A stretch of 64,000 nt of DNA from positions 54,151 through 118,150 of the forward strand of contig JAJYJS010000005.1 of assembly GCA_021789215.1 (NCBI GenBank), read 5' to 3'. Position 1 is the stretch's first letter, and every line of letters starts with the position of its first letter. The stretch comes from Nitrospirota bacterium. Its GTDB lineage: Bacteria > Nitrospirota > Thermodesulfovibrionia > Thermodesulfovibrionales > JdFR-88. The notes beneath the pieces were generated by a model, which was not told the DNA's origin, searched no databases, and saw only the letters and a list, made by a program, of their open reading frames with translations. The translations under genes were made by a program, and so were the position numbers. Of the stretch, positions 1 through 64,000 are shown one piece after another.

Positions 1-2
1 AC

Positions 3-110
3 ATATCGGGCGTTTTCATATACATCGCCCTGATTGCGTGGGTCTTTACGTTCATAGGGCTTTTTAGAAGAGTGGCGCTCAGGTTTTTCCCGGGAAAAAG
101 TCCCACTTGA
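3..110 (+). CDS. C-terminal fragment of a membrane protein cut by the window edge
   Basis: Open frame from the window start to TGA at 108-110; reads ISGVFIYIALIAWVFTFIGLFRRVALRFFPGKSPT (hydrophobic segment). Confidence 0.5.
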   Translation: MSGVFIYIALIAWVFTFIGLFRRVALRFFPGKSPT

Positions 111-121
111 TGAGCAGTCAT

Positions 122-1276
122 TCAGTGCGCCCTTTTTACAAGAAAGTCGTCCCGCTGCTGGGCAATGGCGTCCAGCAGGGAGAAGAACGATTCCGAGAAG
201 AGCCTTACGCCTTCGCTTTCAAGCTCCGCCGTGACGGAGTCGATATCTATCCCCGAGTCTCTCAGGTCCGCGAAAAGGGTCTCGGCCTCCTCAACGTAGT
301 CGCCTATGGTGACCCTGACCTTGCCGTGGTCCCTGAAGGCCTTCAATGTGTTTTCGGGCATGGTGTTTATGGAATCCGGCGCGACAAGCTCTTCAACGTA
401 TTTCACGTCACTGTAAGCGGGGTTCTTGGTACTGGTGCTGGCCCATAATATTTTCTGGGCTCGCGCCCCCTTTGCCCTGAGGGCCTGGAACCCGGGCGCG
501 GAAAATGTATCCCTGTATTGCCTGTAAGCAAGCTTGGCGCTGGCGGCCGCTGCCCTGCCGAAAAACCCTTTCAGCAGTTCTTTGGCGTTCACGTCGCTTT
601 CTTCGTAAAGCTCCTCAAGCATATTGTCGACCATCGTGTCTATCCTGCTTACAAAGAAGCTGGCAACCGAGAATACCTCGTTTACCGGCGACCCTGCCGC
701 AATCCTGCGCTCAAGGCCCTTCATATACGCATCCATGACCTCCTTGTAGCGCTCAACGGAGAAAAGCAGCGTGACGTTTACATTCACGCCCTCACTTATG
801 AGCTGCTCTATCGCGGGAAGCCCCTGCCTGGTGCCTGGGACCTTCACAAGCACGTTTTTCCTTCCAAGCTGGCTGAAGAGCCTCCTTGCCTCCTTGATGG
901 TGGCTTCCGTATCGTATGCCAGGTCGGGCGAGACCTCTATGCTCACAAACCCGTCCTGCCCGCCGGAGGCCTCGTAGACCGGCATTAGCAGGTTTGACGC
1001 GGCGTGGACGTCCTCCATCGCATACCCCAGGAAAAGCTCTTTGGTATCGCTTATATTCCTTGAAAGCATGTCCTCCATTGAGTTCTCGTATGCCTTGCTG
1101 CCGGAGATGGCCTTCTGGAAAATGGTCGGGTTGGACGTGACGCCCGTGAGTCCGGCCTCGGCTATGAGGCGCTTCAATTCGCCGGATACTATCAGGTCCC
1201 TGCCAAGGTAGTCCAGCCATATGCTCTGCCCTGCCCTTGCAAGCTCAAGCAACGGATTGCCTTCTTTAGCACGCAT
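122..1276 (-). CDS. tal: Transaldolase
   Basis: 384 aa; SIWLDYLGRDLI, GVTSNPTIFQKAI, VLVKVPGTRQGLPAIEQLI, ILWASTSTKNPAYSDVKYVEEL. Confidence 0.95.
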   Translation of the reverse strand: MRAKEGNPLLELARAGQSIWLDYLGRDLIVSGELKRLIAEAGLTGVTSNPTIFQKAISGSKAYENSMEDMLSRNISDTKELFLGYAMEDVHAASNLLMPVYEASGGQDGFVSIEVSPDLAYDTEATIKEARRLFSQLGRKNVLVKVPGTRQGLPAIEQLISEGVNVNVTLLFSVERYKEVMDAYMKGLERRIAAGSPVNEVFSVASFFVSRIDTMVDNMLEELYEESDVNAKELLKGFFGRAAAASAKLAYRQYRDTFSAPGFQALRAKGARAQKILWASTSTKNPAYSDVKYVEELVAPDSINTMPENTLKAFRDHGKVRVTIGDYVEEAETLFADLRDSGIDIDSVTAELESEGVRLFSESFFSLLDAIAQQRDDFLVKRAH

Positions 1277-1306
1277 CGGTCGCGCTCCTCCTGAATCGCC
1301 TTGTTT

Positions 1307-3367
1307 TTATTTGAACAGGCCCGCCCTCCTGCCCAGCAGGGCGGATGCCTTCTCCATTATGTCCTCCACGGTAAATCCGAATTTTTTGAGAAGGGTTTTA
1401 CCGGGGGCCGAGGCCCCGAAATGGTCCAGCCCCATTACTACCCCTTCCGGCGCATATTTGTGCCAGCCCTCAGGGGCCGCAGCTTCGATTACAATCCTCT
1501 CGGCAACCTCCGGCGGAAGCACGCTGTTTTTATAGTCCTCCGGCTGGCTGTCGAAAAACTCCTGGCAGGGCATGCTAACGACCCTCACCTTTATGCCCTC
1601 GGAGCTGATTTTTTCGTAGGCATCTATCGCAAGCGCCACCTCCGAGCCGGTCGCTATGAGTATGAGGTCGGGAGTTTCGGAGGGAGAGCCCGCTATGACA
1701 TATGCGCCTTTATGAAGGCCGCTTGCCGGGGCATAAACGCTCCTGTCCAGGACCGGGACGTCCTGCCTCGTGAGGAGGAGCGAGACAGGCCCGCCCCCCT
1801 TGTGCATGAGGGCCGCCTTCCAGGCCTCGGCCGTTTCGTTTGCGTCGCAGGGCCTTATGACCGTCATATTTGGCATGGCCCTGAGGCTTGGGATGTGCTC
1901 TACGGGCTGGTGCGTGGGGCCGTCCTCGCCAAGCCCGATGGAATCGTGCGTGAAGACGTAAATCAGGCGGAGCCCCATCATACAGGCAAGCCTTATGGCG
2001 GGCCTCATGAAATCCGAAAAAATGAGGAAAGTACTGGCATAGGGCAGCAGGCCCCCGTGCAGGGCAAGCCCGCTCGTGATACCTCCCATCGCGTGTTCCC
2101 TCACGCCATATGAGATGTTCGGCCCATCGTAGCCCCATTTGCCGGCCGACCCCTGCACCGATTCGTTTCCAGCCTCAGGGGGCTCGAATGTCCCCTTGCC
2201 TTCCAGAGCCGTGTGCGTGGACTCGTTTAAGTCCCCGGAGCCTCCTATGAGGAAAGGCAGGTCTGGCGCTATCGCGTTCATTATCTTTCCGCCCGCGACA
2301 CGGGTCTTGATCCCTTTTGCGTCAGGGGGAAAAGACGGTATCCTGCTTTCCCATCCGGCGGGTAAACCAAGCTCCATCATCTGTTTCCATTTATTCATCA
2401 AGTCAGGATATTTTTTCCCATATCCCTCAACCTTCCTGTTCCACCCGGCCTCAAGGGAAGCGCCCCTGTCAACTGCTTCCCGGAATTTTTGGAGCGCCTC
2501 CGGGGGGACATAAAAAGGCTCTTCGTAAGGCCACCCCAGGTTCTTTTTTGTGGCCCTGACCTCTTCCTCGCCGAGGGGTTTCCCATGCACCTCAAAGGTA
2601 TCCTGCATGTGGGGGCTGCCGAACCCGATATGTGTCCGGACGGATATAAGGGAGGGCCGCACGGTCTCCTCCTTTGCGGCCTGTATCGCTTTATGGATGG
2701 CTTCTATGTCGTTTCCGTCACCAATGTATTGGGTATGCCAGCCGTATGCCTCGAACCTCTTTGGCACGTCCTCCGTAAAGGTCAGCTCCGTGGAGCCCGA
2801 AAGCGATATGTGGTTGTCGTCGTAAAGAAAGATTATCTTTCCCAGCTTGAAATGGCCTGCAAGCGACGCCGCCTCGGAGGCTATGCCCTCCATCAGGTCC
2901 CCGTCGCTGCATATCGCGTAAGTATGGTGGCCGACGATTTCATCTCCGGGCCGGTTGAAGTTTGCCGCAAGGAATTTTTCCGCCATCGCCATCCCGACCG
3001 CAACTGAAAAGCCCTGCCCCAGCGGGCCAGTCGTGCATTCCACCCCCGGCGCACAGCCGTATTCGGGGTGCCCTGGGGTCATACTGCCCCATTGCCTGAA
3101 ACGCTTTATCTCGCTCATGGGCAGGCCGTATCCGGTCAGGTGCAGCAGGCAATAGAGGAGCGCGGAGCCGTGGCCCGCCGAAAGAACAAACCTGTCCCTG
3201 TCCATCCAGCCGGGGTTCCCTGGGTTGAATTTCAAAAACCTTGTCCAGAGCACATAAGCCATCGGGGCGGCCCCAAGGGGCATCCCCGGATGGCCGGAAT
3301 TGGCCTTCTGGACCATATCGATTGAAAGGGTCCGAATTGTATTTATGCAAAGCCTGTCCATATCCAT
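1307..3367 (-). CDS. tkt: Transketolase
   Basis: 686 aa; [57 protein letters not shown]. Confidence 0.97.
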
Positions 3368-4834
3368 TTAAAAACCCTCCGGTCCTTTATTATTTCCCTT
3401 GTCCTGGAGGCCAAGGAATTCCTGCTCCCACAGCTCCTGCGTTATCGCCTTCACGTCCTTTCCGTACTCCGCCATCCTGCGGCGGTAATCGCTGTCTCCG
3501 AGCGCCTGTTCCGCGTTATTGTCAAGCGGCTTTGCGCCGTACTGTTTTATGACCCCATAGGCATCCTCGAAATGGTCCCTGATCATGCAGGGGACTATGA
3601 GGTTGTCCATTTTTGAGGCAGGCTGCCTGTAGCCGTAACCGTTCTGCCAGTCCCTGATGGATTCGAAATAAGGGGAAAAGAGGACATCGTTCAGCGTCCT
3701 GCCCTCCCTGTAAATGTCATGGATATTCGATAGATAATAGGGGAAAAAAGCGCAGGGCGCCATGTTGCCGTTCCAGTCTATGTAAAAGTACCCGCCGGGC
3801 CTCCCGGCGGATATGCATCCAAGCGAATACGGCCCCCCGTTCCAGAAATCCACCAGGAACACCCGCGATTCCTTTATCATCCTCTGTTCGTTCCTGAAAA
3901 GGGCGAGCCTCTGTTCAGGGGTTATCATGAGGTCTATCGTGATGCTCCTGCCGATGGGCATGTACTGGAAGACCCAGCCGTATATCGCCCCCATTTTATT
4001 GAAATAGAAGTCCGTGAACTCATCGGACATGATGGACTCCGCATTCAGGCGCGTCGCCGTGGCGCTTATCCCGAAAGGCACGCCCGCCTCCCTCAGGTTC
4101 TCCATTGCCGACACTATCCTCCTGAAAACGCCGCGGCCGCGGCGGGTGTCGGTCTCCTTCTCAAAACCCTCCACCGATATGGCCGGCGTTATATTGCCCA
4201 GGCCGGCCATGCGCTCCGCCACCTGTTTTGTGATCAGGGTGCTGTTGGTGTACATCATGAAATAGCAGTCGCTGTTTTCCTCCAGGATGTCAAAGAGTGT
4301 CTTGCCGCCGCTTTTGTAAAGGAGCGGCTCGCCGCCTGAAATGACGTTGAAATAGGAGCCCCACAGCTCCTTTTTTTCCCTTATTATCCTGTTAAAAATA
4401 TCGTATCCGAGGGTTTCGGCATCGCCGGCCGAACTTGACGCGTAACAGCCTGTGCAAAAGAGGTTGCATTTCCTGGTGGGGCTTATGGTAAGGAAAGCGG
4501 GGGGATAAACACCGTGCTCCTGGTGAAATTCCCGAGTGCGGTCTTCCTCCTGGAGCAGTATGCGGCCGATAAAATTATTGACAACGGCCCTGAAGACCTC
4601 CGGCGCTATGCGCCCGTCTGAAAGGGCGGCATTGACCGTATGGAGCAGGTTTTTGAGCATGAGGCACCTTGCCTCCTGGATGAGCGGGGGCCTGTCGTCC
4701 TCGTTCCTGACAACAAAGTTTTCGTAGAGTTTCTCTTCGGCTTTCCTCAGGGCCGACCTGCGGACGATATCGTAACGGAGCAGGAAGTTTATGACATCCG
4801 GGGACACCCGCTTCCAAATAGCGCTGAATTTCAT
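3368..4834 (-). CDS. Radical SAM protein with SPASM-like C-terminal Cys residues
   Basis: 488 aa; ISPTRKCNLFCTGCYASSS (CxxxCxxC), FNVISGGEPLLY; C-terminal GCISAGRPGGYFYIDWNGNMAPCAFFPY. Confidence 0.88.
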   Translation of the reverse strand: MKFSAIWKRVSPDVINFLLRYDIVRRSALRKAEEKLYENFVVRNEDDRPPLIQEARCLMLKNLLHTVNAALSDGRIAPEVFRAVVNNFIGRILLQEEDRTREFHQEHGVYPPAFLTISPTRKCNLFCTGCYASSSAGDAETLGYDIFNRIIREKKELWGSYFNVISGGEPLLYKSGGKTLFDILEENSDCYFMMYTNSTLITKQVAERMAGLGNITPAISVEGFEKETDTRRGRGVFRRIVSAMENLREAGVPFGISATATRLNAESIMSDEFTDFYFNKMGAIYGWVFQYMPIGRSITIDLMITPEQRLALFRNEQRMIKESRVFLVDFWNGGPYSLGCISAGRPGGYFYIDWNGNMAPCAFFPYYLSNIHDIYREGRTLNDVLFSPYFESIRDWQNGYGYRQPASKMDNLIVPCMIRDHFEDAYGVIKQYGAKPLDNNAEQALGDSDYRRRMAEYGKDVKAITQELWEQEFLGLQDKGNNKGPEGF

Positions 4835-4959
4835 TTTGTCTTCCTCTTGTTATCCGGATGATGCATGTCTGCCGGTTTTTTGCTTTTTTAAAAGAAAGGT
4901 CCGCCATGTTGGAAACGCCCGGCCCCCTAAGAAATGAGTATCAGGAAATGTCTTTACTG

Positions 4960-6876
4960 TCAAGGTTTGACAAGACTGTCCGCGCTCTTCCCGCCCCGTT
5001 TCGCCTTTGTGTCCCGTATGATTTTGTCGATGGCCGCCCTGTCCAGCACCTCTTCCTTTATCAGCGCCCCGGCAAGGCTGTCCAAAACGTCCCTGTCGGA
5101 CCCGAGGACCTCCTCGGACTTCATCTCGGCCTGGCTTATTATGTTCTGTATCTCCTTGTCCATGAGCCACGCCATTTCCTCGCTGTACCGCTTGGGCTGG
5201 GCAAGCTCCCGTCCAAGGAACGGGTGCTCCTCTCCCCTGCCAAGGTTCACGGGGCCGATTTTTTCGCTCATCCCCCACTGGGCAACCATCTTCTCGGCCA
5301 GGGACGTTGCCTCCTTAAGGTCGTTCTGTGCCCCCGTGCTTATGTCGTTGAAAACCAGCCTCTCGGCCACCCTGCCCGCAAGCGCAACGGAGAGCCGGTC
5401 CAGCAGATAATTCCTGGGGTAATAGTGCCTGTCCTCCTCCGGCAGGGTCTGCGTCACCCCCATCGCCATGCCCCGCGGCAGGATGCTGACCTTGTGGAGG
5501 GGGTCCATGCCGGGCAGCTCCCAGGCCACTATGGCATGTCCGGACTCGTGGTAGGCCGTTATCTTTTTCTCCATCTGGCTGATGGTCTCTTCCCTTACCG
5601 CCCCCATCAGTACGACATCCCTGGCCTCTTCGAAATCGCTCATCTCCACTTTTTCCTTTTTCTTCCTGATGGCGATGAGCGCGGCCTCGTTTGCCAGATT
5701 TTCAAGGTCGGCCCCGGTCATCCCCGGAGTGCCGCGGGCTATCTTGTCCAAATCCACATCTGGCGAAAGGGGTTTGCCTCTGACATGTATCTCGAGTATC
5801 GCCTTGCGCTCCTTGTAGCCGGGCCGGTCTATCACGATATGCCTGTCGAAGCGCCCCGGCCTGAGAAGGGCCGGGTCTAGAACGTCCGGCCTGTTTGTGG
5901 CCGCCATGACGATTACCTCCTCATGCGGCTCGAAGCCGTCCATCTCGCTGAGGAGCTGGTTCAGGGTCTGCTCCCTCTCGTCATGGCCGCCGCCCAGGCC
6001 CGCGCCGCGCGTCCGCCCGACCGCGTCTATCTCGTCTATGAATATGATGCTTGGCTGTGTATCGCGCGCCTTCTTGAACATGTCCCTCACGCGCGATGCC
6101 CCCACCCCCACAAACATCTCTATGAACTCCGAGGCGCTTATGCTGTAAAAAGGCACGCCCGCCTCTCCCGCCGTTGCCCGGGCCAGGAGGGTCTTTCCGG
6201 TCCCGGGCGGGCCCACAAGGAGCACCCCCTTGGGGACCTTGGCCCCGATTTTTTGGAACCTGGAGGGGTCTTTCAGGAACTCAATCGTCTCGCGCAGCTC
6301 CTGCTTGGTGTTTTCCATTCCGGCGACGTCCTTGAAAGTAATGGCGGGTTTCTTGACATCAAACAGTCTGGCCTTGCTCGCCCCGAAAGTGAACAGCCCC
6401 CCCGGCCCCCCCTGAATGCGCTGAAACCTCCTTGCCATCAGGACCCAGAACCCGATGATAAGCACCCAGGGCAGTATGCCCAGCAGGATATCGCCCCAGC
6501 CGGATTTTTTTGCGGGCTTTACCTTTATGACGACGCCTTTTCCCTCCATCCTGGAAATGAGCCCCTCCCCCTGGAAGCTGGGCAGGTATGTCTCGAAATC
6601 CCTGACCTCCGAGGGCTTTTTCTGCCCCGGCGCGGTAATCTGGACCGCATTTTTGAAATCCCCGCTTACATGCAGCCCTTCAATGGTGACTGTATTCACA
6701 TTGCCTGCGTTCAACTGGCCAATGAACTGTGTATAGCTTACGGCGTAGCGCTCCGGGGCCTTGATGCTGAAGAACTGGCCCCATACGTAAATGACGATTA
6801 TTACAAGGAAAAAGTAAAAAAGAAGGGCCCAGAGGGGATTTTTCTTCAGAGGCTGCAGCTTGCCATCGTCTGCCAT
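4960..6876 (-). CDS. ftsH: ATP-dependent zinc metalloprotease FtsH
   Basis: 638 aa; [16 protein letters not shown] motif ([20 protein letters not shown]), [10 protein letters not shown] zinc site. Confidence 0.98.
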
Positions 6877-6992
6877 ATATAAATTTTATATAAATCTGGC
6901 CCGATTACAACCCGCAACTTTCTTGACATATTGAGAGGTTTTGATAATTTGAGAGTAGGAAAAATCCTTTTGGCCCTTCTAAGGACGATTCT

Positions 6993-9900
6993 ATGCTGGA
7001 AAAACGCTCGCTTAAAATCGCGCTCGCCGTCCTTACGGCCCTTTTCGCAATCTACTCCGCCGCAGGTTTCTTTATCCTGCCGCCAATTGTCAGGAAAATG
7101 CTTACGGAAAGGCTTGAGGCCGCTCTCGGACGGCAGGCCGCAATACAATCCGTGAGCATAAACCCATATACGATTTCGGCCACTGTCACGGGGCTTGCGA
7201 TCAAGGGAAAAGACCGGAAGCGGGATTTTGCCTCTATCGGGGAAATACACATCAACCTGCAACTGAAGTCGCTCCTGGGCAATGGGATAGTCATAAAGGA
7301 ACTGAAGGTCAAAAGGCCTTATCTGAACGTAGTCCGGCAGTCCGCACAGACATACAATTTTTCCGATATAATCACCAGGCTCCGCGAAAGACCCAAGGCG
7401 TCAAAGAAAAAACCCTTTCTTTTTTCAGTAAACAATATCAGGGTTACAGAGGGCCTTATAGATTTCCTTGACAAGCCTGAAAACAAGGCCAACCGGATAA
7501 CGGACATAAACATCTCCATTCCGTTCATCTCAAACCGCCCGTATTTCATAAACACGTTCGTAAAGCCCCGGTTCCAGGCAAAGGTCAACGGCTCGCCCGT
7601 CCTGTTCGAAGGCGAAACGAAGCCCTTTTCAGGCTCCCTCGAAAGCGTGATCAATATAAAAACATCCGGCGTAGACCTGCCCTATTACCTTGCTTATCTC
7701 CCCATAAAGACGCATTCCAGTCTCCTTTCCGGAAAGGCAAGTTCGGACTTGAACATCTCGTACATACAATACAGGACCAGGCCCCCCACCCTTATCCTCA
7801 CGGGCGTACTTGAACTGAGGGACATCCGCATTGCAGGGCCGGACGGCAAAGAGGCGGTCAGCCTGCCCGATACCAGCATCGATATCGGCTTCGCTGAATT
7901 CTTCTCGCGCAAGGTGCACCTGTTCAATATGGTGCTCAAGTCGCCCTCGATAAGGGTATTGCGGGACTGGTCCGGTAAGATAAACCTGCTGGCACTCCTG
8001 CCGGAAAGAAAAACCCCCAGCCCCCCTGAAAAACCAAAGCCGCCATTTTCCATCGATGTGGATTCCATGCAGGTGCAGGGCGGAAAGGCCGTCCTTGAAG
8101 ACCGCATGAAAAAACAGCCGTTCAGGGCAAAGATAGAGCCCATAAACCTCAAGGTGGAACGGTTCAGCACCGATGAAGGCAAACAGGCGGATTATGAGTT
8201 TTCCGCGTCAAGCGATTCCATTTCCATCATGAAGGCATCCGGGGCCTTTTCAATAAACCCCCTTGGCTCCGACGGAATTTTCGAGATGGACAAAATGATA
8301 TTGGGCAGCTTCAGGCCGTATTATTCCGGCAATGTCCTTTTTGAAATAAGAAACGGGGATTTGAGCGTTTCAGGCCGTTATCATTACGCAAAAAAACCCG
8401 GGACTGAAAAAGAAATGGGGATTTCGGACCTCGATGCCGCGGTGGATTCCCTTGTCCTTTCAAAAAAGGGGCGCGATTTCCTGAAGATCCCGTCAATTGC
8501 CGTAAAAGACCTGTCAGCAAACTTCGCTAAAAAAGATATATCGGTGCGGGAGCTAGCCACAAAAGGCGGCCAGTTGAGCGTAAGGCGGTTGAAAAGCGGC
8601 AAGATCGATATCCTGCCGCTTTTTCCTCCCGGACCAAAGACAACAAAGGTCAGGAAAAAACCATGGCTGATAAAGCTTGCCCGCCTCAAATGGCAGGGCT
8701 ACGCCGTCCATGCGGAAGACCTTATGCCTGAAAAACCGGTGAAGCTGGCCATAACCGGAATGGACATCGAAGGAGCCAATCTCTCCACGGTAAAAGGCTC
8801 GAAAGGGCGGGTGTCCTTCTTGTGCGAAATAGGCAAAAAAGGCAGGCTTGCGGCCACGGGTACGGCAGGGCTTAATCCAGTGTCCGCAAAACTGAAAACG
8901 GAGCTTAAGGACCTGGACATCGCGCCCATCCAGCCCTACACGGCAAAGAAGATAGACATAATCATCGTTTCCGGTTTTCTCGATGCGAAGGGAAACGTTT
9001 CAGCCCGGTATTCAAAACCCGGGGGGCTGACTGCGTTATTCACGGGCGGAATTGGGGTTAAGACGTTCCTCTCGCGGGACCCGGTGAAGAAAGAGAATTT
9101 TCTCAGGTGGAACACATTTGGGGCCAGCGGAGTGGCCGCCGGCCATAACCCGGATTACATTTACATAAAGGGGCTTGCGCTTTCGGGCTTCCTGTCGCGG
9201 GTGATCGTAAACCCTGACGGCACGGTAAATCTGTTCCAGATACTTAAAAAAGGCAAGGCTGCCCAGGCGGCCCCGGCAAAAAAAATGCCCGCCAACCGGG
9301 AAGTCAAGCCGCCTCCCCTGCTCCAGATAGACAACATTACGCTGGAGCACGGCGAGGTGGACTTTACCGACCACCATATAAAACCGAACTATTCGGCCAC
9401 CATAACCGATATAACCGGGAGGATAGAGGGGGTCGCCTCCAATAAGGCCCAGCCCTCCGGGGTCGACCTTTTTGCCCAGTTCGGCGGCTACGCGCCCATC
9501 GAGATAACGGGCAAGGTGAACCCATTCAGAAAATACCTGTTCATGGACCTGAACATAAGCTTCAGGAACATGGATATGAGCCCTCTTTCCCCTTATGCGG
9601 GCAGGTATATCGGTTACCAGATAGAGCAGGGGCAGCTTGTCCTCAGCCTGAAATACCAGATCGCCCAGTCCAAACTGGAGGCAAGCAACAAGATTACGCT
9701 GAACAACCTGAAGCTGGGCAAGGAGGTGCCAAGCCCGCTCGCCACAAAACTGCCCGTGAAATTCGCCATCTCCCTCCTCAAGGACAGAAACGGCAACATA
9801 CACCTGGACATACCCGTTTCCGGCGACCTGCGAAAGCCGGAATTCAGCATCACCGACGTGATTTTCAAGGCAGTTTCAAAATTTTTCACAAGGATAGTCA

Positions 9901-10520
9901 CCGAGCCGTTCAGGCTTGTGGCCTCGTTGTTCGGACACGGGGAGGAACAGGAGAGGCTTGGATATGCGGAATTCGATTACGGGAGTCCCGCACTGACGGA
10001 AACCGACTTGAAAACGCTGGATGTCATCGAAAAGACGCTATATGAAAGACCGGGCCTGAAGCTGAGCCTGATGGGCCACGTGGACATTGGCAGGGACAGG
10101 GCGGCGCTGAGGGAGCAGGAATTCCAGACAAAGCTGAAAAGACAGAAGGTGAGCGATATGCTGAAGCGGGGCAAGCCCGCCAGTGTGCAAATCGAACAGG
10201 TTACGATTGCGCCCGATGAATACGATAAATACCTGTGGGAAGCCTACAAGCACGAGACCTTCCCAAGGCCCAGGGACATATTCGGGTTCATAAAGAAACT
10301 GCCCCCCGCAGAGATGAGAAACCTCATCCTGACCCATATAAGCATAACAAGCGGAGACCTGTTGAAGCTTGCCTTCAAACGCGCAAAGGCGGTCAAGGAC
10401 TACGTGCTCAAGCCCGGCAGGGTAAAGGCCGGCAGGGTGTTCATCGCGGAGCCGAGCCCCCTTCAGCCCACGGCGATAAAAAATGTGAAACTGAGCAGGG
10501 TTGACCTGACGCTCGAATAA
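6993..10520 (+). CDS. DUF748/AsmA-like large envelope protein
   Basis: 1175 aa; N-terminal TM helix; AsmA-like repeats; OmpA-like LSLMGHVDIGRDRAALREQEFQTKLKRQKV near the C-terminus. Confidence 0.75.
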   Translation: MLEKRSLKIALAVLTALFAIYSAAGFFILPPIVRKMLTERLEAALGRQAAIQSVSINPYTISATVTGLAIKGKDRKRDFASIGEIHINLQLKSLLGNGIVIKELKVKRPYLNVVRQSAQTYNFSDIITRLRERPKASKKKPFLFSVNNIRVTEGLIDFLDKPENKANRITDINISIPFISNRPYFINTFVKPRFQAKVNGSPVLFEGETKPFSGSLESVINIKTSGVDLPYYLAYLPIKTHSSLLSGKASSDLNISYIQYRTRPPTLILTGVLELRDIRIAGPDGKEAVSLPDTSIDIGFAEFFSRKVHLFNMVLKSPSIRVLRDWSGKINLLALLPERKTPSPPEKPKPPFSIDVDSMQVQGGKAVLEDRMKKQPFRAKIEPINLKVERFSTDEGKQADYEFSASSDSISIMKASGAFSINPLGSDGIFEMDKMILGSFRPYYSGNVLFEIRNGDLSVSGRYHYAKKPGTEKEMGISDLDAAVDSLVLSKKGRDFLKIPSIAVKDLSANFAKKDISVRELATKGGQLSVRRLKSGKIDILPLFPPGPKTTKVRKKPWLIKLARLKWQGYAVHAEDLMPEKPVKLAITGMDIEGANLSTVKGSKGRVSFLCEIGKKGRLAATGTAGLNPVSAKLKTELKDLDIAPIQPYTAKKIDIIIVSGFLDAKGNVSARYSKPGGLTALFTGGIGVKTFLSRDPVKKENFLRWNTFGASGVAAGHNPDYIYIKGLALSGFLSRVIVNPDGTVNLFQILKKGKAAQAAPAKKMPANREVKPPPLLQIDNITLEHGEVDFTDHHIKPNYSATITDITGRIEGVASNKAQPSGVDLFAQFGGYAPIEITGKVNPFRKYLFMDLNISFRNMDMSPLSPYAGRYIGYQIEQGQLVLSLKYQIAQSKLEASNKITLNNLKLGKEVPSPLATKLPVKFAISLLKDRNGNIHLDIPVSGDLRKPEFSITDVIFKAVSKFFTRIVTEPFRLVASLFGHGEEQERLGYAEFDYGSPALTETDLKTLDVIEKTLYERPGLKLSLMGHVDIGRDRAALREQEFQTKLKRQKVSDMLKRGKPASVQIEQVTIAPDEYDKYLWEAYKHETFPRPRDIFGFIKKLPPAEMRNLILTHISITSGDLLKLAFKRAKAVKDYVLKPGRVKAGRVFIAEPSPLQPTAIKNVKLSRVDLTLE

Positions 10521-10594
10521 AAAAACAAACAAAAATATCCCCGCTTCAACCTGCGGCTTGACTTGCCCGCCCCGGAACAAATAATATAAACATC

Positions 10595-10616
10595 TGTTCA
10601 CGTGAACGATTGTTCA
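10595..10616. promoter_or_regulatory. Candidate TetR operator (overlapping palindromes) upstream of the tetR-like gene
   Basis: TGTTCACGTGAACGATTGTTCA; contains perfect 12-bp palindrome GTTCACGTGAAC and overlapping GAACGATTGTTC. Confidence 0.5.
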
Positions 10617-10636
10617 GCGGGGAGGAATTTTCCTTT

Positions 10637-11209
10637 TTGAAAAGAAGGACGTCTGCGGATTCCAGGAAAAACATACTGGAGGCGGCTGCCGCCGTTTTCG
10701 CGGAATACGGATACTCGAAGACGACGATAAGAGAGGTGGCCAGGAGGGCCGGGATAAGTGTCGGCGGTATTTACCTGTATTACAGGAACAAGGAAAAGCT
10801 GTACCTGGACCTCGTGCGCGGCCAGATGGAGACATTTGCCGTCCATACCTCCTCTCTTACCGGCAAACCCCCGCTCGAAGCGCTCAAGGCGCTTATAAAG
10901 AGCTACCTGGATTTCGCCGTAAACGAGACCGGGCTTATCTCGGTGAACCTGAAGGAGCACGACCGCGAGTCCCAGAAACCCTTGAAAAAGGCCTTTGCGC
11001 GGGACCAGAAAAAGCTCATCGCGGGCATCCTGGAAAAGGGCGTGCGGGAAGGGGCCTTCAGGGAAATGGACTGCAACGAGACGGCGGCGCTCATCTTTTT
11101 CAGCCTGAGGGGGATGATACTCTCCCAGGTATCCGGCGACCTTTCGGAGCTTAAAAGACAGAACTCCCTCTATGAATTGCTGCTTCGCGGGATAAAAAAA
11201 GAGGACTGA
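10637..11209 (+). CDS. TetR/AcrR family transcriptional regulator (TTG start preferred over the 10610 ORF start)
   Basis: SRKNILEAAAAVFAEYGYSKTTIREVARRAGISVGGIYLYYRNKEKLYLDLV HTH; upstream ggggagga RBS. Confidence 0.9.
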   Translation: MKRRTSADSRKNILEAAAAVFAEYGYSKTTIREVARRAGISVGGIYLYYRNKEKLYLDLVRGQMETFAVHTSSLTGKPPLEALKALIKSYLDFAVNETGLISVNLKEHDRESQKPLKKAFARDQKKLIAGILEKGVREGAFREMDCNETAALIFFSLRGMILSQVSGDLSELKRQNSLYELLLRGIKKED

Positions 11210-11222
11210 AGGAATTTATTTC

Positions 11223-12767
11223 TTGGAAGAGACGAACAAGTGGCTCATTGCCGTTACGGTCATGGCCGGCACGATAATGAGCGCCCTTGACACAAGCATA
11301 GTGAATGTGGCCCTGCCCTATATGAAGGGCAACCTCGGGGCCTCCGTCGAGGAGATAACGTGGGTCGCGACGGGCTACATCCTCTCCAACGTCATCATAA
11401 TGCCGATAATAGGCATGCTCAGCGCGCGTTTCGGAAGGAAACGGCTCTATACCGCAAGCGTGGCGCTGTTTACGGCAAGCTCCATGCTGTGCGGGCTTTC
11501 ATGGAGCCTCTCCTCGCTGGTTTTCTTCAGGATATTGCAGGGGGCCGGCGGAGGCGCCCTGATACCCCTTGCGCAGGCCATTTTGCGGGAGGCATTCCCC
11601 CCGGAGGAGCAGGGGCTCGCGATGGGCGTCTACGGTTTCGGCGTCGTGCTTGGCCCGGCCTTCGGGCCGACAATAGGCGGCTGGCTTACGGACAATTACT
11701 CCTGGCCGTGGATTTTCTACATAAACGTGCCTATCGGCATCCTCAACCTTGTGCTGATATCCCGTTTCCTGCACGACCCGCCCTACTTAAAACGGGAAAA
11801 GGGGAAGGTGGACTTCCCCGGGCTCTTCTTCCTGGTAGCGGGGCTCGGGGCATTGCAGCTGCTGCTTGAAAAGGGAGACCAGAAGGACTGGTTTGAATCC
11901 AGCTTCATCGTTTACCTGGCCGTTATCTCACTTGCCGGGCTCGCCTTTTTTATCTGGAGGGAGCTTACCGCCGGCCAGCCCGCGGTCGATTTACGGATAT
12001 TGAAAAACGTGCCATTCACATCGGGGACGTCGCTGGGAGGGGTAATGGGCCTGGGCCTCTACGGGAGCCTGTTTGTCCTGCCCCTTTTTCTCCAGCAGAT
12101 GCTGGGATACCCGGCCCTGGACTCCGGGTTGGTCCTGATGCCCCGAAGCCTGGCCATGGCCTTCGCCATGCCGGTGTCTGGCAGACTGTACAACAGGCTT
12201 GGCCCGCGGGTGCTCATAGGCGCCGGATTGATAATAAGCGCCTTTTCCTTCTGGGAGCTTTCCCGCATGTCGCTTGATGTCGGGTTCCGCGACCTCTTCC
12301 TGCCGCAGTTCCTGCAGGGCACGGGCTTCGGGATGATATTCGTTGCGCTCTCAACCGTTGCGCTGGCAACCGTTGAAAGGCAGAGGATGACGGCGGCCAC
12401 AGGGCTGTATAATGTAGTCAGGCAGGTGTTCGGGAGCATAGGCATAGCCATAGCCGCCACACAGCTTACAAGGGGGGACAACATTTACAGGGCCGCGCTG
12501 GTGAAGAACCTGACGCCCTTCAGCACGGTTGCCTCATACAGGGCCGGCGTGCTTGCCGGGGCCATGGCGGCCAGGGGGGCCGACCCGGTCACTGCCCGGC
12601 ACAAGGCCCTGGGGATAATCGATATGGAACTCGGGCGGCAGGCGGGCATGCTCTCTTTCGACAGGGTTTTCTATTTGATAGCCGTGCTTTTTGTTTTATC
12701 CGTCCCGCTCGTTTTCCTGCTGAAAGAAAAGGGCGGGGCGGCAGGCAAAGAGGTCGTAATCGACTAG
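11223..12767 (+). CDS. DHA2 family MFS multidrug efflux transporter (EmrB/QacA type)
   Basis: 514 aa; LDTSIVNVALPYM, multiple TM helices; directly downstream of tetR. Confidence 0.92.
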   Translation: MEETNKWLIAVTVMAGTIMSALDTSIVNVALPYMKGNLGASVEEITWVATGYILSNVIIMPIIGMLSARFGRKRLYTASVALFTASSMLCGLSWSLSSLVFFRILQGAGGGALIPLAQAILREAFPPEEQGLAMGVYGFGVVLGPAFGPTIGGWLTDNYSWPWIFYINVPIGILNLVLISRFLHDPPYLKREKGKVDFPGLFFLVAGLGALQLLLEKGDQKDWFESSFIVYLAVISLAGLAFFIWRELTAGQPAVDLRILKNVPFTSGTSLGGVMGLGLYGSLFVLPLFLQQMLGYPALDSGLVLMPRSLAMAFAMPVSGRLYNRLGPRVLIGAGLIISAFSFWELSRMSLDVGFRDLFLPQFLQGTGFGMIFVALSTVALATVERQRMTAATGLYNVVRQVFGSIGIAIAATQLTRGDNIYRAALVKNLTPFSTVASYRAGVLAGAMAARGADPVTARHKALGIIDMELGRQAGMLSFDRVFYLIAVLFVLSVPLVFLLKEKGGAAGKEVVID

Positions 12768-12863
12768 AGCCCTCACCCCAACCCTTGTATATATCGGGAG
12801 AGGAAGAAATGAGAATCAATTTAATGAAGCACATTTGACAAAAAGGAGGCTCAGGGCACAAAA

Positions 12864-13520
12864 ATGGACAGGCCAAAAAAAACCATCCTGATAACGGTAT
12901 CGAGGCAGTTTGGAAGCGGCGGCGCATATCTGGGCCAGCGGCTGGCAAAGCGGCTCGGGTACAAATATCTGGACAGGGAGATACTGAGCAGGGCCACCGA
13001 GTACCTGGGCTCGGAGGAGGACCTGCTTTCAAAGAGGGAGGAAAGGCTCTCGGGCTTCTGGGAGAACATACTCAGGGCCTTCATGCTTGGCACCCCTGAA
13101 ACCGCATATGTCCCGCCGCCGATCCGCCCTGTTTATGATGCCGACCTCTTCAAGGCCGAGTCCATGATAATAAGCCAGACAGCCGACAGATACGATTCTG
13201 TAATAGTGGGCAGGGGAGGCTACAGCATCCTCAGGGGCAGGCCGGGCCTTGTGAATGTTTTTGTCCACGCGCCCATGGACTTCCGCATCCGCCGCGTAAT
13301 GGAAGGCTACAAAATTGCCAGCCGGGACGAGGCCGCTTCGCTGATAGAGGAGACCGACGGCGCCAGGGGCCGCTTCCTGGACTCCATAACGGGCGGCAGC
13401 TGGACGGACGCCCTTAATTACCACCTGTGCATCGATACGGCCCGCGCCGGTTTCGACGCGGCCGAAGAGATGGCAATAGCGCTGGTGGACAGCGTGAGAC
13501 AGAGACTCGCCCAATCCTGA
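12864..13520 (+). CDS. Cytidylate kinase-like family protein
   Basis: VSRQFGSGGAYLGQRLAKRLGYKYLDREIL; VIVGRGGYSILRGRPGLVNVFVHAP. Confidence 0.85.
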   Translation: MDRPKKTILITVSRQFGSGGAYLGQRLAKRLGYKYLDREILSRATEYLGSEEDLLSKREERLSGFWENILRAFMLGTPETAYVPPPIRPVYDADLFKAESMIISQTADRYDSVIVGRGGYSILRGRPGLVNVFVHAPMDFRIRRVMEGYKIASRDEAASLIEETDGARGRFLDSITGGSWTDALNYHLCIDTARAGFDAAEEMAIALVDSVRQRLAQS

Positions 13521-13583
13521 GCTTCCGGTTTTTTTGTTACCTTTCCCCTGCCTGTTTTCAGCCCCGCCAGGAGCAACTTGCTT

Positions 13584-13597
13584 TTTTCACGTGAAAA
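13584..13597. promoter_or_regulatory. Perfect 14-bp palindrome TTTTCACGTGAAAA upstream of the MerR-type gene
   Basis: Direct reading; about 34 bp upstream of the ORF start at 13631. Confidence 0.4.
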
Positions 13598-13630
13598 GGT
13601 TTAAATAATTAAACTTGGGATTATAAGATA

Positions 13631-14083
13631 ATGTATATGAAGAGGACAAAAAGCAGCGAGGAGCTTTCGTCAAAGCAGAAGCAGGACATGCCGCTTTACC
13701 CCATCGGGGTCGTTGCGGAACTCGTCGGGACGACTGACCAGACCCTGCGGCTCTACGAGAAGCACGGACTCCTGAAGCCTTCCAGACGCAACAAGAACCG
13801 CTATTACTCCGAGAACGACATCAAGTGGCTCATGTGCATCCGCGACCTCATCCACAAGAAGAAGATAAGCATCGAGGGCATCAAGCGGCTGCTTCAGTAT
13901 GCGCCCTGCTGGGAGATCACCAGCTGTTCCGATGAGCGCAGGTCCAACTGCTCGGCTTACATCGACAAGACGAAGCCTTGCTGGGAGCTAAACCGCATGA
14001 TCTGCAACAGGGCCACGGGCAGGATTTGCGAAGACTGCGTCGTTTATATCTCGGCGAAGCAGCGGGAAAAGAAACTAAAGTAG
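13631..14083 (+). CDS. MerR family regulator with Cys-rich C-terminal domain (two CW motifs)
   Basis: YPIGVVAELVGTTDQTLRLYEKHGLLKPSRRNKNRYYSENDI MerR HTH; APCWEITSC...CSAYIDKTKPCWELNRMIC...ICEDCVVY. Confidence 0.88.
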   Translation: MYMKRTKSSEELSSKQKQDMPLYPIGVVAELVGTTDQTLRLYEKHGLLKPSRRNKNRYYSENDIKWLMCIRDLIHKKKISIEGIKRLLQYAPCWEITSCSDERRSNCSAYIDKTKPCWELNRMICNRATGRICEDCVVYISAKQREKKLK

Positions 14084-15442
14084 TCGCGCGAGCTTCTTTT
14101 CGACGTCCTGGCGTATGCGGTCAAGCGATTGCCCGCTCTTTGCCTCGAACCTCAACACAAGCGCGGGCTGAGTATTTGAAGCCCTGACCAACCCCCATCC
14201 CTCCGGGTACTGGACCCTGACCCCGTCTATGTCTATAACGGGGTGTTCCTTTCTCAGCTCTTCCTTTATCTTTTCGACCACGCCGAACTTTTTGCCGTCG
14301 GGGCAGTCCACCCTTATCTCGGGGGTTGAGAAGGTCCTGGGCACATCGGCCAGCAGTCTTTTTATCGAATATGGCGGGCCGTTCTTATGCAGCACCTCCA
14401 TTGCCCTCAGGCTGGCGTATATTGCGTCGTCATAACCAAAATACCTGTCCTTGAAGAACATGTGGCCGCTCATCTCGCCCGCTATCAGCGCCCCGGTCTC
14501 CCTCATCTTGTCCTTTATGAGGGAGTGGCCCGTTTTCCACATGAGGGGCTTTCCGCCATGCGCGGCTATATCGTCATAGAGGGTCTGGGAGCACTTGACC
14601 TCGCCTATCACCATCGCGCCCGGATGGGCCTTCAGCACCTCCCTCGAAAAAAGTATTAGGAGCTTGTCTCCCCATATCATCTCGCCGTCCTCGTCCACGA
14701 CGCCGACCCTGTCCGCGTCGCCGTCATAGCCTATTCCGATGTTCGCTTTCTGCTTTTTGACCGTGCTTATGAGGTCTTTGATGTTCTCCACGACAACCGG
14801 GTCCGGGTGGTGATTTGGGAACCTGCCGTCCGGCGTGCAGTAGAGCAGCACCGTTTCCGCGCCCAGACCGGAGAAAAGCTGCGGGGCGACAAGGCCCGCA
14901 ACCCCGTTGCCGGAGTCGAGGACGGCCTTGATGCCATTGAAAGGACCGAACTGCGCCCTCAGGTAATCCAGGTAGGCGGGGATTATCTCGTACGTGCTGC
15001 CTGTCCCCCTGCCGTCCACGGTCCTGCCCTGCTCCATGTATTTTCTTATGTCCTGTATCTGTTCCCCAAAGAGCGTCTCCCGCCCGATAGAGAGTTTCAG
15101 CCCGTTGAACTCGGCCGGGTTGTGGCTTGCCGTTATCATCACGCCGCCGTCCACAGGCAGATGGAAGAGCGAAAAATATTGGAGCGGAGTGGGACAGACC
15201 CCTATGTCTATTATGTCGATCCCGCTGTCCATGAAGGCCTGGGCCAGTTTCCCGAAAATCGCCGGGGAGCTTAGTCTTACGTCCCTGCCTATCGTTATCC
15301 GGAGCCTTTCTTCCCTGCCCAGTTTCTCAATGAGGTAAAAGGAAAAGGCCCTGCCTATCGCGTAGATACCCTCTTCGGTGAGGTCTTTTCCCCATACGCC
15401 GCGGATGTCGTATTCCCGGAAGATATTCGCGGGCGGGGTCAT
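14075..15442 (-). CDS. Phosphomannomutase/phosphoglucomutase
   Basis: 455 aa; FREYDIRGVWGKDLTEE, MITASHNPAEFNGLKLSIG, GYDGDADRVGVVDEDG. Confidence 0.95.
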   Translation of the reverse strand: MTPPANIFREYDIRGVWGKDLTEEGIYAIGRAFSFYLIEKLGREERLRITIGRDVRLSSPAIFGKLAQAFMDSGIDIIDIGVCPTPLQYFSLFHLPVDGGVMITASHNPAEFNGLKLSIGRETLFGEQIQDIRKYMEQGRTVDGRGTGSTYEIIPAYLDYLRAQFGPFNGIKAVLDSGNGVAGLVAPQLFSGLGAETVLLYCTPDGRFPNHHPDPVVVENIKDLISTVKKQKANIGIGYDGDADRVGVVDEDGEMIWGDKLLILFSREVLKAHPGAMVIGEVKCSQTLYDDIAAHGGKPLMWKTGHSLIKDKMRETGALIAGEMSGHMFFKDRYFGYDDAIYASLRAMEVLHKNGPPYSIKRLLADVPRTFSTPEIRVDCPDGKKFGVVEKIKEELRKEHPVIDIDGVRVQYPEGWGLVRASNTQPALVLRFEAKSGQSLDRIRQDVEKKLARLL

Positions 15443-15741
15443 TTTGCCTTTTCGCCGGTTATCTTTGCGGGATTGAGATCGGGGTTTATGAGGTATGCCT
15501 CTCCAAAATACTTTGCGGCCTCTTTTTTCTTCCCGATCTTGTAGTATGAGTATCCAAGAAGGTAGTACGCCCCGGCCTCCGGTTTCTCTTTTACATATTT
15601 CTGGAGCAGGGTGATGGTTTTTTTGTATTTGCCCTGCGAATAGGCCGACAGCGCCTCATCGTATGCCGTGGCGGAAAAAGCGGCTGTCTGGAAAAGAAGC
15701 ACCCCGCAAAGGCCCAATGCAATTACCGCACGTCTGACCAT
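15439..15741 (-). CDS. Small secreted TPR-repeat protein
   Basis: 100 aa; N-terminal signal peptide, YYLLGYSYYKIGKKKEAAKYFGEAY. Confidence 0.7.
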   Translation of the reverse strand: MVRRAVIALGLCGVLLFQTAAFSATAYDEALSAYSQGKYKKTITLLQKYVKEKPEAGAYYLLGYSYYKIGKKKEAAKYFGEAYLINPDLNPAKITGEKAK

Positions 15742-15833
15742 GGCTCCTCCTTCTTCAATACAATAATGATACTTAAAAGGGTTTTTTTATCAACCGGGGT
15801 ATAACTTGTTTTTCCCCTTTCAAAAAGTCCCCG

Positions 15834-18173
15834 TCAGTCGACGTCCGAGCCCTCTTTGGACTCTGGCCGGATTGGCTGCAATGTGCCCTTCGCCGGCGGC
15901 TCAGTCCCCTTCCTGAAATATTCCTTGTAAACAGGGTCTATGCCGGGCGTGTTCCCGACTATCGCCCCTGTGTTGGCGTCAACCGTATAAGTCACGATGT
16001 CCTCCGGAGGCGGCTCGAAGTTGTCGGCCGGGGACTTGCCCATCGCGTACCTCATGAAGTCCGTCCAGATGGGGCAGGCCGCAACGGAGCCCGTCTCCCC
16101 GTAGCCGAGGGGGCTCATGTTGTCAAAGCCCACCCATACGCCTGCCAGCAGGTCCGGGCTGAACCCGATAAACCATGCGTCCCGGTAGTCGTTTGTCGTG
16201 CCGGTCTTGCCCGCCACGTTATCGCCAAGCACTCTGGCCCTGTAACCCGTACCGTACCTGACGACGTCCTGGAGCATCGAGGTGGTGAGGAACGCCGTTT
16301 CAGGGCTTATCACCTTCTGGCCCGCGGGCTCATTCGATTCCAGTATCCTGCCCTTTGAGTCGGTGATGTATTTGATCGCTATCGGGGTCACTTTTGTGCC
16401 CCCGTTCGCAAACGGCGCATAGGCGCTCACCAGGTCTATGGGCGTGATGCTCAGGCTCCCCAGGGCAAGGGTCAGGTTCCGCGGCATCGGCTCGTCTATG
16501 CCCAGCAATTTCGCGAACTCTATCGCCTTGTCTATCCCTATTTTGTCGAGGAGTTTTACCGTAACCACGTTTCTTGAATGCGCGAGGGCTTCCCTCAGGG
16601 ATGTCGGGCCCAGGTACTTCTGGTCGTAGTTCTGCGGACTCCATGAGCCGCCGTCCCAGTTGAATGTAATGGGCTCGTCATCTATGACGGTGGCCGGAGA
16701 AAGCCCCTCGTCCATTGCCGCGGCATAGATCACGGGCTTGAAGGAAGACCCCGCCTGCCGCTTTGCGTACAGGGCGCGGTCGAACTCGCTCTGGCGGTAA
16801 TCGTAGCCGCCCACCAGGGCGCGTATGAAACCCGTCTTTGGGTCTATCGCCACCAGAGCACCCTCGGCCGTGGGCTCCTGCTCCAGCGATAAAATGAAAT
16901 TCCTGGCCGTTACGGCCTTTATCCTCACTTCCACCACGTCGCCCGGAGACAGTATCTTCTTCAGATTGAAATTGTTTATTATCCGCACCTTGCCGCCCGG
17001 CCCTATGACCCGCTGCGCCCATAAGGCGTCATTTTTGGAAAGGGTGCCTGTCCGGCCGGACACATCCAGGAGCGCCTTTGCCGGAGTGACGCTGAGGACA
17101 ACCGCCTCGGCTATGTCCCTTGGGGCTGGCTGGACCGATACGGTATCACTTTCGGTCTTTATGTCCTTTATATTTATGTGGCGGAGCGGCCCTCGCCAGC
17201 CCCGGCGCTTGTCCACTTCCCTGAGGCCCTCCCTCAGGGCCTGCTGCGCCTGCACCTGGAAGTCCTTCCTAAGCGTGGTATATACGCGGAGGTCTCCCTG
17301 ATACACCTTCTCGGGGCCGTACTTCTTCTCGAGATATTTCTTCACGTAATCGATGAAATATTGGTAGGACTCGGAAGGCGGCCTCCGGGAACTCAGCCTT
17401 ATGGGCCTTCTGATTGCGTCTTCCATCTGGGCCTTTGAGATATACCCCTCGTGCTGCATCCGCTCCAGGACGACCGTCTGCCTTTCCTTGGCCTTCTGGG
17501 CATTGTTGAAAGGCGAGTATGCCGAAGGCCCCCTTATGAGACCGGCTATGAGCGCGGCCTCAGGAAGCGTAAGCTGGCCCACCGGCTTCCCGAAATAGAG
17601 ATTGGCGGCGGCCTCGACCCCATATGCACCGTGGCCGAAATACACCCTGTTCAGGTAAAGCTCCAGTATCTCATCCTTGGTGAGGTTCTTTTCTATCTTG
17701 ATGGCCAGAGCGGCCTCGCGGAGCTTTCTCTTGAAAGTCCTCTCCGGGCTGAGGAAGGTAATCTTCGCAAGCTGCTGGGTTATCGTGCTGCCGCCCTGTC
17801 TCACCTGGCCGTGAATAACGTCCTGGACGGCCGCCCTGATAATCGCTATGTAATCCAGGCCCTTGTGCTTGAAAAACCGGGAGTCCTCCACGGATATGAC
17901 CGCGTCTATAAGGTTGTCCGGCATCTTTCTGAGCGGCACATAGACGCTCCTGCGGTTGCTCAGCTCCGTAAGCAGGGTATCGTCGTCGGCGTATATCCTC
18001 GAACCGGAGACGTTTCCCCGCTTCAGCTCCGCTATTGAGGGGGTGCCCTTTACCACGCCAAGATAGCCGCCTATAGCCGTTCCGGTTATAAGTGGGATAA
18101 ACAGGAGAAGAAGAATGAACCTGAGCTTCATCGGATGATTATAAAACTTGGGCCGAAATTCTGTCAAAATCAC
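15834..18173 (-). CDS. mrcA: Penicillin-binding protein 1A (start probably at MKLRFILLLL, about 18131)
   Basis: EDSRFFKHKGLDYIAIIRA glycosyltransferase; KRQAGSSFKPVIYAAAM, AHSRNVVTVKLLD, AGKTGTTNDYRDAWFIGF transpeptidase. Confidence 0.96.
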   Translation of the reverse strand: MILTEFRPKFYNHPMKLRFILLLLFIPLITGTAIGGYLGVVKGTPSIAELKRGNVSGSRIYADDDTLLTELSNRRSVYVPLRKMPDNLIDAVISVEDSRFFKHKGLDYIAIIRAAVQDVIHGQVRQGGSTITQQLAKITFLSPERTFKRKLREAALAIKIEKNLTKDEILELYLNRVYFGHGAYGVEAAANLYFGKPVGQLTLPEAALIAGLIRGPSAYSPFNNAQKAKERQTVVLERMQHEGYISKAQMEDAIRRPIRLSSRRPPSESYQYFIDYVKKYLEKKYGPEKVYQGDLRVYTTLRKDFQVQAQQALREGLREVDKRRGWRGPLRHINIKDIKTESDTVSVQPAPRDIAEAVVLSVTPAKALLDVSGRTGTLSKNDALWAQRVIGPGGKVRIINNFNLKKILSPGDVVEVRIKAVTARNFILSLEQEPTAEGALVAIDPKTGFIRALVGGYDYRQSEFDRALYAKRQAGSSFKPVIYAAAMDEGLSPATVIDDEPITFNWDGGSWSPQNYDQKYLGPTSLREALAHSRNVVTVKLLDKIGIDKAIEFAKLLGIDEPMPRNLTLALGSLSITPIDLVSAYAPFANGGTKVTPIAIKYITDSKGRILESNEPAGQKVISPETAFLTTSMLQDVVRYGTGYRARVLGDNVAGKTGTTNDYRDAWFIGFSPDLLAGVWVGFDNMSPLGYGETGSVAACPIWTDFMRYAMGKSPADNFEPPPEDIVTYTVDANTGAIVGNTPGIDPVYKEYFRKGTEPPAKGTLQPIRPESKEGSDVD

Positions 18174-18210
18174 ATAACCATTTTAAATTTAAATAATTTT
18201 CCATTATAGT

Positions 18211-20034
18211 ATGTTTCTAATGACCGGCGAACCGTCATCTGGAAAAGGAGTAATAAAGTCCCTTGGCCTTGTTTTTGGCGACATCGGGACATCCCCCATT
18301 TATACCATCACGGTCATAATACTGCTCACAAAACCCACGGCGGACAACATAATGGGGGTGCTTTCCCTCATTGTCTGGACCCTGATAATCCTGGTAAGCG
18401 TGGAGTACGCGTGGCTTGCCATGAGCCTGGGCAAGAAGGGCGAAGGCGGCACAATAGTCCTGAGGGAACTGCTCGCCTCCCTGCTTAAGTCCGGAAGAAA
18501 AATAGCGTTTGTCTCCTTCCTCTCCGTAATAGGCATATCGCTCCTCATAGGAGACGGCGTGATAACCCCGGCCATAAGCATACTTAGCGCGGTCGAGGGC
18601 CTTCTTCTGATACCCGGCATGGAAAACACCCCCCGCCAGTACCTGATACTAACAGCCGCCCTCATAGCCATTCTCCTTTTTGCCTTCCAGAAGAAGGGGA
18701 CGGAAAAAGTGGCCCGGGCATTCGGCCCCCTCATGCTGGTCTGGTTCGCCGCGCTGTCGGTTTCGGGGTTTGTCTCCATCCTGCACGAGCCGTCGGTCGT
18801 GCTGGCTGTAAACCCTTATTACGCCTTCAGGTTCCTCGCCCATCACGGCATAGCCGGGTTCTTCGTCCTTTCAGAGGTGATACTCTGCGCCACGGGCGGC
18901 GAGGCGCTGTACGCGGACATGGGCCACCTGGGGCGCGGGCCCATAATAAAGGCGTGGTACTTCGTATTCGGCGCGCTCGTGCTCAACTACCTGGGGCAAG
19001 GGGCCTTCCTCATCGGTCATCCGGGGGCCGGAAACGTCCTGTTCGAGATGATATACGGGCTTGCCCCGGCGCTTTACATACCTTTTTTGATACTGAGCGT
19101 CATCGCCACGATAATAGCCTCTCAGGCCATGATAAGCGGCATGTTCTCCATCGTGTACCAGGGCATCACAACCCGCATGATGCCCATGTTCAAGGTGGAA
19201 TACACCTCCGCCGAACTCCGCTCTCAGATTTACGTGGGCACGGTGAACTGGTTCCTGCTGGCCTCGGTGCTGTTCATAATGGTTGAGTTCAGGGAGTCCA
19301 GCCGTCTGGCAGCCGCCTACGGGCTTGCTGTGACAGGCACCATGACGCTCACCGGCATAATGATGACGTGGATATTTCACCTCCGGAGAAAACCCTTTCA
19401 TTCGGCGCTGTCAGCCGGGGTCACACTTGTGGACCTCATGTTCCTGGTCTCAAACACGCACAAGATACCCTACGGCGGGTACTGGTCGATCATAATCGCC
19501 TCCATACCGTTCTGCCTCATATACGTTTACAGGGCCGGGCAGAAAAAACTCCTCAAGTCGATTGAACCCATCCCTTTGAAAAAATTCCTCGGGTCTTACA
19601 ATGCCCTTTACGCGCAGACGAGCAGGATACGGGGCTCGGCGCTTTTTTTCGCGAGGGACCCCAATTACGTCCCCCCTTACATAGCCAACATAATGTTCAC
19701 AAACAACATAATCTACGAGGACAACATAATTGTTTCCATCATTAAAAGGGACGACCCTTTCGGAGTTACGGGGTTTTTCAGGGAAGACCTGGCGCCTGGG
19801 CTGAGGTCATTCGAGCTCCAGATGGGGTACATGGAAGTGGCCGACGTCGAAGAGATACTCAAGGAGGCGGGGATAGAGGAAAAGGCCATCTTCTACGGGC
19901 TGGAGGAGATAGCTACCGGAAATTTCATATGGAAGGTCTTTTCGGTGATAAAGAAACTCACCCCGGCCTTCGTGCAGTTCTATAAGCTGCCCTCAAACAA
20001 GCTCCACGGCGTTGTGACGCGGGTGGAGATGTGA
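18211..20034 (+). CDS. kup: KUP family potassium uptake protein
   Basis: 607 aa; LGLVFGDIGTSPIYT, LIGDGVITPAISILSAVEG, GGEALYADMGHLG. Confidence 0.95.
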   Translation: MFLMTGEPSSGKGVIKSLGLVFGDIGTSPIYTITVIILLTKPTADNIMGVLSLIVWTLIILVSVEYAWLAMSLGKKGEGGTIVLRELLASLLKSGRKIAFVSFLSVIGISLLIGDGVITPAISILSAVEGLLLIPGMENTPRQYLILTAALIAILLFAFQKKGTEKVARAFGPLMLVWFAALSVSGFVSILHEPSVVLAVNPYYAFRFLAHHGIAGFFVLSEVILCATGGEALYADMGHLGRGPIIKAWYFVFGALVLNYLGQGAFLIGHPGAGNVLFEMIYGLAPALYIPFLILSVIATIIASQAMISGMFSIVYQGITTRMMPMFKVEYTSAELRSQIYVGTVNWFLLASVLFIMVEFRESSRLAAAYGLAVTGTMTLTGIMMTWIFHLRRKPFHSALSAGVTLVDLMFLVSNTHKIPYGGYWSIIIASIPFCLIYVYRAGQKKLLKSIEPIPLKKFLGSYNALYAQTSRIRGSALFFARDPNYVPPYIANIMFTNNIIYEDNIIVSIIKRDDPFGVTGFFREDLAPGLRSFELQMGYMEVADVEEILKEAGIEEKAIFYGLEEIATGNFIWKVFSVIKKLTPAFVQFYKLPSNKLHGVVTRVEM

Positions 20035-20293
20035 CACTCCCTGCAATAAAATAAAGCGTCCTGAAAAAAACCGCCCTTCCCTTCCAAAAAAATTCTTGAC
20101 AGCGGGTTTAAAACCTGCTTTTAATCTAAGCTGGTGTTTTTTGCCCCGGTTCAAAGGCACCGGGCGATGCTGAAAAAGGAAAGGAGGCGGTAAATGCATA
20201 CGGAAAATCCCGCGGACCCGTAAGGCAAAAAAATCCTGAATTTACAATTATTAAGGGAATATTTAGCTGAAAGTTTCGAAAGTATTAAATATA

Positions 20294-20323
20294 TTGACAA
20301 AGGAATTTCAAATCTCTTAATAT
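20294..20323 (+). promoter_or_regulatory. Sigma70-like promoter for the downstream porin gene
   Basis: TTGACA - 18 bp - TAATAT, about 30 bp upstream of the ATG at 20355; RBS gaggagg at 20342. Confidence 0.55.
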
Positions 20324-20354
20324 GATGCAAATTTTTTCCACGAGGAGGATGGGA

Positions 20355-21896
20355 ATGAAGAAGTTTTTTCTGATTTTTGCCGCAGTCCTTCTCCTTCTGC
20401 CCTTCAAGAGTTATGCACAGACTACTGAAGACGAGCTCAACCAGAAGATAAACTCTCTGGACCAGCAGCTCAAGGCCCTTCAGCAGCAGATGCAGGACCT
20501 CCAGAAGCAGAAGGAGGAAGCCGCCGCCGCACCGGCGCCCGCACCGGCCGAGGCGAAAAAGGCGGCCGATTGGCCTAACTGGTTAGAGATCGGGGGCGAC
20601 TACCGCTTCCGCGGGGATTACCTCAGGGGCACGATACCTGCGTACTATCAGTTCGACCCCACAAAAGGGACCGCAACTCAGGTTTCCGGGTTTGCGGTGA
20701 AAAACAACACGCTTTTCACGAACCGCTTCGGCCTGAACTTAAAGGCCAGGGCAACGGAAGACATCCAGGTGAAGGCCCGTCTTCTCATGTACAAGGTCTG
20801 GGGAGAAGAGAGCTCGACCCCTGTGACCAGCGACAGCTTCTTCACGGACAGGGCCGGGGTGTTCGACGGCACGATTACCCATGTGCCTGATGACAACGCC
20901 CTGAGGGTCGATTACGCCTATGCCACATGGAGCAACGTGGGCGGAGCGCCGGTATGGTTCTCCATAGGCAGGAGGCCGTCCACGGGCGGGTTGCCCAGCA
21001 ATATCAGAGAGTTCCGTGAAAAGCCCGGCACCGCCGGCATACCGAGCATCATGGTTGACTACGCGTTTGACGGGGCCACCCTGGGCGTTGCCCCGTACAT
21101 AGAGGCGCTCCCCGGCGCGTATGCCAAGATATGCTACGGCAAAGGCTACGATTCCGGCTTCAGGTCGGAAGCGAATTCGCTGCACGACACCCAGATGATC
21201 GGCGTCAACGTCGTCCCCTACGACACGGACAACCTCACCATCGAACTCCAGTGGAACAGGGCCATCGACATATTCGATTTCCCGCCCGATTTCGTAATAA
21301 CCAACCCCAATCTGATTAAGGCTTTCGGCACGAACACCTTTCAGCCGTCCGCAAATCTGGGTAATATAGACCAGTTCGGCGGCGTTGTAACGGGAAAGGT
21401 CCTGGAAAACCTGAACCTCTTTGCCTCGGCCGCGTTGAGCAAGACGCATCCGAATGGACACAGGTCCATGTTGGGCCCCGGGCTTCTTGACAATGCCGGG
21501 ACCACATCTCACACCGGCTACGGCCTTTATGTCGGCGGCCGCTATGACATGCCCTCAACCGGCACGATGATCGGCGCCGAGTACAACCACGGCTCCAAAA
21601 ACTGGATTACCTTCGCGCCCGCCGCAGACGACATGTGGACATCGAAGCTGGGCACAAGGGGCAATGTCTATGAAGGCTATGTGATCCAGGAGATAAAGAA
21701 GAGGCTCATCTCCAAAAACGGCCTGGCCTTCTTCAGGCTTGGCTACCAGTACTACACCTTCAATTACACGGGCTCCAACAGCTGGCTGGGTTCCTCTGTA
21801 AGCATGGACGACCTGAACAACCCGATGAACGCCCAGCTTTTTGCGCCTGTAAGGCATGCACAGGACATTTATCTTACGTTTGACGTCCGTTTCTAA
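20355..21896 (+). CDS. DUF3373-like outer-membrane porin with N-terminal coiled coil
   Basis: Signal peptide MKKFFLIFAAVLLLLPFKSYA; QQLKALQQQMQDLQKQ coiled coil; beta-barrel-like sequence ending ...DIYLTFDVRF. Confidence 0.75.
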   Translation: MKKFFLIFAAVLLLLPFKSYAQTTEDELNQKINSLDQQLKALQQQMQDLQKQKEEAAAAPAPAPAEAKKAADWPNWLEIGGDYRFRGDYLRGTIPAYYQFDPTKGTATQVSGFAVKNNTLFTNRFGLNLKARATEDIQVKARLLMYKVWGEESSTPVTSDSFFTDRAGVFDGTITHVPDDNALRVDYAYATWSNVGGAPVWFSIGRRPSTGGLPSNIREFREKPGTAGIPSIMVDYAFDGATLGVAPYIEALPGAYAKICYGKGYDSGFRSEANSLHDTQMIGVNVVPYDTDNLTIELQWNRAIDIFDFPPDFVITNPNLIKAFGTNTFQPSANLGNIDQFGGVVTGKVLENLNLFASAALSKTHPNGHRSMLGPGLLDNAGTTSHTGYGLYVGGRYDMPSTGTMIGAEYNHGSKNWITFAPAADDMWTSKLGTRGNVYEGYVIQEIKKRLISKNGLAFFRLGYQYYTFNYTGSNSWLGSSVSMDDLNNPMNAQLFAPVRHAQDIYLTFDVRF

Positions 21897-21927
21897 GCTA
21901 AAAAAAGGTTCCTAACCCTCTTAAACT

Positions 21928-21959
21928 GGAGGGTCTTGAAAAAAGACCCTCCTTTTTTT
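21928..21959 (+). terminator. Rho-independent terminator
   Basis: GGAGGGTCTTGAAAAAAGACCCTCC followed by TTTTTTT. Confidence 0.9.
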
Positions 21960-21995
21960 GGGGCCGAGAAACGGTGCTGAAAAACCGTTTTGGTT

Positions 21996-22080
21996 GTCAT
22001 TGCGAGCGAAGCGAAGCAATCTCATTTTTAAAAATCAGCAACTTATGAGATTGCTTCGTCGCTTTGCTCCTCGCAATGAC
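21996..22080. repeat. Imperfect inverted-repeat (MITE/REP-like) element
   Basis: Left arm GTCATTGCGAGCGAAGCGAAGCAATCTCAT, right arm ATGAGATTGCTTCGTCGCTTTGCTCCTCGCAATGAC. Confidence 0.75.
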
Positions 22081-22106
22081 TTAAAATGAGCTTTTCCAGC
22101 CCTGCC

Positions 22107-23294
22107 CTAATAAGTAAACGTCACTTTCTTTTTCAGGCTGTAAATCGGGATTTCCAGCTTGGCCCCGGGGTGGTCGTACTTGAGGGTTATGGATACGTCC
22201 ACCGTCTTGGTGCCTTCGGCAACGGGTATGGCCATGTGCTCCCTCTTTACCGCGAGAGGCTGGAGGGTTGTATCGGCAAACCTCTTTATCTGCCAGGCGC
22301 CGTACCTCATGTCGCCGTCCACGTCCAGGCCGTACTGGACGTATTCCTTCTGCTCGGAAAATATCTTGTTTCCCTTGTCATCCTTAGCGGTCACATCCAG
22401 GACCACTTTTGATGTCCAGGGTCAGCCGTCCGGCGTCCTGTGGCCGGATTTGTTGTAGATATCGGCTGTAACTATTATCCTCGGGACCCATTTTGTGCCC
22501 GTCAGGTGCTTGTACCCTGTCGCGTCCGCGGTAACCTCAATCCCTTCTTTAACAATATCGGCCACGTATGCGCCGGGGAACGTGTGCCCTCGGTTTTTCT
22601 CCTTCATATGGCAGTCCTGGCACGTCTGCTGGCCGCCATACGGGGTGTAGGTGTTCAGGTACGAGTCGTAAAGGGTGTTGCACATGATGAGGTCGCTGTC
22701 CGGCGGGTTGTAGATGCCGTGGCACTGCCCGCAGAAGACGGACTCCTTTATTATGTTGGACTTCATGGTCTTGTGCGGCGCGCTCACTTCAGCGGGGCCG
22801 TACATGGCGTCTTTTTCCGGCACGCCGAGCGATGCTATGGCGGGCCTGTTTACGATGGTGTTATGGCAGATTACGCAGCCCACATTGAGCTTTTCAAGCT
22901 CCTTTTTTGCGGCCGCCTTTTTGGCCTCGTCCTTTTCGTCAACAGCCGCTACGATTAACTTGCCGATCTTAACCGCAAGCTCGTCGGAGGCTTGGGAGAG
23001 CTGCGGGGCGTGGCAGTGGAAGCACTTCATGAGGTCTTTCTTGTTGATGGGCCTGTCCCATTCCTTCTGTATGCCGACCGCAACGAAATTCCTTATGCCG
23101 CCCAGGGAATGAATCGTTGACTGCGAGTGATAGGACTTCTTCCACTCGTCGTAAATCTTCGCATGGCAGCCCTTGCAGGTTTCATCACTGTAGGCCTTGG
23201 CGAGGTCGTCTATGGTGTTGAACTCCGCATTGGCGGCCAAAGGCAAGGCGAAAATAAAGGCCGCTATTAAAAAAAACGTTGCCAAGTACCGCAT
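22107..23294 (-). CDS. Penta-heme c-type cytochrome with in-frame TGA, candidate selenocysteine (395 aa by read-through)
   Basis: Supplied ORFs 22422..23294 and 22107..22406 are in the same frame, separated by TGA (22424-22422) plus 5 codons; joined reading ...NKSGHRTPDG-U-PWTSKVVLDVTAKDDKGNK.... Five CXXCH motifs (CKGCH, CFHCH, CVICH, CGQCH, CQDCH) and a signal peptide. Confidence 0.75.
22393..22421 (-). promoter_or_regulatory. Candidate bacterial SECIS hairpin immediately 3' of the in-frame UGA
   Basis: mRNA UGA-C-CCUGGAC-AUCAAAAGUG-GUCCUGG: 6 bp plus one U/U mismatch, apical loop containing GU; G of that GU is 16 nt after the UGA. Confidence 0.55.
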
Positions 23295-23621
23295 GTTTCC
23301 CCTCCTCTGCTGGTTTATGCCGCTATTTGAAAGGAAAAAACATCCCGGACCACTAATCGCCCCCTTTCATAAAGTAGTAAACAGGACACGAATGCATCTA
23401 AAAATAGAATTATTAGAAAAATTGCAGTTAGTCAATAGCATTATTGATCCAGCATAATTAATGTCCTGAATTCCCTCACCCTCCGCTTCGCTCCTCCCTT
23501 TCCCATCGGGGTGAGGGGAATTGAGCTGATAGGGCATTACTTATACAACATCTTTCATTAGTTGCGGGCAGGCGGGGGACTTCCATTTTTCCCGGTGCCG
23601 TTTATATAATACTTGTGCCAA

Positions 23622-24101
23622 ATGAAAGTTGGTTTTAATACAAATGTACCCTTCAAGGGTAAGATGTACCACGTCCAAACAGAGGATTGCGGCCTTAAAA
23701 ACCCCGTTGTTCTTACGCTGCTTTATCATCAGGGCGCAATACTTGCCTCAAGGAAGACAGATTACAGCCCGCTTATCGGCAAGCCGGATTTTGATGAAAA
23801 AATAGAAGAATTGATGAAAATCCAGCACAAGATAGTGATGAAGGAGCTTATCGCGGGCAAACATACCGTGGAGGAGGCCCCCCGGGAAGAAAAAACCCTC
23901 CAGCCCCCCCAGCAGGAAACAGTACCGGCCCAGGGACAGGCCCCGGCCCCGGAGTCCGGAAAAGAAGACGCACCTCCGGATAAAGAAAAAAAAGGGCTTT
24001 TTCCCCAGTCCTCCGGGCCTGAAAAGAGGCAGATAAACAACAGTCTGGACGACATCCTTCTGGACTACATTATCAAAAGGCATAAAGATGATACATTTTG
24101 A
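23622..24101 (+). CDS. Conserved-looking hypothetical protein with Pro/Ala-rich C-terminal region
   Basis: MKVGFNTNVPFKGKMYHVQTEDCGLKNPVVLTLLYHQGAILASRKTDY; ORF track starts at 23613; 14-nt overlap with ftsE. Confidence 0.6.
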   Translation: MKVGFNTNVPFKGKMYHVQTEDCGLKNPVVLTLLYHQGAILASRKTDYSPLIGKPDFDEKIEELMKIQHKIVMKELIAGKHTVEEAPREEKTLQPPQQETVPAQGQAPAPESGKEDAPPDKEKKGLFPQSSGPEKRQINNSLDDILLDYIIKRHKDDTF

Positions 24102-24750
24102 AGGCGTATCCAAGGTTTACGAAGGCCAGACCGCTCTGGCCAACGCGACATTCTCCGTGGAGCGCGGGGAGATGCTGTTCATCACAGGCCCGAGCGGGGC
24201 GGGGAAAAGCACCCTGCTGAAACTGATATATCACGCGGTGGCGCCGGAGGAAGGCTCCATAACAATCAACGGGCAGAGGACCGATTCCATGAGGGCCAGG
24301 CACATACCGGCCCTGAGGAGGAACATCGGGGTGGTCTTTCAGGACTTCAGGCTGCTCTCGGGAAGGACCATCTATGAAAACGTGGCCCTGGCCATGAGGA
24401 TACGGGATGCCGCCGAGGCCCAGGTCAAGGCCCAGGTCATGGAGACGCTGAAGATGGTCGGGCTGAGGCACAAGGCGGACGCCTACCCGGACGCGCTTTC
24501 GGGCGGCGAGCAGCAGAGGGTGGTGATAGCCAGGGCGATCGTGGCCGACCCCATTATAGTGCTCGCCGACGAGCCCACGGGCAACCTGGATCCGGTCACC
24601 GCGGCGGGCATAATGCGGATATTCAAGGACATCAACTCAAGGGGCACCACCATAGTGATAGCGACACATAACAAAGACCTTTACGCCAACACGGGCAGAA
24701 GGGTCTTGAGGCTCGATTCGGGCGCCATCGCCGGGGAGGACAGGGGATGA
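24088..24750 (+). CDS. ftsE: Cell division ATP-binding protein FtsE
   Basis: GPSGAGKSTLLKLIYH, ALSGGEQQRVVIARAIV, LADEPTGNLDP; followed by ftsX. Confidence 0.93.
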   Translation: MIHFEGVSKVYEGQTALANATFSVERGEMLFITGPSGAGKSTLLKLIYHAVAPEEGSITINGQRTDSMRARHIPALRRNIGVVFQDFRLLSGRTIYENVALAMRIRDAAEAQVKAQVMETLKMVGLRHKADAYPDALSGGEQQRVVIARAIVADPIIVLADEPTGNLDPVTAAGIMRIFKDINSRGTTIVIATHNKDLYANTGRRVLRLDSGAIAGEDRG

Positions 24751-25619
24751 CCCCTTACCATTTCAAAAGCGCACTGGCAGGGCTCTGGAAGGAAAAATGG
24801 ATAAACCTTTTAAGCACCCTGAGCATAGCCGTGGGGCTTTTTATAACCACGGTGGGCCTGCTTGTGGTCTATAACGTGAACTCCATCGCGCAGAAACTGC
24901 CGGACAAGTTCTCCATAACCGTTTACCTTAAAGACGGCATAAGCCAGGCTGACACCCAAAGGCTCCAGAACACCATACGCTCCAATGAATACGTCCGGAA
25001 GATATCGTATATCTCAAAGGAGGACGCCCTCAGGGACTTGAAGGACTCGCTAAAGGATTCCGCTTACGTGCTCGAGGGCATAGACAACAACCCCCTGCCC
25101 GCCTCCTTCAGCATAAAACTCAGGAAGGACTATGTGGACCCCGCGAAGGTAAAACGTTTCGCGGGCCAGATAAAGGCCATGAGGGGGGTTGACGACATCC
25201 AGTACGGCGAGCAGTTCCTGAGCTCGATACAGTCGATCATGTCCGGGGCCAGGCTGGCCGGATTATTGTTCCTGGGGGCGCTGCTCGTGGGAGTGCTGTT
25301 TGTGTGCTACAGCACCGTGAAGATACTGTTCTACAGGAAGGCCGACGAGGTCGAGACATTGAAACTCCTCGGGGCCACGGGCTGGTTCATCAGGATGCCT
25401 TTCCTGCTCGAAGGCTCTCTTATGGGGTTTTTTGGCGGTCTGGCGGCATTTCTGGCGGGTTACGGGGTTTTCGACGTCTTTCTGGCCGGGTTCTCCTCCT
25501 CGGTGCCTGCCATCGGCTATTTCCTCGTCCCCTCCGCGCTGCTTCTGTCCCTGCCCGCGGCGGGGCTCTTCATAGGCTTTTCCGGGGCGCTGATAGCCCT
25601 GGGCAGAATCCGGTCCTGA
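24747..25619 (+). CDS. ftsX: Cell division protein FtsX (permease)
   Basis: 290 aa; NLLSTLSIAVGLFITTVGLLVVYNV; adjacent to ftsE. Confidence 0.92.
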   Translation: MTPYHFKSALAGLWKEKWINLLSTLSIAVGLFITTVGLLVVYNVNSIAQKLPDKFSITVYLKDGISQADTQRLQNTIRSNEYVRKISYISKEDALRDLKDSLKDSAYVLEGIDNNPLPASFSIKLRKDYVDPAKVKRFAGQIKAMRGVDDIQYGEQFLSSIQSIMSGARLAGLLFLGALLVGVLFVCYSTVKILFYRKADEVETLKLLGATGWFIRMPFLLEGSLMGFFGGLAAFLAGYGVFDVFLAGFSSSVPAIGYFLVPSALLLSLPAAGLFIGFSGALIALGRIRS

Positions 25620-25620
25620 G

Positions 25621-26769
25621 ATGGGTTTTTCTGGTCCTGTCTGCAAAAAACTTTTTTGCGCCCTGGCACTGCTTGTTGTCCTGTTTCCGGCCAGGGGCTC
25701 CGGCGCTGAAGACGTAAAGCAGCGATACAAAAAAATCCAGAACGAGATAAAACAACACCAGCAAAACCTGGAGAGGGCCAGGAGGAAGGAAACATCCATT
25801 CTGGGCGAGCTTCAGGATATGGACAAATCACTCTCCGGGCTTGAAAAAGAACTTTCGGCAAACAGGCTGAAACTGAACGGCACGAACGCCAGGATCAGCC
25901 AGACTAAGACGGAGATGGCCGGGATAGGGCAAAAGCTGAACCGGCACCAGGACTGGCTGAAAAGCAAGCTCAAGGCGATGCAGAGGCAGGGGCGGGGAGG
26001 AGACCTGGTGATGCTGCTCGGGTCCGGCGACATGTCCGACTTCATGCGGAGGTGGCATTACCTCCAGATACTTGCCGTCAAGGAAAAAGAAGCGTTCGAG
26101 ACCTACAAGGGCGCACTGGCCCAGCTCAGGGAAAAACAGGCCGAACTGGACAGCCTGAACTCCAGGCTCAAGGTGCAGGAGGCCCGGACGGCAAAGGCCG
26201 AAGAGAACCTTAACGCCAAGCGGGCAGAAAAAAACAACCTCCTGGCCTCCGTCCGGAGCGAAAAAGCGAGCCACAGCAAGATGATAGAGGAACTGAGGCA
26301 GGCATCGGAGCGGCTGTTGCAGATAATAAAGCGCTCGGAGGAAGGGGGCTACAAAGGCAAGGGCTTCAGGGCGCTTAAAGGCAGACTCTCATGGCCTGTA
26401 AACGGCGTGATAGTCTACGGCTACGGCAGGGGCACCGACCCCCGGTTCAATACCCCGCTTTTCAGGAACGGCGTCTACATAAAGACAGCCCCCAATGCCC
26501 AGGCCAGGGCGGTCTGCGACGGCAAGGTGGTCTATGCGGACTGGTTCAAGGGCTACGGGCAGCTCGTCATAATCAACCACGGCAGCGGTTATCATACCCT
26601 TTACGCCAACCTCAATGAGATTTTTTTGAAAGTTGGGGATATAATAGAAAATGGAGCAGCTGTAGGAAGGGTCGGCGAATCGTCCATGATAAACGCGCCA
26701 ACCCTTTACTTCGAGGTGAGATACAAGGGGAAACCCCTGAATCCCATGCAGTGGCTGGGAAGAAGATAA
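25621..26769 (+). CDS. EnvC-like murein hydrolase activator (coiled coil plus M23 domain)
   Basis: Coiled-coil N-terminus; GRLSWPVNGVIVYGYGRG...GYGQLVIINHGSGYHTLYANL...TLYFEVRYKGKPLNPMQWL. Confidence 0.9.
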   Translation: MGFSGPVCKKLFCALALLVVLFPARGSGAEDVKQRYKKIQNEIKQHQQNLERARRKETSILGELQDMDKSLSGLEKELSANRLKLNGTNARISQTKTEMAGIGQKLNRHQDWLKSKLKAMQRQGRGGDLVMLLGSGDMSDFMRRWHYLQILAVKEKEAFETYKGALAQLREKQAELDSLNSRLKVQEARTAKAEENLNAKRAEKNNLLASVRSEKASHSKMIEELRQASERLLQIIKRSEEGGYKGKGFRALKGRLSWPVNGVIVYGYGRGTDPRFNTPLFRNGVYIKTAPNAQARAVCDGKVVYADWFKGYGQLVIINHGSGYHTLYANLNEIFLKVGDIIENGAAVGRVGESSMINAPTLYFEVRYKGKPLNPMQWLGRR

Positions 26770-26852
26770 AATAGACCTGAAAAGAAAATTCCAACAAAAA
26801 AAGGCCCCGGCCCTTACGGAAGCCGGGATTCAAACCGGAGGACCTGAAAAAG

Positions 26853-28190
26853 ATGCCCCTTAATTTCAGAAAAAAGAAGATCTGGATAGCAGTCCTGTTC
26901 CTGAGCGTCGTGTTGTCAATAGCCCTGATAGACGTCTGGTCTTACAAGGACGTGAGCGCTGACGAGGACTATTCCGAGCTGAAGGTATTCACCGAGGTCC
27001 TTTCGGTCGTGAAAAACAATTATGTGGAAAACGTAAGCACGAAAGACCTCGTTTACGCCGCGATAAAGGGAATGCTCAACTCCCTGGACCCGCACTCCGG
27101 CTTCATGGCTCCTGACGATTACAAGGAAATGCAGGTGGACACCAAGGGAGAGTTCGGCGGGCTGGGCATCCAGATAGGGATGAAGGACGACATACTTACC
27201 GTCATATCGCCCATCGAGGACACCCCGGCGTTCAAGGCCGGGATAAAGGCCGGGGACAAGATTCTGAAGATAAACGGCGAGAGCACGAAGGGCATGCAGC
27301 TCTTCGATGCGGTGAAGAAGATGCGCGGCCCCAAGGGGACGCCCGTCACCCTGAGCATCTACCGCGAGGGCTTCAAGGAACCCAGGGATTTCACGGTAGT
27401 AAGGGACGTCATAACCATAAAGAGCGTCAAATACAAGATGCTGGACAAGGAAGACGGCATCGGGTACATAAAGCTCACGCAGTTCCAGGAGAAATCCGCC
27501 GACGAGATGGCGGCCGCCCTCAAGGACCTGCACAAGCAGGGGCTCCGCTCGCTCATCCTCGACCTGAGGAACAACCCCGGCGGGCTCCTTAACAGCGCGG
27601 TGGACATCTCAAGCCAGTTCCTGCCCGCGGGCAAGCTGGTTGTTTACATCAAGGGCAGGACAGGCGGCAAGACGGAATACCGCACCTTCGGCCAGTATCC
27701 CACATACGACACCATCCCGATGATAGTGCTGGTGAACGAAGGCAGCGCAAGCGCATCGGAAATCGTATCGGGCGCACTCAAGGACTGGCAGCGGGCCGTG
27801 ATACTTGGGACCCAGACCTTCGGAAAGGGTTCCGTCCAGACCGTAATACCCTTGAGCGACGGCTCCGGGCTGAGGCTTACGACGGCAAGATACTACACGC
27901 CCAAAGGCATTTCCATACAGAACACCGGCATAAAACCCGATATAGAGGTGAAGCTGGCCCTTTACACAAAAGACGGCAAGCCGGTAAAAGAGCATCCCAT
28001 ACTGAGGGAAAGGGACCTTAAGAACCATCTCGACGCGGCCTCTCAGAAGGGCAAGAGTGAAAAGCTGGATGAGGAAACCGAGGCCATCCCGTTCACGGAA
28101 TTGAAAGAGGCGGACGACAACCAGCTCCAGAGGGCGGAAGACATCCTCAAGACCTGGGATGTGTTCAAAAAGCTCCCGAAGGCGTCATAG
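26853..28190 (+). CDS. ctpA: C-terminal processing protease (S41, PDZ)
   Basis: PDZ GGLGIQIGMKDDILTVISPIEDTPAFKAGIKAGDKI; NEGSASASEIVSGALKDWQRAVILGTQTFGKGSVQT. Confidence 0.95.
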   Translation: MPLNFRKKKIWIAVLFLSVVLSIALIDVWSYKDVSADEDYSELKVFTEVLSVVKNNYVENVSTKDLVYAAIKGMLNSLDPHSGFMAPDDYKEMQVDTKGEFGGLGIQIGMKDDILTVISPIEDTPAFKAGIKAGDKILKINGESTKGMQLFDAVKKMRGPKGTPVTLSIYREGFKEPRDFTVVRDVITIKSVKYKMLDKEDGIGYIKLTQFQEKSADEMAAALKDLHKQGLRSLILDLRNNPGGLLNSAVDISSQFLPAGKLVVYIKGRTGGKTEYRTFGQYPTYDTIPMIVLVNEGSASASEIVSGALKDWQRAVILGTQTFGKGSVQTVIPLSDGSGLRLTTARYYTPKGISIQNTGIKPDIEVKLALYTKDGKPVKEHPILRERDLKNHLDAASQKGKSEKLDEETEAIPFTELKEADDNQLQRAEDILKTWDVFKKLPKAS

Positions 28191-28208
28191 CCTCCGGGAG
28201 CCAGAGAG

Positions 28209-28907
28209 ATGTCCCGGATAATCTTCGACATAGAGACGGCAGGGCGCGACTTCGACTCCCTTGAGCCTCAGATGCAGGAGTATTTCCTCCGGTTCGCGGA
28301 GACGGACGAGGACGTCGCGGCGGTCAGGGACAGCCTCTCCTTCTATCCGCTTACGGGCGAGATAGTGGCCATCGGGATGCTGAACCCGGACAGCGGGAAG
28401 GGCGCGGTCTATTTCCAGGCCCCGCTTGAGGAGCCCATGCTCCCCTTCGAGGAAGACGGCATGCGCTACGAGTCCGGCACCGAGAAGGAGATAATAGAGA
28501 AGTTCTGGCAGACGATTAAAAGCTACGACCAGTTCATAACGTTTAACGGCAGGTGCTTCGATTGCCCCTACATACTGGTCAGGGGAGCCCTGCACAAGGT
28601 GCGCCCCACGCGCGAGCTGATGCCTAACCGCTACGGGGTTGCCCATATCGACCTTCTCGACCAGCTGACTTTTTTCGGCGCGACGCGCAGGCGCTTCAGC
28701 CTCGATATGTGGTGCCGCTTCCTTGGCATCAGGAGCCCCAAGGAAGAGACGACCGGGCATGAGGTAAAGGAACTCTTCAAGGCCGGCAAATACCTCGAAA
28801 TAGCCCGGTACTGCGCCGGGGACATCCGGGCGACAAAGGAAGTGCTGGACTACTGGGACAAATATATGCGGTTCAGCCCGCAGGAAAGAAAAAATAATGC
28901 CTGCTGA
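28209..28907 (+). CDS. Predicted 3'-5' exonuclease (RNase H-like / DNA polB exo2 type)
   Basis: IIFDIETAGRDFDSL; FITFNGRCFDCPYILVRG; DLLDQLTFFGATRRRFSLDMWCRFLGI. Confidence 0.8.
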   Translation: MSRIIFDIETAGRDFDSLEPQMQEYFLRFAETDEDVAAVRDSLSFYPLTGEIVAIGMLNPDSGKGAVYFQAPLEEPMLPFEEDGMRYESGTEKEIIEKFWQTIKSYDQFITFNGRCFDCPYILVRGALHKVRPTRELMPNRYGVAHIDLLDQLTFFGATRRRFSLDMWCRFLGIRSPKEETTGHEVKELFKAGKYLEIARYCAGDIRATKEVLDYWDKYMRFSPQERKNNAC

Positions 28908-28927
28908 AAGGGGAAAACAGTTTTTTC

Positions 28928-29119
28928 ATGTGCGAGCTTAATGCGTTTGTAGTGGGGCCCGGCAAGGAGGAGCTTTTCCTTGAAAGCGTGGACATAATAA
29001 GGCCCGAGGACGGCAGCGTTTACCTGAGGAGCCTCTTCGGCGAGGAAAAGCGTTTCGAGGGCAGGATAAAAGAGATACAGGCGATAAAACGGAAGATCCT
29101 GCTTGAATGCCCAAAGTAA
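28928..29119 (+). CDS. CooT-family small putative nickel-binding protein
   Basis: 63 aa MCELNAFVVGPGKEELFLESVDIIRPEDGSVYLRSLFGEEKRFEGRIKEIQAIKRKILLECPK; begins M-C-E as in the CooT family. Confidence 0.75.
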   Translation: MCELNAFVVGPGKEELFLESVDIIRPEDGSVYLRSLFGEEKRFEGRIKEIQAIKRKILLECPK

Positions 29120-29912
29120 ACCACTTCAAACACCCTTCAGGCTGATAACCTCTCCCCCCCCGGGGGAGTTCGCCAATTGCGAGGCATCCTTCAACATGGC
29201 CCTTGACGAGGCGCTGGCAAAATCCGTCATGGAGGGAAATGCCCCGCCCGCGATAAGGTTTTACTCCTGGCGGGCCCCGGCTGTAACATTAGGCTGTTTC
29301 CAGAAAAAACTGGACGGCATCAACCTGGGGTTCCTCCGTTCAAGCGGGCTTCCGTCCGTTTTCCGGCCAACGGGAGGGAGGGCCATCCTGCACGGGGAGG
29401 AACTCACATACAGCGTGTCCTCGGCCTACACAGGCGTATTCCACAAAAAAAACCTCTTTGAATGCTACATGCTCATAAGCCGCGCGATCGAAAGCGCTCT
29501 CAGAAGCCTTGGCCTTCCCGTAGTCATGAAGTCCGGCAGGGAAAAGACCGGCGGCAAAAGCGCCCACTGCTTCCAGTCGGTCTCGTATGCCGAGATATCC
29601 TTAAACGGCAGGAAACTCGTGGGCTCGGCGCAGAAGAGATGGACCGGGGGGTTCCTCCAGCAGGGCTCAATCCCTTACAGGATAGACGCGGCGCTCCAGC
29701 GGAAGGTGTTCACGGGTTTCGACCCTGACTCCATTGCCTGTATTGAGGAATGCGCCCCGGAAGCGGGCAAAAAAAAGGCCCTTTTCAGGCAGTTTCTTGC
29801 GGAGGGGTTTGAGAGGGAGCTTCAGGCCCCGCTTCTGCCTGAGGGGCCGGCCCCTCGGGAGCTTGAGGCGGCACGGGCCCTGCTCCCGAAGTACGCCCCC
29901 CTTCGTATCTGA
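29103..29912 (+). CDS. Lipoate-protein ligase A family protein
   Basis: NMALDEALAKSV, FYSWRAPAVTLGCFQ, VFRPTGGRAILHGEELTYS, KLVGSAQKRWTGGFLQQGSI. Confidence 0.9.
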   Translation: MNAQSKPLQTPFRLITSPPPGEFANCEASFNMALDEALAKSVMEGNAPPAIRFYSWRAPAVTLGCFQKKLDGINLGFLRSSGLPSVFRPTGGRAILHGEELTYSVSSAYTGVFHKKNLFECYMLISRAIESALRSLGLPVVMKSGREKTGGKSAHCFQSVSYAEISLNGRKLVGSAQKRWTGGFLQQGSIPYRIDAALQRKVFTGFDPDSIACIEECAPEAGKKKALFRQFLAEGFERELQAPLLPEGPAPRELEAARALLPKYAPLRI

Positions 29913-30798
29913 GGTAGTAGGAAAAGGCCGAACCTATCAGGCCAAGCCCGAAATACCTCTCAATACCGTAGGCAATGAGCTGATAAGGCAATACTATTAT
30001 CGTCCCGATAATGGGCAAAAGTCTGAACGGGTAGCTGAAGGCCAGGAGCAGGACCGAGATTACGAAATATCCTATGAGGAGGGTGCTGTAGGCCCAGAAC
30101 CCCTGCGGGTGCCTTTCGAGGAATTTTATGGTCTTTTTCGTGGCGGGCCATGCCTTTTCGCCCTCCATTATGACAATCCCCGCCCCGAAGGTGCTTACCG
30201 CAACTGAGCCGAAAAGAGCGAATATCGCAAGCAGCACCACAAAGGCATTCAGCACCACCCCCAGAATGAGCCCCAGGAACGTGCTGGCATCCTTTAAAAC
30301 CTCCGTGAGGTAAACGGCCCCGCCAACCGCTACGCCTATGACTATCGAGACCAGCATGATGCCAAGCCCCACGAGCGTATAAAACCTTGTAAGCGGCATG
30401 AAGTGCTTCCTGGCCTCGGCGAAGAAGGTCTTGAGGCTGAATTCACCCCCCGGCCCCGTCAATTCCCTTGCGACTATCCCCATCGAGCCCGAAAGGACGT
30501 AGAGCCAGAGGAATGCGGCAAATGTGATATAAAGCAGAATGCTCGTGAGCACGAGGATGGAAATCGCGAAATAGCCCCTGAGGAATGCGTCCTTGAGGCC
30601 GGCAAGCAACGCACCGGCGTTTGTTGTCGCAAGCTCCACCCCGGCAACCATTATGGCTATGAAGAGCGGAATGCCTACGATTATGAAGAAGGCCGCGCAG
30701 TTTATTATGGAGGCGACTATGCGTATAAGGACAAGCTGCCACCTCCTGTTGACAACCCTGAAGCCTTCTTTGACTGAACTGCCGTAATTCATGAACAT
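29785..30798 (-). CDS. Polytopic membrane protein (DUF6159-like)
   Basis: 337 aa; several TM helices; VVSTFGAGIVIMEGEKAWPATKKTIKFLERH-type segment; C-terminal Pro/Ala/Glu-rich tail. Confidence 0.65.
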   Translation of the reverse strand: MFMNYGSSVKEGFRVVNRRWQLVLIRIVASIINCAAFFIIVGIPLFIAIMVAGVELATTNAGALLAGLKDAFLRGYFAISILVLTSILLYITFAAFLWLYVLSGSMGIVARELTGPGGEFSLKTFFAEARKHFMPLTRFYTLVGLGIMLVSIVIGVAVGGAVYLTEVLKDASTFLGLILGVVLNAFVVLLAIFALFGSVAVSTFGAGIVIMEGEKAWPATKKTIKFLERHPQGFWAYSTLLIGYFVISVLLLAFSYPFRLLPIIGTIIVLPYQLIAYGIERYFGLGLIGSAFSYYLRYEGGRTSGAGPVPPQAPEGPAPQAEAGPEAPSQTPPQETA

Positions 30799-30878
30799 GC
30801 CAACCTTAATTCTAACAGAGCGGGAATGAAATTAGAAAGGACGGCCTTCATCAGATGACCCCGGCAGGCGGGAGGACA

Positions 30879-31505
30879 TCAGGCCGGACGGAGGGCGGCG
30901 CGGGCCGGAGCGGCCTCCGCGCCCTCAAGCTTGAGCGGCAGGCAGATAAGCTCGTAATTGCCGGGCTGCACCGCGGAGAGGTTCAGGCCCTCTATTATCC
31001 AGACCCCGGCCTCCAGCAGGGTCCGATGGACTTCCTGCTCGTTTTTTCCGTAGCCGCCAACCGAGAGATAATCGATGCCGACGGCCAGCACCTTTCTTGC
31101 GGCCAGGTATTCGGCGGCGGCCGTCCCCAGGTAAACGAAATCCCCCTGGAATTTGTCCTTGCCCCAGAGCAGGGAATTGAAGGTCTTGAACAGGACCCTT
31201 TCCCCTTTCCGGATGTCATGTTTTTCGAGTTCTTCCAGCTTTATCGAGACCCTGTCCTGTATGCCGATCACCCTCGCCCGTCCGATGACGGCCTCAAAAG
31301 GTATCCAGTCTATGCCCTTGCCGCCCCGGATGTAATGCAGGGGGGCGTCTATGTGCGTCCCGGCGTGCGCGCCCATCGAGAAGCGGGACAGGTTGACCTG
31401 TGCGCCCTTTTCGATGGACCCGGCAAAAAAAAGCTCCACGCTGACCTCCGGGTCTCCCGGCCAGGTCACCATCCCGCTGGTTATGGGCACGGATATGTCT
31501 ATCAT
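30879..31505 (-). CDS. Cyclase family protein (kynurenine formamidase-like)
   Basis: MIDISVPITSGMVTWPGDPEVSVE; FSMGAHAGTHIDAPLHYI. Confidence 0.9.
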   Translation of the reverse strand: MIDISVPITSGMVTWPGDPEVSVELFFAGSIEKGAQVNLSRFSMGAHAGTHIDAPLHYIRGGKGIDWIPFEAVIGRARVIGIQDRVSIKLEELEKHDIRKGERVLFKTFNSLLWGKDKFQGDFVYLGTAAAEYLAARKVLAVGIDYLSVGGYGKNEQEVHRTLLEAGVWIIEGLNLSAVQPGNYELICLPLKLEGAEAAPARAALRPA

Positions 31506-31595
31506 CTACATAAACATTAAGGCAGCGGAAAAATGAAGTCAACACAAGGCAGGATGCTTTTAGGTTTTTTTCTCGATTATAATAAAAGCCTGCAT

Positions 31596-32366
31596 ATGAA
31601 CGGCACTGAAAAAAGGCTCATAACGAGGTTCAGGGAAAACAAGGGGGGAGGGTTTTTGGCCGAGGAAGACCCTGTTGCGGTGGAAAAGCGCCTGAGGGTG
31701 CTTGTAAACGGCAGGGAACTCTTCAAGCTTTATTGCAGCCCCATGATGATAAGGGAGCTTGTAACGGGGTTCATCATGACGGAGGGCCTGCTGAAGGGCG
31801 GCTTCTGCACGGAGCGGATGAGCATCGAGTACGGCGATGAAATAACCGTCGACGTCCCGGCTGACGAGACCCCGGAGCTTGGGGGCGGCGCGACCATCAC
31901 CTCCGGCTGCGGCGGCGGGATAACCTTCGAGAGATACGGCGATGAGGCCGCAACGGGGTTCGAGGGGATAAGGGGCGAAGACCTGAAGGCGCTGTTCATG
32001 AAGTTCCAGCAGGCGTCCACGCTTTACAGGCTCACGGGGTGCGTGCACAGCGCCGCCCTGTCCGACGGGGAACATATCCTCAGCCTCGCCGAGGACGTGG
32101 GCAGGCATAACGCCGTGGACAAGATTATCGGCCACGCAATCCTTGAAAACATCAGGCTCGACGACAAGATAATGCTCTCCAGCGGAAGGCTCTCCTCGGA
32201 AATAGCCGGGAAATGCGCCAGGTGGAAGATACCCGTGCTGGCAAGCCGGACAGCCCCGACATCCCGTGCGGTAGACATAGCCCAAAAGGCCGGAATAACG
32301 GTTGTGGGCTTCCTGAGGGGCCGGGGGTACAACATCTATACCCACCCCGAACGGATTTTTCTATAA
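31596..32366 (+). CDS. fdhD: Formate dehydrogenase accessory sulfurtransferase FdhD (ORF track start 31533)
   Basis: ELVTGFIMTEGLL, TITSGCGGG, GCVHSAALSDGEHILSLAEDVGRHNAVDKIIG, LSSGRLSSEIAGKCA. Confidence 0.93.
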   Translation: MNGTEKRLITRFRENKGGGFLAEEDPVAVEKRLRVLVNGRELFKLYCSPMMIRELVTGFIMTEGLLKGGFCTERMSIEYGDEITVDVPADETPELGGGATITSGCGGGITFERYGDEAATGFEGIRGEDLKALFMKFQQASTLYRLTGCVHSAALSDGEHILSLAEDVGRHNAVDKIIGHAILENIRLDDKIMLSSGRLSSEIAGKCARWKIPVLASRTAPTSRAVDIAQKAGITVVGFLRGRGYNIYTHPERIFL

Positions 32367-33344
32367 ATCCATTATTTTTTTTCTTATGACCAGGATCTCG
32401 AAGGCAAGTGAGGCTATGCCCACTATCTTATTGGCGTAAGTGATATTTGCGTCCAGCACGCTGCGCGTCCCGTTGTCCGCATAGAGCATGCAGACTATCC
32501 TGTCCCTGATCACAACGGGGCTCAGGATGCAGTCCGGCGGATAACCGCCCAGTATCTCGGCGAACTCCGTATTGCCCTGTGTCTTGAGCAGCGGCCCCCT
32601 GTAATAGACCTTCCTCATAAGGACCTCGTTGAATATGCCAGGGAGCGCCGAAGGCGCGGTGAAATTCCGGATTTCCAGGTCCTTCGATATCCACCCGGCC
32701 ACGTCCTGCCCTTTTACCAGGAAGAGCGAGGCCCTGCGGGCCACCCGTTTTGTCTCGGCCAGCATAAGCCCGGCTATCTCCTCCCTGCTTTTTACGGACG
32801 CGAATTCCTCTTTTATCTTCTTCAGGTGCCCCTCATCGAGGCTGGGCTTGACCTGCTCTCCTTTGCCCCCTCCAGCCTGCTGGTCCAGTATGCTTATGAA
32901 CCTCAGGTCCCGCTTGATGCCGTAAAAACGCTCCAGTGCGTACAGTAGGCGCAGTTCCGAGGCCACATAGGGGATTATGTCGTAACCCGTGAGGAACCTC
33001 AGGTCTTCCATCGCCTGAAAATTCCTGGGGTCCATCATGGCGATGTGGAGGCGGTTCTTTTCCTTCCTGAAGGGCACCGCCTTGTATTTTTCCGCTATCT
33101 TGCCGGTGAAGGAGGATATGGTATCCTCGTCAACGCCGGTAAGTTCCGTGGCGCTGACGCCGGGCACCTTGAGGTGCTCGCTAAGAAAACGCGAGAGGTC
33201 CTCCTCCTTGAGGATACCCAACTCCACGATGTTCGTCCCTATCCTGCCGCCGAAAACGACCTGCCTTTCAAGCGCAAGCCTCAGGTGCTCTCTTGTGATC
33301 AGCCCGCGTTTTACAAGCGCCTCGCCCAAACTCATCATTATCAT
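32361..33344 (-). CDS. Stand-alone MshEN (GspE N-terminal) protein with GAF-like C-terminal region
   Basis: LGEALVKRGLITREHLRLALERQVVFGGRIGTNIVELGILKEEDLSRFLSEHLKVP; no Walker A motif. Confidence 0.75.
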   Translation of the reverse strand: MIMMSLGEALVKRGLITREHLRLALERQVVFGGRIGTNIVELGILKEEDLSRFLSEHLKVPGVSATELTGVDEDTISSFTGKIAEKYKAVPFRKEKNRLHIAMMDPRNFQAMEDLRFLTGYDIIPYVASELRLLYALERFYGIKRDLRFISILDQQAGGGKGEQVKPSLDEGHLKKIKEEFASVKSREEIAGLMLAETKRVARRASLFLVKGQDVAGWISKDLEIRNFTAPSALPGIFNEVLMRKVYYRGPLLKTQGNTEFAEILGGYPPDCILSPVVIRDRIVCMLYADNGTRSVLDANITYANKIVGIASLAFEILVIRKKIMDL

Positions 33345-33370
33345 TTTCTGTTTATTCCCGTTTCAGCGTT

Positions 33371-34723
33371 CTATTTTATACCATATTTGGAAAGCCTGTG
33401 TCTGAAAGAGCGGAAGGTGAGCCCCAGCACCTGCGCCGCCTCCATCTTCCTGCCCCCGGTCTGCTCAAGGGCCTTGAGCAGGTAGTCCTTCTCTATCCCC
33501 TCAAGCAGCGGCTCCAGATCTATGCCGTTTCCTATTTCGGGCAGTGAGCCTTTCTGCGCGGGGTTCCCTATCATTTCCGGCGGGATGTCGTTGCCGGTTA
33601 TCACGTCTCCGTCGGCAAAGAGGATGGCCCTCTCCAGCACGTTCTCAAGCTCCCGGACGTTTCCCCTCCAGGGCTGTTTCATGAGCACATCCAATGCCTC
33701 GCGGGAAAAACGCTTGGCATAGCCCTTTTTCTTGAGGAAATGCTCTATGAGCGCCGGGATGTCGTCCTTCCTGTCCCTGAGAGGCGCAAGGTGCACCGGT
33801 ATTGCGTTGAGCCTGTAGAACAGGTCTTCCCGGAAGGCCCCGCACGAGACGGCCTCCTTCAGGTCTCTGTTGGTGGCCGAAACCAGCCTGACATCCACGG
33901 TGATATCGGTAGTGCCCCCCAGCCGCCTGAACGAGCCGGTCTCAATTACGCGAAGGAGCTTGGACTGGAGCTGTGTCGGCATCTCGCCTATCTCGTCCAG
34001 GAACAGAGTGCCCTTGTCGGCCACCTCGAACAGGCCCTGCTTGTTCTGCGAGGCCCCGGTAAAGGCCCCGCGCATGTAGCCGAAAAGCTCGCTTTCAAGC
34101 AGCCCCTCAGGCAGGCTGGCGCAGTTTATCGCGACAAAATTGCCGTCCTTCCTGTCGCTCAGGTTATGGACGGCGTTGGCAATAAGCTCCTTCCCCGTCC
34201 CCGATTCCCCGGTTATAAGCACGTTGGCCCTGCTTTCGGCCACACGGGGCAGTATCCGCAGCGTCTCTTTCATCCTGGCGCTGCGGGCGATTATGTCGCC
34301 CAGCTCGACTGTAGTCCTCTGCTTGAGGAGCGATATCTGCCTCTGGAGCTTCTGCTTCTCGAGGGCCTTCCTTATTATCAGCCTTATCTCGTCTATCTTG
34401 AAGGGCTTGTGGATATAGTCGTAAGCGCCAAGCTTCATGGCCTCTATCGCCGACTCCATCGTACCGAACGCCGTTATCATTATCACGACGGTCTCCGGGC
34501 TTACCTCAAGGGCCTTCTTCAGGATGCCGAACCCGTCCGTCCCGGGCATCTTTATGTCCGTTATCACGAGGTTGAATATCTCCTTCTCGATGGACTGTAT
34601 GCCCCGCGTGCCGTCCTCGGCGGTGGCAACCTCGTACCCCTCGGACTCAAGCAGCATCTTCAGTATCTCCCTCATGTGCCGCTCGTCTTCCACGACAAGG
34701 ATCTTTACACGCTTATCGGCCAT
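33371..34723 (-). CDS. pilR: Sigma54-dependent response regulator (PilR/NtrC type)
   Basis: ILVVEDERHMREILKML receiver; GESGTGKELIANAVH, ELFGYMRGAFTGA; Fis-type HTH at C-terminus; ORF track start 34777. Confidence 0.9.
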   Translation of the reverse strand: MADKRVKILVVEDERHMREILKMLLESEGYEVATAEDGTRGIQSIEKEIFNLVITDIKMPGTDGFGILKKALEVSPETVVIMITAFGTMESAIEAMKLGAYDYIHKPFKIDEIRLIIRKALEKQKLQRQISLLKQRTTVELGDIIARSARMKETLRILPRVAESRANVLITGESGTGKELIANAVHNLSDRKDGNFVAINCASLPEGLLESELFGYMRGAFTGASQNKQGLFEVADKGTLFLDEIGEMPTQLQSKLLRVIETGSFRRLGGTTDITVDVRLVSATNRDLKEAVSCGAFREDLFYRLNAIPVHLAPLRDRKDDIPALIEHFLKKKGYAKRFSREALDVLMKQPWRGNVRELENVLERAILFADGDVITGNDIPPEMIGNPAQKGSLPEIGNGIDLEPLLEGIEKDYLLKALEQTGGRKMEAAQVLGLTFRSFRHRLSKYGIK

Positions 34724-36296
34724 TGTTAAAAGGCAGCGAGACCGTGAAGGCGCTGCCCTCTCCTTCCCTGCTTTCAAGGCGGATCGTGCCGCCGTGGTCT
34801 TCCATTATCCTCAGGGCTATGGAAAGCCCCAGCCCCGTCCCGGTGTCCTTTGTCGTATAGAACGGGAAAAAAATCTTCTCCCTCTCCTGGGCGGAGATGC
34901 CCTTGCCCGTGTCCGAAAAGACCACATGGGCCCAGCCGCCGCCGCCATGCCCGGAGATGGTCAGGACCCCTCCGCCGGGCATCGCGTCGAACGCGTTGAT
35001 GCCAAGGTTCAGAAACACCTGCTGAAGCCTGCCGGGGTCCGCCAGCACCCGCATGCTCTCGCCCAGTTCCGTCCTGATGGAAACGCCGGCGGGGGCGGAT
35101 TTCCCAAGCAGCTCCGCCGTGCTGCCAAGCAGGATATCCAGCTCAAGCGGCTCCATCTGCGGCTTGGTCGGCCTTGAATAGGTGAGGAAATCCGTTATGA
35201 TGAGGTTCAGCCGGTCCATCTCGGCAAGGGCTATGTCCATCAGCGAGCTTTTCTGGGCCTCGTTGAGGGCCGTCCCCTTGAGCATCTCTATCGAGCCCCG
35301 GAGCGAGGCGAGAGGGTTCCTTATCTCGTGGGCTATATTGGCAGAAAGCTCGCCTATCGCCGCCCATTTCTCCTTTCGCCTTATCTCCTCCTGCATGTCC
35401 TTTATCTGCGTCAGGTCCTGAAAAATGGCTATATGTCCGGTGGGCTCCCCCTCCGTGTTCTTCATTCCCGATATCGTCATCCCTATTATCTTCTTAAGCT
35501 CCCCGCAGCGGATCATCCCTTCCATCCTGGAGTTGGGCTCGAACTTCTCCAGGCAGGGGAAAATCTCCCTTGCGTCCCTGCCGATGGCGTCCTGCCTCTT
35601 CATTCCCGTGATGGACTCCGCCGCGGCATTGAAGAAAAGCACCCTGCCTTCCATGTCAGTCGTGATGAGCCCGCTGGTGACGTTCTCCACGACTTCCCTG
35701 TTGAAGACCGAAAGCTCCCTGTAATCCAGGTTCTTTTTCTCCAGCTTCAAAGAGGCCTTCTCAACCCTTGTGACCAGGTATCCGGTAAGGTAAGCGCAGA
35801 TGTACAGGGCCATTATGTTGGTGAAGATATTGTAAAGAAAGTCTCTCTCGTAGAGGTTCAGGCTGTACGGGACGGGGATTACGGCCCAGTACTGCAAGTC
35901 CAGCATGACGCCGTAAAGAATGCTCGATATGACAGCCATCACGAACCCCGCCCGCTTGCCTATCACTATTCCCGAGGCTATTACGGTAATTATGAGCAGG
36001 AACGAAAACCAGCTCTCTATGCCCCCAGTGAGATAGATAAGCATGTTGACCGTAAGGACGTCTATGACGAGCTGCGCGTACGCCAGCAGCGTCCCCCTGA
36101 CGCGGTTCAGCAGGATTATATAGACTATGGTCAGGAAATACAGGAACGCGACAAGGTAGAGGACCGCGGGGCCGTAGGGGAACACGCCGTTTCCTATCTC
36201 GAACAGCAGGAACGACCCCAGCAGGATGGTCGCGAAAAGCACCCTGAAGGCTATCAGGGCCTTTAGTCTCAATGATACGGAATCTGTCTTCTGCAT
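34713..36296 (-). CDS. pilS: Sensor histidine kinase (PilS-like)
   Basis: 527 aa; six TM-like N-terminus; PAS; ANIAHEIRNPLASLRGSIEML; DTGKGISAQEREKIFFPFYTTKDTGTGLGLSIA. Confidence 0.88.
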   Translation of the reverse strand: MQKTDSVSLRLKALIAFRVLFATILLGSFLLFEIGNGVFPYGPAVLYLVAFLYFLTIVYIILLNRVRGTLLAYAQLVIDVLTVNMLIYLTGGIESWFSFLLIITVIASGIVIGKRAGFVMAVISSILYGVMLDLQYWAVIPVPYSLNLYERDFLYNIFTNIMALYICAYLTGYLVTRVEKASLKLEKKNLDYRELSVFNREVVENVTSGLITTDMEGRVLFFNAAAESITGMKRQDAIGRDAREIFPCLEKFEPNSRMEGMIRCGELKKIIGMTISGMKNTEGEPTGHIAIFQDLTQIKDMQEEIRRKEKWAAIGELSANIAHEIRNPLASLRGSIEMLKGTALNEAQKSSLMDIALAEMDRLNLIITDFLTYSRPTKPQMEPLELDILLGSTAELLGKSAPAGVSIRTELGESMRVLADPGRLQQVFLNLGINAFDAMPGGGVLTISGHGGGGWAHVVFSDTGKGISAQEREKIFFPFYTTKDTGTGLGLSIALRIMEDHGGTIRLESREGEGSAFTVSLPFNNGR

Positions 36297-36320
36297 CCCC
36301 TAGCGGGCTTTTTGTTTTTT

Positions 36321-37535
36321 CTAGTGGCCGACCAGCTGCATTATCCTGAATATGGGCAGGTACATGGCGACCACTATGAAACCCACCGTGCCGCCCAGAA
36401 AGACCATCAGCAGGGGCTCTATCATGGATGTGAGCCCCGCGACGGCGGCATCGACTTCCTCGTCATAGAAATCGGCTATCTTGTTGAGCATGCTGTCGAG
36501 GGCGCCAGCCGATTCGCCGACCGCTATCATCTGCGTGACCATGTCGGGAAACACCTTTTCCTTTTGCAGGGGCTCGGCCAGCGTCTTGCCCTCCTGCACG
36601 GCCTCCTTAACGTTCATCACGGCCTTTTCGACCACCTTGTTGCCCGCCGTCCTGGCCGTAATCTCAAGGCCTTCCAGTATGGGCACTCCGCTGCTGACAA
36701 GCGTCCCCAGGGTCCTGGTGAACTTGGCGACGGCCACCTTCACAAGCATGATGCCGAACATCGGCAGCTTTAAGAAAATGCCGTCGGTTATGAGCCTGCC
36801 TTTTTGCGATCTCCTGAACTGGGTAAGCCCCACGGAGGACGCGACGGCCAGCAGCAATATGGCCAGCCCGCCCTTGCCGGCAATGAATTTGCTCAACCCT
36901 ATTACTATCTTCGTGGGGCCGGGAAGGTTTCCGCCCAGCTGGACGAACATCTGCGAGAAGGTAGGCACGACGTATATCATGATGACGGCGATGACCAGCA
37001 CGGCCACAGCGGTGACCACCGAGGGGTATATCATCGCGCCCTTGACCTTTCTCTTGAGCTTTATCGACTTCTCCATGTAGGCGGCCAGCCGGTTCAAAAC
37101 GGTGTCGAGGATACCTCCCGCTTCACCCGCCGCGACCATGTTGGCGTAAAGGTCGTCAAAGGTTTTGGGATGCTTCCTGAGGGCGTCGGCATAGGTGGAG
37201 CCGCCTTCGACGTCGTTTTTTATCTGCGTGATTACCGAGGCGAACTTCTTGTTAGACTGCTGGCCGGCCAGGATCTCAAGCGCCTGGACAAGCGGAAGAC
37301 CGGCATCTATCATCGTCGAGAACTGCCTTGTGAAGATGACGACGTCCTTGTCCTTCACCTTGCCGCCGAAAGAGAGGCTGAACGCGGCTGGCTTTTTCTT
37401 TTCGGTCACGGAGGTGGGCACCATGCCCTTCCTCCTGAGCTGGGCGATTACCTCGTCCTTTGAGCCCGCGGCGGTCTCGCCGGACTCTATCACGCCCGCC
37501 CTGTTCTTACCGGACCACTGGAAAATGGTTGCCAT
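36321..37535 (-). CDS. pilC: Type IV pilus inner-membrane platform protein
   Basis: 404 aa; FTRQFSTMIDAGLPLVQALEIL; MVAAGEAGGILDTVLNRLAAYMEK; GEF/T2SF repeat. Confidence 0.96.
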   Translation of the reverse strand: MATIFQWSGKNRAGVIESGETAAGSKDEVIAQLRRKGMVPTSVTEKKKPAAFSLSFGGKVKDKDVVIFTRQFSTMIDAGLPLVQALEILAGQQSNKKFASVITQIKNDVEGGSTYADALRKHPKTFDDLYANMVAAGEAGGILDTVLNRLAAYMEKSIKLKRKVKGAMIYPSVVTAVAVLVIAVIMIYVVPTFSQMFVQLGGNLPGPTKIVIGLSKFIAGKGGLAILLLAVASSVGLTQFRRSQKGRLITDGIFLKLPMFGIMLVKVAVAKFTRTLGTLVSSGVPILEGLEITARTAGNKVVEKAVMNVKEAVQEGKTLAEPLQKEKVFPDMVTQMIAVGESAGALDSMLNKIADFYDEEVDAAVAGLTSMIEPLLMVFLGGTVGFIVVAMYLPIFRIMQLVGH

Positions 37536-37538
37536 TGA

Positions 37539-38636
37539 CTACCTCCTGGCTGAAGAGACCTTTTTGATCATTGCAAGAAACTCCTCCGGCACCGGCGAAC
37601 GGCCCAGCGCCTCTTCATACGAGAGCAGGTTCTTCATGTAAAGATCAAACAGCGACTGGTTCATCGTGAGCATGCCTGACTGCGCCTGCCCTGTCTGCAT
37701 TATCGAATATATCTGGTGTATCTTGTCTTCCCTGATAAGGTTCCTTATGGCGGGGGTGGGTATGAGCACCTCCACGACCATTACCCTTCCCGTTCCGCTC
37801 TTTTTGGGCAATAACTGCTGGGCAACGATGCCCTCAAGCACAAATGAGAGCTGCACCCTCACCTGTTCCTGCTGATGGGGCGGGAATACGTCAATAATCC
37901 TGTTTAGCGTCTGCACGGCAGAGTTGGTGTGCAGAGTGGCGAGCGTGAGGTGGCCGGTCTCGGAGACCGAAAGGGCGGCCTCGATGGTCTCCAGGTCCCT
38001 CATCTCTCCCACCAGCACCACGTCAGGGTCCTGCCTGAGTATGTACCTCAGGGCGGTCTTGAAGGACACGGTGTCGGCATTGACCTCCCTCTGGTTTATG
38101 AGGGACTTCTTATGGCTGTGCAGGTACTCTATCGGGTCCTCGATTGTCACGATATGGCAGCTGCGCTCGGAATTTATCCTGTCTATCATGGCTGCAAGCG
38201 TGGTTGACTTGCCGCAGCCGGTGGGGCCCGTAACCAGGACAAGCCCCCGGGGCTTCTTGGATATCTCGCTTACTATCTCCGGCAACCCAAGTTCGTGGAA
38301 CGTCCTCACGCCGAAAGGGACGGCCCTGAATACGCCCGCAACAGCCCCGCGCTGCATGAATATGTTCCCCCTGAAGCGGCTGAGCCCCTTCAGCCCGAAT
38401 GAAAAATCAAGCTCGTTCTGCTCCTCGAAACGGTGCTTCTGGGCGTCGGTGAGGACGCTGTAGCAGAAGTTCTTGGTGTCCTGGGCCATAAGCTGCGGAT
38501 GGTCTATTGGGAGGAGCCTCCCGTCTATCCTCAGCCTGGGCGGGCTCCCTGTGGTTATGTGCAGGTCGGAAGCGCCTTTTTCTATCATCAATTTCAATAA
38601 ATCGTATAAAGTGGACATGGTCTTTTCAGTCTCCAA
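37539..38636 (-). CDS. pilT: Type IV pilus twitching motility ATPase
   Basis: 365 aa; VTGPTGCGKSTTLAAMIDRIN; VLVGEMRDLETIEAALSVSETGHL. Confidence 0.96.
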   Translation of the reverse strand: METEKTMSTLYDLLKLMIEKGASDLHITTGSPPRLRIDGRLLPIDHPQLMAQDTKNFCYSVLTDAQKHRFEEQNELDFSFGLKGLSRFRGNIFMQRGAVAGVFRAVPFGVRTFHELGLPEIVSEISKKPRGLVLVTGPTGCGKSTTLAAMIDRINSERSCHIVTIEDPIEYLHSHKKSLINQREVNADTVSFKTALRYILRQDPDVVLVGEMRDLETIEAALSVSETGHLTLATLHTNSAVQTLNRIIDVFPPHQQEQVRVQLSFVLEGIVAQQLLPKKSGTGRVMVVEVLIPTPAIRNLIREDKIHQIYSIMQTGQAQSGMLTMNQSLFDLYMKNLLSYEEALGRSPVPEEFLAMIKKVSSARR

Positions 38637-40482
38637 ATGTAACCCTTAAAACTTCTTCTATCGTGGTCACCCCTTCCTGCGCCTTGGTAAGCCCGCTCAT
38701 CCTGAGAGTCTTCATGCCGACCTTTATCGACATCTTCTTTATCTCGTCAGTGGGAGCGCCTTCCAGAATGAGCTGTTTTATCTCATCCCGGAGCGGCATT
38801 ACCTCGTAAAGGGCAATCCTTCCCTTGTATCCCGTGTTGTTGCATGCGGGACATCCCTTCCCTCTGAACGCCTTCACGCCCCTGGCTATCTCTTCCTCGG
38901 AAAACCCCACGTTCAGCAGGGCCTGCGGGGGCACATTCTCCTCCTCCCTGCACTGCGGGCATATACGCCTTGCAAGCCTCTGGGCAACTATCATTATCAC
39001 GGAGCTCGAGACCAGAAACGGCTCGATGCCCATGTTGAGGAGCCTGTTTATGGTGCTGGGCGCGTCATTTGTATGCAGCGTGCTTAGCACCAGGTGGCCG
39101 GTCAGGGCCGCCTTTACGCCGATTTCAGCCGTTTCAAAGTCCCTTATCTCGCCCACCATTATGATGTCCGGGTCCTGCCTGAGAAACGCCCTCAGGGCGG
39201 CCGCGAAAGAGAGCCCTATGTCCTCCCTCACATGCACCTGGTTTATGCCCATGAAGTTGTATTCGACAGGGTCCTCGGCCGTCATTATGTTTATGCCCGG
39301 CTTGTTCAGGTAATTGAGCGCCGAGTAGAGCGTGGTCGTCTTGCCGCTTCCGGTGGGGCCCGTGACCAGTATCATCCCATAGGGCTTGTCCAGCGCGGCC
39401 ATGAATTCCTGCCTGGCCATTTCCTCGAAACCCAGCTTCGTGAGGTCCACCTGGAGGTTGGACTTGTCCAGAAGCCTTAAGACCGTCTTTTCGCCAAAGA
39501 GGCATGGCAGGACGGATACGCGGAAGTCTATCTCCCGCTTCCTGCCCAGTTTGAGCTTTATGCGCCCGTCCTGCGGCAGCCTTCTTTCCGCTATGTCCAG
39601 CTTGGACATTATTTTCAGCCTGGAGGTAAGGGCCGCTTTTATCTTTACCGGCAGGTTCATGACGTTGTAAAGCACGCCGTCCACGCGGTAGCGGACGCGC
39701 AGCGAAGTCTCGTAAGGCTCCACGTGAATGTCACTGGCCCTTGTCTTGATGGCGTTTACAAGGATGCCGTTGACGAGCTTCACTATCGGGGCCTCGACTT
39801 CCTTTACGGCCGATTCCGCTTCTTCCTTTTCGTCCACGGCCTCCACGTCATCAAGCGCGCTGCCGACCACCTTGTCGAACTCGTCCACGTCCACCATCTC
39901 CATCATGGGGCCGTCGTCAATTCCGCCCGCCCCTTCCTCGTCGTCCACGGTGAAGTCCTTGGCCTCGAGTATCCTGGATGTCATCGTGGGGTCCTGCTCG
40001 ACCGGGGCGGACTTCTCGGCCTCCTGCTGCTGGAGCTGTTTCCCTCCGCCTCCCCCGCCGTAACAGCTTGCCAGGCAGCCCGACAGGCTGCTCTCGTTGG
40101 CGATGACAATCTCCACGTTATAGCCGGTCATGAACTTCACATCGTCAACGGCAAAGATGTTGGAGGGGTCGGCCATCGCTATGGTCAGTGTGGCACCGAC
40201 CCTCGAAACGGGCACTATCTGGTATTTCCTGGCCATCTCGGCGGGTATGAGCTTTATAACCGCGGGGTCTATCCTTGCATCGGAAAGGTTTACGGCGGGC
40301 ACGCCGTACTGCTTGCTCAGGAAATTGACGAGCTTCTCTTCCGTTATATAGCCCAGCTTGACAAGGGCTGTGCCAAGCCGCCTGCCTTCACGCTTCTGGA
40401 GCGCAAGGGCCTGCTTTAGCTGTTCCTCGGTTATAACCTGCGCGGAAATCAGCATTTGACCGAGTCTAGCCGTAATCGCCAT
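38626..40482 (-). CDS. pilB: Type IV pilus assembly ATPase
   Basis: 618 aa; MshEN N-terminus; VTGPTGSGKTTTLYSALNYLN; IMVGEIRDFETAEIGVKAALTGHL; CPQCRE...GCPACNNTGYKGR. Confidence 0.96.
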   Translation of the reverse strand: MAITARLGQMLISAQVITEEQLKQALALQKREGRRLGTALVKLGYITEEKLVNFLSKQYGVPAVNLSDARIDPAVIKLIPAEMARKYQIVPVSRVGATLTIAMADPSNIFAVDDVKFMTGYNVEIVIANESSLSGCLASCYGGGGGGKQLQQQEAEKSAPVEQDPTMTSRILEAKDFTVDDEEGAGGIDDGPMMEMVDVDEFDKVVGSALDDVEAVDEKEEAESAVKEVEAPIVKLVNGILVNAIKTRASDIHVEPYETSLRVRYRVDGVLYNVMNLPVKIKAALTSRLKIMSKLDIAERRLPQDGRIKLKLGRKREIDFRVSVLPCLFGEKTVLRLLDKSNLQVDLTKLGFEEMARQEFMAALDKPYGMILVTGPTGSGKTTTLYSALNYLNKPGINIMTAEDPVEYNFMGINQVHVREDIGLSFAAALRAFLRQDPDIIMVGEIRDFETAEIGVKAALTGHLVLSTLHTNDAPSTINRLLNMGIEPFLVSSSVIMIVAQRLARRICPQCREEENVPPQALLNVGFSEEEIARGVKAFRGKGCPACNNTGYKGRIALYEVMPLRDEIKQLILEGAPTDEIKKMSIKVGMKTLRMSGLTKAQEGVTTIEEVLRVTFGD

Positions 40483-40601
40483 CGCTAAAATATTAAATAA
40501 TGCACTTTCATAATGTCAATTCGACATAGCAGGAAAACCTTGCGGAAAAAAAGAAAATTTTTTCTTTTTTCTTCCGGCTCCGGTTTTTTTCGCGGGGGTT
40601 T

Positions 40602-40847
40602 TTACTCCTCCATCTCGAAGCTGTAATCCTCTATCACGGTGTTGGCGAGCAGCTTTTCGCACATCTGCGCCACCTCCGAGGCGGCCGTCTCCCTGCCCTT
40701 GCCCGCTTCGAAGGTTATCTCTATCAGCTTCCCCACGCGCACGTCCTCAAGGCCGCCGAAACCCATGCTCGTGAGCCCGGAGAGCACGGCCTTGCCCTGC
40801 GGGTCCAGAACGCCCTGCCTGAGCCTTATGAAAACCCTTGCCTTCAT
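40602..40847 (-). CDS. purS: Phosphoribosylformylglycinamidine synthase subunit PurS
   Basis: 81 aa; ARVFIRLRQGVLDPQGKAVLSGLTSMGFGGLEDVRVGKLIEI. Confidence 0.93.
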   Translation of the reverse strand: MKARVFIRLRQGVLDPQGKAVLSGLTSMGFGGLEDVRVGKLIEITFEAGKGRETAASEVAQMCEKLLANTVIEDYSFEMEE

Positions 40848-42154
40848 CTTTTACCTCCCGAAGAAAAAAAAACCCTCTGGAATATGTAATCGACATTTGC
40901 GAGGTAATGCTTAAGGTCGAATATGTCCTTCAGCTCCGCGGCCCCAAGATGTTTCCTGACATCCCTGTCTTTCAGCAGGAGTTTCAGGAAGCTCTCCCCG
41001 TTCCTCCAGCTGGCCATCGCATTTTTCTGGACGAGCCTGTAGGCGTCCTCCCTCGTCATCCCCTTGCCGGTGAGCGCAAGGAGCACACGCTGGGAATTGT
41101 AAAGCCCGTGGCTTGCCTCCATGTTGCGCCTCATGCGCTGGGGGTATACCTGGAGCCCTTCGAGTATCCCCTTGAGCCTGTTCAGCATGTAATCGGCAAG
41201 GATGGAGCTGTCCGGTATTATCACCCGCTCCACGGAGGAATGGGAGATGTCCCTCTCGTGCCAGAGCGCTATGTCCTCCATCGCGGCAACCGCGTTGGAG
41301 CGGACCACCCTTGCCAGGCCGGAAAGGTTTTCGGCCCCGACGGGGTTCCGCTTGTGGGGCATCGCGGAGGAGCCTTTCTGCCCCTTTGTAAAGGGCTCCT
41401 CGGCCTCCAGGACCTCCGTGCGCTGGAGGTGCCTTATCTCCACCGATATCTTTTCCACCTCGGCCGCTATCAGCGCAAGCGCGTTCAGGTATTCCGCATG
41501 CCGGTCGCGCTGTATCACCTGCGTGGCCACGGGCTCCGGCCTGAGCCCCAGCTTTTTGCAGACCCTTTCCTCTATCTTTGGCGTGATGTTCGAGAACGTC
41601 CCGACGGCGCCCGAGAGCTTGCCCGTGCTTACGGCCTCTTTGGCGGCGGAGAGCCTGCGCAGGTTCCTCTTCATCCCCTCGTGCCAGAGGGCGAACTTGA
41701 GCCCCATCGTGGTCGGCTCGGCATGCACGCCGTGGCTCCGGCCCATGCAGACGGTGTCCTTGTGCTCAAGCGCCCGCGTCTTAAGGACGGCAATCAGCTC
41801 TTTCAGGTCCTTCGTGATTATGCCTATGGCGTCCCGTATCTGGAGGGCAAGGGCCGTGTCAACGACATCGGAGGACGTAAGCCCCTTGTGGATATACCTG
41901 GAAGCAGGGCCGACCTTTTCGGCAACGGACGTGAGGAAGGCTATTACGTCGTGCTTGACGGTGGCCTCTATCTCGTCAATCCTTTTAACGTCAAAATCCG
42001 CCTTCTGCCTTATCTCCTTCATTGCGGAAGCCGGTATCCCGCCCAGCTCCGCCCAGGCCTCGCAAACGGCAAGCTCGACATCAAGCCATTTGCGGTACTT
42101 GGACTCAAGCTCCCACAGCCTGCCCATTCCGGGCCTTGTATACCTTGCAATCAT
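40844..42154 (-). CDS. purB: Adenylosuccinate lyase
   Basis: 436 aa; HDVIAFLTSVAEKVGPASRYIHKGLTSSDVVDTALALQ; GSSAMPHKRNPVGAENLSGLAR. Confidence 0.97.
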   Translation of the reverse strand: MIARYTRPGMGRLWELESKYRKWLDVELAVCEAWAELGGIPASAMKEIRQKADFDVKRIDEIEATVKHDVIAFLTSVAEKVGPASRYIHKGLTSSDVVDTALALQIRDAIGIITKDLKELIAVLKTRALEHKDTVCMGRSHGVHAEPTTMGLKFALWHEGMKRNLRRLSAAKEAVSTGKLSGAVGTFSNITPKIEERVCKKLGLRPEPVATQVIQRDRHAEYLNALALIAAEVEKISVEIRHLQRTEVLEAEEPFTKGQKGSSAMPHKRNPVGAENLSGLARVVRSNAVAAMEDIALWHERDISHSSVERVIIPDSSILADYMLNRLKGILEGLQVYPQRMRRNMEASHGLYNSQRVLLALTGKGMTREDAYRLVQKNAMASWRNGESFLKLLLKDRDVRKHLGAAELKDIFDLKHYLANVDYIFQRVFFSSGGKR

Positions 42155-42211
42155 TTTTTCAGCGTCCCTCGTCTGGATTTTGTTCAGCGAAATATTTTAC
42201 ACGGAATGGCA

Positions 42212-45001
42212 TCAAGCTGTAAAATCAGGTCTTTTTTTCTCCTTGCCTCCACGATTGAAAGACCGGAAGACCAGCAGGGACAAAATCCCGGCCGAAATGA
42301 AAACGCCTGCCGCGAGCGCAACGAGTATCTTTACCGGCCTGTACCTGAAAAGAAGCCTATGCCTTCCGGCAGGCACCACTACCCCCCTCAGCACTCCATC
42401 CACCTTGTATATCCTCGTCTCCTTCCCGTCCACATACGCCCGCCATCCCGGATAGTACTGCTCGGAGACCACGACAAACCCCCTCGATGGAAAACCGGTG
42501 TCCAGCGCCATCCAGTTATTGTGGTAACCGGCTACGGAAACCTTGCCATTGGCAAACGGCCCCGCTCCGGCCGCTTTGAAATCGTCAGGATAGAGCAGCG
42601 CCGTTTCAGCCGGGTTTACCCGCTCGAAGTCGAAACGTCTTTTTACATCGTCAATATCCCTGGCCATCTCTATGCGCGAGACGGAATACGCCTGGGGAAG
42701 CGCGTTCCTGTTTGAGACGAGATGGCCGTTTTGGGAGTCAAATATCCTCTCGTATACATTACCTGCCCCTGCGGAGATGGCTGGCGGCCCGTATCCTCCG
42801 AGCCTCCGGATGGAGATGTCCCTTATCTTTACCGGGTCTCCCTGGATGGACTCGAAATAAAGGGTCACCTGCCTTGCCCCGGCAAAGGGCACTATCCTGT
42901 AATACGTCCCAGGCTCCGGCCCGATAACACCCGGATAGACGTTCAGGGGGTAGATGTCATGGCGAAGCTCGCGGCTTGCCGGGTCGAAGACCTCCATCCG
43001 CAGGGCGGCCCTCCCATCCTGGGCCATGGCCCTGAACGAAAAGAGATAAGTGCCTTTTTCAAGCTGAAGGCCAAGGGAAAACGTGTTTTCCCTCCTGGAA
43101 AGAAAATAAACGCTTTTGTCCTGGAGGACGGATGCCGCCACCGTTTTTTTGCCAGCGCCGGGTATTGTCATGCCCGCGTAATCGGTCTTTATGGAATCCG
43201 GTATCCAGAGATATCTCACGTTCATCATGCTTAAAAGGGTGTTGTTTTTCAAAAGGAACTCCCAGTAGCGGCTGTATCCGAGGAAATCCATGTCGAAGAG
43301 CCTCGCATAGTCGCTTAACATCAGGGGGTCGTAGCTGTTGAAGGCCTCTATCCCGCAGTCCACGTTATAGAGGTCTTCATAGGTCTGCTCCTTCATCCTG
43401 CTTATCCTGAAGACCTTTTCCCCGGACATCCCTTTCAGTATGTCATACGAATTGCTCCCGCATTTGCCCGAAAGCGCCTCCGGGGTTTCGCCCGAGATGC
43501 CGGAAAACCCGCCATAGGAATATGCCTCCAGGCAGACAACGGCAACAAGCGCATAAAGGGCCGCCCGGCCCGGCCTGAGCCTGTATGCAAGAAGGCAGAC
43601 AAGGCAGACGGCCATGATTGAAAGCGGCACATAGATGGAGGCATTCGAAAGTTCCAACAAACCGCCGATGCCAGGGGGAAACAGCTCCGGTTTAAGAAAA
43701 AACCCGAAAAAAACGAGGGAAAAGGCCAGGACCGCGGCCAGAAGGACGATTAAGGAGTTAAGATATTTTTGGCCTTTCGGGTTCCGGAGCCCGTCCAGGC
43801 CAAAGGCAAAAAGCGCCGAAACGGCAAAGGAGAACTCAAAAAGGTTTCTGGCGTGCGCCCGGAAGATGTTATATGCCGGGATATAATAGAGCACCTTTCC
43901 GGCAGGGGTGCCCCCCGCTGCCGCGAGGAAAAGCCCCAAAAACGCAATAAAGGCCCAGAACCGCACAAAAGAATTCCTGAAAAAATCCTTTAATATCAGG
44001 ACAATTGAGAAAACGAACGGGATGGCCCCGGCATATGCGGCAACGCTGTCATAGCGCAGGGGGATGGCCTTGCCGTATTCGCCTCCCGTGAAAAGGAAGG
44101 GAAAAAACAGGGAGGCGAGCGTCTTTGGATAAACCGAAAACTCTCTGAAGAAGATATAGCCAAGCGTCTTGTGGATGGAATCCCGCACGGATAGATTGCC
44201 AAGCTCCTGAGCGGCAAGTATCTGAGGAGACGCCACCGCAAAACCCAGGAGGACCCCTCCAAGCACGAGGCCCGCATACCCGGCCCTCTCCCCCTTTTTT
44301 AAAGCGGGGACATGGAAAAACAGGAAAAAAGCGGCAACCATATAGGTATAAACGCATATCTGGAAGCCGCCCGCCAGTATCTGCATGGCAACGGCCAACG
44401 CCAGCGCCAGCGCATATCTAAAGTCAGGCGGGCTCTTCCTCAGTTTTTCAAGGAAAAAGATTATCAACGGGAGCCAAACGGCGGAGTCCAATATCGCGGT
44501 ATTGGGCATGTTGGACACGACAAACCCCGAGAAGGCAAAGACAAACCCTCCGGCAAAGGCAGACAGCCTTGAAAGCCCCACAGACCTCAGGTACAGGAAC
44601 GTGAAAAACCCCGCGAGGGCATAATGGAGGAGAAAACTCAGATTGAACGCAAAAGAAGGGGAAAAGAGGCCGTAAAGGACGATGTTTATCGGATAGAGCG
44701 CCCCTGTCTGCGTAAGCCCGATAAAAGGGAGCCCCGCGTACTCGTAAGGGTTCCAGAGGGGGAAGGAGCCGCTTTTCAGCGCGTTTGAATAAAAAACCTT
44801 GAGCGGATAGTTGTAAAGGAGGGCGTCGCCGGGAACGATAACTATGCCCTCCGCAAATATCCTGTAATAAAAAAGGCAGGCGGCAATGAAAAAAAACCCC
44901 AGGAAAAGGGCGTTTTCCCTGAAAACCCCGGAAAAACGGGGTGGTTTTCTACCAGGACGCGGCATAGGGACAATTTTAAGAGCTGGAACGGGAATTTTCA
45001 A
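42212..45001 (-). CDS. Large YfhO-like polytopic membrane protein
   Basis: 929 aa; multiple TM helices; C-terminal VVVSEQYYPGWRAYVDGKETRIYKVDGVLRGVVVPAGRHRLLFRY. Confidence 0.8.
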   Translation of the reverse strand: MKIPVPALKIVPMPRPGRKPPRFSGVFRENALFLGFFFIAACLFYYRIFAEGIVIVPGDALLYNYPLKVFYSNALKSGSFPLWNPYEYAGLPFIGLTQTGALYPINIVLYGLFSPSFAFNLSFLLHYALAGFFTFLYLRSVGLSRLSAFAGGFVFAFSGFVVSNMPNTAILDSAVWLPLIIFFLEKLRKSPPDFRYALALALAVAMQILAGGFQICVYTYMVAAFFLFFHVPALKKGERAGYAGLVLGGVLLGFAVASPQILAAQELGNLSVRDSIHKTLGYIFFREFSVYPKTLASLFFPFLFTGGEYGKAIPLRYDSVAAYAGAIPFVFSIVLILKDFFRNSFVRFWAFIAFLGLFLAAAGGTPAGKVLYYIPAYNIFRAHARNLFEFSFAVSALFAFGLDGLRNPKGQKYLNSLIVLLAAVLAFSLVFFGFFLKPELFPPGIGGLLELSNASIYVPLSIMAVCLVCLLAYRLRPGRAALYALVAVVCLEAYSYGGFSGISGETPEALSGKCGSNSYDILKGMSGEKVFRISRMKEQTYEDLYNVDCGIEAFNSYDPLMLSDYARLFDMDFLGYSRYWEFLLKNNTLLSMMNVRYLWIPDSIKTDYAGMTIPGAGKKTVAASVLQDKSVYFLSRRENTFSLGLQLEKGTYLFSFRAMAQDGRAALRMEVFDPASRELRHDIYPLNVYPGVIGPEPGTYYRIVPFAGARQVTLYFESIQGDPVKIRDISIRRLGGYGPPAISAGAGNVYERIFDSQNGHLVSNRNALPQAYSVSRIEMARDIDDVKRRFDFERVNPAETALLYPDDFKAAGAGPFANGKVSVAGYHNNWMALDTGFPSRGFVVVSEQYYPGWRAYVDGKETRIYKVDGVLRGVVVPAGRHRLLFRYRPVKILVALAAGVFISAGILSLLVFRSFNRGGKEKKRPDFTA

Positions 45002-45064
45002 ATCCTCTCCACCGGGCGGGAAAAAAGCCTTGAAATCTGCCTAAATGCTATAATATTTCCTATC

Positions 45065-45271
45065 ATGAACACCGGCGGAAAGAAATGGAGGCCCGACGGG
45101 GTGCTCCCGCTCTGTCCCGTCTGCGGCAGGGAATTGAAAGAGGAGAAACTGACCCCCGAGGGGTACGAATGCGCCTGCGGGGAGACCATACCCGAAAGGC
45201 TCGTCGTGGAGCCCTTTGAGGGCTGTACTCACGGCCTCAACTGCAACTGCGGAAGGGAAAGAAAAAAATAG
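45065..45271 (+). CDS. Small Cys-rich zinc-ribbon-like protein
   Basis: 68 aa; [52 protein letters not shown]; directly upstream of trpB. Confidence 0.6.
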
Positions 45272-45272
45272 G

Positions 45273-46448
45273 ATGAAAAAAGGGTATTACGGCCCTTACG
45301 GCGGGCAGTTCGTGCCCGAAACCCTCATGCCCGCCCTGAAGGAGCTTGAACAGGCGTTTGCAAGCGCCCGGAGGGACAGGGGCTTCCGGGAGGAATTCGA
45401 CCGGCTGGCAAAGAGCTACATAGGCAGGCCCACCCCGCTTTATTACGCGAAAAGGCTCTCGGAACACCTTGGCGGGGCGAAGATATATCTCAAACGCGAG
45501 GACCTGACCCACACCGGGGCGCACAAGATAAACAACGCCCTTGGGCAGGCTCTTCTGGCCCGGCGGATGGGCAAGAAGAGGCTCATCGCGGAAACCGGGG
45601 CTGGACAGCACGGGGTGGCCACAGCAACCGGCGCGGCCCTCTTCGGCCTGGAATGCGTCATATACATGGGCTCCGAGGACATCAGGAGACAGTCGCTGAA
45701 CGTCTTCAGGATGAAGCTCCTCGGCGCGGAGGTGAAGGACGTCTCCTCCGGCTCAAAGACTCTCAAGGACGCCATAAACGAGGCCCTCAGGGATTGGACC
45801 ACAAACGTGGGGAACACGCATTATGTTATGGGAACGGTCTTCGGGCCGCACCCCTTCCCGGCTATCGTGAGGGAGTTCCAGTCGGTCATCGGGAAAGAGG
45901 CTAGGGCGCAGATACTGAAGGCCGAGGGAAAGCTGCCCGGCCACCTTGTCGCCTGCGTGGGGGGCGGGAGCAACTCGATGGGGCTTTTCGCCCCGTTTCT
46001 GGAAGACAACGTAGAGATGACGGGCGTGGAGGCCGGGGGGATGGGCATCGAGACCGGCAAGCACGCGTCCCGCTTTGCAGGGGGCTCCATCGGCGTGTTC
46101 CAGGGGGCAAAGAGCTATCTCCTCCAAAACAGCTCCGGCAACGTGCTTGAGACCCATTCGGTGTCGGCGGGGCTCGATTACGCCTCCGTCGGGCCGGAGC
46201 ACGCCTGGCTGAAAGACACAGGCCGGGTGAATTATACCTGCGCCACTGACGAGGAGGCACTGGGCGCATTCGAGATGCTTTCAAGGCTGGAAGGGATTAT
46301 TCCCGCGCTTGAATCCGCCCATGCGCTTGCCCATGCCGCAAAACTGGCCCCAAAGCTTGAGAAGGACCAGGTCATAATCGTGAACCTCTCGGGCAGGGGG
46401 GACAAGGACGTGCAGGAAGTGGCCAGGATAAAGGAAGTAAAACTCTGA
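45273..46448 (+). CDS. trpB: Tryptophan synthase beta chain
   Basis: [58 protein letters not shown]. Confidence 0.97.
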
Positions 46449-47239
46449 TGGCGTCACGGATAGCGGCCAAATTCAACCAGCTCCGGAAAGAAGGCCGGAA
46501 AAAGGCCTTCATCGCCTATATAATGTGCGGAGACCCGTCGCTTGAGGGGACGGCAAAACTGGTGAAGACCCTTGAGGAATGCGGGGCCGACATCATAGAG
46601 CTTGGTGTGCCTTTTTCCGACCCGCTTGCGGACGGCCCGGTGATACAGGCCGCCGGGGGCCGGGCGATTGAGGCCGGGGTGGACCTTAAGGCCGTAATAG
46701 AGTTCGTGAGGGACCTAAGGCGGGAAACCCAAATACCGCTTGTGCTTATGACATATTACAACCCGGTATTCAAGTACGGGGAAGAGGCCTTTGCAAGGGA
46801 TGCCGCGCAGGCCGGGGCGGACGGGGTGATAATACCCGACCTGCCGGTGGACGAGGCTGCGGCGCTCAGGGGCCACTGTGCCAGATACGGGCTGGACACC
46901 ATCTTCCTTGCCGCGCCGACCTCGACGGAGGACAGGCTGAGGAAGGTGGCGCAGGCATCGTCGGGGTTCATCTATTACGTCTCCATGACGGGGATAACGG
47001 GCGCGAGGCTCTCCGTCTCCAGCGAGATGAGCGGGGCAATCGAAGAGCTTAAAAGGCTTTCGAAGGGGAAAAAACCCGTCTCGGTGGGCTTCGGGGTCTC
47101 GACCCCGGAGGAGGCCGCCCAGGTCTCAACGATAGCCGACGGCGTTATCGTAGGCAGCGCGATAGTGAAAAAGGCCAATGAGGCCCCGGAAGAAGAGTTC
47201 AGGCGATACGTAAAATCCCTCCGCGAGGCCATCAGGTAA
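46448..47239 (+). CDS. trpA: Tryptophan synthase alpha chain
   Basis: IELGVPFSDPLADGPVIQAAGGRAIEAG; GVIIPDLPVDEA; YYVSMTGITGAR. Confidence 0.97.
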   Translation: MASRIAAKFNQLRKEGRKKAFIAYIMCGDPSLEGTAKLVKTLEECGADIIELGVPFSDPLADGPVIQAAGGRAIEAGVDLKAVIEFVRDLRRETQIPLVLMTYYNPVFKYGEEAFARDAAQAGADGVIIPDLPVDEAAALRGHCARYGLDTIFLAAPTSTEDRLRKVAQASSGFIYYVSMTGITGARLSVSSEMSGAIEELKRLSKGKKPVSVGFGVSTPEEAAQVSTIADGVIVGSAIVKKANEAPEEEFRRYVKSLREAIR

Positions 47240-47246
47240 AGCAGGC

Positions 47247-48083
47247 ATGGCCTGGTTCAAGAGAAACAAGCAGGCATTAAAAAAGGTAAAGATACCCGAG
47301 GGCTCCTGGATAAAATGCGAGGGCTGCAAGGAGATCGTTTACCGCAAGGAGATAGAGCGCAACCTCAAGGTCTGCCCCAAATGCGAGTACCACTTCAGGA
47401 TAGACGCGAGGGAAAGAATAAACCTCCTCTTTGATGAAGGCAGCTTCATCGAGGCGGACGAGGCCATAACCTCCGGCGACCCGCTCTCCTTCAAGGACAG
47501 CATGCCCTATAAGGAAAGGCTTAAGTTCAATGCCCAGAAGACGGGGCTCAATGAGGCCGCCGTCTCCGGCACCGCCGCCGTCGGCGGCAGGACCGTCTCC
47601 GTGATAATCATGGATTTCTCCTTCATGGGGGGCAGCATGGGCAGCGCCGTCGGGGAGAAGATCGTGAGGGCGGTGGAGCGGGCCATCGAGCAGAAGACCC
47701 CCCTCATAACCGTCTCGTCCTCCGGCGGGGCCAGGATGCAGGAGGGCATATTCTCGCTCATGCAGATGGCAAGGGCCTCGGCAGCCATCGGCAGGCTTAA
47801 AAACAGCTCCATCCCATACATATCAATCCTCGCCGACCCCACTTTCGGAGGCGTCACGGCAAGCTTCGCCATGCTTGGCGACGTGATAATAGCCGAGCCC
47901 CGGAGCCTCATAGGGTTCGCGGGCCCCAGGGTGATAGAGCAGACAATAAAGCAGCAGCTCCCCGACAATTTCCAGCGGGCCGAATTCCTCCTTGAGCACG
48001 GCCTTATAGACATGGTGGTGCACAGGAGGGAGATCAAGGCCATGATAGGAAAAATCCTCTCTCACCTCACGCTCCCCGAATGA
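47247..48083 (+). CDS. accD: Acetyl-CoA carboxylase carboxyltransferase subunit beta
   Basis: WIKCEGCKEIVYRKEIERNLKVCPKCEYHFRI zinc ribbon; SSSGGARMQEGIFSLMQMA. Confidence 0.97.
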   Translation: MAWFKRNKQALKKVKIPEGSWIKCEGCKEIVYRKEIERNLKVCPKCEYHFRIDARERINLLFDEGSFIEADEAITSGDPLSFKDSMPYKERLKFNAQKTGLNEAAVSGTAAVGGRTVSVIIMDFSFMGGSMGSAVGEKIVRAVERAIEQKTPLITVSSSGGARMQEGIFSLMQMARASAAIGRLKNSSIPYISILADPTFGGVTASFAMLGDVIIAEPRSLIGFAGPRVIEQTIKQQLPDNFQRAEFLLEHGLIDMVVHRREIKAMIGKILSHLTLPE

Positions 48084-49384
48084 AATACAATGAGGCTGTC
48101 GGCTATCTATACGGACTTCAAAAGCACGGGATAAAGCTGGGCCTCGATAACCCCCGGCGGCTGCTCGCGGCCATTGGCAACCCCCAGAAAAGCTTCAGTT
48201 CCATTCATATAGCGGGCACAAACGGAAAAGGCTCCACCTCAACGGCCATAGCCTCGATTCTCAGGGCAAACGGCTTCAGGACAGGGCTCTTCACATCCCC
48301 GCATCTGGTGAGCTTCACGGAACGCATAAGAATAGACGGCAGGGAAGTAGAGGAAGAAACGATTGTGGAGCTTACGGGAAGGCTGATAGAGACCGTCCGG
48401 AATCTGCCTGGCCTGTCTCCCACTTTTTTCGAGTTTGCCACCGCAATGGCTTTTCTCTATTTCAGGGAGAACGCCGTCCAGTGGGCCGCGGTGGAGACCG
48501 GCATGGGCGGGCGGCTCGATGCGACAAACACAGTCGAACCCCGTGTTGCCGTCATTACGCCCGTAAGCATGGACCACAGGGAATTTCTGGGCGGCACGCT
48601 CAGGGAGATCGCCGGGGAAAAGGCGGGCATAATAAAACCCGGCGTCCCGCTGGTGCTCGGCCCCCAGATGCCGGAGGCGCTGGCCGTGATGGAGGAGACG
48701 GCGCAGAAAAATTCCTGCCCGGTTTATATTTACGGAAGGGACTTTTATTCAACACTCCGGGAGCAGACGGCAACCGGGATAACCTTCGACTACGAAAGCC
48801 CCGGGCTTGAGCTTAAGGACATATTTTTCCCGCTCAGGGGATATTACCAGGCCGTGAATGCGGCAACGGCCATAAAGGCAATCGAGCTGGCCGGGTCCGC
48901 GGACGCGGACCTGATCCGCAAAGGGCTTGGCGAGGCGATACTGCCCGGCAGGCTGGAGCTTGCATCGGCCAATCCGGATATCGTCCTGGACGGGGCCCAC
49001 AACCCGGAGGCCGCACGGACGCTCGCAAGGGCGATAAGGGAGATTTATCCTGGCCGGAACATTGTACTGGTTGCGGGCATCATGTCCGACAAGGACATAG
49101 ACGGGATACTGAAAGAGCTGCTTCCCGTCGCCCGAAAGACAATATTCACGGCCCCGGCTTACGCACGCGCGGCAAGGCCGGAAGAACTCAGTGAAAGGGC
49201 GGGAGGGCTAGGGTTTACGGGCGGACTGCTCTGCCCGGAGGTCTCGGGGGCGATAGAAAAAGCAAGGGGGCTTGCGGAGGCGGGGGACATCATCCTGATA
49301 GCAGGCTCATTCTATACGGCCGGCGAGGCGAAGGAAGCCATCCTGCGCCGCAGCGGGACGTCTTTTTCGAGGCTCAGGGAATGA
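48080..49384 (+). CDS. folC: Folylpolyglutamate synthase/dihydrofolate synthase
   Basis: SIHIAGTNGKGSTSTAIASIL; TGMGGRLDATN; VLDGAHNPEAARTLA. Confidence 0.96.
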   Translation: MKYNEAVGYLYGLQKHGIKLGLDNPRRLLAAIGNPQKSFSSIHIAGTNGKGSTSTAIASILRANGFRTGLFTSPHLVSFTERIRIDGREVEEETIVELTGRLIETVRNLPGLSPTFFEFATAMAFLYFRENAVQWAAVETGMGGRLDATNTVEPRVAVITPVSMDHREFLGGTLREIAGEKAGIIKPGVPLVLGPQMPEALAVMEETAQKNSCPVYIYGRDFYSTLREQTATGITFDYESPGLELKDIFFPLRGYYQAVNAATAIKAIELAGSADADLIRKGLGEAILPGRLELASANPDIVLDGAHNPEAARTLARAIREIYPGRNIVLVAGIMSDKDIDGILKELLPVARKTIFTAPAYARAARPEELSERAGGLGFTGGLLCPEVSGAIEKARGLAEAGDIILIAGSFYTAGEAKEAILRRSGTSFSRLRE

Positions 49385-51309
49385 GAAGGCGGTTTTTTTT
49401 CCTGTTCCTTCTGGTTTTGCCCGCAAGCCTCGGCTGGTTTTTTGCGGGCGAGGCCGGGGCCACGATGCGGATAACCGCGAAAGAGTTGAGCGCCAAAGGG
49501 GATGTCTATACCTTCAGGGGCTCGGTGCAGATACAAAAAGACCAGATAACCGCGGGCGCCGATGAGGCCGTCTATGACCAGGCAACAGGGGACCTGCACC
49601 TTATCGGAAACACCTATTACGAAAACCCCGACGCCATCCTGACCGGGGACGAGGCCATCTATAACCTCAACCAGAAGACCGGCGCAATCTCAAACGGGAC
49701 CATATTCTACAAGAAGAGGAACTTCTATGTGCGCAGCAGGGACATCGAACGCACGGGCGAAAACCTCTATCAGTTCAGGAAAGCCACCTTCACAGCCTGC
49801 GACGAGGAGACCCCCGCATGGTCAATTACCGGAAGCGACATAAAGGTAAACACAGAGGACAAAGTCTACATTAAAAACAGCACCTTCAGAATTAAAAAAG
49901 TGCCGGTGCTCTATGCGCCGGCCTTCTGGCTGCCGGCCAAAAACAAGCGCGAAAGCGGGTTCCTCCCGCCCACATTCGGCTACGGGAGCTTCGGAGGGGC
50001 GCATTTCGTGCTCCCCTATTACTGGGCCTTCTCCCGGCACAGGGACGCAACCATAGACCTGGACTACTATTCGAAGCGGGCTTTCGGCGCGGCCGTGAAC
50101 GCCAGGTACCTGGAGCAGGGAGGGTTTTCCGGGGAGCAAAGCCTTGGATATCTGCGGGACTGGGCAGACCGGGTCGACTATATGACATTCAACGGCAGCC
50201 ACCGGGCCCCGTTCGGGTTCCTGAATCTGGACCTGCTCAACCACAGGGACTTTTACAGGCTCTACTCACTCAGGTATCAGATAAGGGCAAGGCGGTATCT
50301 GGAATCCAGCGGCGAGGCGTCCGTGACCTATCCGGGCGAGGCAAAGCTCTTCATTGACACCCGGTGGTTTCAGGACCTTGAAGACGGCGTGGACCAGAAA
50401 TCCGTGGTCCAGAGGCTGCCGGAAATAGGGTTTTACGCATACCCCAGGGAGATTGGCTCCTTCGCGGGCAGCCCGTTCGTGTTCGGCATGACGACCAGCG
50501 CGGTCAATTTCTGGCGGGAGCACGGCCAGTCCGCCGGGAGGTTCAACCTTGCCCCGAGGGTGTCCTGGACTATCGGGGACGGGATAGACCTCTTCCAGTC
50601 GGCGGGGGCCGGCCTGAGGGCCTACGATTTCAACCGCCCCGGCGAAAAGATAACCCAGGCCGTGGTGGACTACGAGGCGTCCCTCAGGGCCAGATACCAG
50701 AAGACATACGGCAGCATGACCCATTACCTTGAGCCGGTGATAAGCTACTCTTACAGGAGCCTTACGGACGGCAGCACGCCTGTGGTGTTCGATGAGCTTG
50801 AGATGGAGGGCAAGACATCCGTCTTCGAGGCCGCCATATGGAACAGGCTATACGACCTTCAGGGGCAGTTCTTCGTCTCGAAGCTCTCGGAGCAGTACGA
50901 CCTGAACGACCCCGTCCATCCGCTCAAGCCTATAACGCTGAGCGCGGCCTCCTCCCGGCCCGTTGCGCTGAGCGCGGTGGTCACCTACGAACCCTACAGC
51001 AGGAGCTTCGACACCATCGACGTGGACTCAAGCTTCAGCATACAGCCGCTTGACACGCAGATCACGGCAAGAGAGAGGTTCGCCCGCTCGGAAAACACAT
51101 GGCTCCACAGCCTGGGGGCGATAGTGAAGGCCTCGCCGAAGGTTTCCGTTGAGACAAACATCTGGTACGATACGAAGGGAGGCGGCCTGAGGCAGCTCGA
51201 CACCGCTGTGCATTACACGAGCCAGTGCTGGGGGATAACGGTGATGCTGAGCAAGAAGCCGGGCAATACGGCGGTATACTTCAGGGTGCAGCTGAGGGGC
51301 ATCGGCTAG
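49381..51309 (+). CDS. lptD: LPS-assembly protein LptD
   Basis: 642 aa; OstA-like N-terminus, PVLYAPAFWLPAKNKRESGFLPPTFGYGSFGG, beta-barrel C-terminus. Confidence 0.92.
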   Translation: MRRRFFFLFLLVLPASLGWFFAGEAGATMRITAKELSAKGDVYTFRGSVQIQKDQITAGADEAVYDQATGDLHLIGNTYYENPDAILTGDEAIYNLNQKTGAISNGTIFYKKRNFYVRSRDIERTGENLYQFRKATFTACDEETPAWSITGSDIKVNTEDKVYIKNSTFRIKKVPVLYAPAFWLPAKNKRESGFLPPTFGYGSFGGAHFVLPYYWAFSRHRDATIDLDYYSKRAFGAAVNARYLEQGGFSGEQSLGYLRDWADRVDYMTFNGSHRAPFGFLNLDLLNHRDFYRLYSLRYQIRARRYLESSGEASVTYPGEAKLFIDTRWFQDLEDGVDQKSVVQRLPEIGFYAYPREIGSFAGSPFVFGMTTSAVNFWREHGQSAGRFNLAPRVSWTIGDGIDLFQSAGAGLRAYDFNRPGEKITQAVVDYEASLRARYQKTYGSMTHYLEPVISYSYRSLTDGSTPVVFDELEMEGKTSVFEAAIWNRLYDLQGQFFVSKLSEQYDLNDPVHPLKPITLSAASSRPVALSAVVTYEPYSRSFDTIDVDSSFSIQPLDTQITARERFARSENTWLHSLGAIVKASPKVSVETNIWYDTKGGGLRQLDTAVHYTSQCWGITVMLSKKPGNTAVYFRVQLRGIG

Positions 51310-51352
51310 TGCGGGCTTCTCTCATACATCCGGTTTGCTGTAAAATAAAAGA

Positions 51353-51520
51353 ATGAAATGTAAACATTGCGGCGGCAGCATCCGTATCCAGTTCGGCTGA
51401 AAGGCCGTGAGACTGCGCTGCATGGATTGCGGCCGCGTTTTTGAGATAGGCGATTACATAGACGAGATAGACGAGGAGCTTTGGGAGCGGATATCCCGCC
51501 GCTCCTGCGACACCGCATGA
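51353..51520 (+). CDS. Small dual-CXXC zinc-ribbon-like protein with in-frame TGA, candidate selenoprotein (55 aa by read-through)
   Basis: ATG 51353, in-frame TGA 51398-51400, stop TGA 51518-51520; MKCKHCGGSIRIQFG-U-KAVRLRCMDCGRVFEIGDYIDEIDEELWERISRRSCDTA; stop overlaps the next gene's ATG (ATGA at 51517). Confidence 0.7.
51401..51434 (+). promoter_or_regulatory. Candidate bacterial SECIS hairpin 3' of the in-frame UGA
   Basis: UGA-AA-GGCCGUGA...UUGCGGCC: 8-bp lower stem (incl. two G-U pairs) starting 2 nt after UGA; inner UGC/GCA stem with GCU apical loop. Confidence 0.5.
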
Positions 51521-52092
51521 TTGAAAATGAATTAAAGGCGCTTGCCGGACTGTATGACAGGATGGACAAGGCGTACGGGGAACTGGCCGCCCGCAGCAGG
51601 TTCTCCTGCGGCGGATGCGCGGACAACTGCTGCACGCAGAGGTTCCACCACCACACCCTGGCCGAATACCTTTATCTGCTGGAAGGGCTGAAGCGGACGG
51701 AGGCCAGAACAAGGGAGACCATAATAAAGCGGGCGAGGATCGTGGTGGAGAGCTACTCGCATGAATTGCAGGCGGGCGAGATATTCAAGCTGATGTGCCC
51801 TGTGAACTTCGACGGCCTGTGCGCCCTTTACCAGTGGAGGCCGATGATATGCAGGCTCCACGGCCTGCCGCATTTCTTCCTGATGCCCGACGGCTCCAGG
51901 AAGGCCGGGGGCGGCTGCCACAGGTTCCCGGCCACGGATTCCAGCATGCTGGACAGGACGCCATTCTACACGGCCCTGGCCGGCATAGAGAAGAGGCTCA
52001 GGGAACAGCTGGGCTTCAGGGAGCGCTTCAAGAAGACGACCGCCCAGATGATAATGGAGATGTCGCTTGAACTTGACATCGATGAAATGTAA
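51517..52092 (+). CDS. YkgJ-like Cys-cluster (CxxCxxxCC) protein
   Basis: SRFSCGGCADNCCTQRFHHHTLAEYLYL...MCPVNFDGLCALYQWRPMICRLHGLPHF; ORF track start 51481. Confidence 0.75.
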   Translation: MIENELKALAGLYDRMDKAYGELAARSRFSCGGCADNCCTQRFHHHTLAEYLYLLEGLKRTEARTRETIIKRARIVVESYSHELQAGEIFKLMCPVNFDGLCALYQWRPMICRLHGLPHFFLMPDGSRKAGGGCHRFPATDSSMLDRTPFYTALAGIEKRLREQLGFRERFKKTTAQMIMEMSLELDIDEM

Positions 52093-52585
52093 AACACCCT
52101 CCCGCGCGCGGCTCCTCATTGACGGCTACAACATAACCGGCACCAGCCACAAGAACCTCGAAAAAGAGCGGCTTGAACTTACGGAGCGGCTTATCGAATA
52201 CCGCAAGAGGACAGGAAACGAGGTCTGTGTGGTCTTCGACGGCTGGGGCGGGCGCTCGCACGAGGAGACCCGCGAGGTGCGGGGCGGCGTGAACATAATA
52301 TATTCCAGGATAATGGAAAAGGCCGACGAGGTCATAAAAAGAATGCTTGAAAAGACAGAGGGCATGATACTGGTAAGCTCCGACCGGGAGCTGGCCGATT
52401 ACGCATGGGGGCACGGCTCTGTCCCGGTGGCATCGGGCCTTTTTTATGACAGGCTGTTATCCGGAGGCGGGGACCCGGAAGAAGAATGGGAGGAAGATGA
52501 CGCGCCCGTTTTCAAGGGCAGGGGGAAAAATGCGCTTTCCAGAAGGGAAAAGGCTGTCCAAAGGGCATTGAGGAGGCTTTTTTGA
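52082..52585 (+). CDS. NYN-domain (YacP-like) predicted RNA-binding/nuclease protein
   Basis: RLLIDGYNITGTSH; VCVVFDGWGGRSHEE; GMILVSSDRELADYAWGHG. Confidence 0.85.
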   Translation: MKCKTPSRARLLIDGYNITGTSHKNLEKERLELTERLIEYRKRTGNEVCVVFDGWGGRSHEETREVRGGVNIIYSRIMEKADEVIKRMLEKTEGMILVSSDRELADYAWGHGSVPVASGLFYDRLLSGGGDPEEEWEEDDAPVFKGRGKNALSRREKAVQRALRRLF

Positions 52586-53280
52586 TGGAAGACAAAGCCG
52601 TCATTCTCGTAGTCGAGGACGAAAAAAAGATAGCCGACATCGTGAAGCTCTATCTCGAACGGGAGGGCCTCCAGCCCCTCATGGCCGGAAGCGGCGAAGA
52701 GGCCATAAGGCTCCTGAAGCACGGGCCGGATTTAGTGGTGCTGGACCTGATGCTGCCCGGCCTTCAGGGGGAGGAGCTTTGCGGCATAATAAGGCAGAAC
52801 TCGGACATCCCCATCATCATGCTCACAGCAAAGACCGGCGAGGAAGACATAATAAAGGGGCTTGGCCTGGGCGCCGACGATTACGTGACAAAACCCTTCA
52901 GCCCCGGGGAGCTGCTTGCGCGAATAAAGGCGCAGTTGAGGAGGCACAAGCGGCCCTACACGAGGATGAGCTTCAATAAGGGGGAGCTTGTGATAGACGT
53001 CCTCAAGAGGGAGGTCATGCACAGCGGGAGCGTGCTTTCCCTGACCCCCTCGGAGTTCGGCATACTGGTGTCGCTTGCCGAAAGGCCGGGGCGGGTGCTC
53101 TCGCGCCTCCAGCTTGTAAACATGGTGCAGGGGTACGACTTCGAGGGCTACGAGCGCACGATAGACGCCCATGTAAAGAACCTGCGCCAGAAGATAGAGG
53201 ACGACCCCAAGAACCCCACGTTCATAAAGACCATCTACGGAGTCGGCTACAAGTTCATAGGCGCAAAGGATGAGGAATAA
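52582..53280 (+). CDS. OmpR-family response regulator
   Basis: ILVVEDEKKIADIVKLYLEREG; VVLDLMLPGLQGEELC; winged-helix ERTIDAHVKNLRQKIEDDPKNPTFIKTIYGVGYKF. Confidence 0.95.
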   Translation: MMEDKAVILVVEDEKKIADIVKLYLEREGLQPLMAGSGEEAIRLLKHGPDLVVLDLMLPGLQGEELCGIIRQNSDIPIIMLTAKTGEEDIIKGLGLGADDYVTKPFSPGELLARIKAQLRRHKRPYTRMSFNKGELVIDVLKREVMHSGSVLSLTPSEFGILVSLAERPGRVLSRLQLVNMVQGYDFEGYERTIDAHVKNLRQKIEDDPKNPTFIKTIYGVGYKFIGAKDEE

Positions 53281-54640
53281 GCTTTTCCTTGCCTTCTTCC
53301 TCGTGATTTCGCTTGCCCTCCTGTCCAACTTCCTCTTCGAAAGGCTCATCATCAGGGACTTTGGCGAATACCAGAAGAGCACGCGGGAAGACCACATATA
53401 CTGGCTTATAGCGGCGGTCGAAAACAGTTTTACCAACGGGGGCTGGGACAGGAAAGGCCTTGTCGACGCCCTGCACTGGGCGGTGATGCTGCGCTTCGAG
53501 TGCGTCGTGAAGGACAGGGAGGGGAACGTAATAATGAATTCCAGCGACGTGCTCGCCCACCTGTCGGAGTCCATGAGGAGGCGGATGCAGATAATAGAGT
53601 CCGGCGCGGTCGTGAACACCCCTTACGAGAACTACCCTCTTTTCAACAAGGGGCACGAGATAGGCACCTTCACGGTGCGCGACATAAGCAGCGAAAACTC
53701 GCCCCTTAAAAGGAAGGAGATAGCGTTCAGGAGGCGCGGGAGGCAGTTCCTGCTGCTTTCGTTCCTTATCGCCGGGGGCGGGGCGCTGCTTTTGGCCGTG
53801 CTGTTCAGCCAGTACCTCTCAAGGCCGGTGAGGGAGCTGAAAAAGGCCTCGGAGGCCGTTGCCAGGGGCAACCTCTCCGTGAGGTTGGGCGGCACGGGCT
53901 CCGACGAGATAGGCAGGCTCAAGGCCGCCTTCAACCACATGGCGGAATCCCTCCAGAGGGAAGACCTCCTGAGACGGCAGCTCACCTCCAATGTGGCCCA
54001 TGAGCTGAGGACCCCTCTTGCCGTCATGAAGGCCCGCATAGAGGCGATGGTGGACGGGGTTATATCGACCGACCAGGCCGGGCTTGAAGCCCTCCAGGCC
54101 GAACTGGACTCACTGACAAGGCTCATACGGGGCATAGAGGACCTCACCAAGGCCGAGGCGAGCTTCTTCAAGAAAAACCCGCCGGAGGAGGTGCCCCTGA
54201 GGGAATACCTTGGAGGCATCGTGGAGGGCATGATGCCGCTTTTCAACGAGAAGGGGCTTTACCTCAAGCTGGCCGAGTGCGCAGAGATGGAGGTCTTCAC
54301 GGAGCCTGAAAAACTCGAAAAGGTGCTGAGGAACATAATATCGAACGCTTGGACCCATACCGCCTCAGGGGGCGTCACGATAAGCTGCGGCAGGGACGGG
54401 CAGGCAAGGGACGGAAGGTTCTTCATCGAAATAACCGACACCGGAAAGGGGATAAGCGGGGAGGACCTGCCCCTCATATTCGACAGGTTTTACCGGGGCA
54501 GCGGTTCAAGAGGGTTCGGCCTCGGGCTTGCTATCGCGCGCGAGCTTGTGGATATCATGGGCGGCGTCATCAGCGTTAAAAGCAGGCCCGGAGAGGGCTC
54601 CGTCTTCAGGATTGTCCTGCCCTGCGGGAAAGCCCAATAA
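53270..54640 (+). CDS. HAMP-containing sensor histidine kinase
   Basis: 456 aa; LTSNVAHELRTPLAVMKARIEAM; DTGKGISGEDLPLIFDRFYRGSGSRGFGLGLAIA. Confidence 0.95.
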   Translation: MRNKLFLAFFLVISLALLSNFLFERLIIRDFGEYQKSTREDHIYWLIAAVENSFTNGGWDRKGLVDALHWAVMLRFECVVKDREGNVIMNSSDVLAHLSESMRRRMQIIESGAVVNTPYENYPLFNKGHEIGTFTVRDISSENSPLKRKEIAFRRRGRQFLLLSFLIAGGGALLLAVLFSQYLSRPVRELKKASEAVARGNLSVRLGGTGSDEIGRLKAAFNHMAESLQREDLLRRQLTSNVAHELRTPLAVMKARIEAMVDGVISTDQAGLEALQAELDSLTRLIRGIEDLTKAEASFFKKNPPEEVPLREYLGGIVEGMMPLFNEKGLYLKLAECAEMEVFTEPEKLEKVLRNIISNAWTHTASGGVTISCGRDGQARDGRFFIEITDTGKGISGEDLPLIFDRFYRGSGSRGFGLGLAIARELVDIMGGVISVKSRPGEGSVFRIVLPCGKAQ

Positions 54641-57146
54641 TATCCTCCCTAAGCGTTTGCAGCATCTCCTCCGGCGTGCCGAAGTCCGCCGGGTAAACAG
54701 GCTTGCCGAAACGGACCTCTATTTTGACGGGCCGGAGCAGCCATCCCCCTTTGGGAAGCGCCCTGTGCGTGCCCTCAAGCCAGCAGGGCACTATGGGCAC
54801 CTTCTCGTCAAACGCCATTATCGTTATGCCCTTTTTAAGCTCCATCAGCCTGCCGTCATAAGACCTCCCGCCTTCGGGGAAGACGCACAGGCAGTCCCCC
54901 CTCCTCAGGGCCTCAGCCGACGCCCTCAGCGCCCCGCCAAGCAGGGCACCGCTGTCTATCGGGATTACATGGAACAGGCTTATCAGGTGCGCCGCCGGGC
55001 CCCTGAAGAATTTTTCGAACCCCTGGAAATGGATGCGCCTGAAGAATGCCGGAGGCAGCGCCCCGGCGACAACAAAACCATCCACGAAACTCGCGTGGTT
55101 GGGGGCCAGGATGAACGGCCCCCGCGGGATGTTTTCGAGCCCCGTTGAGGAAAGCCTGAAAAGGACCTTTAAAAGCGCTTTCAAGGCGTAAAGCACAGGA
55201 AGCTCAACGGCGCGGGAGGGCATGGGGGCCGGTTTTTTCCCCAATTTCCCTTTTTCCGACTGGGCGGGGGCTGCCGACCTGAGTTTTTCCACCAGCTCCC
55301 CAACGGTGAGCACGTCCAGAAGAAAGTCCTCGGAAAAAAGTTTTCCTTCCGTCCTGAACTCATCCTCAAGCGCGTTCAGGAGCTCTATCCGTCTAAGGGA
55401 GTCGAGCCCCAGGTCAAGCTCAAGGTTGTCCGGCAGCCTGACTGGCACATCCCTGCCCAGGACCGTTTTGAGCGCGGAGACGGCCTTCCTGCCCACGGGG
55501 TCTTTCATCAGCGCTGCGTCAGGCCCGCCAGCGGGCGCGGCCGCCCTCGCGGCAATCTCGCGGAGCCGGTATCTCTTTATCTTGCCCAGGGAGGTACGGG
55601 GCAGCGGCTCGCTCACGACCGCAAACCCGGTGAGCCTCATCGGCGGAGGCAGTTTTTGCGAGAGGGTTTTAAGCTCCCATCCAAACGACTCCTTGATGTT
55701 GGCTATTTTGTTTTCGCGCGCGTAGTCGAAATCGGGGACGATGACGCCCTTAAGCGAGCCCCTTTCCTCATAAACGGCTATCTCCTTTATGAGCGGAGAC
55801 TGGCCGTAATGGGTCTCGACCACGTCCGGCTGGATGTTCTTGCCGGAGCTTAGGACTATCAGCTCCTTCTTCCTGCCGGTTATGAAGAGGTACCCGTCCT
55901 TGTCCAGATAGCCCGTGTCCCCCGTATGGAACCAGCCGTCCTTCAGCACCTTTGCCGTCTCTTCAGGCTTCTGCCAGTAACCGCTGGTGACCATCGGGCC
56001 GCGCAGCAGCACCTCTCCGTCCTCTATCCGCACCTCCGCCGTATCGAGCGGTTTTCCAGCGGAGCCCGGCTTCCTCTTTGCGACCGGGTTGAAGGTCACG
56101 ACAGGAGAAGTCTCCGAAAGCCCGTAGCCCTCCACCACGTTGAACCCGAATGCCTCAAGGCTCCGCATCACCTCCGGGGCGAGCCTTGCCCCTCCAGAGG
56201 CGAGAAGCCTTATCCTGCCGCCAAGGGCCTCGTGCGCCTTCCGAAAAATCACCTTCCCGGCATTGACCCCAAGGCGCTTTCTTAAAACCCCGCAAAGCCT
56301 GTGGACGGGCCTCAGGGCGGACGGTATCCTGCCCGCGAGGGCATTGTTCATAAGCTCAAGCATCTGCGGGACCGCTATTATGATGGTTGCCTTATACCCC
56401 CTGGCATAGGCCGCAAGCTCTTTTATGAACGGCACGAGCGTGACCGTCGCCCCGGCGCAAAACGGGGCCAGGAAGTTGCCCATAAGCGGGTAGGCGTGAT
56501 AGAAAGGGAGCGCCGCAAGGAGGTTTTCATTCTCCTCTATTATCTCCGCCCGGATTATCGCACCGACATCCGAGAGCAGGTTCTCATGCGAAAGCACCAC
56601 GCCCTTGGGCAGGCCCGTTGTCCCCGAGGTGTAAAGGATGACGGCAGGGGCGTCCGGGGGGGCCTCCGTATGGGGCGCGAATTTTTTTTTGCCTCCCTTC
56701 TCTTCCAGCACGTCCCTGAAGTCTCCGGAATCAATATTTATCGGGGCCGCTCCTTCCGCCAGACGGCTCAAGTGGACGGTCTCCTTCCCGAAGAACACGG
56801 CTTTGGGCCTTGCGTCTTTTAGTATCGCGGCAATCTCCTCTTCGGCCAGGGTCTCGTTCACCGGGACGGCTATGGCGCCCGACAGTATGATGCCGGAAAA
56901 GGCAAGGAGCCAGCGGATGTTTGAGGGGGCAAGCACGGCGACCCGTTCTCCGGGGGCCACCCCCAGCCCGGCGAGAAAGACCGCGACGTTCCCGGCCTTT
57001 TCGATAAAGACGCGGTACGTAATCGACCTTGGTGTTTTGTTGTCTTCCTGGTAATTGTAAAGCGTCCTGCCGCCAAACTTCTTGGCGGCCTCAAGGAATG
57101 CCTGGGGGAGGTTTTTTATTTCAGCTATATCAGGTCTGTTGCCCAT
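54606..57146 (-). CDS. AMP-dependent acyl-CoA/ACP synthetase + acyl-carrier domain + PlsC-like acyltransferase fusion
   Basis: YTSGTTGLPKGVVLSHENLL; LELDLGLDSLRRIELLNALEDEF carrier motif; APNHASFVDGFV (HxxxxD) and FPEGGRSYDG; likely start MGNRPDIAEIKN, ORF track start 57236. Confidence 0.88.
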   Translation of the reverse strand: MGNRPDIAEIKNLPQAFLEAAKKFGGRTLYNYQEDNKTPRSITYRVFIEKAGNVAVFLAGLGVAPGERVAVLAPSNIRWLLAFSGIILSGAIAVPVNETLAEEEIAAILKDARPKAVFFGKETVHLSRLAEGAAPINIDSGDFRDVLEEKGGKKKFAPHTEAPPDAPAVILYTSGTTGLPKGVVLSHENLLSDVGAIIRAEIIEENENLLAALPFYHAYPLMGNFLAPFCAGATVTLVPFIKELAAYARGYKATIIIAVPQMLELMNNALAGRIPSALRPVHRLCGVLRKRLGVNAGKVIFRKAHEALGGRIRLLASGGARLAPEVMRSLEAFGFNVVEGYGLSETSPVVTFNPVAKRKPGSAGKPLDTAEVRIEDGEVLLRGPMVTSGYWQKPEETAKVLKDGWFHTGDTGYLDKDGYLFITGRKKELIVLSSGKNIQPDVVETHYGQSPLIKEIAVYEERGSLKGVIVPDFDYARENKIANIKESFGWELKTLSQKLPPPMRLTGFAVVSEPLPRTSLGKIKRYRLREIAARAAAPAGGPDAALMKDPVGRKAVSALKTVLGRDVPVRLPDNLELDLGLDSLRRIELLNALEDEFRTEGKLFSEDFLLDVLTVGELVEKLRSAAPAQSEKGKLGKKPAPMPSRAVELPVLYALKALLKVLFRLSSTGLENIPRGPFILAPNHASFVDGFVVAGALPPAFFRRIHFQGFEKFFRGPAAHLISLFHVIPIDSGALLGGALRASAEALRRGDCLCVFPEGGRSYDGRLMELKKGITIMAFDEKVPIVPCWLEGTHRALPKGGWLLRPVKIEVRFGKPVYPADFGTPEEMLQTLREDIIGLSRRAGQS

Positions 57147-57927
57147 GCAGGAGTTTGAGGGCGGCCTCATGGAGCGTGCTGTTGCCAGCGGCAAGCAGGC
57201 TGGCCCCGCGCCCGATTCCCAATTCCCCGGATTCAATTGAACGGCCCCCGGTGTCTGTAAAAATCCCGCCAGCCTCTCTCACGAGGAGGTACCCTGCGGC
57301 AAAGTCGAAGCTTCGCGAAGGGGCGGGGTTCACGAGTATGCTTGCCGCCCCGGAGGCGACGTATGCCAAATCCAGCGCGATTGCCCCCAGGCAGCGGGTC
57401 TTTCTGGATGCCTCAAGGAGCGGCAATATCTTTTTTAAATCCCTTGCGGGGCTTTGGGCCTCGTAGGCCGTGAGGTACAGGACGCCGTCGGCCTGCGAGC
57501 GCAGCGGCACGCCGTTTTGAGACGCCCCCCTGCCCCGTTCCGCCATGAACTCTTCCCCGTTTACAAGGTTTATGACATAGCCAAGCGCGATAGAGCCGAT
57601 AGTGTCTCCCAGGGCGACGGCAATTGACGCGCCGAAATAGGGTATCCCGGCGACGGCGTTCTTGCTTCCGTCGATAGGGTCTATCACAACGAGCTTTCTG
57701 GCCTCTCCCCGGCCTATCTCAAGTACCCCGGCCTCCTCCGTGACGACGGAAAAGGGCTCCTTGAGCGCCTCAAGCCCCCGGAGGATGGCATCTTCGGCAA
57801 TCTTGTCCACAGGGAAAGTCCTGTCGCCGCCCGCCCCGCGCTCCATCGGGGCCTCGCCTTTTATCCTCAGGCCGCTTACCTTCAGGTAAACGGACCGGCC
57901 TATCTCCCTCAACGCATTCAAATCCAT
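57130..57927 (-). CDS. Inositol monophosphatase family protein
   Basis: VVTEEAGVLEIG; KLVVIDPIDGSKNAVAGIPYFGASIAVALGD. Confidence 0.88.
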   Translation of the reverse strand: MDLNALREIGRSVYLKVSGLRIKGEAPMERGAGGDRTFPVDKIAEDAILRGLEALKEPFSVVTEEAGVLEIGRGEARKLVVIDPIDGSKNAVAGIPYFGASIAVALGDTIGSIALGYVINLVNGEEFMAERGRGASQNGVPLRSQADGVLYLTAYEAQSPARDLKKILPLLEASRKTRCLGAIALDLAYVASGAASILVNPAPSRSFDFAAGYLLVREAGGIFTDTGGRSIESGELGIGRGASLLAAGNSTLHEAALKLLHGQQT

Positions 57928-58185
57928 AATGGATATTTTACGCGAAATTTTGGAAGTGTGGAAAAAAGTTTCCCCTCACCCCGGCCCCCCTCCCGCGAAA
58001 GACGGTTGCTTGCACTCCGGCCAGGCCCGTCATTCACATGGCGTACCCGAATTTTGACCGGGGCAAGATTTCGTCCAGGAAGTGACACTTTGTAAGCGCT
58101 GAGATTCGGCGCGGGGTACGGACAAAAGTCCTCGCTCTTGCAACAGGCGAACGACTTGCGAATTCCGATTGAATCATTGATGTGC

Positions 58186-58217
58186 GTAAGGGCTCTGCTT
58201 GCAGCGCCCGCCTTTAA
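58186..58217. repeat. REP-like inverted repeat, downstream of RAYT
   Basis: GTAAGGGCTCTGCTTGCAGCGCCCGCCTTTAA; near-match to the reverse complement of 58820..58852. Confidence 0.7.
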
Positions 58218-58807
58218 TTTGCGGTGCCTTTGATGTTCGGATTTTCCTCGTCCCACGTCCATTTCGACGGATTGTCTTTTATATAAGTCCTGATAGCATC
58301 TAGCTCCTGCTCATTTCTGATAATATGCTCATAAAAATTTCGCTGCCATACCGGGATGCCCGAGGCATTTCTTATTTTATTAATGTATCGTGTTGAAAAT
58401 GTTTTATAAGCCCGGACGATTTCAGACAAACCATGTTGCGCGTATGTAGGGGCGGGTTTTAAACCCGCCCTGTATTTGCATTCGGCATTTATTTTGCCGT
58501 CTGGGTTTGAAAAAAAGGCAGGTTTAAAACCTGCCCCTACAACAATAATTCCATGCACGTGGTTCGGCATAATTATGAATGCATCCAATTCGATATGCGC
58601 ATAATGCTTCGGCAAATCCTGCCAGCAATCCGCTGCAATATTCCCATACTCGTTCAAACACATGTCGCTGCCTGTTATGTTCCCTAACAGGCATTCCCTG
58701 TATTTGGCGCAAATTGTTACGGAATATGCGCCCGCACTTGAATAATCCCATCCTTTGAGCCTTATGGATCTCCTGTGATGGATATCTGGATCATATTGCA
58801 TCGCCAA
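58214..58807 (-). CDS. REP-associated tyrosine transposase (IS200-like/RAYT)
   Basis: RRSIRLKGWDYSSAGAYSVTICAKYRECLLG; FIIMPNHVHGIIVV (HxH motif); IPVWQRNFYEHIIRNEQELDAIRTYIKDNPSKW. Confidence 0.9.
   Translation of the reverse strand: MAMQYDPDIHHRRSIRLKGWDYSSAGAYSVTICAKYRECLLGNITGSDMCLNEYGNIAADCWQDLPKHYAHIELDAFIIMPNHVHGIIVVGAGFKPAFFSNPDGKINAECKYRAGLKPAPTYAQHGLSEIVRAYKTFSTRYINKIRNASGIPVWQRNFYEHIIRNEQELDAIRTYIKDNPSKWTWDEENPNIKGTAN
58446..58540. repeat. Pair of palindromic REP-like units inside the RAYT ORF
   Basis: GTAGGGGCGGGTTTTAAACCCGCCC ... GGCAGGTTTAAAACCTGCCCCTAC, inverted, with paired changes. Confidence 0.75.
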
Positions 58808-58819
58808 TTAAAATATCAT

Positions 58820-58852
58820 TTAAAAGGCGGGCGCAGCAAGCAGCGCCCCTAC
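58820..58852. repeat. REP-like inverted repeat, upstream of RAYT
   Basis: TTAAAAGGCGGGCGCAGCAAGCAGCGCCCCTAC; near reverse complement of 58186..58217. Confidence 0.7.
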
Positions 58853-58993
58853 CATTCAAAAAAGAACTCCGCGGCGAAACGGGCTTCTGGGAAAGAAAAT
58901 GTGGGATGTGTCCCTCTATTTTCTCAATGCGGGACGATCAGGCATCGACTTGATGTCTGATACCCTCAGGTTTCCTATTTTAGAGCAGCTTTA

Positions 58994-59299
58994 TCACTTA
59001 TGTCGCTGTCCAAATTCGTCCGGCCAGCTCTTGAAATAAATCTTGACGCGAATAAACTGTTTACCTTTAATAGTTTTTTTTCGAACTTCTTCCAGACGCC
59101 TCAAAGAAAAATCTCTTGAAAAATCCAGTTCCGTTTGCCAATCTGTTTCATTATTGAAAAATAAATTAAGTGCTTTGAGCACATTTGATTTTCCGCAATC
59201 ATTTCTTCCTGATAATATACATAAATCTTTTATATTATCGAGCTTCAAAGTATAAATTGATCGGAAATAAAATATTTCAAGTTTTTCAATTAAGATCAT
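58994..59299 (-). pseudogene. N-terminal fragment of an OLD/AAA ATPase
   Basis: MILIEKLEIFYFRSIYTLKLDNIKDLCILSGRNDCGKSNVLKALNLFF (Walker A); ends at 101 aa with no Walker B or C-terminal nuclease domain. Confidence 0.7.
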
Positions 59300-59313
59300 T
59301 TTTTATTAGCTCG

Positions 59314-60216
59314 CTATTCCACAAAATAATCCATGTCTATCTTTTTAATGTCGTATGAAGCAATCTTTGACACACCTATATCGTTGTCGAGCATCAATTG
59401 AGCTAAGTGCTCGCCATCTATAAGGACGATCTTGCTGTCTATTTTAGATACGAATTCGAGGGCTTCTTTTGAAAAATTCGCCGTGGTAATAAAAATTCCC
59501 TTCTTAGCCCGATGCCCTTGCAAGGCACCGGCGAATTTTTGAATTTCAGGACGACTGACGGTATTTGTCCATCTTTTGGCTTGAATATAAATAGTATCAA
59601 GTCCTAATTTATCTTCCTTAATAATCCCGTCAATCCCTTCATCCCCCGTTCTTCCTATAGCCTGTCCAGCATCCTTTCTGGATCCGCCATAACCCATTTT
59701 GACCAGCAGTTCCACAACTAAGCGTTCAAAAAAGGCAGGCGAGCAGGTTTTAACTTGCGTAAAAAGCTCATCCGATAATTCCTGCCTTATTTTTTGATAT
59801 CCATAAACTAATAAATCTTCGGGTGAGCTTTTTTCTTCACTTTTGGGTTCAGGTGAAATTTTTTCTCTCTCTTTCCGGATTTCTCTGAAAGCCATAAATT
59901 CAGGATAATGTGAAAGAAAATCTATATTTATTTCTGACAGATTTTGTTTTAAAGCTTCTAGGCCACGTTGAGTTATCTTGAAAAAACCTCGCCTGGTGGC
60001 ATCCAGAAGCCCCGCTTTTTTCATATATGTGCGCGCCCACCCAACCCGATTATCAAAAATCTGCTGCCCGCTTGGAAGGAGTTCCTTTCGTTCTTCATCT
60101 GATAAATTAAAAGACGGAGCAAGGTTTTCAACCACATCGCGAAATGAATGCTCTTGCCCATCGGCAAGGAGTTTGAGGAGTGGTAGCATTATGCTCTGAA
60201 AATCAGGTATCGCCAT
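59314..60216 (-). CDS. mrr: Mrr-like restriction endonuclease
   Basis: Winged-helix N-terminus; FFERLVVELLVKMGYGG...GDEGIDGIIKEDKLGLDTIYIQAKRWTNTVSRPEIQKFAGAL (D...QAK nuclease core). Confidence 0.92.
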   Translation of the reverse strand: MAIPDFQSIMLPLLKLLADGQEHSFRDVVENLAPSFNLSDEERKELLPSGQQIFDNRVGWARTYMKKAGLLDATRRGFFKITQRGLEALKQNLSEINIDFLSHYPEFMAFREIRKEREKISPEPKSEEKSSPEDLLVYGYQKIRQELSDELFTQVKTCSPAFFERLVVELLVKMGYGGSRKDAGQAIGRTGDEGIDGIIKEDKLGLDTIYIQAKRWTNTVSRPEIQKFAGALQGHRAKKGIFITTANFSKEALEFVSKIDSKIVLIDGEHLAQLMLDNDIGVSKIASYDIKKIDMDYFVE

Positions 60217-60711
60217 TTCTATCCTTTTTAATACCTCACGATTTTCAATCGTAACCTTCGGAATTATAACAGATTTAGCAAAGCAAAATTCAGGGCGAAT
60301 CTTAGTATTTGAAGTAGTCTACATATACTGGGGGTTAGAAGGGGGAGTTTTTAGGGGCGGTCAAGCGGCCCCGGCGCGCTTTTCCATTTGAAACCTTCAT
60401 CGCGGCTCATTTTATCCAAACGCCCGCCATGCGGACACGAATTTACATGTCATATGTCCTCTTGTCCATGTCCGCATTTGCCGGTTAAGATGGAGGCGGC
60501 AGGCGGCTGCACCTGGCCCCGCAATGGCTGCCTGGGGAGGGCTTTTTATTTTTCAGGCCTCAAAAGTTATCAACGGGGGCATTTGAACAAATGAACAAGA
60601 CGGGGTCAAAAAAAGCTTAACAAACAACGAGATATGAATCCGGCCCTGAACACTAAAAAAAGAGAGGAGGGTAAAATATTTTCCCCGCCGCTTTGCCTTA
60701 TAATATCCCCC

Positions 60712-62244
60712 ATGGGAGCGCAGGGGAAAAAAATTCTGCTGGTGCTGCACGCGCACCTGCCCTTCGTAAGGCACGTGGAGGAGAACGTTTACGAGGAGAA
60801 CTGGCTGCATGAGGCCGTCCTGGAGTGCTACCTGCCGCTGGTGCTGATGCTGGAAGGGCTTGCCGAAAGAGGGAAAAAATTCAGGCTCACGCTTTCCCTG
60901 AGCCCAACGCTCATGGAGATGCTTGCCGATCCGCTGCTTAAAGCGAGGACGCTCCGGCACATGCACACGCTGGCGGAGCTTCTTGAAAAAGAGGTGCGGC
61001 GCACGGCGAAGGACGCCGCGCTGAACCCGCTGGCGAAATTCTACCTGGGGCGGACAAGGCGGATGATGTCTGTCTATGAAAACGCCCGCGGCGGCCTGCT
61101 GCCACGGATAGCGGCGCTTAGGGAGCACGTGGAGGTGATAACCACCGCCGCCACACACGCCTATCTGCCAAACCTTGCGCCCGTGCCGGAGGCGGTGAAC
61201 GCGCAGATACGGGCCGGCATAGGGAACTACAAAAAACATTTCCCGGGCCGGGATCCCAAGGGGTTCTGGCTGCCTGAATGCGGCTATTGCGAGGGCCTCG
61301 ACGCGGTCCTGAAAAGCAACGGTGTGGAGTATTTCTTCCTGAACACAAGCGGCGTCCCCAGAGAAAACATATACCGTCCCCTGCGGTGCGCCTCCGGGGC
61401 CGTCGCATTCGCCAGAGACCCGCTTTCCGCAAGGGAGGTCTGGTGCGGACAGACCGGCTACCCGGCAGACCCGCTTTACAGGGACTTTTACAGGGATGTT
61501 GGATACGAGCTTCCCATGGAATACCTGCACCCGCATGTGACCGGGTTCCGGGTGCCAACCGGAATAAAGTATTGCAGGATTACGGGACAAAACATCGGGG
61601 ACAAGAAAATTTACATCAGGCAGGAGGCGCTTCGCAGGGCAAGGGAACACGCCCTCGATTTCCTGAAAAGGAAGACCGAGTTTTTCTCTCCAGAGAAAAA
61701 TCCCGTACTCTGCGCCCCTTTCGACGCGGAGCTTTTCGGCCACTGGTGGTTCGAGGGCATAGACTGGCTGGGGTTTCTCTTCGAAGGCGCAGCGGGTGGG
61801 GTGGAATTTGCCTTCCCCTCTGAATGCCTTGACGGGTGCGGGGAAAACAGTCTGTTTGTGCCGGGGCTTTCCAGTTGGGGGGCGGGCGGCTACAGCGATA
61901 CATGGCTGAACGAAAAAAATGGCTGGGCGGCGGCCGAGGCCTGCCGCGCCGCGTTCAGGATGAGGGATTTTTTCATGGCAATGGGCGGCGGCCCTGCGGA
62001 CATGGAGAGGCTAAGGAAGCAGGCCCTGAGAGAACTCCTCCTGGTGCAGGCAAGCGACTGGCCCTTCCTTATCCAAAACGGAAGCGCCGGGCACTACCCG
62101 GCAAAACGCCTGCGAAAACATCTGGAGAGGTTTTACCGCCTCTTTGAAATGGCCGGAACCGGAAGGATTGACGGGGCGGAAATGGACGCCATCGAAAGGG
62201 AAGACGCAATATTTCCCGAGATGGACTGCGGGGTTTTTTCCTAG
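60712..62244 (+). CDS. Glycoside hydrolase family 57 (1,4-alpha-glucan branching enzyme-like)
   Basis: ILLVLHAHLPFVRHVEENVYEENWLHEAVLECYLPLV; GFWLPECGYCEGLDAVL; FDAELFGHWWFEGIDWL; ORF track start 60634. Confidence 0.88.
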   Translation: MGAQGKKILLVLHAHLPFVRHVEENVYEENWLHEAVLECYLPLVLMLEGLAERGKKFRLTLSLSPTLMEMLADPLLKARTLRHMHTLAELLEKEVRRTAKDAALNPLAKFYLGRTRRMMSVYENARGGLLPRIAALREHVEVITTAATHAYLPNLAPVPEAVNAQIRAGIGNYKKHFPGRDPKGFWLPECGYCEGLDAVLKSNGVEYFFLNTSGVPRENIYRPLRCASGAVAFARDPLSAREVWCGQTGYPADPLYRDFYRDVGYELPMEYLHPHVTGFRVPTGIKYCRITGQNIGDKKIYIRQEALRRAREHALDFLKRKTEFFSPEKNPVLCAPFDAELFGHWWFEGIDWLGFLFEGAAGGVEFAFPSECLDGCGENSLFVPGLSSWGAGGYSDTWLNEKNGWAAAEACRAAFRMRDFFMAMGGGPADMERLRKQALRELLLVQASDWPFLIQNGSAGHYPAKRLRKHLERFYRLFEMAGTGRIDGAEMDAIEREDAIFPEMDCGVFS

Positions 62245-62252
62245 GATTTTAT

Positions 62253-63176
62253 TTACAGGGCGTTTTCGAGGAGCTTGTTGTAAGGGAAGCTCTTCAGGAA
62301 AGACAGGAAGGTGTCAACCGAGTAGGTGCTTATGGTGTTGCGGTTGAAGAGGAGCGAAAATTCCCTGAGCATCTCGCACTCCCGGAACTTGAGCGTCCTC
62401 AGGCTGCCGTAGCGCAGCTCCTTGCGCACCGCCCAGCGCGACACGATGGAGACGCCGATGCCGTTTTCCACGGCCTCCTTGATGGCCTCCGTGCTCCCCA
62501 GTATGGCCGAGATGTTCATGTTCTGCGTGGAGAGGCCGTTTTTGGAGAGGTAGTATTCTATTACCTGCCTTGTGCCGGAACCCTCCTCCCTGAAGACAAA
62601 TGGCATCTTGGTAATCTCCAGGATGGAGATTTCATTGGTCTTGGCAGGCTGGCCCTTGGAGGCTATTATGAGCGTAAGCTCGTCGGAGATGAGCTTTTCC
62701 ATCGTGAGCTTGTACTTTGAGACCTCGCCCTCAACCAGCCCCAGGTCTATGACGCCTCCCTTGAGCAGTTCCACAATGCGTTTCGTGTTGCCCACAAGCA
62801 GGTGAATCTTTATCTTTGGGTGAACCTTGCGGAACTCAGCTATGACCGGCGGCAGGAGATAATTGCCTATTGTAGTGCTTGCGCCAACCGTTATGGAGCC
62901 CTTCACAAGTCCGGTTATCCCGCCGACGGCCCTCTCCGCAGAGGCGTAAAGGCTGAGGATGTCCTTGGCGTATTTGTAGAGTATTTCCCCGGCAGGGGTA
63001 AGGGTTACAGTATTGGATGAGCGGTCGAAGAGCTTTGTCTCGAATATCTCTTCAAGCGCCTGTATCTGAAGACTTACCGCGGGTTGCGTTAGATGGATTA
63101 TCTCCGAAGCCTTGGAAAAACTCTTCGTATCCGCAACCGTGCAGAACACCTTCAGCTTGTGGTCTTCCATGCTCAT
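62253..63176 (-). CDS. LysR family transcriptional regulator
   Basis: LKVFCTVADTKSFSKASEIIHLTQPAVSLQIQALEEIFETKLFDRSSNTVTLTPAGEILY; substrate-binding domain. Confidence 0.95.
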   Translation of the reverse strand: MSMEDHKLKVFCTVADTKSFSKASEIIHLTQPAVSLQIQALEEIFETKLFDRSSNTVTLTPAGEILYKYAKDILSLYASAERAVGGITGLVKGSITVGASTTIGNYLLPPVIAEFRKVHPKIKIHLLVGNTKRIVELLKGGVIDLGLVEGEVSKYKLTMEKLISDELTLIIASKGQPAKTNEISILEITKMPFVFREEGSGTRQVIEYYLSKNGLSTQNMNISAILGSTEAIKEAVENGIGVSIVSRWAVRKELRYGSLRTLKFRECEMLREFSLLFNRNTISTYSVDTFLSFLKSFPYNKLLENAL

Positions 63177-63398
63177 AAGTAAATTTAATTATAGAATAAG
63201 ACTAAACAATAATCAAGGGTTTTGGGGGATTTTACCAAAAAAACTTTTTGAGTGTGTATTATAGCACAAAAAATAAGCGGCCCGGGTGGATTTTTTATTC
63301 GCTCGCTTGACCCCGTGGCAATTTTTTGCCCATGGGCAATACGCTCGCTATCCATTTATTCAAGCAGGGCGTTATGTCCGGGCGGGGCACACTTTTCT

Positions 63399-63797
63399 TT
63401 ACGGCTGGGGCGGAGTGGTGCGGAAAGGCTTTTCTATATCGAGCGGGCGCTCCTTTCCCGGCTCTATGACGGCAGTTTCCGTAGGGAATTTTTCTTTTGG
63501 CAGGATGTACCATGGGCCAGTCCTGTTCATGCTGTAAAACCAGTCCTTGTCCCAGTAGTAATAATACAGGCCGGAGTAGAAGTAAAGCGAACGTCCGAAA
63601 ATCAGGATGACCGGCGGCAGCGCCCGCATCTTTTTCTTCACCTCCTGGGCAGGGTTCTTTTCCACGATGGGGGGGCCGACCATCAGGCCCGCGGGCATGG
63701 GCTCAATATACCTGGACTGGTAATAAACGGGCTTGGGCGGCGCGTAAGTGCACGCCGACACCAGCGCAAACGCGATAACGAGGGCCGCTGTTTTCAT
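63399..63797 (-). CDS. Small predicted lipoprotein
   Basis: MKTAALVIAFALVSACTYAPPKPVYYQSRYIEPMPAG lipobox-like VSAC; ORF track start 63926. Confidence 0.6.
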   Translation of the reverse strand: MKTAALVIAFALVSACTYAPPKPVYYQSRYIEPMPAGLMVGPPIVEKNPAQEVKKKMRALPPVILIFGRSLYFYSGLYYYYWDKDWFYSMNRTGPWYILPKEKFPTETAVIEPGKERPLDIEKPFRTTPPQP

Positions 63798-64000
63798 CGG
63801 TGCATTCATTCCAAGTAAGAGTTTAGCACCAAACGGTCTGAGAAGGAGAAATTTTTTTAATCGCACACCAAACGGCCCCGTTGCCTCACGTAAAAATCTA
63901 AACGAAATGCTTATTGATTGCCTCATTGGGATTATAACCGAAATTGCTGTTTCCCTTGGCAGCGGTTTTTGATGTCGCCGTCCGGAAGAGCTTATTCTGG

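Follow-up and report, generated by a model that had tools for sequence, protein, structure and literature searches.

Inspection of the 64,000-nucleotide window, the whole stretch of Nitrospirota DNA that was analysed, revealed a multihaem cytochrome gene that appears to end at a TGA, beyond which the same frame remains open. This arrangement raises the question of whether the TGA terminates translation or encodes selenocysteine (Sec). A sequence-only reading of the locus had proposed a Sec-containing penta-haem c-type cytochrome, and this proposal was followed up by computational analysis.

An in-frame TGA in a pentahaem cytochrome gene

The ORF occupies positions 23294-22110 of the minus strand, with an ATG start at 23294 and the TGA at 22424-22422 as codon 291. 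It is followed in frame by 104 more open codons and then by a TAG at 22109-22107. The coordinates given in the sequence-only reading for the TGA, the 104 further codons, the TAG at 22107, the 395-aa product, and Sec at position 291 were all correct. Read-through yields a protein of 395 aa that begins with a signal-peptide-like segment, contains five CXXCH motifs, and carries a beta-rich C-terminal domain; its residue 291 lies within GHRTPDGU. The five motifs start at residues 40, 91, 140, 188, and 225, in agreement with the penta-haem assignment made earlier. The features of the gene are as follows.

22107..23294, minus strand: extKL-type gene, 395 aa with the TGA read as Sec, ending with the TAG
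23226..23294, minus strand: putative signal peptide, approximately residues 1-23 (MRYLATFFLIAAFIFALPLAANA), predicted from the sequence
23163..23177, minus strand: haem motif 1, C40-H44 (CKGCH), invariant in 101/101 sequences
23010..23024, minus strand: haem motif 2, C91-H95 (CFHCH), from sequence and alignment of 101
22863..22877, minus strand: haem motif 3, C140-H144 (CVICH), from sequence and alignment of 101
22719..22733, minus strand: haem motif 4, C188-H192 (CGQCH), from sequence and alignment of 101
22608..22622, minus strand: haem motif 5, C225-H229 (CQDCH), from sequence and alignment of 101
22422..22424, minus strand: TGA codon 291, read as selenocysteine (83 TGA and 18 Cys in 101 aligned sequences)

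A profile search with the read-through product demonstrated membership of NCBIfam NF040886, "multiheme c-type cytochrome (seleno)protein ExtKL," with a score of 398.1 bits over residues 19-393 (cut-off, 250 bits). Because this match covers residues 19-393 and homologues are open across codon 291 in the same frame, the read-through extension is far beyond chance. When the window's ORFs of 150 codons or more that end with TGA were compared, the longest extension past the TGA was that of the ExtKL ORF. TGA terminates 22 of the 48 long ORFs in the window, which indicates that the standard code is used there and that TGA is an ordinary stop elsewhere, as the sequence-only reading had held.

Codon 291 is TGA or Cys in all aligned homologues

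Genome contigs and a set of 296 genomes from the phylum supplied the homologues. The alignment established the equivalence of TGA and Cys at column 291, with TGA in 83 of 101 sequences, Cys in the other 18, and no other residue, as had been expected of a true Sec site. The same TGA occupies the same codon across several phyla, with both flanks conserved. An in-frame stop seen in just one assembly might be taken for a nonsense mutation, a pseudogene, or a sequencing error. The identical codon in the 83 sequences from several phyla, conserved on both sides, makes such an origin extremely improbable, and a sequencing error is refuted by the conservation of the TGA in many independent genomes.

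The TGA might also be a real stop that separates ExtK (290 aa) from ExtL, two proteins of a conserved operon, a reading left open by Fujita et al. 2007 (PMC1914089). It would agree with the standard code, under which the two halves are called as separate ORFs, and with the 2007 paper, in which no SECIS was found. The 18 Cys homologues (L080-L097) argue against two proteins, since they carry a sense codon at this position and form one continuous ORF.

The Cys forms are found at three places on the tree, corresponding to at least three Sec/Cys changes, of either direction. Several of them come from genomes that also bear a Sec form (G165, G241, G275, and G183). An origin of the Cys forms through loss of the Sec machinery was rejected, as selA is kept in 9 of the 10 Cys-only genomes searched.

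The host genome encodes the Sec machinery

Searches of the host genome demonstrated selA, selB, and selD, each over its cut-off, and one tRNA-Sec gene (selC) with the anticodon TCA, so that all four genes named in the sequence-only reading were located. The selD gene (L031) also codes for a selenoprotein: it carries an in-frame TGA of its own, at CAGU. A gene for the formate dehydrogenase accessory protein FdhD/NarQ, at 31533-32366 of the window, hints at another possible selenium user in the genome.

A conserved SECIS hairpin follows the UGA

A SECIS directly after the UGA had been proposed from the sequence. A conserved hairpin is indeed present shortly 3' of the UGA, inside the coding sequence at codons 297-302; the stem drawn earlier was misplaced.

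22387..22406, minus strand: SECIS hairpin GUGGUC-CUGGAUGU-GACCGC with the loop at 22400-22393, supported by synonymous-codon freezing and covariation

With the T of the TGA taken as 0, bases 18-23 of the conserved stem pair with bases 32-37. Among 63 TGA forms less than 80% identical to one another, synonymous identity at codons 297-302 was 0.88-1.00, whereas the mean over the whole gene was 0.42 (sd 0.14); the highest 7-codon windows for this measure fell in the same region. In the Cys forms, which are few, these codons are not frozen. Across 39 distinct sequences, the stem was paired in 86.8% of cells and showed 9 double-sided changes; its covariation score was reached by 0 of 500 shuffles. 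These comparisons establish conservation and covariation of the hairpin, and the restriction of this conservation to the TGA forms is a further argument against a stop between two proteins. The earlier CCUGGAC/GUCCUGG stem, which has a U-U mismatch, paired in 46.5% of cells in the 39 relatives, the same as in shuffled sequences, and showed no covariation. An Rfam search gave no SECIS match at the hairpin.

The stem is weak in two Geobacter-type sequences, L021 and L022. This weakness may be the reason why the 2007 study found no SECIS. Just 3' of the TGA, these two sequences fold into different hairpins, and the version in L022 includes the UGA itself (UGACCGAC...GUCGGUCA).

Relationship to ExtKL and MccSep

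The protein is not novel; it is a divergent Nitrospirota member of the known ExtKL/MccSep family. The Geobacter gene was found by Fujita et al., who regarded it as possibly encoding a selenoprotein; no SECIS and no homologues lacking Sec were reported (PMC1914089). The name ExtKL was given by later papers on the ext cluster (PMC5877670, PMC6148476), and a 2026 review includes the protein (PMC13188914). Geobacter ExtKL has been linked to growth on Fe(III), and an extHIJKL deletion mutant reached 66% of wild-type growth on Fe(III) citrate (PMC6148476).

The Nitrospirota protein and ExtKL of Geobacter sulfurreducens (GSU2937-GSU2936) share five CXXCH haems, the GHxxPDG-Sec motif, the beta-rich C-terminal domain, and an in-frame UGA in the same place. 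The Sec (UGA) or Cys expected after GHxxP[DH]G is present as the TGA at codon 291. Identity to the Geobacter-type sequences is approximately 30%, and the SECIS stem is clearer in the Nitrospirota gene than in L021 and L022. The Nitrospirota gene also differs in its location, since it does not lie within an extHIJKLMNOPQS cluster but adjoins a DUF3373 barrel gene and ftsE/ftsX-like genes; the ext-cluster context is a Geobacter feature that lies outside the NF040886 profile.

Comparison with the Protein Data Bank identified the "multiheme cytochrome c selenoprotein (MccSep)" (entries 9wt8-9wtc), with E ~1e-145 for the family profile and E ~1e-51 over residues 20-335 for the single sequence in phmmer. 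MccSep is a divergent homologue of the Nitrospirota protein that shares the unusual residue at the aligned site; the chains of 9wt8/9wt9 carry there either this residue (X) or its U325A mutation. The U325A chain sequence is common to 9wt9 and 9wtc, and the other MccSep entries are 9wt8, 9wta, and 9wtb. The MccSep chains, with Sec or U325A, span both halves of the protein. This is a third point against separate ExtK and ExtL proteins, and that reading is strongly disfavoured and very improbable.

The Sec reading of codon 291 is strongly supported by sequence comparison, for a host known from contigs alone. The gene at 22107-23294 very probably encodes an ExtKL/MccSep family selenocytochrome in which UGA codon 291 is decoded as Sec. 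Decoding would be carried out by SelB and tRNA-Sec, guided by the SECIS hairpin at 22406-22387.

Genomic neighbourhood

The gene next to extKL is convergent with it.

20322..21896, plus strand: DUF3373 outer-membrane beta-barrel (porin-like) gene, PF11853, 456.9 bits

This barrel gene is the only one of its kind found in the host genome. The convergent ExtKL-DUF3373 pair next to ftsE/ftsX-like genes is also present in JdFR-88, and a DUF3373 barrel adjoins ExtKL in G044 and G087 as well. The barrel is a possible partner of ExtKL. A constant partnership was not supported, because adjacency was detected by tblastn just in the host genome, JdFR-88, G044, and G087, in a search whose short flanks could miss distant barrels. 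Between the two convergent genes, at 21990-22080 of the window, is an extended inverted repeat, with ATTGCGAGGAGCAAAGCGACGAAGCAATCT as one of its arms. One match to the ATTGCGAGGAGCAAAGCGACGAAGCAATCT arm was found within the window, and the repeat may be a terminator for both sides or a dispersed palindromic element.

Possible roles of Sec291

The read-through product would be exported and would carry five c-haems. Electrons would run along the haem chain to Sec, which is predicted to sit shortly after an invariant His, at the boundary of the beta-rich C-terminal domain. A partner in the outer membrane might take part, the neighbouring DUF3373 barrel being one candidate. Sec is probably a redox site next to one of the haems, to which it may or may not be bound as a ligand. 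Two residues outside the haem motifs bear on this choice.

22680..22682, minus strand: C205, Cys outside the haem motifs, invariant in 101/101 sequences
22440..22442, minus strand: H285 of the GHRTPDGU motif, conserved His outside the haem motifs

Interchange between Sec and Cys is characteristic of redox-active sites. What is seen at column 291 fits a role of Sec291 as a redox-active nucleophile. Its substrate could be, for example, selenite or a different oxidised compound, the nearby haem would supply the electrons, and a selenenylsulfide with the invariant C205 might form. A link between ExtKL and selenite reduction, stated as preliminary (PMC5877670), points in the same direction. On the other side, the relatives 5ze8 and L024 retain C205 while having neither Sec nor Cys at 291, which indicates that C205 and residue 291 are not strictly coupled. 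A nucleophilic role for Sec291 has a little under an even chance of being correct.

Alternatively, Sec291, or Cys in some homologues, could ligate the fifth haem on its distal side. The resulting Se-Fe or S-Fe site would open to admit substrate or adjust the potential. The ExtKL alignment contains four conserved non-motif His residues (H56, H174, H237, and H285) for five haems, which leaves one distal site either vacant or occupied by C205 or Sec291. In more distant pentahaem relatives, column 291 holds His or Met, which are ligand-type residues too. In one related pentahaem family without Sec (L140-L143 and L145), the residue at the Sec column is always His (PTTH/PATH).

The structural model of the Nitrospirota protein (pLDDT 91.4) was similar in overall fold to the pentahaem cytochrome c552 of Thermochromatium tepidum (5ze8), with a TM score of 0.58 and E 5.5e-18 in the model comparison. 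C205 and the H..P.G-motif His are present in both proteins; the T. tepidum protein differs in having Ala at the Sec position. This Ala speaks against ligation by residue 291, as does C205, an equally invariant ligand candidate. Haem ligation by Sec291 is possible but doubtful. The more specific proposal of a natural selenolate-ligated c-haem, with Sec291 as the distal ligand of the fifth haem and Cys, His, or Met in its place in relatives, appears unlikely; if such a site exists, the MccSep structures may already show it. The Sec/Cys/His/Met pattern at one column would provide a simple test of Sec as a haem ligand.

The Cys homologues and the conserved, covarying SECIS, both reported missing in 2007, are modest additions to what is known of ExtKL. 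Automated gene prediction under the standard code ends ExtKL at the UGA, which makes the family easy to misannotate.
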